Of a stretch of 38,589 nucleotides of DNA, positions 1-38,589 are shown piece after piece (the first letter of the stretch is position 1; the number at the start of each line of letters is the position of its first letter). Origin of the DNA: Nevskia sp. (GTDB lineage Bacteria; Pseudomonadota; Gammaproteobacteria; Nevskiales; Nevskiaceae); contig JADGHB010000024.1 in assembly GCA_019689635.1 (NCBI GenBank), positions 1 through 38,589 of the forward strand. Direction: 5' to 3'. Made by a program: the position numbers and the translations under genes. The notes beneath the pieces are model-generated. The model was not told the origin of the DNA. It was given only the letters and a program-made list of their open reading frames with translations, and searched no databases.

Positions 1-86
<86 letters not shown>

Positions 87-110
87 CGCCCGCCTGCGCG
101 CGAACACCCC

Positions 111-4373
<4,263 letters not shown>

Positions 4374-4384
4374 TGCTCTCCTGA

Positions 4385-5689
<1,305 letters not shown>

Positions 5690-5690
5690 C

Positions 5691-5975
5691 GTGCGCCGCC
5701 GGCTCGCCACCGCCGTGTTGCTCCTGCTGCTGGCCGGACTGCAATACCGGCTGTGGCTGGCCGACGGTGGCCTGCTCGACAACCGGCGACTGGAGCAGAG
5801 CGTGCAGCGGCAGGAGGACGAAAACGCCGAACTGCAACGGCGCAACAGCCGCCTGGAAGCGGAGGTCGCCGATCTGCGCCAGGGCGGCGCCGCCATCGAA
5901 GCCCACGCGCGCACCGAGCTCGGCATGATCCGCAAGGGCGAGACGTTCTACCTGGTGGTGGAACCCAGCCGCTAG
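5691..5975 (+). CDS. ftsB: Cell division protein FtsB
   Basis: A small bitopic divisome protein that joins FtsL and FtsQ at the septum. The 94-aa product has a short cytoplasmic arginine-rich start, one membrane helix at about residues 6-22 (a leucine run) and a periplasmic coiled coil at about 30-70 rich in Glu, Gln and Arg. It ends in the conserved ELGMIRKGE(T)F(Y) segment typical of FtsB. The GTG at 5691 is one base after the eno stop and places the membrane segment correctly. Upstream in-frame codons belong to an eno shadow. The eno-ftsB-ispD order is a classic gammaproteobacterial arrangement. Confidence 0.93.
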   Translation: MRRRLATAVLLLLLAGLQYRLWLADGGLLDNRRLEQSVQRQEDENAELQRRNSRLEAEVADLRQGGAAIEAHARTELGMIRKGETFYLVVEPSR

Positions 5976-5988
5976 CCCGCATGCGTCT

Positions 5989-6699
5989 GTGAAAAACGCA
6001 CGATACTGGGCGGTGATCGCCTCCGCCGGCGGCGGCGCGCGGATGGGCCTGGGCAAGCCCAAGCAATACCTGCCGCTATGCGGTCGCACGCTGTTGGAAT
6101 GGAGCCTGGCTCCTTTTCTGGACGCCGGCTGGATCGACGGCGTGGTGCTGGTGCTGGCGCGCGGAGATGCCGAATTCGCGCGTCTGCCGCTGGCCGGTCA
6201 TCCGCGCATCGGCGTGGTGACGGGCGGTGCTTCGCGCACCGAATCCGTGCTGGCCGGCCTGCGCGCCGTCGCCGAACGCAGTCGCGCGCTGGACGCGCCG
6301 GTTTACGTATTGGTCCATGATGCCGCGCGGCCCTGCCTGACGGTGGAAGACGTCGAAGCACTGCGCGACGAAGCCAGCGACGAAAACGGCGGACTGCTGG
6401 CCCTGCCGGTGGTCGATGCGCTCAAACAGGGCGAACGCGAACGCGCCGAACGCACGCTGGAGCGCGGCGAGCTGTGGCGCGCGCAGTCGCCGCAGTTGTT
6501 CCGCCTCGATCTCCTGCGCGCCGCCTTGGAGCAGGCGCAGGCGCGCGGTCTGGCGCCGGAAGACGAATCCGCGGCGATGGAACAAGCCGGCCGCCGGCCG
6601 CGGCTGGTGCGCGGCCGCGAGAGCAATCTCAAGGTGACCTATCCCGAAGATTTGCCCTTGGCGGAGTTCTGGCTTTCGCGCCGCCAATACGCGCGTTGA
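5989..6699 (+). CDS. ispD: 2-C-methyl-D-erythritol 4-phosphate cytidylyltransferase
   Basis: Transfers CMP from CTP to methylerythritol phosphate in the MEP pathway of isoprenoid synthesis. The 236-aa product has the nucleotidyltransferase signature SAGGGARMG followed by KPKQY near residues 13-28, the VHDAARP motif near 108-114 and the late KVTYPEDL motif near 214-221. The GTG at 5989 lies 13 nt after ftsB; an ATG at 5981 is out of frame and stops at once. IspD usually precedes ispF. Here a TIR-WD40 gene follows instead, so the next MEP enzymes must be encoded elsewhere. Confidence 0.96.
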   Translation: MKNARYWAVIASAGGGARMGLGKPKQYLPLCGRTLLEWSLAPFLDAGWIDGVVLVLARGDAEFARLPLAGHPRIGVVTGGASRTESVLAGLRAVAERSRALDAPVYVLVHDAARPCLTVEDVEALRDEASDENGGLLALPVVDALKQGERERAERTLERGELWRAQSPQLFRLDLLRAALEQAQARGLAPEDESAAMEQAGRRPRLVRGRESNLKVTYPEDLPLAEFWLSRRQYAR

Positions 6700-6732
6700 A
6701 GCGAACCCGCGGATGTTCGGGACTCAAGACTC

Positions 6733-9700
6733 GTGACCACTGACGTCGAAACGATTCCCGAGCCCGAGTCCCGGTTCAAATACTGGGCGTTCATCTCCTA
6801 CAGCCATCGCGACCGCGCCTGCGCGGAATGGCTGCACCATGCCCTGGAGAGTTACCGCGTCCCGCGCCGGCTGGTCGGCAAACGCGGTGCGTTCGGACCG
6901 CTGCCGCGGCGCTTGTATCCGGTGTTTCGCGACCGCGAGGAGCTGCCCAGCTCGGCGGACTTAAGCGCGGCGATCGACGCGGCCCTGCAAGCCTCGCGCA
7001 GCCTGATCGTGATCGCCTCGCCGCACGCGGCGGTTTCGCGCTGGGTGGATGAGGAGATCGTTCGCTTCCGCCAGCTCGGGCGCGGCGCGCGCATCCTGTG
7101 CCTGATCGTCGATGGCGAACCGCATGCCGCGCGCCATCCCGCGCTCGGGCAGCTCGAATGTCTGCCTCCGGCGCTGCGCGCGCAGTGCAGCGAACCGATC
7201 GCGGCCGATTTGCGCCCGGGCGGCGACGGCAAGGCGGCCGCGCGGCTCAAGCTCGTCGCCGGCGTCCTCGGCGTGGGGCTCGACGAGCTGCGCCGACGCG
7301 AACGCCGGCGGCGCATGCTGCGCGCGCTGGGCTACGGCGCGGCCGCAGCGCTGCTGACCCTGGCCGCGGCGCTCGGCTGGCAGGTCCAGCAGCGCCGCCA
7401 GCAGGAGGCGCTCGCTCAGCAGGCTTTGCGAGCGCGCCTGGGCACGCTCTACGAAAAAGGCCGGGACGCTCTACTGCGCCACGAACAAGCGCGCGCGGCG
7501 CTCTATCTCCAAGAGGCCTACCGTCTCGGCGTGGACACCCCGGCGCTGCGCTTCATGCTGGCGCGCGCGATGCGTGTGGTCGACGCGCAGCGGCTGGCCT
7601 TCGCCACGGGCGCGCCGGTGATGCGGCTCGCCTTCAGTCCGGACGCGCGTCGGCTGGCGACCCTAGGCAGCGACAACCGCGTGCGTCTGTGGGACGCGCG
7701 CGACGGCAAGCGGCTGGCGCAGTTCGAGGTCCCGCCGTGGGCGGCGGGATATGGCCCGCGCTTCTCGCGCGATGGCCGGCGCGTCTATTTCGGCGGGGTG
7801 GCCGACCGTGCCGACACCGGCTTCCTCGCGGTGTGGGATGCGGATCGCGGGCGGCAGCTCGTCCTGCTGCCGACCCGGCGCAGCGTGGATCATTCCTTCA
7901 CCCCCATCGGGGCCGGCGGCACACGCATCGCGTACGTGACGCCGGAACGCAGGGTGGCGATCTACGATCTCGACCGCGGCCGGCCAGTCCGGCTGCTGCC
8001 GGGCCGCTACAGCGTGGCCGGCTATAGCCGCGACGGACAGCGCCTGCTCACCGGCGGCGCGGACGGCGAAGTACGCATCTGGGACGCGGCGGGCCGTTTT
8101 GTCCTGCACCGCTTCCGCGGCCTGCGCAGGGCGGTGGTCGCGCTCGACGACACGGCGGATGGCCGCCTGATCGCGGCTTCGGCCAGCGACGGCGCGGTGC
8201 GCGTGTGGCAGACCGCAGACGGGGCGCTGCGATTGGTGGCGGGGCACCCCGCGCCGAATCCGCTGCTGGTCTTCACCATGGACGGCGCGCGGTTGCTGAC
8301 CCACGCCGCGGACGGCGCGCGCATCTGGGACTTGGACAGCGGCGCTCTGGTGTATGAGCAGAAATTCGCCGGCGCCGCCAGCAATCGCTTCGACGTGAGC
8401 CCCTTGGGTCACTGGGTCATGACCGGCAGCGGCTCGCAGCTTTTGATCACCGATGCGGATTCCGGCATGCCGCTCTATGGCCTGGAGGGCCACGACGCGC
8501 AGCCGGCGGGACGCGACATCAGCGAGGACGATCGCGAGATCGCCACCGGCGGCGGCGACGGCCGCGTGGTGATCTGGGACGCGCTGCCCGCCGCCGATTT
8601 CGAATTCCGCCACGCCGTCGATTCGGCGCCTTGGGCCGAAGCCGCGCGCCCGCCGGGCGTGGCCGCGGTGTTCGATCCCACGGGCAGGCTCATCGCCACC
8701 GGCGGCGGCGACGGCCGCCTGAAACTATGGGACGCCGGCAGCCACCGGTTGATCTACAGCCTCGCGGCCGATCCGCGCTCGGTCAATGTGCTGGCGTTCA
8801 GCCCCGACGCCCGCTGGCTCGCCAGCGGCGGCGAGGTCTCCGGCGTGAAAATCTGGGACGCCGCCAGCGGCCGGCTGCTCCGGACCTTCGACTGCGGCGG
8901 CCGCCGGGTGCTGACGCTGGAATTCGGCGGCGATGGACGCACGCTGGCCGCGGCGCTCAGCGGCGGCAGCACGCGCATCTGGACGCTGGACGGGGGCGCG
9001 CAGCTCGCGGCCTTTGCGCGCGACGAGGCGCGCGCCGGCGCTTACAGCCCGGACGGGCGTTATTACGTCCTCGGCGTCGGCGGCGCCGTCAAGCTGTGGG
9101 ATCTGACGCAGGCGCGTTTCGTGTGGTCCATGCCGCTGCCGCAAGACGCACGGACGGCGGCCGACGTGAGCGCCTTGCGTTTCAGTGCCGATGGGCGGCG
9201 CGTGCTCGCCGCCGATTTCGGTCGCCAGGCCGTGGTGCTCGATGCCCGCGATGGGCAGGTTGTACAGCGCTTGCGCGAGGCTTCCGCCAGCCAGATCGAC
9301 GATGCGGACTTCGACCGCACCGGCACTCGGGCGGTATTCGCCGACCGCAACGGCCTGGCCTTCCTGTGGCGCCTGGACGACGGCGCGGTGCGCGTGTTGC
9401 GCGGGCACGCGGGCGTGGTGCTCACCGCGAGCTTTTCGCCGGATGGGAACTTCGTGCTCACCTCAGGCGCGGATGGCACCGTCAGAGTGTGGGACGCCTC
9501 GGACGGCCAGCCGCTGGACGTCGTCGCCGAGCATGCGCGCCAGCTACCGGAGGTGCCGTTCTCCGCCGCAGCCTTCAGCCCGGATGGCCGCTGGGTGCTC
9601 AGCGGTTCGATCGACGGCTCGATCCGCCTGTCGCGGCTGCGCCTGGAGACGCGGACCCCGGCATCGCTCGCGGCGATCCTGGGTTGCCGCGTGCCCTGGC

Positions 9701-9822
9701 GCCTGGTCGGCGAAACCTTGCAGCCGGCCGCGCCGGACGGCGCGACCGGCTGCAGCGGGCTCGGTTCAGGCGCGGACCGCGGCTCGGCTGCGCCGCTCTT
9801 TGAGCCAGTCGTGGGCCAGTGA
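6733..9822 (+). CDS. TIR domain-transmembrane-WD40 repeat protein
   Basis: The 1029-aa product has three parts. Residues about 17-175 form a bacterial TIR (TIR_2-like) domain with FISYSHRDR at its start, a VFRDREELPSS loop and SRWVDEEIVRF, where Glu107 or Glu108 is at the position of the NAD-cleaving glutamate of TIR NADases. An arginine-rich stretch and one membrane helix follow at about 197-216. A short helical linker leads to about 16 WD40-type repeats (about 285-985) with tails such as RLWD, RIWD and VRVWD, enough for two propellers. The C-terminal CRVPWRL stretch recurs in this architecture as I know it. The GTG at 6733 has no clear ribosome-binding site and lies 33 nt after ispD, so co-transcription is likely. 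Bacterial TIR proteins can be immune NADases or scaffolds; which applies here is unknown. Confidence 0.88.
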   Translation: MTTDVETIPEPESRFKYWAFISYSHRDRACAEWLHHALESYRVPRRLVGKRGAFGPLPRRLYPVFRDREELPSSADLSAAIDAALQASRSLIVIASPHAAVSRWVDEEIVRFRQLGRGARILCLIVDGEPHAARHPALGQLECLPPALRAQCSEPIAADLRPGGDGKAAARLKLVAGVLGVGLDELRRRERRRRMLRALGYGAAAALLTLAAALGWQVQQRRQQEALAQQALRARLGTLYEKGRDALLRHEQARAALYLQEAYRLGVDTPALRFMLARAMRVVDAQRLAFATGAPVMRLAFSPDARRLATLGSDNRVRLWDARDGKRLAQFEVPPWAAGYGPRFSRDGRRVYFGGVADRADTGFLAVWDADRGRQLVLLPTRRSVDHSFTPIGAGGTRIAYVTPERRVAIYDLDRGRPVRLLPGRYSVAGYSRDGQRLLTGGADGEVRIWDAAGRFVLHRFRGLRRAVVALDDTADGRLIAASASDGAVRVWQTADGALRLVAGHPAPNPLLVFTMDGARLLTHAADGARIWDLDSGALVYEQKFAGAASNRFDVSPLGHWVMTGSGSQLLITDADSGMPLYGLEGHDAQPAGRDISEDDREIATGGGDGRVVIWDALPAADFEFRHAVDSAPWAEAARPPGVAAVFDPTGRLIATGGGDGRLKLWDAGSHRLIYSLAADPRSVNVLAFSPDARWLASGGEVSGVKIWDAASGRLLRTFDCGGRRVLTLEFGGDGRTLAAALSGGSTRIWTLDGGAQLAAFARDEARAGAYSPDGRYYVLGVGGAVKLWDLTQARFVWSMPLPQDARTAADVSALRFSADGRRVLAADFGRQAVVLDARDGQVVQRLREASASQIDDADFDRTGTRAVFADRNGLAFLWRLDDGAVRVLRGHAGVVLTASFSPDGNFVLTSGADGTVRVWDASDGQPLDVVAEHARQLPEVPFSAAAFSPDGRWVLSGSIDGSIRLSRLRLETRTPASLAAILGCRVPWRLVGETLQPAAPDGATGCSGLGSGADRGSAAPLFEPVVGQ

Positions 9823-9963
9823 GACGGTGAAGAACAGCAACGGCAGCCACAGGATCTCGAACTTCTGCTGCGGGCTGTTGGTGTCTTCGCCGCAGGCGGC
9901 GAGCAGGAAGGGCGTGGCCGCCATCGCCGCGGCCTTCAAGCTGTTGCGCAGGGTATGCAGCAT
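9766..9963 (-). CDS. Small putative lipoprotein with one membrane helix
   Basis: A 65-aa product that I do not recognise as a known family. It starts with a short basic segment, a hydrophobic stretch and a lipobox-like LAAC at about residues 21-24, then the polar segment GEDTNSPQQ, a second hydrophobic helix (FEILWLPLLFFTVSLA) and a basic tail. I chose the ATG at 9963 because a GGAG Shine-Dalgarno lies six bases upstream on the - strand; an earlier in-frame start at 10002 lacks one. Its 3' end overlaps the last 57 bases of the TIR-WD40 gene on the opposite strand. The lipobox plus spacing argues for a real gene, but it is short and unconfirmed. Confidence 0.5.
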   Translation of the reverse strand: MLHTLRNSLKAAAMAATPFLLAACGEDTNSPQQKFEILWLPLLFFTVSLAHDWLKERRSRAAVRA

Positions 9964-10026
9964 GATGGACTCCCAAGTGATCGCGCTTGCGCGCGCACTC
10001 AAGCTACACAGCTTGTGCGGCCGCGT

Positions 10027-10584
10027 CTAGCTCGCCGGCGGAAGGTTTTGTGACGCTTTGAGCAAGACGTAAACCGCGCCGGTCCCGCCGTCGTGGGGCC
10101 GCGCGGAACAGAAGGCCAGCACGTCGCGTCGGCGCCGCAGCCAGGCGTCGAGCAGCGTCTTGATCACCGGCCCGCTGTTGGGCGAGCCGCGGCCCTTGCC
10201 GTGGATGATGCGCAGGCTGCGCCGACCGCGCGCCTGGCAATCGGCCAGAAAGTCTTGCACGGCTTGCTGGGCCTGTTGCCGGTTCAAGCCGTGCAGGTCG
10301 AGTTCGGCGACGATGCGGTAGCCGCCGCGGCGCAGCCGCCGCCACACCGCGTCCTGCAGGCCGGGGGCGCGGTAGGCCAAAGCGTCGCCGCTTTCCAGCG
10401 TTTCGGGCAGCGGATCGCCATGCAAGAGCTCGGCGAGCACCGCACGCTGGTCGGCCTCCTGCGAGCGGGGCCGCGGCGGCGGCAGCCGGCGCGGCGGCGG
10501 CAGCCGGTCGGAATCCGGATGCCGGCGCACACCCGCCATCGCCCGGCGGAACAGCTCGGCGGCCTCGTCGCGTTCTTCGTTCAT
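10027..10584 (-). CDS. Smr/MutS2-type domain protein (SmrA-like)
   Basis: The 185-aa product has an acidic and proline/arginine-rich N-terminal half and a C-terminal Smr domain (about residues 85-180). The domain begins with the signature ELDLHGL, continues with IIHGKGRGS and ends in GGTGAVYVLL. Smr domains act on RNA or DNA, commonly as endonucleases; E. coli SmrB cleaves mRNA at collided ribosomes. I chose the ATG at 10584 because the conserved ELFRRAM segment follows shortly; a GTG at 10614 would add ten residues. No Shine-Dalgarno precedes 10584, and a TATGAT hexamer lies only six bases upstream on the - strand, so a nearly leaderless message is possible. It is divergent from surE, with 56 bp between the starts. 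Confidence 0.85.
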   Translation of the reverse strand: MNEERDEAAELFRRAMAGVRRHPDSDRLPPPRRLPPPRPRSQEADQRAVLAELLHGDPLPETLESGDALAYRAPGLQDAVWRRLRRGGYRIVAELDLHGLNRQQAQQAVQDFLADCQARGRRSLRIIHGKGRGSPNSGPVIKTLLDAWLRRRRDVLAFCSARPHDGGTGAVYVLLKASQNLPPAS

Positions 10585-10640
10585 GGCCGCATCATACCGG
10601 CTCAGGCAGTACACTAACGACTGACCCGCTAGTGCTTGGC

Positions 10641-11387
10641 ATGCGCATCCTCCTTTCCAACGACGACGGCTGCACGGCTCCCGGCCTGCGCTGTCTGGCC
10701 GACTTTCTGCGGCCGCATCACCAAATCGAGATCGTGGCGCCCGACCGCAATCGCAGCGGGGCCTCCAACTCCCTGACCATCCTCAACCCGCTGCGCGTGC
10801 AGCGGCATGCCGACGGCGTCTGGTGCGTGGACGGTACACCCACCGACTGCGTGCATCTGGCGCTGACCGGCTTCCTGAAAGAACCCCAGGACATGGTGAT
10901 CTCGGGCATCAATGCCGGCGCCAATCTCGGCGACGATACCCTGTATTCCGGCACCGTGGCGGCGGCGATGGAAGGCCGTCATCTGGGGTTCCCGGCGATC
11001 GCGGTGTCCTGCGTGGCGATCAGCCCGAGACACTACGATACCGCCGCGCGGGTCACCTTGCGGCTCATCGAGCGCCTGCAGCAGCAACCGATCGCCGGCG
11101 CCACCATCCTCAACGTCAACGTGCCGGACGTACCGTACGAGTCACTGGCCGGCTACGAAGTCACGCGGCTGGGCAACCGCCACCGCGCCGAACCCGTGAT
11201 CGAGGCGCAGGATCCGCGCGGCCGGCGCATCTACTGGATCGGTGCCGCGGGGCCCGAGCAGGACTGTGGTCCGGGCACCGATTTTTACGCGGTGCAGCGC
11301 GGGTGCGTGTCGATCACGCCGCTGCAGGTGGATCTGACGCGCCACAGCGCCCTGGAGCCCTTGGCGGCCTGGGCGCGCGAGCTGTGA
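10641..11387 (+). CDS. surE: 5'/3'-nucleotidase SurE
   Basis: A metal-dependent nucleoside monophosphate phosphatase linked to stationary-phase survival. The 248-aa product begins with the standard MRILLSNDDG, where Asp8 and Asp9 bind metal, followed by APDRNRSGASN, the GTPTDCV stretch and SGINAGANLGDDTLYSGTV. The ATG at 10641 gives the canonical N-terminus; a GTG at 10632 would add three residues. Its stop overlaps a possible GTG start of pcm. The surE-pcm-yqaA-nlpD cluster is conserved in gammaproteobacteria and usually leads into rpoS, which is missing here. Confidence 0.97.
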   Translation: MRILLSNDDGCTAPGLRCLADFLRPHHQIEIVAPDRNRSGASNSLTILNPLRVQRHADGVWCVDGTPTDCVHLALTGFLKEPQDMVISGINAGANLGDDTLYSGTVAAAMEGRHLGFPAIAVSCVAISPRHYDTAARVTLRLIERLQQQPIAGATILNVNVPDVPYESLAGYEVTRLGNRHRAEPVIEAQDPRGRRIYWIGAAGPEQDCGPGTDFYAVQRGCVSITPLQVDLTRHSALEPLAAWAREL

Positions 11388-11395
11388 GCGGGCCC

Positions 11396-12079
11396 ATGAA
11401 ATACATGCCGCGCAACGGCGGGGAACATCCGCATCGCCAGGGGTTGGGCCTCACTTCGCCGGCCGCGCGCGCGCGCCTGATCGCCGAGCTGCGCGCCGAG
11501 GGCATCGAGGACGAGCGCGTCCTGGCGGCGCTGGCCAAGGTTCCGCGCCACGAATTCGTCGAGGAGGCCTGGCGCGGGGAGGCCTACAAGAACCGGCCGC
11601 TGCCGATCGGCCAGGCGCAGACCATTTCCCAGCCCTACATCGTGGCGCTGATGACGCAGTGGCTGCTCCAGCGTGGACCGCGCAAGCGCGTGCTGGAGAT
11701 CGGCACCGGCTCCGGTTATCAGACCGCGGTGCTGGCCGAGCTGGTGCCCAACGTGTTCACCGTGGAGCGGCTCAAGGGCCTGTCCGAGCAGGCGCGCGCA
11801 CGCCTGCGTCAGCTCGGTTATCGCAACATCCACTTCGGTTACGCCGACGGCAGCCAGGGCTGGGCCGCGCACGCACCCTACGACGGCATTCTCGTGACCG
11901 CGGCAGCGGAAAGCGTGCCCAAGGCCTTGCTCGATCAGCTCGAGCGCGGCGGCCGCCTGGTGATTCCGGTCGGACCGCCGCACCACCAGATGCTGCGCGT
12001 GATCGATCGCAACGGCCGCTACGAAAGCCGCGACCTCGCCCCGGTCAGCTTCGTGCCCTTGCTGGAAGGGCGCGCGTGA
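11396..12079 (+). CDS. pcm: Protein-L-isoaspartate O-methyltransferase
   Basis: Uses S-adenosylmethionine to methylate isoaspartyl residues in aged proteins so that they can revert to aspartate. The 227-aa product has the family motif VPRHEFV, LPIGQAQTISQPY, the SAM-binding glycine loop VLEIGTGSGYQTAVLAEL and a C-terminal FVPLLEG. It is about 20 residues longer at the N-terminus than E. coli Pcm. The start is uncertain. A GTG at 11384 would overlap the surE stop as GTGA, and I use the ATG at 11396; another ATG follows at 11405. Its stop shares one base with the yqaA start. Confidence 0.96.
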   Translation: MKYMPRNGGEHPHRQGLGLTSPAARARLIAELRAEGIEDERVLAALAKVPRHEFVEEAWRGEAYKNRPLPIGQAQTISQPYIVALMTQWLLQRGPRKRVLEIGTGSGYQTAVLAELVPNVFTVERLKGLSEQARARLRQLGYRNIHFGYADGSQGWAAHAPYDGILVTAAAESVPKALLDQLERGGRLVIPVGPPHHQMLRVIDRNGRYESRDLAPVSFVPLLEGRA

Positions 12080-12693
12080 TGCGCCGGCCGGTCGCGGACG
12101 AACCGCCGCGGACGAGTCTCTTCGCAAGGCTCTATGCCTGGATGCAGCGCGCGGCGCGCCACCGGCGCGCGGCCTGGTGGCTGGCGGCGATCAGCGCGGC
12201 GGAAGCTTCGTTTTTTCCCGTGCCGCCGGACGTGATGCTGGCGCCGATGGCGCTGGAACAGCCGCGCGCCTGGTTCCGGCTGGCGACGATCTGCACGCTG
12301 GCGTCGGTGATCGGCGGCATCGGCGGCTGGCTGCTGGGGCATTACCTCATCGTGCAGCTGCTGCCGTGGCTCGAGCGCCTGGGGTATTCCCCGGCCTATG
12401 AAGCCACCCGCGTATTCTTCGCCAAGTACGGTTTCTGGGCGATCATCCTCAAAGGGCTCACGCCGATTCCGTACAAGATCGTCACCATCACCGCCGGCGC
12501 CGTGGCGATGCCCCTGCCGGCCTTCGTCGCCGCTTCGTTCATCGGCCGCGGCCTGCGTTTCTATCTGGTCGCCGGCTTGCTGGGACTCGCCGGCCCGGCG
12601 GTGGAACCGTGGATCGCGCGCTACATCGACTACGTCGGCTGGGTGTTCCTGGCCTTGCTGGTCGGCGGCTTTCTGTGGTTCAGCCATCGCTGA
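12079..12693 (+). CDS. yqaA: YqaA-family VTT/DedA-like inner membrane protein
   Basis: A 204-aa multi-pass membrane protein of the SNARE-associated (VTT/DedA) superfamily, whose members are thought to move lipids across membranes. Visible features are a re-entrant-type ASFFPVPPDVMLAP segment at about residues 44-57, a glycine-rich hydrophobic stretch (GGIGGWLLGHYL), the conserved KGLTPIPYKIVTITAG at about 130-145 and two C-terminal hydrophobic helices. The start is fixed by the TGATG junction with the pcm stop. Position between pcm and nlpD matches the usual place of yqaA. The exact substrate is not known. Confidence 0.88.
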   Translation: MRRPVADEPPRTSLFARLYAWMQRAARHRRAAWWLAAISAAEASFFPVPPDVMLAPMALEQPRAWFRLATICTLASVIGGIGGWLLGHYLIVQLLPWLERLGYSPAYEATRVFFAKYGFWAIILKGLTPIPYKIVTITAGAVAMPLPAFVAASFIGRGLRFYLVAGLLGLAGPAVEPWIARYIDYVGWVFLALLVGGFLWFSHR

Positions 12694-13454
12694 AGCGCGC
12701 GGCGCTCGTCTGGCTCGCCGTGCTGCAAACCGGCTGCGCCGGTCTGCTCAATTGGTCCGCCCCCGCGCCGCACGCACGCAGCGCGCATGCCAGCGGGCCG
12801 GTGAACGGCGATCGCTACACCGTGCGGCGCGGCGACACGCTGTATTCCATCGCGTTCCGGACGCAGCTCGATTACCGCGAACTCGCCGCCTGGAATGGCA
12901 TCGGTTCGGATTACACGATTTATCCCGGCCAGGTGTTACGGCTGTCACCGCCGCAGGCTTATCGCTCCGTGGCCGAGGCGTCCGCTTCGCCGGCCACCAA
13001 CCGCGTACCGGACACGCCGGAGCGCCAGACGCCCAAGCCGACGGCGCCGCCCGCGCCGGTGGTTGCCAGCGCTCCGTCTTTCAGTGCCCGGCAGTGGGAG
13101 TGGCCCACGCGCGGCACGGTGGCACGCGGCTTCGATCCCGCCGACGGCGCCAAGGGGATCGACATCGCCGGCGATTACGGCCAGATCGTGGTCGCCGCCG
13201 CGGCGGGCAAGGTGGTGTATTCCGGCAGCGCGCTTAAGGGCTACGGCGAGCTGATCATCGTCAAGCACGACGAGGACTATCTTTCTGCCTACGGCTACAA
13301 CCGCCGCCGCCTGGTGCAGGAGGGCGAATGGGTCGCCGCCGGCCAGCCCATCGCCGAACTGGGCATGGGGCCCCAGCAGAAACCGCTGCTGCACTTCGAG
13401 ATCCGCGACAAGGGCCGGCCGGTGGATCCGCTGCCCCTGCTGCCCAAGCGCTAG
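12675..13454 (+). CDS. nlpD: Murein hydrolase activator lipoprotein NlpD
   Basis: An outer-membrane lipoprotein that activates the amidase AmiC during cell separation. From the GTG at 12675 the 259-aa product starts with a basic n-region, a hydrophobic stretch (AALVWLAVL) and a lipobox LQTGC. A LysM peptidoglycan-binding domain follows (about residues 48-92, YTVRRGDTLYSIA), then a proline/threonine-rich linker and an M23/LytM domain (about 140-255). The zinc ligands of active M23 peptidases are missing: the HxxxD site reads AKGID and the last motif is LLHFEIR. That degeneracy is characteristic of NlpD. The gene overlaps the yqaA end by 19 nt. The usual downstream neighbour rpoS is replaced by metZ. 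Confidence 0.94.
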   Translation: MVQPSLKRAALVWLAVLQTGCAGLLNWSAPAPHARSAHASGPVNGDRYTVRRGDTLYSIAFRTQLDYRELAAWNGIGSDYTIYPGQVLRLSPPQAYRSVAEASASPATNRVPDTPERQTPKPTAPPAPVVASAPSFSARQWEWPTRGTVARGFDPADGAKGIDIAGDYGQIVVAAAAGKVVYSGSALKGYGELIIVKHDEDYLSAYGYNRRRLVQEGEWVAAGQPIAELGMGPQQKPLLHFEIRDKGRPVDPLPLLPKR

Positions 13455-13473
13455 CTCGCTGCGCCTCGGGAAT

Positions 13474-13502
13474 TTGAGCCGCGCCCGGAACCCACGTACA
13501 CT
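13474..13502 (+). promoter_or_regulatory. Predicted sigma70 promoter of the metZ leader
   Basis: TTGAGC at 13474-13479 and TACACT at 13497-13502 are separated by 17 bp, each matching consensus at 4 of 6 positions. Transcription would start near 13509, which is the first base of the P1 stem of the riboswitch that follows. This fit of promoter and aptamer supports both calls. Confidence 0.6.
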
Positions 13503-13508
13503 GCGGCC

Positions 13509-13561
13509 TGCGCCGATTTGGAGCCGGCTTGCGGGGCGCAGGACAAATTCCGCTAAAAGGG
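13509..13561 (+). promoter_or_regulatory. SAM-II (SAM-alpha) riboswitch aptamer upstream of metZ
   Basis: Matches the class II S-adenosylmethionine aptamer. P1 is TGCGCC (13509-13514) paired with GGCGCA (13535-13540), six perfect pairs. The loop begins GATTTG, like the conserved GAUUUAA. After P1 comes ACAAAT (13543-13548), like AUAAAU, and then the hallmark GCTAAAAGGG (13552-13561), one A shorter than the well-known GCUAAAAAGGG form. The pseudoknot helix can be drawn as GCGG (13531-13534) with CCGC (13550-13553); its bases differ from the reference sequence I know, yet still pair. SAM-II elements typically control methionine and SAM genes, and the gene downstream is metZ. High SAM is therefore predicted to reduce metZ expression. 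Confidence 0.82.
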
Positions 13562-13566
13562 CAGCG

Positions 13567-13600
13567 AAAGCCCGTTTAGCAAATGCTGGCGGGCTTTTTT
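13567..13600 (+). terminator. Intrinsic terminator in the metZ leader (riboswitch expression platform)
   Basis: AAAGCCCG (13567-13574) pairs perfectly with CGGGCTTT (13590-13597) around a 15-nt loop that can extend by three pairs (AGC/GCT), and the 3' arm runs into six T residues (13595-13600). It begins six bases after the SAM-II aptamer and ends before the metZ Shine-Dalgarno. A competing pairing exists: AAAAGGGC (13555-13562), part of the aptamer tail, can pair at 7 of 8 positions with GCCCGTTT (13570-13577), which would disrupt the terminator when SAM is not bound. Confidence 0.82.
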
Positions 13601-13619
13601 GCTGCCCGAGGGCAAGACC

Positions 13620-14834
13620 ATGAGCGAATTCGCGGATCCAAACTGGGGCGCGGCTACGCTGGGCGTGCGCGCGGCCGAGCCGCGCGGCGCGGAGCGCGAG
13701 CACTCCGCCGCGCTGTATCTGACGTCCTCCTTCGTGTACCAGAGCGCCGCGCAAGCGGCGGCGGTGTTCGCCGGCGAGGAGGCGGGCAACATCTACTCGC
13801 GCTTCACCAATCCGACGGTGCAGGCCTTCGAACGCCGGCTCGCCGCGCTGGAAGGCGGAGCATCCTGCGTGGCCACCGCCAGCGGCATGGCGGCGATCCT
13901 CTCCATGTGTCTGGCGCTGCTCAAATCCGGCGACCATATCGTCACGGCGCGCACGCTGTTCGGTTCCACCATCAACCTGTTCAACAACGTGCTGGCCAAG
14001 TTCGGAGTGGAGACCACCTATGTGGACGCGGCCGATCCCGCAGCCTGGCGCGCCGCACTGCGTCCGAATACGCGGCTGCTGTTCGCGGAAACGCCCAACA
14101 ATCCGCTCGGCGACATGGTGGACATCCGCGCGCTGGCCGAGATCGCGCACCGGGCCGGTGCCTGGCTGGCCATCGACAACTGTTTCCTGACGCCGGTTTT
14201 GCAGCAGCCGCTCAAGCTCGGCGCGGACCTGGTGATCCATTCCGCCACCAAGTATCTCGACGGGCAAGGGCGTTGCGTGGGCGGCGCGGTGGTCGGCGAT
14301 GCCGAACGCGTGGGCAAAGACGTGTTCGGGTTCATGCGTACCGCGGGGCCGTGCATGAGCCCCTTCAACGCCTGGGTGTTCTTGAAGGGCATGGAAACGC
14401 TCGCCCTGCGCATGCGAGCGCACAGCGAGAACGCCTTGCGACTCGCGCAGTGGTTGCAAACGCAGCCGCAGGTTGAACGGGTGTATTACCCGGGGCTGCC
14501 GGATCATCCGCAACACGAACTGGCGAAGAGCCAGCTCGTGCCTTGGGGCCGTGGTGCGCAGGCCACCTGGAGCTTCGGCGGCATCGTGTCCTTCGAGGTG
14601 CGCGGCGGACGCGAGGCGGCCTGGCGCGTGATCGATGCCGTGCGCATGATCTCGATCACCGCCAACCTCGGCGATACGCGCAGCACCATCACCCATCCGG
14701 CGAGCACCACCCACGGCCGCATCTCGGCGCAGGCGCGCGCCGCGGCCGGCGTCACCGAAGGTCTGCTGCGCGTGGCGGTCGGTCTGGAAGACGTGGAAGA
14801 CCTCATCGCCGACCTCGCGCGCGGGCTGCGCTAA
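13620..14834 (+). CDS. metZ: O-succinylhomoserine sulfhydrylase
   Basis: A PLP enzyme that makes homocysteine directly from O-succinylhomoserine and sulfide, bypassing cystathionine. The 404-aa product belongs to the Cys/Met metabolism PLP family. The PLP lysine is Lys211 in SATKYLDGQGR, a form typical of MetZ rather than MetB or MetC. It also shows YSRFTNPT, ASGMAAI, ETPNNPLG and AIDNCF. The ATG at 13620 follows a GAGGG Shine-Dalgarno seven bases upstream; an upstream in-frame TTG at 13599 lies inside the terminator T-run. Control is by the SAM-II riboswitch and terminator in its leader. The Nudix gene follows nine bases later and may share the transcript. Confidence 0.95.
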   Translation: MSEFADPNWGAATLGVRAAEPRGAEREHSAALYLTSSFVYQSAAQAAAVFAGEEAGNIYSRFTNPTVQAFERRLAALEGGASCVATASGMAAILSMCLALLKSGDHIVTARTLFGSTINLFNNVLAKFGVETTYVDAADPAAWRAALRPNTRLLFAETPNNPLGDMVDIRALAEIAHRAGAWLAIDNCFLTPVLQQPLKLGADLVIHSATKYLDGQGRCVGGAVVGDAERVGKDVFGFMRTAGPCMSPFNAWVFLKGMETLALRMRAHSENALRLAQWLQTQPQVERVYYPGLPDHPQHELAKSQLVPWGRGAQATWSFGGIVSFEVRGGREAAWRVIDAVRMISITANLGDTRSTITHPASTTHGRISAQARAAAGVTEGLLRVAVGLEDVEDLIADLARGLR

Positions 14835-14843
14835 GCTTTGGCC

Positions 14844-15488
14844 ATGAGCGACGTCGCGGCGGTTTCCGATCCATGGCTGCGCTTGCGCCGCGCGCTGGCC
14901 GGTACCGCCGAAGAGGGTCCGCGGCCGATGTCGCGCCTGGAGTTGCCGCGGGTCCTGGAGCGGCTTTTGTACGCGGGAGGGCTCGCTCGCCTGCGCCCGG
15001 CCGCCGTGCTGGTACCGCTGATCGAACGCGCGCCGGCGCCGACCATCCTGCTCACGCGCCGCGCCGACACGCTGCGCAGCCACAGCGGGCAGATCAGTTT
15101 CCCCGGCGGTCGCCGCGACGAAACGGACCGCGATTTCACCGCCGCCGCCCTGCGCGAAGCGCAGGAGGAAGTGGGGATCGAGCCCTCGGCGGTGGAAGTG
15201 CTGGGCTATCTCGAAGACTATCCGACCCTGACCGGCTACCGCATCACGCCGGTGGTGGGGCGGGTGAGCGGGCCCTTCGAACCGCGCATCGATCCCGCCG
15301 AAGTCGCGGAGGTGTTCGAGCTGCCGCTGGCGCGCCTCCTGGAAGAGGGCGCTTTCGCGCGGCAGACGCTGCTGCGCGACGGTTTGCGCCTGCCGTTCTA
15401 CGAGCTGCACCACGGCGGTCATCGCATCTGGGGCGCCACCGCCGGCATTCTGTGGAACCTGCGGTGTCGGCTCTTGAACGAGTGCTGA
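14844..15488 (+). CDS. Nudix CoA pyrophosphatase (NudL-like)
   Basis: Hydrolyses coenzyme A or its derivatives to phosphopantetheine and 3',5'-ADP. The 214-aa product carries the subfamily signature LRSHSGQISFPGG directly before the Nudix box, which continues through ALREAQEEVGI (about residues 78-112). The lead-in LLTRRA and the later GYRITPVVG are also typical of the YeaB/NudL group. I chose the ATG at 14844; an in-frame TTG at 14838 is two codons upstream. It starts nine bases after metZ and ends one base before the MazG-like gene, which suggests one transcript of nucleotide-cleaning enzymes behind metZ. Confidence 0.88.
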   Translation: MSDVAAVSDPWLRLRRALAGTAEEGPRPMSRLELPRVLERLLYAGGLARLRPAAVLVPLIERAPAPTILLTRRADTLRSHSGQISFPGGRRDETDRDFTAAALREAQEEVGIEPSAVEVLGYLEDYPTLTGYRITPVVGRVSGPFEPRIDPAEVAEVFELPLARLLEEGAFARQTLLRDGLRLPFYELHHGGHRIWGATAGILWNLRCRLLNEC

Positions 15489-15489
15489 A

Positions 15490-15891
15490 ATGGTCGTCGC
15501 GCGAGACTCCGGAAACGTCCCCGATGCGCTCGCGCAGGCGCTGGAACTTCAATGCGAGGCGGCCGCGGAGGGGTTCGACTGGAACGACAACGAGGGCCTG
15601 TGGCAGAAACTCGCCGAGGAAATCGAGGAGCTGCGGCGCGCGGGCGACGCGGCGGCGCGCAGGGAAGAACTGGGCGATCTGCTGTTCATGGTCGTCAACC
15701 TGGCACGCCATCTCGGCGTCGAGCCGACGGCGGCGCTGAGCGCGGCCACGGCCAAGTTTCGCCGCCGCTATTGCTATATTCTGGAGCGCCGCTCGCAGTT
15801 GCCGCCGCGCGGCGATACGCGGCGGCTGGCGCGGATGGAAGCGCTGTGGCAAGAAGCCAAAGCCTTGGAGAAGCGGACAACATCGGATTAG
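15490..15891 (+). CDS. Single-domain MazG-like nucleotide pyrophosphohydrolase
   Basis: The 133-aa product corresponds to the C-terminal half of classical MazG, a dimeric NTP pyrophosphatase of about 260 aa. Landmarks are GFDWNDNEGLWQKL, the metal-binding ExxE pair in AEEIEEL, and ExxD in REELGDLLF, followed by VNLARHLGVEP and the AKFRRRY stretch. A complete all-alpha catalytic helical set seems to be present, so the short protein may be active as an oligomer. Nothing of the N-terminal half is visible upstream, where nudL ends. The start is the ATG at 15490, one base after the nudL stop. Confidence 0.82.
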   Translation: MVVARDSGNVPDALAQALELQCEAAAEGFDWNDNEGLWQKLAEEIEELRRAGDAAARREELGDLLFMVVNLARHLGVEPTAALSAATAKFRRRYCYILERRSQLPPRGDTRRLARMEALWQEAKALEKRTTSD

Positions 15892-15894
15892 AAT
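15865..15894 (+). promoter_or_regulatory. Possible promoter for the DegV gene
   Basis: TTGGAG (15865-15870) and TAGAAT (15889-15894, 5 of 6 to consensus) are spaced by 18 bp at the end of the MazG-like gene. The leader that follows (15895-15961) is clearly more A/T-rich than its surroundings and ends in a strong GGAGGAG Shine-Dalgarno. The -35 match is weak, so this is a moderate guess. Confidence 0.4.
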
Positions 15895-15961
15895 TCAAAA
15901 AGTTAAAGCGCGATCTTGATAAAGCACTAAAGAAATTCGCGCGCCTTCGGGGAGGAGCAGC

Positions 15962-16900
15962 ATGAGAATCGGCTTGGTAGTGGACTCGGCGTGCGATCTG
16001 CCGCCGGAGTTCATCGAGAAGCACCGGATCGCAGTCTTGCCCATCACCATCCGCATCGGCGAACGGGAGTTCGTCGACCGGCGCGACCCGCAAGCCACGC
16101 TGGCGTTTTACCGCGACCACCTGGCCAACGCCGCGGAAGGCGAAACCGCGCCCTTCAGCGTCGAGCAGATCAAGCGCCTGTTCCTCGAGCGCTTGGTGAT
16201 CGACTACGACTTCGTCTTCTGCCTGACCATCGCCAGCTCGCGCAGCCCGATCTTCGAAAACGCGACCCAGGCCTCGCTGGCGATCTTGTCGCAGTACAAA
16301 CCGGTGCGCGCCCAGGCCGGCGTGCAGGGACCCTTCGCGCTGCGCGTGATCGACAGCCAGAACTTGTTCGCCGCGCAAGGCGTGCTCGCCGCGGAGGCGG
16401 CGCGCATGATCGCCGAGGGCGCACCTCCCAACCGCATCCGCGAACGCCTCGACGGTCTGATCCCCCATCTTTATCTCTACGGTCTTCCCAACGACCTCTA
16501 TCATTTGCGCGCCCGCGCCCACAAGAAAGGCGACAAGAGCGTGGGCTGGTTCAAATACGCGGTGGGCAGCGCCCTGGACATCAAGCCGCTGATCCGCGGT
16601 CACCGCAACGAGACCGCACCGGTCGCCAGCCTGCATCATTTCGACAAGGGAGCGCAGCGCTGTTTCCAGTTCATCGTGCGGCGCATCCGCGAGGGCTTGC
16701 TGGCGCCCACGCTGTGCCTGTCCTTCGGCGGCGAACTGGAACGGTTGCAACGACTGCCGGGCTACGAGGAAATGCGCACCGTGGCGCGCGAACACGGCGT
16801 GGAGGTCCTGGTCAGCGTGATGAGTATTACCGGCGGCATCAACGTGGGCGAGGGCGCGCTGTCCTTCGGCTTTTGCGCCCCCGAGCATGAATTCGAATGA
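15962..16900 (+). CDS. DegV family fatty-acid-binding protein
   Basis: The 312-aa product begins with the DegV signature MRIGLVVDSACDLPPEF and PITIRIG, followed by a FCLTIASSRSPI segment (the usual position of the conserved serine that contacts the lipid carboxylate) and RVIDSQNLFAAQG. DegV/FakB proteins bind fatty acids; in Firmicutes FakB presents them to a kinase, but in proteobacteria the role is unclear. Many family members end near 280 aa, so this one is slightly long. The ATG at 15962 follows a strong GGAGGAG site four bases upstream. It converges with the parA gene, with only 15 bp between the stop codons and no visible terminator. Confidence 0.88.
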   Translation: MRIGLVVDSACDLPPEFIEKHRIAVLPITIRIGEREFVDRRDPQATLAFYRDHLANAAEGETAPFSVEQIKRLFLERLVIDYDFVFCLTIASSRSPIFENATQASLAILSQYKPVRAQAGVQGPFALRVIDSQNLFAAQGVLAAEAARMIAEGAPPNRIRERLDGLIPHLYLYGLPNDLYHLRARAHKKGDKSVGWFKYAVGSALDIKPLIRGHRNETAPVASLHHFDKGAQRCFQFIVRRIREGLLAPTLCLSFGGELERLQRLPGYEEMRTVAREHGVEVLVSVMSITGGINVGEGALSFGFCAPEHEFE

Positions 16901-16915
16901 TCGTTCGATCCCCGT

Positions 16916-17683
16916 TCAAGTTTCGAGGGCTTCGTACAGCGCGAGGTATTCGCGCGTCACGCGATGACTCGGGTCCAGATGGATCAGGGGGCGATGACGC
17001 TCGTGCGATTCCTTGACGCGCACCGAGCTGGATAAAGTCTGTTCCAGCACCGGCTGGCCCTCCTGCCGTAGTTCCTCCACCACCCGCGCCGGGAGCTTGG
17101 CGCGCGGCTGGAATTGGTTGACCACGATGCCTTCGAGTTCGAGTTCCTCGTTGTGGTCCGCGCGCAGCTCGCGCAGGTTTTCCAGCAACAGGTACAGCGC
17201 CTGGCGCGAGAACTCGTCGCAGTCGAAGGGGATCAGGCAGCGCTGCGCCGCGATCAGCGCCGCGCGGCTGTAGAAATTGAGCGCCGGCGGCGTGTCGATG
17301 AAGACCGCGTCGTAGCCGCGCAGACGTTCCAGTGCCTGACGCAGCTTGTGCACCTTCTGCTTGGTTTCGAGCTTGACCTGGAGATCTTCCAGGCGGCGGT
17401 CGGCGACCACCACGTCGAGGTTCTCGAAGGGCGTGTTGGTGGCGAAACTCACGAACGGTGGAAGCTGCAGCGTGAAACCCAGCGTCGCCTCGAAAAAATC
17501 GGCGATGCTGCGGTCGGCCTGAGCCGCTCGCTCCCCCAGCAGGTATTGCGTGGCATTACCCTGGGCGTCGAGGTCCACCACCAGGGTACGCAGCCCGCGC
17601 GCGGCAGCGATCGCCGCGAGGTTGCAGACGATGGTGGTCTTGCCCACGCCGCCTTTCTGGTTGAACACCACTCGCCGAATCAT
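16916..17683 (-). CDS. Orphan ParA family ATPase
   Basis: The 255-aa cytoplasmic protein has the deviant Walker A KGGVGKTT (residues 10-17) with signature Lys10, the A' motif VVDLDAQGNAT, and Walker B VFIDTPP. It belongs to the ParA/MinD/Soj group that positions DNA or protein cargo through ATP-dependent dimerisation. No parB-like gene and no parS-like repeat are visible nearby, so it is not an obvious chromosome or plasmid partition pair. There is no N-terminal DNA-binding extension, so it is of the short Soj-like type. Start is the ATG at 17683. It is divergent from the esterase gene, and a perfect inverted repeat lies between them. Confidence 0.9.
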   Translation of the reverse strand: MIRRVVFNQKGGVGKTTIVCNLAAIAAARGLRTLVVDLDAQGNATQYLLGERAAQADRSIADFFEATLGFTLQLPPFVSFATNTPFENLDVVVADRRLEDLQVKLETKQKVHKLRQALERLRGYDAVFIDTPPALNFYSRAALIAAQRCLIPFDCDEFSRQALYLLLENLRELRADHNEELELEGIVVNQFQPRAKLPARVVEELRQEGQPVLEQTLSSSVRVKESHERHRPLIHLDPSHRVTREYLALYEALET

Positions 17684-17701
17684 GAGGGCTCCGCCGCAGG
17701 G

Positions 17702-17718
17702 TCTGGAAGGAGTCCAGA
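17702..17718. promoter_or_regulatory. Inverted repeat upstream of parA (possible operator)
   Basis: TCTGGA (17702-17707) and TCCAGA (17713-17718) form a perfect 6-bp inverted repeat around a 5-base spacer, 19 bp upstream of the parA start. A GATAAT hexamer on the - strand (17723-17718) overlaps its distal edge and could be the parA -10. The placement would suit autorepression or a small mRNA hairpin, but the evidence is only symmetry and position. Confidence 0.35.
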
Positions 17719-17778
17719 TTATCGCTTGAAAGTTGCACGGAAATCGTCGCCGACGCCGGCAATGGCGCGGCCGCGGTA

Positions 17779-17808
17779 TTGACCGCGGGCGAGAAGACAG
17801 GCTATACG
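17779..17808 (+). promoter_or_regulatory. Predicted sigma70 promoter of the esterase/propeller pair
   Basis: TTGACC (17779-17784, 5 of 6 to consensus) and TATACG (17803-17808, 4 of 6) are spaced by 18 bp. Transcription would start near 17815, leaving a leader of about 24 nt with a purine-rich GGAGCGGG before the ATG at 17839. Confidence 0.55.
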
Positions 17809-17838
17809 TCGGCCCGCGGCAAGAGAGCCGGAGCGGGC

Positions 17839-18867
17839 ATGAGGCCAGGGAAGCGTCTGGTACGGCGGGTAGCGGCGTGCGCTGCGCTTGCGCTAGCCGT
17901 TGGTTGCGGTGCCGCGTCCGCTCACGACTTGAATGCCTACGAGAACGTCGTCGGTTACTACGTCGACGTACCGGTGCAGGCGGCCTACGGCGGCACCACC
18001 GGCCTGCCGCGCGTCACTCTGCCGCCGCTGCCGCCGATCACGCTGCCGGGGGGCATGACGATCACACTGGGCACCGTCATCCGCCACGTGCTGATCCTCA
18101 AGCCGATCGTTCCGACCACCAGCGGCCGCGTGCCGGCGCTGGTGCTGCTGTCCTATTTGAACGGCACACCCCAGGACATGAGCGATTTCACCGGTATCGC
18201 GCGGCTGGTGCGCGACTACGGCATCTGGGTGTTCGTGCCGGAGCAACAGCAGGGCACCTGGAACTACGGCATCACCAGCAAGAAATTCACCGACGATGCG
18301 GCGTTCTTCGCGGCGCTGATCGACCAGGCCGCAGCGCAGTATCCGATCGACCCCCACCGCGTGTACATGGCCGGCTTCTCCGACGGCGCGCTGATGACGG
18401 AAACCTTTGCCTGCCAGTTTCCCGACCGCATCGCCGGCGGGGCGGTGGTGGCGGCCACCATTCACAACTCGGACATGAACGCCTGCCGGCCCAGCCTGGG
18501 CACGCCGATGGTCTTCTTCAACGGTACCGCCGACGCTCAAGCACCTTACAACGGCGCCCAGGAGGATGGCATTGCGCTTGGGCCCAGCGCCCCTCAAGTC
18601 GCCCGGTTCTGGGCGGGGCTTTCCGGCTGCAGCACGACCCCGAGCGGTACCGATCTGCCGCCGTCGATCGACGATGGCACCACCGTTCATCTCGATACCT
18701 ACGGCGGCTGCAGCGGTGGCGGGCCGATCCTCCAGTACACCATCGACGGCGGCGGCCACGCCTGGCCGGGCACCTACGAATTTTCAGGCGTGCTCGGCAT
18801 CGTGACCCAGAATCTCGACGCGACCCGCGCGATGTGGGATTTTTTCAAAACCCTCTCGCGACCCTGA
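17839..18867 (+). CDS. Secreted PHB depolymerase-like alpha/beta hydrolase (LpqC/esterase family)
   Basis: From the ATG at 17839 the 342-aa product has a basic start and hydrophobic signal sequence ending near ASAHD (about residue 29); an AVGC at 20-23 makes a lipoprotein alternative possible. The catalytic triad can be proposed as Ser181 in GFSDG, Asp232 in NGTAD and His307 in GGGHAWPG. The GGGHxWPG motif is typical of poly(3-hydroxybutyrate) depolymerase and feruloyl-esterase-like enzymes. Cys264 and Cys291 could form a disulfide. The usual HGC-type oxyanion segment reads LSYLNGTPQD, so the substrate may differ. A second secreted protein follows ten bases later, so they probably form a two-gene operon. 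An earlier in-frame start (17779) falls within the promoter. Confidence 0.82.
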   Translation: MRPGKRLVRRVAACAALALAVGCGAASAHDLNAYENVVGYYVDVPVQAAYGGTTGLPRVTLPPLPPITLPGGMTITLGTVIRHVLILKPIVPTTSGRVPALVLLSYLNGTPQDMSDFTGIARLVRDYGIWVFVPEQQQGTWNYGITSKKFTDDAAFFAALIDQAAAQYPIDPHRVYMAGFSDGALMTETFACQFPDRIAGGAVVAATIHNSDMNACRPSLGTPMVFFNGTADAQAPYNGAQEDGIALGPSAPQVARFWAGLSGCSTTPSGTDLPPSIDDGTTVHLDTYGGCSGGGPILQYTIDGGGHAWPGTYEFSGVLGIVTQNLDATRAMWDFFKTLSRP

Positions 18868-18877
18868 GGCCACCGCC

Positions 18878-20140
18878 ATGAGCCTACGATGCTGGCTGCG
18901 CGGCCTGATCCAGGCCTTGCTCGCTGCCGCGATGGCGCTGCCGCTGGCCGCCGCCGCGGCAGCGGGCGATCCGCTCACCGACGAGTTCCAGGTCAACACC
19001 GACACGGCAGGCGACCAGCAGACGCCGGCGGTGGCGCGTTCCGCTTCCGGCGGCTTCGTCGTGGTCTGGGACAGCGTCGGCGAAGACGGCAGCCTGGACG
19101 GGATCTTCGCCCAGCGCTACGACGCGTTGGGCCATCCGCTGGGCGCCGAATTCCAGGTCAACCAGACCGGGCTCAACGCTCAGTTCGCGCCCGCGGTGGC
19201 GATGAACGCAAGCGGCGATTTCGTCGTCGCCTGGCAGAGCAACGGCCAGGCGCGCAGCGGCGTGGACGTGTACGTGCGCGCCTATGCATCCGACGGCACG
19301 CCGCGGACCGGCGAGATCCACGTCAATGACTCCGGGCGCGACGTCGCTGCGCAGGTCGGCGTGGGGATGGACGGTGCCGGCAACTTCGTCGTGGTGTGGC
19401 TGGAGCGCGACCTCTATCTCGGCAGCCAGCTCCTCAAACTCAACGCGATCATGGCCCGCCGTTTCGCCGCGGACGGCACGGCGCTGGGCAAGTCGTTCCC
19501 GGTTTCTGCGACCACGGCCGACTATTACCGCGCACCGGCCATCGCGATGAACGACAGCGGCGCTTATGTCGTGACCTGGCGCTCGACGCCGCGCGGCCAG
19601 ATCGCCAACGGCCCCGGCGGTCTGGGCGCCGGGGTGATGGCGCGGCGCTTCCCTCCAGGCACCGGCGCGAACGCATTGACCTTGAGCTTCACGGTCAACC
19701 CGTACGACCCTCAGACCATACTCGACCTGCCGCGGGTCGCCATCGACGCCGCCGGCGATTTCGTGATCGCTTGGGAAGGACTGCACCTCGACCTGACCCC
19801 GGCCGGAATCTTCGCGCGGCGCTACAACGCGGCGGCCCGGCCGCAAGGCGCACCGTTCAAGGTCGGGAACGCCATGCAGCGGCGCCCCGCCGTGGCGATG
19901 AGCCCCGCGGGCAGCTTCGTCATCGCCGGCCACGGCGACGGCATTTATGCGCAACGCTACGCCGCCGACGGCCAGGCCCTGGGCGACGAGATCCACGTCA
20001 ACCAGTCCACGACCCACAACACCCAGTTCAACGCCGGCGTCGGCGTCGACGGGACCGGGGACTTCGTCGTCGTCTGGCAGAACTGGCTGCAGGACGGCGA
20101 CGGCCGCGGAGTGTTCGCCCGCCTCTACCGCGGACCCTGA
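18878..20140 (+). CDS. Secreted seven-repeat protein, predicted beta-propeller
   Basis: The 420-aa product starts with an alanine-rich signal peptide (about residues 1-28). The rest consists of about seven repeats of 45-65 residues. Each begins with a strand like EFQVN, EIHVN or SFTVN, then PAVAM..SGDFVVVW, then a strand like GIFAQRYDA.G.PLG. Seven such four-stranded units fit a seven-bladed propeller, and the repeats run to the last residues (FARLYRGP). There are no cysteines in the repeats and no catalytic motif I recognise. Genes with such repeats are often large secreted proteins; this is a compact form. It lies ten bases after the esterase and converges on acnA with 11 bp between stops. 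The function is unknown, perhaps surface or polymer binding for its partner. Confidence 0.75.
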   Translation: MSLRCWLRGLIQALLAAAMALPLAAAAAAGDPLTDEFQVNTDTAGDQQTPAVARSASGGFVVVWDSVGEDGSLDGIFAQRYDALGHPLGAEFQVNQTGLNAQFAPAVAMNASGDFVVAWQSNGQARSGVDVYVRAYASDGTPRTGEIHVNDSGRDVAAQVGVGMDGAGNFVVVWLERDLYLGSQLLKLNAIMARRFAADGTALGKSFPVSATTADYYRAPAIAMNDSGAYVVTWRSTPRGQIANGPGGLGAGVMARRFPPGTGANALTLSFTVNPYDPQTILDLPRVAIDAAGDFVIAWEGLHLDLTPAGIFARRYNAAARPQGAPFKVGNAMQRRPAVAMSPAGSFVIAGHGDGIYAQRYAADGQALGDEIHVNQSTTHNTQFNAGVGVDGTGDFVVVWQNWLQDGDGRGVFARLYRGP

Positions 20141-20151
20141 TCGGTCTGCGT

Positions 20152-22809
<2,658 letters not shown>

Positions 22810-22854
22810 TTCGTTTTCTCCGGAGGGAATGAATGCGGGAGCGTGCGGCGCGCG

Positions 22855-22863
22855 ATTATACCA
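22855..22863 (-). promoter_or_regulatory. Extended -10 promoter element for acnA
   Basis: On the - strand this reads TGGTATAAT, a perfect TATAAT preceded by the TGn extension, about 46 bp before the acnA start codon. The region 17 bp upstream, inside mnmA, has no good -35, as is usual for extended -10 promoters. Transcription would start near 22848. Confidence 0.55.
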
Positions 22864-22875
22864 GCGGCGGGCGCT

Positions 22876-23967
22876 TCAGCCGGTGGACCCCAAAGCTTCG
22901 GCAATCTCCCCGCCGCCTAAGCATTCGCAGCCCAGATAGAGCACCAGGTACTGCCCGGGCACGGCGGCGCGCTGCGGGGATTCGAAGCGCACCTCGAGGC
23001 CGCCGTCAGCCAGCGGCATGACGCGGCACGCCTGCAGCGGCTGGCGATGCCGGATGCGCGCGTGCAAGGAATCCGGCAAGGGCAGCGGCCGGCGGATCCA
23101 GTGAAAGCGACCGGTGCGCACGACCTTGGACATCAGGCGAGGGTGCTGCGCGTCTTGCGCGACGACCAGGGCCTTGCGCTCCGGCAGCTTGGCGATCACG
23201 TACCAGGGCGCTTGCCGGGCGTCGCGGCGGCCGCCGATTGCCAGTCCGCGCCGTTGCCCGATCGTGTAGTACATCAATCCCCGATGCGCGCCGAGTCGGC
23301 GGCCGTATTCGTCTTCGATCGGCCCCGGATCCGGCTCGAGATAACGCGCGAGGAAGGCGCGGAATTCGCGTTCGCCGATGAAGCAGATGCCGGTGGAATC
23401 GCGGCGGCGATGGTTGGGCAGGCCGGCGCGGCGCGCCAGCTCGCGCACCATGGGCTTGGTCAGGCCGCCGATCGGGAACAGGACGCGCTCGAAATGTTCG
23501 CGCGCGACGGTGGCGAGAAAATAGGTCTGGTCCTTGTTCTCGTCCGCCGCGCGCAGCAGCCGCGCTCCGTCCGGGCCTTGCTCGAGGCGCGCATAGTGGC
23601 CGGTGGCGACGAAGTCCGCACCGAGTCGCAGGGCGTGCTCCCGGAACGGCTGGAATTTCACCTCGCGATTGCACAGGATGTCGGGGTTCGGCGTTTTGCC
23701 GGCCGCGTAATCGGCCAGGAACCGCTCGAACACCCGTGCCCGGTATTCGACGGAAAAGTCCACGCGGTGCAGGGGAATGGCCAGCTCTTCGGCCACCGCA
23801 CGCGCCGCTTGGAAATCCTCTGCGCTGGTGCAGTAGCCCTGCTCGTCCTCGGTCCAGTTGACCATGAACAGGCCAGCGACCCGGTAACCCTGTTCCTTCA
23901 GGAGCCAGGCGGAAACCGCGGAATCCACGCCGCCGGACAGGCCCACGATGACGCACGGCGTCGCCAT
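22876..23967 (-). CDS. mnmA: tRNA-specific 2-thiouridylase MnmA
   Basis: Adds sulfur at position 2 of the wobble uridine in Lys, Glu and Gln tRNAs. The 363-aa product has the PP-loop SGGVDS (residues 11-16) that binds ATP, the proposed nucleophile Cys99 in NPDILCN and the persulfide Cys195 in STGICFIGE. GLMYYTIGQRRGLAIGG and the C-terminal PGQYLVLYLGCECLGGG are family landmarks. It follows nudJ as in E. coli, after a 101-bp gap. No hflD follows; acnA comes instead. The ATG at 23967 has a poor ribosome-binding site but gives the expected N-terminus. Confidence 0.97.
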   Translation of the reverse strand: MATPCVIVGLSGGVDSAVSAWLLKEQGYRVAGLFMVNWTEDEQGYCTSAEDFQAARAVAEELAIPLHRVDFSVEYRARVFERFLADYAAGKTPNPDILCNREVKFQPFREHALRLGADFVATGHYARLEQGPDGARLLRAADENKDQTYFLATVAREHFERVLFPIGGLTKPMVRELARRAGLPNHRRRDSTGICFIGEREFRAFLARYLEPDPGPIEDEYGRRLGAHRGLMYYTIGQRRGLAIGGRRDARQAPWYVIAKLPERKALVVAQDAQHPRLMSKVVRTGRFHWIRRPLPLPDSLHARIRHRQPLQACRVMPLADGGLEVRFESPQRAAVPGQYLVLYLGCECLGGGEIAEALGSTG

Positions 23968-24068
23968 GTCCGGTTACGCGGGATCAAAGCGCTTCACGCG
24001 CAGACGCGATGAGGAAAACGCAGCGCGGCTTTGCTCCATGCTCCGGGGTTGCGTGCCAGGCCGTCTCG

Positions 24069-24536
24069 TCAGGTGCGCGGCGCAAGATGCGCGATCGCGT
24101 CCAGCGGCAGGCGCCGTCCGGCGCGGTGATCGTCCACGCAGCGCAGGACCATGGGGCTGCGGTGGCGGGCGCGGCAGGCGTCCAGCTCCTCGCGCGTCAG
24201 CCACAGGGCACGCTCGATGCCGCGGTCCAGGGCGTGCTGCGGCCGGTGCCGCAGCGCGCGTGCGGCGAAGGCGAAGCGCAGAAACCCGTAGTCCAGCGCC
24301 GGCGGTTGATATTCGTAAACGCCAAGCAGGGCTTCGAGTTCCACGTCCCAGGCCGTTTCTTCCAGCGTCTCGCGCACGGCGGCGGCGAACAGCGTCTCGC
24401 CTTCGTCCCAGTGTCCGGCGGGCTGGTTGATCACGGTCGGCCCAAAGGCATCGACGCGCTCTTCGACCACGAGATAGCGGCCGTCGCGTTCCACCACCGT
24501 GGCCACGGTCACATGCGGCATGCGATAGGCAGTCAT
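24069..24536 (-). CDS. nudJ: Nudix phosphatase NudJ
   Basis: A Nudix hydrolase of the NudJ/YmfB group, which acts on thiamin pyrimidine pyrophosphate and nucleoside tri- and diphosphates. The 155-aa product has the family start PHVTVATVVERDGRYLVVEE and a Nudix box GHWDEGETLFAAAVRETLEET at about residues 41-61, with the final conserved Gly replaced by Ala. Downstream FLRFAF and RSPMVLRCVDDH also fit NudJ. The ATG at 24536 overlaps the gspN stop as ATGA, so it is coupled to the T2SS operon. Position next to mnmA is the same as in E. coli and supports the name. Confidence 0.87.
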   Translation of the reverse strand: MTAYRMPHVTVATVVERDGRYLVVEERVDAFGPTVINQPAGHWDEGETLFAAAVRETLEETAWDVELEALLGVYEYQPPALDYGFLRFAFAARALRHRPQHALDRGIERALWLTREELDACRARHRSPMVLRCVDDHRAGRRLPLDAIAHLAPRT

Positions 24537-25294
24537 GGCTGACCCGCAAGCTTGCCCTTGCCGCGCAGATGATACTGCCCCTGGGGATCGGGCTGGCCGA
24601 GGGCGTGCAGCAGGTTCTGCAAGGCGGTGTCGGTGGCGTCGCGCGCCTTGAGCCGCAGGTCGTAATCGTAACCGTGGTCGCTTTGCAGCCGCGCTTGCCC
24701 TTCGACGAGCAGCGGCCCGGATTCGGGGTCGATCCTGGCCGTGATCGCGTCCTGCTCGGTGTGCACGGCGATCCGGTAGCTGCCCAGCGGCAGCGGATCC
24801 TTGAGCAGGGTCCAGGCCAGGCCGCGCAACTCGGCGCTGCCTTCGGCCGCCACCGGGAACCCCTTGCGCAGCTCGGCGCTGGCGAGATCAAAGCGTGCCG
24901 CGCCATCCACCGGCGCGAAGCCGTAGCCGGCGGCGCCGAGGATCGCTTTGATGCCGCCGTCCAGGCTCACGTGGCGCAAACCGATCCCCGTGGGCGTCAG
25001 GGAAAGCAGGCCCGAAAACTTCAGCGACGCACCGCCGCCCTCGAGCTGGAATGCCGCGCGCAGCAGCGGCAGCCACCAGGGCCGGAACCGCCATCCGAGG
25101 TCCTGCAGCAGTGGCTTGCCGTTGAGCGCGACCGCTGCGGCATGACCCTGGGCGAGGCTGCCTTCCAGGCCGTAGAGCTGCACCGGGGTGGACTTTGGCG
25201 CGAACCAGGCGTACAGCGTGGCCGCCGGCGCGCGCATCAGCAAGAACCAGCTGAAGATCAGCACCCCGATCAACAACAGTCGGCTACGTTTCAC
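24533..25294 (-). CDS. gspN: Type II secretion system protein N
   Basis: The 253-aa product has an N-terminal membrane anchor (about residues 5-22) and a mostly beta-strand periplasmic region rich in short LxxG segments, with YGLEGSLAQGHAAAV near the start, as in GspN proteins. GspN is an accessory T2SS component whose exact role is not settled. The GTG start at 25294 overlaps the gspM stop as GTGA, and the stop overlaps nudJ. It is the last gsp gene of the operon. Confidence 0.83.
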   Translation of the reverse strand: MKRSRLLLIGVLIFSWFLLMRAPAATLYAWFAPKSTPVQLYGLEGSLAQGHAAAVALNGKPLLQDLGWRFRPWWLPLLRAAFQLEGGGASLKFSGLLSLTPTGIGLRHVSLDGGIKAILGAAGYGFAPVDGAARFDLASAELRKGFPVAAEGSAELRGLAWTLLKDPLPLGSYRIAVHTEQDAITARIDPESGPLLVEGQARLQSDHGYDYDLRLKARDATDTALQNLLHALGQPDPQGQYHLRGKGKLAGQP

Positions 25295-25827
25295 GAGCCA
25301 CGCACCAGGGTCAGGCGCGCGTTGACCACGCCCGCGGTCGGCTGACGCTCGACGTCCAGGCTATCGACGCGGATGCCGTAACGGCTCTGCAGGTCGTAAA
25401 TCCAGCGCAACAGGCTGTCGAAAGGCACGCCCTCGAACCACACACGCACCTGCGTGTCGCCGTCCGGCTGCATGCGCGAGGGCGGCTTGCCCAAGGTGCC
25501 GTCCTTGGTCGCCTGATCGACGGCGGTGAGCAGCGAAACGTCGCGCCGCGCGGCCGACGCGCCGGCCGGCCGCGCCTGCTGCACTTGCGCGCCGATTTCC
25601 TCCAGCCGTTGCGCGAAAGCCCGCGCGCGGGCCAGCTCCTGCTCGTGATGCGCGCGCAGCAGGGCCGGGGGCTCCCACAGCACCAGGTACAGCAGAAACA
25701 ACGCGAGCGCCGCCCCGGCCGCCACGACCAGACGCTGTTCGCGCTGCGGCAGCGCCTCGTAGCGCGCGCGCAGCGGTGCAAGCTGGCGGTTGAGCTCCGC
25801 TTCCAATCGGGCGCGGTAGTTCTTCAT
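25291..25827 (-). CDS. gspM: Type II secretion system protein M
   Basis: A 178-aa inner-membrane platform protein that binds GspL. It has a cytoplasmic start with the conserved RYEALPQREQRLV segment, one membrane helix at about residues 36-53 and a periplasmic ferredoxin-like region with a coiled coil at about 60-90. The C-terminal part carries VRVWFEGVPFDSLLRWIYDLQ, typical of GspM. The ATG at 25827 overlaps the gspL stop by four bases (ATGA). The open frame continues far upstream inside gspL, but this start gives the normal family size. Confidence 0.9.
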   Translation of the reverse strand: MKNYRARLEAELNRQLAPLRARYEALPQREQRLVVAAGAALALFLLYLVLWEPPALLRAHHEQELARARAFAQRLEEIGAQVQQARPAGASAARRDVSLLTAVDQATKDGTLGKPPSRMQPDGDTQVRVWFEGVPFDSLLRWIYDLQSRYGIRVDSLDVERQPTAGVVNARLTLVRGS

Positions 25828-27032
25828 GCGCTTTTGGCCACCGACAGCTTGAGGCGGATCTGCACCCCGTTCTCGCCGGCGTCGGCCGACTGCACCTCCA
25901 GGTTCACGCCCGGATGAGTGGCGAACCAGCCGCGCAGTTTTTCCAGCACCTGAAGGTCGTTGCCGGCGAGATCGAGCAGCAAGGCGCCGTCGCGGAATTC
26001 CAGATTCTTGAGCGTGAGACCTGGCGTGGCGGAGAGGCTTTCGGCGGTCTGCTGCAGGAGCAGGAACAGGGTGTTGCCCGCGCCGGCACCCCGCGTCAGG
26101 GCGAGCTGCTGTTCGGCCTGCGCCTGCAGATCGACCACGCGCACTTCGCTGGGGAACAACTGGTGGAAGCGCGCCTCGTTGGCGGCTTCCTGAGCCGCGG
26201 CCGCGCGTTTCAGGCGGACGGCCTCGACGCCGTTGACGGCGATGCCGAGCAGGAACGCGGCGGCGAGCAGGGCGGCGGCCACGCGCCATTGCCGCCAATA
26301 GCGCTGCAGGGTTTCGCGCGGCGAGTAGGGACCTTGCAGCAGATTGATCGAACGCGCCGGGCGCCAGTGACGCGCCAAGGCCTCCAGCGGATGCGCGTAA
26401 CCGGGCAGCAGCTCCAGCGGCCGCTGCAACGCCGTGTAGTCCGCGCTGGCGCCCTGGATGACCAGGATGCGCAGCGCGTGCGGCGTGCCGCCCTCGGCGA
26501 GTTGCAGGAACAGTTCGAAATCCTGCGGCAGACAACTGAAGCCGGCGTAGGCACCGGTGCGCGCGGTGATTTGCGCCGGCTCCGCCAGCACCGCCCACGC
26601 CGCGCTTTCGTCCCAGGGCAGGGCCAGGGTCTCCGGCAGCAGCCAGTCCGGCATCAGGTGGTGCTCGCGGAACGGCGCCAGCCAGCGCTCCATGTGCGAT
26701 TTCGACACCGCCGCGATCGGATAAGTCCCGTCGCCGGCGCGCGGGCCGAGCGCGAAGTGCAAGGTCTCGACGTCTTCGGCGAACTGGTCCTCGAGCAGAT
26801 ACGGCGCAGCCTGCAAGACTTTCGCCGGCTGACGCGAGGGCACCTTGACCTGGGTGAGCCGCACTTCGGCGCCAGGCACGAACACCACCAGGCGACGACC
26901 CGCGGCCAGCGCCAGCGCTTCCCGCAGCGGCGCTTCCCGCACTTGCAGGAGGCCGTCGAGGCCGCCGAGCGCGTGGACGCAGGGAACGTCCAGCGCAGGC
27001 TCGCGCAAGCGGAGGAAAAGGGTTTCGCGCAC
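25824..27032 (-). CDS. gspL: Type II secretion system protein L
   Basis: The inner-membrane platform protein that connects the GspE ATPase to GspM. The 402-aa product has a cytoplasmic actin-like domain (about residues 1-225) containing APYLLEDQFAEDVETLHFA, a linker with NLLQGPYSPR, a membrane helix at about 252-270 and a periplasmic domain that ends in ferredoxin-like strands. The GTG at 27032 starts eight bases after the gspK stop. Length is typical. GspE, its partner, is not encoded in the window. Confidence 0.93.
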   Translation of the reverse strand: MRETLFLRLREPALDVPCVHALGGLDGLLQVREAPLREALALAAGRRLVVFVPGAEVRLTQVKVPSRQPAKVLQAAPYLLEDQFAEDVETLHFALGPRAGDGTYPIAAVSKSHMERWLAPFREHHLMPDWLLPETLALPWDESAAWAVLAEPAQITARTGAYAGFSCLPQDFELFLQLAEGGTPHALRILVIQGASADYTALQRPLELLPGYAHPLEALARHWRPARSINLLQGPYSPRETLQRYWRQWRVAAALLAAAFLLGIAVNGVEAVRLKRAAAAQEAANEARFHQLFPSEVRVVDLQAQAEQQLALTRGAGAGNTLFLLLQQTAESLSATPGLTLKNLEFRDGALLLDLAGNDLQVLEKLRGWFATHPGVNLEVQSADAGENGVQIRLKLSVAKSA

Positions 27033-27040
27033 GACGGCGT

Positions 27041-28039
27041 TCAGTCGGTGTTGGTGCTGTGGGCGATCACGATCGGCGTGCCGCCCGAGCGATCGTAGAC
27101 ACTGTACAGCCTGAGCCGGCCGCTGCCAACGGAGATTTCCGCGTGCAGCTCGAAGTAGCTGGTCTTGACGGCGAGCTCGCTTTTCAGGCTGACTCCGGTC
27201 GCCGTCCCGCCCGGTGCCGCCGGCAAGAACGCGTAATCGCCGGTCGTCAGCAACTGGGCGACGTCGGTCGCCGGTTTGAGCTTGCGCGCCTGCAGGAATT
27301 TTTCCAGCGCCGCGCCATTGAGATCCGGCGCCAGGGCGCGCAGCACCGGTTCGGGCGCGGTGTTGACGTTGATCGGGGTGCCCGTGGCGGTCGCCGGCAG
27401 CGCGGTGACGTAAGGTGCGAGCGCGTTGAAAAGCTGCGGCGTCACGCCCTTGATCAGCAACAGCTCGCTGGTGCTGTGCAGCGGCTGGTTGGCCGCGCGG
27501 TAGGGGGGATCCAGCGAGAGGTAATCGACATCCTCGGCGCCGCCGGGGCCGCTGGGCTCGGAATCGGCGTCGATCCAGTCGTGGATGGCGGTGCCCACGC
27601 CCCGATAGTCGGAGGCGTCGAAGTTTGGCAGGTTGTCGAGCAGGCGCTGGAACTGGCTGAGGTAGAGCTGCAATTGCTGCGGGTTGGTGGTGCCGAGGTT
27701 GTTCAGGTTGAAACGCCCCTGCAAATCCTCGATGTAGCCGCTCGCGTTGCCGATGTTGCCTTTCTCGTCGCCGATCGGCAGTCCGGGGACCGGTTGCGCC
27801 CAGAGGTCACCGAGACCGTCGGTCTGGTTTTGTTGCTCGTCGAGGATCAGCACTTCCTTGACCCAGGACTCGATGCCGTCGGCGAACCACCATTCGGCCT
27901 CCGACTCGGAGAGAAAAGTGGTGCGACGGACCGCGATGGCGGTGGCCTCGAACATCGCCACCGCGGCGATGCTGGCCAGCGCCACCACGAAGATCGCGGT
28001 GATCAGGGCGATGCCGCGTTGCTGGCGACGGTGGTTCAT
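27041..28039 (-). CDS. gspK: Type II secretion minor pseudopilin GspK
   Basis: The large minor pseudopilin that caps the pseudopilus with GspI and GspJ. The 332-aa product has a short leader MNHRRQQRG followed by the hydrophobic helix IALITAIFVVALASIAAVAMF. It lacks the usual Glu5, which is characteristic of GspK. A large periplasmic domain follows with DLQGRFNLNNL, AIHDWIDAD and INVNTAPEPVLRAL, all typical. The ATG at 28039 overlaps the gspJ stop. All landmarks of an active pseudopilin are present. Confidence 0.95.
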   Translation of the reverse strand: MNHRRQQRGIALITAIFVVALASIAAVAMFEATAIAVRRTTFLSESEAEWWFADGIESWVKEVLILDEQQNQTDGLGDLWAQPVPGLPIGDEKGNIGNASGYIEDLQGRFNLNNLGTTNPQQLQLYLSQFQRLLDNLPNFDASDYRGVGTAIHDWIDADSEPSGPGGAEDVDYLSLDPPYRAANQPLHSTSELLLIKGVTPQLFNALAPYVTALPATATGTPINVNTAPEPVLRALAPDLNGAALEKFLQARKLKPATDVAQLLTTGDYAFLPAAPGGTATGVSLKSELAVKTSYFELHAEISVGSGRLRLYSVYDRSGGTPIVIAHSTNTD

Positions 28040-28740
28040 GGCAAGGACGGTGCGGGAGCCGCGGCCAAGGTTCGCGCGAGTCCTTCCGCGCCGAAACGGA
28101 AGAGCAGGCGGATCTCGCCCCAGTCGCGCGTGCGCATCTTTAGTTCGACCGCCAGCGGCGGCGGCGCGGTGGCGAACGCCGCCGGATTCGCGGCGGGGTT
28201 GACCGCGGTGCTCAGAGTGGGCGGCGGCCAGCCATCCTGCCACTGCAGATTGGGATCGAGAAAGCGCCACTGGATCTCTTCCACCTGCTCCAGCAGTGGC
28301 GTGTCCACCGGCTCGGTGCGCGGCGCGCGGTCGAGCACGCGCCAGCTCCGGCGCACCAGCTTTTTGTCCCCGGGCCGGGTGTCGTCGAACAGATAGCTGA
28401 CGCGCTCCAGCGTGGCCCGCGGCAGCAGCGCCGGATTGCTCCAGCCGCCGCGCGTGAACTCGATGCGCCGGGTATAGCCGTCGTACATGAAGACCGGCAG
28501 CGGGCTGCCATCCACATCGCGCACCGTGCGCGCGGCGGCGTTGGCGAAATCCTCGCGCAGGCGCAGATAGGCCTTCTGGTATTCCTCCACGCGGTCGAGC
28601 GAGCCTTCGACGTGCCGGCGCAAGTTGAGCACGGCGTCGAGGCCGCCGTAGGCCATCGCCGCGAGCAGCGCGAAGATGCCGACCACCACGATCATCTCCA
28701 GCAGCGTGAAGCCCGCCACCGGGCGCCGGCAGGCTTTCAT
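28036..28740 (-). CDS. gspJ: Type II secretion minor pseudopilin GspJ
   Basis: A minor pseudopilin of 234 aa. The prepilin leader ends at Gly before FTLLEMIVVVGIFALLAAM, with Glu in the conserved fifth position, so it should be cut and methylated by the prepilin peptidase GspO/PilD. The globular part contains LNLRRHVEGSLDRVEEYQ and a C-terminal MRTRDWGEIRLLFRF strand. The ATG at 28740 overlaps the gspI stop as ATGA and its stop overlaps gspK, so the three tip pseudopilins are coupled. Confidence 0.93.
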   Translation of the reverse strand: MKACRRPVAGFTLLEMIVVVGIFALLAAMAYGGLDAVLNLRRHVEGSLDRVEEYQKAYLRLREDFANAAARTVRDVDGSPLPVFMYDGYTRRIEFTRGGWSNPALLPRATLERVSYLFDDTRPGDKKLVRRSWRVLDRAPRTEPVDTPLLEQVEEIQWRFLDPNLQWQDGWPPPTLSTAVNPAANPAAFATAPPPLAVELKMRTRDWGEIRLLFRFGAEGLARTLAAAPAPSLP

Positions 28741-29150
28741 GGCGAGGTCTTGCGTCCGATCTTGGAGACGAAGCCGTTGAGCTCGGCATAGACCGTCTTG
28801 CTCGGATCGCCCTTTTTCTCCACTTTGAGGATCACGCGCCGCAGATTGTCGTCGGGGGTTTTCACGACTTCGGCATGCCAGGTCCAGTCCTGGTTGCCCA
28901 TCTTCACGTCGTCGTCGCTTTTGCCCAGGTCCGGCCATACCGGCTGCAACTCGATCTCGGTGAGACGATTGTGAGCGACCCACAGCGCCAGGGTCTTGTC
29001 GCGCAGGTAGGCTGCGCTCTTGGCGTAGTTGGCCGCGCCCACGATGATCGCCCCCAGGGCGATGGCGAGTACCGCCACGGTCACCAGCACTTCCAGGAGC
29101 GTGAACCCGCCCGCTGCCGGGAACCGAGTGCGTGGCGGAGCGCCTGGCAC
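28737..29150 (-). CDS. gspI: Type II secretion minor pseudopilin GspI
   Basis: From the GTG at 29150 the product is 137 aa with a 15-residue leader ending AAGG, then FTLLEVLVTVAVLAIALGAIIVG. This is the usual GspI size and leader. The GTG lies one base after the gspH stop. An ATG at 29198 is also in frame; it would give a 31-residue leader and overlap gspH by 47 bases, so I prefer the GTG. The conserved NRLTEIELQPVWPDLG segment identifies GspI, which nucleates the pseudopilus tip with GspJ and GspK. Confidence 0.9.
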   Translation of the reverse strand: MPGAPPRTRFPAAGGFTLLEVLVTVAVLAIALGAIIVGAANYAKSAAYLRDKTLALWVAHNRLTEIELQPVWPDLGKSDDDVKMGNQDWTWHAEVVKTPDDNLRRVILKVEKKGDPSKTVYAELNGFVSKIGRKTSP

Positions 29151-29151
29151 T

Positions 29152-29736
29152 TCAACCGGCCTGCCGGTGCGTTTCGTTCTTGAGGCGACCGAGGTCATCG
29201 CTTTCCAGACGGTAGTACAGCGAATCGCCGGGCGCGCGCAGCTCCACGGCGAAGGCCGTGCTTTCCCCGCCGGGCAGGATGAGTACCTGGGGCGCGGGGG
29301 TCGTCGCCGCGCCGCCGGCATTCGGCGGGCCCGAGGCCGACGGCGGTTTTTGCGCGTCCGGCGCAGGTACCGGCTGACCCTCCACCTGCAGCACCAGATA
29401 CAAGGGCGCAGGCAGCCGGCGCGGGCGCAGGACGCCCTCCTTGTCGTAGTCGTCCCACTGCCGTTTGTCGTCCATGGCGAGAAATCGGTAGCCGTCGGCG
29501 TCGAAGCGCACGCCGATGGCGATCCCTTTGAGCGCCGCTTCGTCCTGCGCCAACTTGAGCAGTTGTTCCAAACGCTGGGCTTCCAGCGTCATGCGCTCGT
29601 CGAGATCGCGGTTGCCGATCGACAGCGTGACCAGCGTGGCGAGCAGGGCGATGATGATCGTCACCACCATCACCTCGATGAGCGTGAAACCGCTAAAGCG
29701 GCGCACCCGCCGGCCAGCGCTCAAGATCGGAAACAT
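29152..29736 (-). CDS. gspH: Type II secretion minor pseudopilin GspH
   Basis: A minor pseudopilin of 194 aa. The leader MFPILSAGRRVRRFSG precedes FTLIEVMVVTIIIALLATLVTLS, with Glu5 present. RMTLEAQRLEQLLKLAQDEAALKGIAIGVRF-type residues that follow are typical of GspH. It also has a low-complexity Pro/Ala/Gly insertion at about residues 125-147 (between VEGQPVPA and APQVLILPGG), which is probably a disordered loop in the globular domain. The ATG at 29736 lies 67 bp after the gspG stop. Confidence 0.9.
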   Translation of the reverse strand: MFPILSAGRRVRRFSGFTLIEVMVVTIIIALLATLVTLSIGNRDLDERMTLEAQRLEQLLKLAQDEAALKGIAIGVRFDADGYRFLAMDDKRQWDDYDKEGVLRPRRLPAPLYLVLQVEGQPVPAPDAQKPPSASGPPNAGGAATTPAPQVLILPGGESTAFAVELRAPGDSLYYRLESDDLGRLKNETHRQAG

Positions 29737-29803
29737 TCGGAGCCGCCGCCCCGTGGGCGCCGGCGGACGCGCTGCGGAGGGAAAAGCGGGCGAAGCGCGC
29801 GTC

Positions 29804-30247
29804 TCAATCGTTCATGTTCCAGTTGCCGATGTCGGCATTGATGCCGTCGCCGCCTGGCTTGCCGTCGGCGCCGTAAGTGAAGATGTCGATTTCGCCGTGG
29901 GTGCCGGGGTTGAGATACTGATAGGGATTGCCCCAGGGATCTTTCGGAAGGTGCTCGATGTATCCGCCGGGCTTCCAGTTACGCGCCGGCGGATCGCCTT
30001 GCGGGGGCGCGACCAGGGCTTCCAGGCCTTGCTGGGTGCTGGGATAGACGAAGTTGTCGAGCTTGTACATATTCAGAGCCGATTGCAGCGCGGCGATGTC
30101 CTGCTTGGCCTTGGCGACGCGGGCCTTGTCCGGCGCATCCATGATCCGCGGCACGACGATGGCGGCGAGAATGCCGAGGATCACCACCACCACCATGACT
30201 TCGATGAGCGTGAAGCCGCGCGGGCGGCGGGGAGGGGAAGTATTCAT
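29804..30247 (-). CDS. gspG: Type II secretion major pseudopilin GspG
   Basis: The main subunit of the pseudopilus. The 147-aa product has a short leader MNTSPPRRPRG, then FTLIEVMVVVVILGILAAIVVP with Glu5, followed by KQDIAALQSALNMYKLDN, YPSTQQGLEAL and the C-terminal calcium-site region DPWGNPYQYLNPG...DIFTYGADGKPGGDG, all highly typical. It is the first gsp gene here; gspC, D, E and F are not in the window, so the T2SS is split. It is divergent from the rhombosortase gene with 36 bp between starts. Confidence 0.97.
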   Translation of the reverse strand: MNTSPPRRPRGFTLIEVMVVVVILGILAAIVVPRIMDAPDKARVAKAKQDIAALQSALNMYKLDNFVYPSTQQGLEALVAPPQGDPPARNWKPGGYIEHLPKDPWGNPYQYLNPGTHGEIDIFTYGADGKPGGDGINADIGNWNMND

Positions 30248-30283
30248 GAACGGACGATGCGATCCCGCAAAGAAGATGCCGTT

Positions 30284-30889
30284 ATGATAGCAAAGCCCCT
30301 TGCGAGTTCCCTGCAGCAGTGGACCGCGCCGCTGGTGCTGTCCGCCGTGACCGGGGCATTGCTGCTGGGCGGAGAGGGCTGGCAGCGGGCGCTGCGCTAT
30401 GATCGCGCGGCAGTCACGGCGGGGCAGTGGTGGCGGCTGCTCAGCGGCAGCTTCGTCCACTTGGGGTTCTGGCACTGGCTGTTCAACGCCTTGAGTCTGG
30501 TGCTGCTGGTCCTGCTGTGCCCGGAGCGCCTGAGCGCGGCGGAATGGCTGCGGCGCTTGGGCATCCTGGGCCTGGGCATGAGCCTGGGGCTGTATTTCCT
30601 GGCTCCGCAATTGGCGACCTATGTGGGCCTGTCCGGCGTGATCTATGGCTTGTTCGCGCTGGGGCTCGGCCGCCAGGCGGTACAGGAGCGCGATCGCATC
30701 GCCATGGCCTGCCTGGCGTTCCTGGCGTTCCGCGTCGGCGAGGAGCTGGTGCTCGGGACGCCGGCCTGGGAAGCGCGGTTGATGGGCGGCGGCGTGGTCG
30801 CCGAATCGCATTTGTACGGGATCGCCAGTGCCATCGTCTACGGACTGGTCCGCGGCGATCTGCGTCCGACAGGAGTGAAAGAGGGATGA
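30284..30889 (+). CDS. rrtA: Rhombosortase (rhomboid-family GlyGly-CTERM protease)
   Basis: A 201-aa inner-membrane serine protease of the rhomboid family. The proposed catalytic serine is Ser117 in GLSGVIYG and the histidine is His176 in ESHLYG. The HLGFWHWLFNALSL segment near 59-72 is the usual rhomboid H-x-x-x-H-x-x-x-N helix. Several hydrophobic helices fill the rest. The small size and the T2SS neighbour favour the rhombosortase subgroup, which cuts GlyGly-CTERM tails from proteins exported by T2SS. Start is the ATG at 30284; an in-frame ATG at 30257 would add nine residues. Its stop overlaps fabD as ATGA. Confidence 0.8.
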   Translation: MIAKPLASSLQQWTAPLVLSAVTGALLLGGEGWQRALRYDRAAVTAGQWWRLLSGSFVHLGFWHWLFNALSLVLLVLLCPERLSAAEWLRRLGILGLGMSLGLYFLAPQLATYVGLSGVIYGLFALGLGRQAVQERDRIAMACLAFLAFRVGEELVLGTPAWEARLMGGGVVAESHLYGIASAIVYGLVRGDLRPTGVKEG

Positions 30890-31839
30890 AGTACGCGGTG
30901 TTGTTCCCGGGCCAGGGTTCGCAGGCCGTGGGCATGCTGGCGCAGCTCGCCGCTGTGGAGCCGGTGGTGGACGAGACGTTCCGCGCGGCCTCGACGGCGC
31001 TCGGTTACGACGTGTTGAAACTCGTGCGCGAAGGGCCGGAGGATCGGCTCAATCTGACGCAGTACACCCAGCCGGCGCTGCTGGCTGCCGGCATCGCGGT
31101 CTGGCGGGTGTGGTGCGCACGCGGACTGCCGCCGCCGGCGGCCTTGGCCGGACACAGTCTGGGCGAATACAGCGCGCTGGTCGCGGCCGAATCGATCGGC
31201 TTCGAAGCCGCACTCAAGCTGGTGGCCTTGCGCGGCGAACTCATGCAGAACGCAGTGCCCCCAGGCGAGGGCGCCATGGCCGCCATCCTCGGTCTGTCCG
31301 ACGCGGAAGTGGAGAAGATCTGCGCGGCCTATCGCGACGCGGTGGAAAATCCCGGCGTGCTCGAGCCGGCCAACTACAACGCGCCGGGGCAGGTGGTGGT
31401 CGCCGGGCACCGCGCGGCGCTAAACTGGTTGCAAGCCGAAGCGCCGAGGCTGGGCATTCGCAAGCTGGTGCCGATCGCCATGTCCGTGCCCTCGCACTGC
31501 TCGTTGATGCGCGAAGCGGCGGCGCGGCTCGCTCAGGCCTTGATGGAAGTCGAGGTGAAAATGCCCAAGCTGCCGGTGCTGCATAACCTCGATGCCCGGC
31601 CGCGATCCAGCCCGGATGAAATTCGCGACGCGCTAATCGGCCAGCTCCATCATTCGGTGCGCTGGGCGCAGACCGTGCGCGCCCTGAGCGCGTCGGGCGT
31701 GCAGGCTTTTTTCGAATGCGGACCCGGACGGGTATTGACCAACCTCAACAAGCGCATCCTCGAGGCGGGCCATTTCGTCGCCCTGGAGGAGCCGGACGGT
31801 ATGGCCAAGGCCGCGGCCTTGCTGCGGGATTCGGTTTGA
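30886..31839 (+). CDS. fabD: Malonyl-CoA:ACP transacylase
   Basis: Moves malonyl groups from CoA to acyl carrier protein to start fatty-acid elongation. The 317-aa product begins with the standard FPGQGSQ, and has the nucleophile Ser91 in GHSLGEYSAL and His204 in VPSHC. The motif NYNAPGQVVVAG is also present. The ATG overlaps the rrtA stop by four bases, and AGGAG lies ten bases upstream. The plsX-fabH genes that often precede fabD are absent, replaced by rrtA and the T2SS operon. Confidence 0.97.
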   Translation: MKYAVLFPGQGSQAVGMLAQLAAVEPVVDETFRAASTALGYDVLKLVREGPEDRLNLTQYTQPALLAAGIAVWRVWCARGLPPPAALAGHSLGEYSALVAAESIGFEAALKLVALRGELMQNAVPPGEGAMAAILGLSDAEVEKICAAYRDAVENPGVLEPANYNAPGQVVVAGHRAALNWLQAEAPRLGIRKLVPIAMSVPSHCSLMREAAARLAQALMEVEVKMPKLPVLHNLDARPRSSPDEIRDALIGQLHHSVRWAQTVRALSASGVQAFFECGPGRVLTNLNKRILEAGHFVALEEPDGMAKAAALLRDSV

Positions 31840-31855
31840 GCGCCGGGAGGGAATG

Positions 31856-32617
31856 ATGAACGGCGAAGCTGCCAAGTGCCGCTTCGGAGAAAACGCGGTG
31901 GCGCTGGTTACCGGCGCCAGTCGCGGCATCGGGCGCGCGATTGCCGAGCGTCTGACGGCCGAGGGCGCACGCGTGATCGGCACCGCGACGACCGTCGAAG
32001 GCGCCCAGGCGATCGACGCCTGGCTCGCGCCCCAGGGCGGGGGCGGGCGGGCGCTGGACGTCCGCGATCCTGCGGCCATCGACAGTCTGGTGGCGGACAT
32101 CGCCAAGACCCATGGCCCGGTCAGCATCCTGGTCAACAACGCTGGCGTGACCCGCGACGGTCTGCTGCTGCGCATGAAAGACGAGGACTGGGCCGCGGTG
32201 CTGGAGACCGATCTCACCGCGGTGTTCCGGCTTTCCCGCGCCTGCTTGCCGGGCATGATGAAAGCGCGCTACGGGCGCATCGTGAGCATCGGCTCGGTGA
32301 TCGGCACGATGGGCAACGCGGGGCAGGCCAACTATGCCGCGGCCAAGGCCGGGCTGGTGGGCTTCTCCAAGTCGCTGGCGCGGGAGATCGGCAGCCGCGG
32401 CATCACCGTCAACGTGGTGGCGCCGGGCTTCATCGAAACCGACATGACGCGCACGCTCAAGGAAGAGGTGCGTGCGGCGCTGCTCGAACAGACCGCGGTC
32501 AAACGTCTGGGCCTGCCCGCCGACATCGCGGCGGCCGTGGCCTTCCTCGCCTCGCGTGAAGCGGGCTACGTGACCGGCGAAACGCTGCACGTCAACGGCG
32601 GCATGTATATGATTTAG
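31856..32617 (+). CDS. fabG: 3-oxoacyl-ACP reductase FabG
   Basis: An NADPH-dependent short-chain dehydrogenase that reduces 3-ketoacyl-ACP. The 253-aa product has the cofactor loop TGASRGIG (19-26), NNAG (94-97) and the catalytic Ser147, Tyr160 and Lys164. The fourth member of the classical tetrad, Asn in ETNL, reads Asp119 (ETDL). The C-terminal TGETLHVNGGMYMI is typical of true FabG. Two ATGs stand in tandem; I use the second (31856), which is five bases after the GGAGG core, while the first (31853) is only two bases from it. Confidence 0.95.
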   Translation: MNGEAAKCRFGENAVALVTGASRGIGRAIAERLTAEGARVIGTATTVEGAQAIDAWLAPQGGGGRALDVRDPAAIDSLVADIAKTHGPVSILVNNAGVTRDGLLLRMKDEDWAAVLETDLTAVFRLSRACLPGMMKARYGRIVSIGSVIGTMGNAGQANYAAAKAGLVGFSKSLAREIGSRGITVNVVAPGFIETDMTRTLKEEVRAALLEQTAVKRLGLPADIAAAVAFLASREAGYVTGETLHVNGGMYMI

Positions 32618-32709
32618 CTTCGGCGGCGGGATTCGCTGGCGATGCCTGCGGCGAATCTCTTACACTACGCCTCGCCGTATTTTCCCCAACCCCTTCGTGA
32701 GGGAGCCTC

Positions 32710-32955
32710 ATGAGCAGCTTGGAAGAGAAGGTCAAGAAGATCATTGCCGAACAGCTTTCCGTCAGCGAGGATCAGATCACACCGGAAGCCTCGTTCGTCG
32801 AAGACCTCGGCGCCGATTCGCTCGACACCGTCGAACTGGTGATGGCCCTGGAAGAGGAGTTCGAGATCGACATTCCGGACGAAGAAGCCGAAAAGATCGT
32901 GACCTTCCAGGACGTCCTCAACTACATCAAGTCGCACACCAACCAAGCCTCCTGA
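32710..32955 (+). CDS. acpP: Acyl carrier protein
   Basis: The 81-aa acidic carrier of growing acyl chains. Ser37 in [10 protein letters not shown] is the 4'-phosphopantetheine attachment site. The sequence is close to E. coli AcpP throughout, with [12 protein letters not shown] at the start and [10 protein letters not shown] near the end. A GAGGGAG ribosome-binding site precedes the ATG. The 92-bp gap before it contains a TACACT (32661-32666) that could be a -10, but without a -35 at the right distance, so I do not call a promoter. Confidence 0.98.
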
Positions 32956-33006
32956 GCCGTCGACGGTCAGCGAGAGGCGTCGCTCCGCACTGCATCACTT
33001 TCCGTC

Positions 33007-34248
33007 ATGAGTAAGCGCCGCGTGGTCGTCACCGGCCTGGGCATCGTTTCGCCCCTTGGCAGCGAGACGGAAGTCGCCTGGGCGGCATTGCTCGCCGGCA
33101 AGAGCGGGATCGCACCGATCACGGCCTACGACGTCTCGGCCTATACCACGCGCTTCGCCGGTCTGGTCACGGGCTTCCGCGCCGAGGACTGGATGGGTCC
33201 CAAGGAAATCCGCAAGACCGATCGCTTCATTCATTACGGAGTGGCCGCCGCCAAGCAAGCCGTGCGCGACGCTGGCCTGACGATCACCGACGCCAACCGC
33301 GACCGCATCGGCGTCTGCGTGGGTTCCGGCATCGGAGGCATCGGCACCATCGAGGAAGAATGTCGCAAGCTGCACGAAAAAGGGCCGGGCCGGGTCTCGC
33401 CCTTCTTCGTGCCGTCCAGCATCATCAACATGGTGTCGGGCTACATTTCGATCGATCTCGGCATCACCGGCCCCAACTTCGCCGCGGTCAGCGCCTGCAC
33501 CACCTCGGTCCACGCCATCGGCGCCGCCTTGCGCATGATCCAGTACGGCGACGCCGAAGTCTTCATCGCCGGCGGCGCCGAAGCGGGCTCCAGCCCGGCC
33601 GGCCTGGCCGGCTTCTGCCAGGCGCGCGCGCTGTCCACCCGCAACGACGCGCCGGAAAAAGCCAGCCGCCCATTCGACCGCGACCGCGACGGCTTCGTCC
33701 TCGGCGACGGTGCCGGTGTGCTGGTGCTGGAGGAATACGAACACGCCAAGGCGCGCGGTGCGCGCATCTACGCCGAGCTGATCGGCCTGGGCATGTCGGG
33801 TGACGCTTCGCATATCACGCTGCCTCCCGAAGATGGCCATGGTGCGCGACGCAGCATGCAGAACGCGCTCAAGGATGCGCAGCTCAATCCCGAGGACGTG
33901 AACTACATCAACGCGCACGGCACTTCGACCCCGGCCGGCGATCTCGCCGAAACCGTGGCGATCAAGGCCGCTTTCGGCGATCACGCGCGGAAACTGGCGG
34001 TCAGCTCCACCAAGTCCATGACCGGTCATTTGCTCGGGGCGGCGGGTGGCGTGGAGGCGATCTTCTCGGTACTGGCCTTGCGCGACCAGGTCATTCCGCC
34101 GACCATCAACCTGGATCATCCCGGCGAAGGTTGCGACCTCGACTACGTGCCGCACACGGCACGCCAGGCCCGCCTGGACGTCGTGCTGTCCAACTCCTTC
34201 GGCTTCGGTGGCACCAACGGCACGCTTGCATTTCGGCGGCTGCGATAG
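33007..34248 (+). CDS. fabF: 3-oxoacyl-ACP synthase II
   Basis: Elongates acyl-ACP by condensation with malonyl-ACP and is the enzyme that adjusts unsaturated chains to temperature in E. coli. The 413-aa product has the active Cys164 in SACTTS, His304 in NAHGTST, Lys336 and His341 in [14 protein letters not shown], each one residue off the E. coli numbering. The C-terminal [12 protein letters not shown] is typical. It is followed by a 122-bp gap and then mltG, without the pabC gene often found there. Confidence 0.97.
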
Positions 34249-34336
34249 GCCGACGATTTATACGCCGATCCCGGGCCCCGCAGCGGGTTCGAGGATGAGT
34301 CCGCAAAGCTCGCTGCACGGTAAGGAGCGCTTGCCG

Positions 34337-34384
34337 ATGTTGATTCGCGCCGAAGCGGGATCCCTTGCGTATGCGCTCGGATAG
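34337..34384 (+). other. Possible 15-codon leader ORF overlapping the mltG start
   Basis: An ATG at 34337 stands nine bases after AAGGAG (34322-34327), the best Shine-Dalgarno in the fabF-mltG gap. The frame encodes MLIRAEAGSLAYALG and stops at 34384, 11 bases past the mltG ATG at 34371, which itself has a poor ribosome-binding site. Ribosomes ending here could re-start on mltG. It might equally be a chance frame, or mark a frameshift at the mltG 5' end. The rest of the gap (34249-34320) shows only a small CCCGC-A-GCGGG inverted repeat. Confidence 0.3.
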
Positions 34385-35414
34385 CCGAAAGCGCCGAGGG
34401 TCTGGTCTGCGGCGCGCGCTGGGATTGGCTCTGCTCGGCGTCACCGGGCTAGTGGCGATGGATGCCTGGCGCCAGCTGCACGCTCCTCTGAACGTCGTCC
34501 AGCCGACGACTTTCGAGTTGCGCCCGCGGCAAGCGTTCGAGGCCTTGCTGCGCGAGCTGGATGGCGCCGGCCGATTCCGGAACCGCCGCCAGCCGTTTTA
34601 CTTGGCGCTCTACGCGCGCTGGAGCCGTGCCGACAGTCGCTTGCGTGCCGGCGAGTACGCTTTGACTCCGGGCACGACGCCGCTCGCTCTGTTGCGCGAA
34701 CTACTCGCGGGCAAGCCCGTGCTGCATGAGCTGCGCCTGATCGAAGGCTGGCGTTTCGACCAGGCCTGGCAAGCGATCCAGTCCGATGCGAACCTTGCGC
34801 ATACGCTCGGCGGCGTGGGGCGCGGCGAGTTGATGCGGGCGCTGGGCTTGCCAGCGGGCGATCCGGAAGGTCAGTTCTTTCCCGACACCTATCGGTTCCC
34901 CAAGGGCACCACGGACGCGGATTTTCTGCGGCAAGCTTATCAGGCCATGCAAAAGGTTCTCGCGGAAGAATGGGCGGTACGCGCAGCGAACCTGACTTAT
35001 GACACGCCGGCGCAAGCCTTGATCCTCGCTTCTCTGGTGGAAAAAGAAACGGCGCTTGCAAAGGAAAGACCGGAGATCGCCGGCGTGTTCGTGCGCCGCC
35101 TGATGCTCGGGATGCGGCTACAAACCGATCCTTCGGTTATCTACGGTCTGGGCAGCGCGTTCGATGGCAATCTGCGCACCCAAGACCTGCGGCGCGACAC
35201 GCCGTACAACACCTATACCCGCGCCGGCCTGCCGCCGACGCCGATATGCCTGGCGGGGCGCGAGTCCATACACGCCGCGCTTCATCCCGACGGCGGTAAC
35301 GCCTTGTACTTCGTTGCGCGTGGCGACGGCAGCCACCAGTTCTCCGACACGCTGGAGGCGCACGACGCCGCCGTGCGCCGCTACCAGATCGAACCTCATC
35401 ATCGCCATGAATAA
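34371..35414 (+). CDS. mltG: Endolytic murein transglycosylase MltG
   Basis: A membrane-anchored lytic transglycosylase that cuts nascent glycan strands and is thought to end their elongation. The 347-aa product has a basic cytoplasmic start, one membrane helix at about residues 15-30 and a periplasmic YceG domain. The catalytic glutamate is Glu224 in SLVEKET, preceded by EGQFFPDTYRFPKGT and followed by LQTDPSVIYGLG and SPYNTY-type residues (here TPYNTY). The ATG at 34371 is chosen; an in-frame TTG lies six bases upstream. The gene overlaps tmk by eight bases. Confidence 0.95.
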   Translation: MRSDSRKRRGSGLRRALGLALLGVTGLVAMDAWRQLHAPLNVVQPTTFELRPRQAFEALLRELDGAGRFRNRRQPFYLALYARWSRADSRLRAGEYALTPGTTPLALLRELLAGKPVLHELRLIEGWRFDQAWQAIQSDANLAHTLGGVGRGELMRALGLPAGDPEGQFFPDTYRFPKGTTDADFLRQAYQAMQKVLAEEWAVRAANLTYDTPAQALILASLVEKETALAKERPEIAGVFVRRLMLGMRLQTDPSVIYGLGSAFDGNLRTQDLRRDTPYNTYTRAGLPPTPICLAGRESIHAALHPDGGNALYFVARGDGSHQFSDTLEAHDAAVRRYQIEPHHRHE

Positions 35415-36030
35415 ACGCGGGCTGTTCGTGGTGCTGGAGGGCGGGGAGGGCGCCGGCAAGTCGACCCACGCCCGCCGTCTGCGCGACTGGCTCGCCGCCC
35501 GCGGTCGTTCGGTGGTGCTCACCCGCGAGCCGGGCGGAACTCCGCTGGCCGAGGCCGTCCGTGGACTGATCCTGCGCGATTGGCCGGAGGGCATGGACGC
35601 GGCCACGGAGGCGCTGCTGATGTTCGCCGCGCGCGCCGCACATCTGCATGGATTGATCCGGCCAGCGCTCGAAGCGGGCAAGGACGTCATCTGCGATCGC
35701 TTCGTGGACGCCAGCTATGCTTATCAGGGAGCTGGCCGCGGACTGCCCGCCGAGCGCATCGCGGCGCTGGAGCGTTTCACCTTGCAAGGTTTGCAACCGG
35801 ACCGGGTGCTGGTCCTCGATCTCGCTCCGGAGCTGGGTCTCGCGCGCGCCAAGACGCGCGGGGTCGAGAATCGCTTCGAGACGGAGTCCCTGGAGTTCAT
35901 GCGGCGCGTGCGGGCAGCCTATCTTGAACGCGCGCGGCGCGATCCACGGCGCTATGTGATCGTCGATGCCAGCCAGCCGTTGCAAGCGGTCGCGGCCGAA
36001 CTGCAGGCTGCAGTGGAGGCCTGTTTGTGA
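35407..36030 (+). CDS. tmk: Thymidylate kinase
   Basis: Phosphorylates dTMP to dTDP for DNA synthesis. The 207-aa product has the P-loop GGEGAGKST at residues 12-20, the DR(Y/F) motif in DRFVDASYAYQG, TREPGGT, and a LID region GLARAKTRG with the arginines placed as in the E. coli enzyme type. The ATG at 35407 overlaps the end of mltG by eight bases in another frame, and its stop overlaps the holB GTG as GTGA. The mltG-tmk-holB-pilZ order is conserved, for example in Pseudomonas. Confidence 0.97.
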   Translation: MNKRGLFVVLEGGEGAGKSTHARRLRDWLAARGRSVVLTREPGGTPLAEAVRGLILRDWPEGMDAATEALLMFAARAAHLHGLIRPALEAGKDVICDRFVDASYAYQGAGRGLPAERIAALERFTLQGLQPDRVLVLDLAPELGLARAKTRGVENRFETESLEFMRRVRAAYLERARRDPRRYVIVDASQPLQAVAAELQAAVEACL

Positions 36031-36998
36031 GCGCCGAATGGCAGATCCTGCCCTGGCACACCTCGCAATGGCGTCAGCTCACGCAAGCGCTGAAACAACA
36101 GCGGCTCGCCCACGCCTGGCTGTTCAGCGGGCCGGCGGGCTGCGGCACACGGGAATTTGCGCAGGTCTTTGCCGCGGCGCTGTGGTGCCGGGCGCCGGCG
36201 GCCGACCGCAGCCCTTGTGGGATCTGTCCTGACTGCCGACAGGTGAGAGCGCAGACGCATCCTAACTTACAGACCCTGCAGGTCGAGGAAGGTAAGCGCG
36301 ACATCCCTATCGAAGCCGTGCGCGAGCTGTGCCAGCGACTGGCGATGACCAGCCACGACGGACGCGCCCAGCTTGCCTTGATCGACCCCGCCGATGCACT
36401 GAACCGCAATAGCGTCAATGCGCTGCTCAAGACGGTCGAAGAGCCCCCGGCGCACAGCCATTTGCTGCTGTTGGCTCAGCGACCGCTGGCCTTACCGGCG
36501 ACGCTGCGCAGCCGGTGCCAGCAGCTCCGGTTTCCGCCGCCCTCGGTCGAGCAAGCGACGAACTGGCTGCGCGCGCATGCGCCCGCGGGCGCGGCGGTGG
36601 AAACCGCGCTGAGTGCGGCGCACGGCGCGCCGCTGGACGCACTGGCGCTGCTGAACGACGGCGGCCTGGACCGGCAAATCGCCTGGCGTAAGGCGATGCT
36701 GGATCTGGCCGCGGGTCGAGACGACCCGGTGCGCGCCGCGCAAGCGATCGGCGAGGAACAGGCGCCCGCGTTCCTGCGCTGGTTCTTCGCCACGCTCGCG
36801 AACTTGCTGCGGCTACGCACGTTGGGCGGTGGCGACGCCGACCTAGAATGGCTGGCGCGGGCCTTGCCGGTGAGCGCCGCCGCAGCCCTCGCCGACGAAC
36901 TGATCGGAGATCTACGCCGGTTGGAGAGCAATGCGCGCCCACTCTGGCTGCTGGAATCCCTGCTCATCCGCTGGCAGGACCTGCTTGCCAGGCGCTGA
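36027..36998 (+). CDS. holB: DNA polymerase III subunit delta'
   Basis: A part of the clamp loader that places the sliding clamp on DNA. The 323-aa product has an AAA+ fold with a degenerate P-loop GPAGCGTRE (the Lys is missing), as expected because delta' does not hydrolyse ATP. A zinc module is formed by Cys54, Cys64, Cys67 and Cys70. LNRNSVNALLKTVEEPP and the arginine-containing ATLRSRCQ are family landmarks. The GTG at 36027 is coupled to the tmk stop. pilZ follows after 54 bp. Confidence 0.93.
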   Translation: MSAEWQILPWHTSQWRQLTQALKQQRLAHAWLFSGPAGCGTREFAQVFAAALWCRAPAADRSPCGICPDCRQVRAQTHPNLQTLQVEEGKRDIPIEAVRELCQRLAMTSHDGRAQLALIDPADALNRNSVNALLKTVEEPPAHSHLLLLAQRPLALPATLRSRCQQLRFPPPSVEQATNWLRAHAPAGAAVETALSAAHGAPLDALALLNDGGLDRQIAWRKAMLDLAAGRDDPVRAAQAIGEEQAPAFLRWFFATLANLLRLRTLGGGDADLEWLARALPVSAAAALADELIGDLRRLESNARPLWLLESLLIRWQDLLARR

Positions 36999-37052
36999 GC
37001 GGTTTGTCCACAATCGGGCCCAGATGAAGGCACAACCAAGCGAAGCGAGGCG

Positions 37053-37415
37053 ATGAGCGCCAACATGCGTCCCGGCGGGGGCACTGCGCCGGGCATCCTC
37101 ACGCTGAACATCAAGGACAAGTACGCGCTTTACATGTCCTACATGCCGTTCGTCAAAAACGGGGGATTGTTCATTCCCACCAACAAGGAATATCGCCTCG
37201 GCGACGAGGTGTTCATCCTGCTCACGCTGATGGATGGCGCCGAGCGCCTGCCGGTGGCCGGCAAGGTGGTCTGGCTGACGCCACGCGCAGCCCAGGGCAA
37301 GCGCCAGCAGGGCATCGGCGTGCAGTTCAGCAGCCAGGACGGCGGTCAGACGCAGAAGAAGATCGAGGCGCTGCTCGCCGGCATGAACGTCGAGCGACCG
37401 ACCCACACCCTGTAG
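37053..37415 (+). CDS. pilZ: Type IV pilus assembly protein PilZ
   Basis: The 120-aa cytoplasmic protein closely resembles Pseudomonas PilZ: GILTLNIKDKYALYMSYMPFVKNGGLFIPT, LGDEVFILLTL, RLPVAGKVVWLTP and the end PTHTL are all recognisable, taken in pieces. It lacks the RxxxR motif and the full D/NxSxxG motif of c-di-GMP receptors, as does the Pseudomonas namesake, which does not bind c-di-GMP. In that family PilZ works with the pilus ATPase PilB and the c-di-GMP protein FimX. The gene usually downstream, tatD, is replaced by a convergent gene. Confidence 0.93.
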   Translation: MSANMRPGGGTAPGILTLNIKDKYALYMSYMPFVKNGGLFIPTNKEYRLGDEVFILLTLMDGAERLPVAGKVVWLTPRAAQGKRQQGIGVQFSSQDGGQTQKKIEALLAGMNVERPTHTL

Positions 37416-37430
37416 TGCCGGGCGGCACAT

Positions 37431-38474
37431 TCAGAGCTTTGCCGGCAATCCTCCTTCGAGCACATAGGCGTCGTAGCCTTTTTCGCTGAGCACGAACACG
37501 GCCACCGAACTGCGGCGACCGGTGTCGCACACCGCGATGTAGGTCTTGCCGCGATCGAGCAGGGCGAGCTTCATGCGCAGCATGTACAGCGGAATGTTGA
37601 GACTGCCGGGCAGGTGGGCGTGCTGGAACTCGCTGGGCAGGCGCACGTCCAGCCACTGCGCCTGGCCGGATGCGATCCGCTTTTGCGCTTCCGCCAGCCC
37701 GATGCGGCGCGTCAGCGGTTCGTTGAGCAAGGCGCGAAAGTCCTGCCGGGACAGGCGCATCAGCCGGCCGCGCGTGAGCATGGTGACGGTCGCGTTGCGC
37801 GGCTCCTCGGAAATCAGCGCTTCCTCGCCGAAACAGGACCCCGCATCCAGCTCGGCCAGACGGATCGGCTTGCCGTTGGGTACTTCGCGCGTCACCATGC
37901 AGCGGCCTTCCATGATGACGTAGAAGAAATCGCCGGTTTCGCCCTGGCGAATCACCACCTGACCGGGTTCCGTCCGTTGCTCCTGCATGCGCAGGAACAT
38001 CGCCTGCAGACTCGACGGCGGTACCAACTGAAACACCCGCATCTGCAGCAGCCGCGTCATCCAGTCGCCGTCATGGCTGGCGACTCCGGCGGAAAGTTCG
38101 CCGACCTCGAAGCGCCCGCTTTGATCCCAGGTGAGCATGACGTCGAGCAGGCCGGCGTCGACCAACAGATAGCGGGTATCTCGCAGGCAGTGCGCGGAGA
38201 CTTTGCGCGGCGACTGGTGGGCGAGACGGTGGAAGGAACCCGGCTCGCCGGCGCGGACCACTGCCAGCGGCTTGCCTTCGCCGTCTTCGAGTTGGACTTG
38301 CCCGGAAACCAGAAACATCGCCGCTTCCGCGGGATCGCCGCACTTGAACAGGTATTCACCGGCGCGCGCTTCGCGCATCACGGATTTGCGAGCGAGCTGC
38401 TGCTGGCTTTCCAGCCGCAGCGCGTTGAGCGGAATGAAATTGACGAAGAGTGCCGGATCGACGGTTGCATCCAT
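37431..38474 (-). CDS. Double cyclic-nucleotide-binding domain-rhodanese protein
   Basis: The 347-aa product has three domains. Residues about 15-125 form a first cNMP-binding fold without a phosphate-binding cassette, so it is probably degenerate. Residues about 140-255 form a second with a good cassette, FGEEALISEEPRNATV, whose Arg226 would contact the cyclic phosphate. Residues about 258-347 form a rhodanese domain with active Cys316 in VCDTGRRS. There is no DNA-binding domain or membrane helix. It could be a sulfur-carrier or phosphatase-like enzyme gated by cAMP or cGMP; the ligand and target are unknown. I chose the ATG at 38474; an in-frame start at 38564 would add 30 residues. It converges on pilZ with 15 bp between stops. 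Confidence 0.87.
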   Translation of the reverse strand: MDATVDPALFVNFIPLNALRLESQQQLARKSVMREARAGEYLFKCGDPAEAAMFLVSGQVQLEDGEGKPLAVVRAGEPGSFHRLAHQSPRKVSAHCLRDTRYLLVDAGLLDVMLTWDQSGRFEVGELSAGVASHDGDWMTRLLQMRVFQLVPPSSLQAMFLRMQEQRTEPGQVVIRQGETGDFFYVIMEGRCMVTREVPNGKPIRLAELDAGSCFGEEALISEEPRNATVTMLTRGRLMRLSRQDFRALLNEPLTRRIGLAEAQKRIASGQAQWLDVRLPSEFQHAHLPGSLNIPLYMLRMKLALLDRGKTYIAVCDTGRRSSVAVFVLSEKGYDAYVLEGGLPAKL

Positions 38475-38589
38475 AAGCCGCCCCTGGCTTCCAGAGCGGC
38501 AACATACCACGGTCGAGGCGCTGCCAGCGCCCAAGCGGCTTTCCGATCGTGAAGCTTTTGGCAATCGGCGGCAAACCTGCTGCGGTGCT

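Follow-up and report, generated by a model that had tools for sequence, protein, structure and literature searches.

A predicted SAM-II riboswitch ahead of metZ in Nevskia sp. and a candidate pocket-strand antiterminator among its gammaproteobacterial relatives

Introduction

How would a SAM-binding leader of the SAM-II class pass its ligand state on to the methionine gene behind it? SAM-II aptamers are often described, in the accessible parts of the literature, as having terminators downstream. The portion of a 2007 survey available to us states that the step from ligand binding to termination was not yet experimentally established, and the available text of a 2022 study in S. meliloti (Scheuer et al., PMC9373788) begins to address it. 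The question is raised anew by a leader in Nevskia sp. (assembly GCA_019689635.1), located in a stretch of 38,589 nucleotides (contig JADGHB010000024.1, positions 1 to 38,589) analyzed here in full and referred to as the window. A reading of its letters alone (the original prediction) had placed ahead of metZ a SAM-II riboswitch with a built-in terminator and mutually exclusive pairings. Our literature search returned no paper joining SAM-II and Nevskia. We analyzed the leader by covariance models, by folding against shuffled sequences, and by comparison with its relatives in the order, the class and elsewhere in the phylum.

Results

The leader of metZ carries a SAM-II aptamer

An Rfam cmscan of the whole window gave a single match at gathering, RF00521 (SAM_alpha, SAM-II), on the forward strand at 13500-13577. 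The match spans the full model length at 37.7 bits against a gathering score of 36 (E 3.8e-05) and ends 42 bases 5' of metZ. The class named in the original prediction is thus confirmed by the covariance model. R1, a model that we built from 31 gamma-type aptamers, scores the aptamer at 62 bits at 13506-13565, the window being one of its training rows. Both models find this match and no other in the genome (2.8 Mb, 101 contigs). The next gene places the aptamer upstream of a methionine gene, as is characteristic of the class: the open reading frame scores 667.9 bits with NCBIfam NF006003 (cut-off 522) and 573.9 bits with TIGR01325 (cut-off 510.05), two curated models that agree with metZ as the gene proposed to be regulated. 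Among the 80 named loci kept for comparison, the closest MetZ is that of a Nevskia soli MAG, at 79%. The features of the leader are collected in Table 1, their coordinates having been checked against the sequence, of which 701 bases around the element were inspected; P1, the pocket letters, the terminator, the Shine-Dalgarno and the promoter-like pair all sit where they had been predicted.

Table 1. Features of the metZ leader, in window coordinates
Feature	Position	Strand	Remarks
-35-like hexamer TTGAGC	13474..13479	+	17-nt spacer to -10-like hexamer
-10-like hexamer TACACT	13497..13502	+	8/12 consensus letters for the pair
SAM-II aptamer	13507..13562	+	RF00521 match 13500-13577; R1 13506-13565
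P1 5' strand CCUGCGCC	13507..13514	+	8 bp with 13535-13542
L1 third strand GAUUUG	13515..13520	+	invariant in 31 aptamers (alignment A1)
P2a 5' strand GCC	13523..13525	+	can pair with GGC 13560-13562 (3 bp)
P2b 5' strand UUGC	13529..13532	+	pairs with 13552-13553 and 13555-13556
P1 3' strand GGCGCAGG	13535..13542	+	pairs with 13507-13514
Shared strand GCUAAAAGGGC	13552..13562	+	P2 3' strand and SAM pocket, or antiterminator 5' strand
Extended stem GGGCAGC/GCUGCCC, enclosing terminator	13559..13607	+	window-specific, outside proposed switch
Shared strand GCCCGUUUAGC	13570..13580	+	antiterminator 3' strand, or terminator 5' arm
Terminator 3' arm GCUGGCGGGC	13585..13594	+	hairpin 13566-13600
U-tract, six U	13595..13600	+	directly after terminator 3' arm
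Shine-Dalgarno GAGGG	13608..13612	+	7 nt ahead of ATG 13620
metZ, O-succinylhomoserine sulfhydrylase	13620..14834	+	NCBIfam NF006003, TIGR01325

The pocket letters GAUUUG, CUUGC (13528-13532) and GCUAAA (13552-13557) are all intact in the window, and are invariant or nearly so across the 31 gamma-type aptamers of alignment A1 (L097 left out as a duplicate); these aptamers were picked with the GAUUUG motif as anchor. The role of GAUUUG as a triplex third strand is taken from the available descriptions of the SAM-II and SAM-V structures. Folding energy is unremarkable, with 20 of 200 shuffles equaling the P1 hairpin and 11 of 200 equaling the leader as a whole (13507-13600); support for the aptamer rests on the covariance match and on the comparisons. 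A comparison of related metZ leaders, suggested along with the original prediction, found P1 kept and covarying: five of its eight pairs show changes on both sides, and the inner five pairs are never broken, while the two outermost are unpaired in 23 of the 31 aptamers. For P1 and P2b together the covariation score is 0.102, versus 0.052 in shuffled alignments (0/500 as high), with 84.4% of cells paired (7/500 as good) and a number of further pair types that is not unusual (101/500). P2b, with 97.6% of its cells paired, never covaries in these aptamers and, being invariant, says nothing either way. Covariation of P2a was not found in the gamma-type leaders, where 2456 and 4756 of 5000 permutations did as well in the swap test; the same test was strongly positive in 55 loci elsewhere in the phylum (0/5000). 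L287, L143 and L019 were left out of the P2a and third-stem analyses. We conclude that the leader is a genuine SAM-II riboswitch, a member of the known class and, by its sequence, a predicted SAM binder.

Ahead of the aptamer, the promoter-like pair reaches a score equaled by one of 200 single-letter shuffles of the region; a consensus scan with a threshold of 9/12 reported no promoter in the leader. The pair would start transcription at about 13508-13510, no more than 3 nt from the first base of P1, in support of the predicted start at that base. Comparable pairs stand above shuffles (p<=0.1) in 17 of 22 order leaders, and one of the five misses, L019, had been trimmed to less than the length needed. 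The gene that precedes the riboswitch (12609-13454) resembles the amidase activators ActS/NlpD, with matches below curated cut-offs, and does not resemble purF; in the named relatives L018, L020 and L022 an apparent purF end, as read by eye, precedes metZ. The metZ gene may have been relocated in the lineage of the window.

Predicted terminator and antiterminator use shared strands

The hairpin at 13566-13600 folds at -18.8 kcal/mol, as well as one in 200 dinucleotide shuffles, and with the six U at its end it bears out the built-in terminator. A simple terminator scan missed it, with its only hit on the other strand, probably on account of the loop and stem rules of that scan. Upstream, GCUAAAAGGGC can pair with GCCCGUUUAGC at 10 of 11 positions, with one A.G mismatch, to give an antiterminator hairpin of -12.9 kcal/mol (1/200 dinucleotide shuffles as good). 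The pairing first proposed, 13555-13562 with 13570-13577 at 7 of 8 positions, is present and was drawn too short by three pairs. The extended antiterminator reaches 13552 and so uses the SAM-pocket strand itself; it takes in the pocket letters GCUAAA, which supports the proposal that it excludes the SAM-bound fold. Both hairpins use 13570-13580, and both the antiterminator and the P2 pseudoknot use 13552-13562. The leader thus has a terminator and a mutually exclusive antiterminator that overlaps the aptamer, the arrangement of a transcription-terminating riboswitch. When successive 5' fragments were folded, as nested folds with pseudoknot and kinetics outside the calculation, the antiterminator was best at 13581-13590 and the terminator from 13596 onward. 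By the nested-fold energies the complete terminator wins over the antiterminator, and hence read-through without SAM must be kinetic.

Our preferred reading, which we hold at a probability of about 0.85 from the sequence, is that the SAM-II riboswitch represses metZ by transcription termination. Transcription would begin at or near the first base of P1. When SAM is scarce, GCUAAAAGGGC would be free to pair with GCCCGUUUAGC across a 7-nt loop, and polymerase would read through this antiterminator into metZ. With enough SAM, the P2 pseudoknot would enclose the ligand and sequester GCUAAAAGGGC; because the antiterminator and P2 share 13552-13562, this would free the terminator arm, and GCCCGUUUAGC would then pair with GCUGGCGGGC to form the terminator before the U-tract, where transcription would stop. 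The two states would exclude each other, since GCUAAA belongs to the ligand pocket as well as to the antiterminator. The logic would be that of a classic off-switch, in which SAM binding and each step after it, the folding order and the direction of control are our inference.

The enclosing pairing and the case for translational control

The original prediction also offered a third pairing that would enclose the terminator. GGGCAGC (13559-13565) does pair perfectly with GCUGCCC (13601-13607), and the 13559-13607 fold reaches -33.5 kcal/mol, with none of 200 shuffles as good. As a mechanism it fared less well. Of the 75 loci with a U-run (misassigned in L098 and L100), just three, the window among them, have a pairing that outdoes 95% of their shuffles; this is about chance level, and we rejected the pairing as a conserved part of the switch. 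The 3' half of the pairing is transcribed only after the U-tract, by which point termination has already been decided. We take it to be a feature of read-through transcripts that is specific to the window.

This stem bears on the foremost alternative, an aptamer that acts mainly on translation, in which SAM binding or the stem restricts access to the Shine-Dalgarno while the terminator attenuates constitutively. The stem is very stable and ends directly ahead of GAGGG (13608), and for S. meliloti metA the available account gives translational SAM-II control together with a terminator for which no effect of SAM is predicted. The Shine-Dalgarno of metZ, however, lies 45 nt past the end of the aptamer, outside its pairings; conservation of the stem was not seen (3/75 leaders), and nothing in this reading would account for a terminator arm complementary to 10 of the 11 positions of the pocket strand. 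We consider translational control unlikely on these grounds, and continue with transcription termination.

The proposed pocket-strand antiterminator recurs in the class

The aptamer model ends a few bases past GCUAAA, and the downstream arm therefore provides an independent test. In each leader the 11-nt strand was paired with the next 45 nt and compared with 100 dinucleotide shuffles. Pairing stronger than in 95% of shuffles was seen in 11 of the 22 leaders of the order, in 7 of 11 additional loci of the class and in 32 of the 51 representatives of class families. For loci elsewhere in the phylum, probably mostly alphaproteobacteria as judged by GTDB rank, the same test gives 4 of 57, or 1 of 17 with one locus per family, where about 5% is expected by chance. 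The order set excludes the near-duplicates L017, L021, L099, L101 and L102, and L014, L152 and L158 were dropped before the leader counts. The family set has one locus per family, without L285 (an alpha-like aptamer) and without L251 and L284, so that family f232 is absent; the f138 representative (L287) was taken from an RF00521 hit, not from R1. The 51 representatives were drawn from 77 of the 181 genomes that match R1, the other 104, 18 of them with E above 1e-8, not being inspected individually; the representatives are mostly the best-scoring loci, and their rates may therefore flatter the class. A U-tract of at least five lies within 130 nt in 42 of the 51.

Counting the leaders in which five or six of the GCUAAA letters are paired gave 17/22 (order), 8/11 (class), 40/51 (families) and 14/57 (other phylum loci), versus 9.4, 4.5, 25.1 and 16.3 expected from shuffles. 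The count agrees in direction with the energy test; given this null it was too blunt, and the energy test was used instead. The swap test for the antiterminator was strong in the 11 other class loci (1/5000 permutations as good) and weak over the 51 families (220/5000). Within the order covariation was absent (3190/5000), the arms being near-identical; the antiterminators of the order are conserved without covariation. Core pairing is missing in 5 of the 22 order leaders, and pairing is weakest in L009, L011, L012, L013 and L016, alongside L005. By eye, L007, L009, L011 and L013 carry GCAAGC, which is complementary to the other P2 strand, GCUUGC.

Taken as a class-wide proposal, which we put at roughly even odds, these leaders would represent a distinct gammaproteobacterial architecture that about half of the sampled class genomes would carry, in most cases scoring under the Rfam threshold. 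The terminator 5' arm would be antisense to the pocket strand, SAM and antiterminator would compete for the same nucleotides, and P2a would be reduced or dispensable, while alphaproteobacterial members would rely on the outer P2a strand. A description of such a pocket-strand antiterminator was not found in the accessible literature searched.

Low Rfam scores are usual in the group

Among 85 genomes of the order, RF00521 gave full-length matches in 22 at E<=0.001, with 10 above the cut-off, and R1 matched 43, some of them partially. One of the 22, L014 (genome G042; 28.5 bits, E 2.2e-4), reads by eye as dnaK coding sequence; R1 has no match in that genome, and we discarded L014 as a false positive. 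In class samples of the same size for each search (369 genomes, a few of them in the R1 training set), RF00521 found 118 at E<=0.001 and 31 above the cut-off, and R1 matched 181. Surveys at the curated SAM_alpha threshold would thus undercount the class (31/369 versus 181/369), and a low Rfam score, as in the window, is usual for its group. In the 80 named MetZ loci R1 found 15 at E<=0.5 (13 full length, two partial), in Solimonas, Sinimarinibacterium, the Nevskia soli MAG and other gammaproteobacterial MAGs; none of the Halomonas-type MetZ loci searched with R1 matched. L019 and L021 (Solimonas variicoloris and S. flava) and L299 (genome G011) carry a hairpin insertion between P1 and the A-rich aptamer strand, so that only the first part still matches R1.

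A score just 1.7 bits above gathering might also suggest a decayed or non-binding SAM-II relic kept as a leader, and 12 of 18 members of the genus are without the element, L308 among them retaining by eye a GCCGATTTG remnant alone. We judge this very unlikely for the window: GAUUUG, CUUGC and GCUAAA are all preserved, P1 keeps its 8 bp, and low scores are the rule in the gamma type, with 31 of 369 genomes of the class above the cut-off.

The element was most likely inherited within the order

The original prediction had found SAM-II surprising in a gammaproteobacterial gene order and had raised transfer of the regulated unit. The surprise did not hold up: Coxiella SAM-II is named in the legend of a 2005 figure, the part of that source consulted, so that gammaproteobacterial SAM-II has been in print since then, and R1 matches 181 of 369 class genomes. 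Leyn et al. 2014 (PMC4239095), in its available text, lists SAM_alpha in only two alphaproteobacterial groups, which fits an effect of the Rfam threshold. Every one of the 18 genomes of the genus has metZ and six have the SAM-II element (L299 with the inserted hairpin); no element was seen in the leaders of the other 12. In a tree of 84 MetZ proteins, the 18 genus members group together (99/97) inside the order; bootstrap was not settled, one alpha row sits on an artefactual long branch, and row L103, its branch artefactual, was probably read in the wrong frame. The branching of element-bearing and element-free members suits loss better than gain, by eye, and the element was most likely inherited vertically.

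Recent transfer of riboswitch and metZ from an alphaproteobacterium, as the available text of the 2007 survey proposed for sporadic gammaproteobacterial SAM-II and as the patchy presence in the genus (6/18) might suggest, is the least probable of the readings and is unsupported, for the tree sets the 18 MetZ of the genus among the riboswitch-bearing MetZ of their own order, and mean aptamer identity to the window is 75% in the order (n=25), 72% in the class (n=99) and 68% elsewhere in the phylum (n=55), means so close together that they are weak evidence alone.

Targets, tandem aptamers and mobile DNA

An O-succinylhomoserine sulfhydrylase-type gene follows the aptamer in 42 of the 51 family representatives (L287 among them being of the O-acetylhomoserine type), where the next gene was taken as the longest open reading frame near the aptamer, a choice that is probably wrong for L224, L231, L243 and L283. 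Of the other nine, two precede metF, one a MetN-like gene (below the curated cut-off) and one metX; in the remaining five the next gene has no NCBIfam match, and four of these five are tandem aptamers. The leaders found in family f10 (L134, L138, L139, L141, L142 and L261) are of the gamma type. The gene after L261 is metX (NCBIfam, 658.3 bits), and those at the other f10 loci look metX-like by eye.

Tandem SAM-II-type aptamers were seen in genomes of the class at L223, L224, L231, L243, L246, L273, L274, L276, L277, L279, L281 and L289, three pairs of which are the same places (L223 and L289, L224 and L281, L231 and L273). The first aptamer is followed by a terminator-like stretch and the second lies just ahead of the Shine-Dalgarno. 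The genes behind several of them have no known link to methionine metabolism: the target at L313 is a MoxR-like AAA ATPase (Pfam AAA_5 40.6 bits, bpMoxR 30.2), and others are small open reading frames without a Pfam match. The available part of a published account (PMC9481103) holds 44 tandem SAM-II examples; MoxR-like and small-ORF targets were not found in that part. Genome G714 (L273-L277, L316, L317) has ten R1 matches, and several of the five that were read are near-identical tandem pairs. In the two flanks that were read, there is an IS1595-type transposase near L317 and, near L316, an open reading frame that looks integrase-like by eye; the aptamers of G714 have possibly spread with mobile DNA.

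Discussion

By itself the window adds little: the class is known, the target is standard and so is the logic. The pocket-strand antiterminator offers a simple, testable account of how SAM-II ligand binding could lead to termination. The element is like RF00521 SAM-II (the metA motif of Corbino et al. 2005) in its full-length match, P1, pocket letters, downstream terminator and methionine target. It differs in that the arm of its terminator is complementary not just to the P2a strand but to the pocket strand GCUAAA too, whereas in the SAM-II loci sampled elsewhere in the phylum the pocket-strand pairing is at chance (4/57) and P2a covaries strongly.

Three published systems come close to it, each compared here through the available part of its description. 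The SAM-II riboswitch of S. meliloti metZ (Scheuer et al. 2022, PMC9373788) has the same gene, the same class and a predicted SAM-induced Rho-independent terminator; it is alphaproteobacterial, unlike the window, with its alternative structures shown in a supplementary figure. The beta-proteobacterial metXZ element (Leyn et al. 2014, PMC4239095) shares the metX and metZ leaders, a possible pseudoknot and a terminator, and was reported as new and distinct from SAM_alpha; the gamma-type leaders of family f10 may be this element, by a comparison of descriptions only. The SAM-V riboswitch has a near-identical SAM pocket. Its control is translational with an extra P3, in place of which the window element has a terminator.
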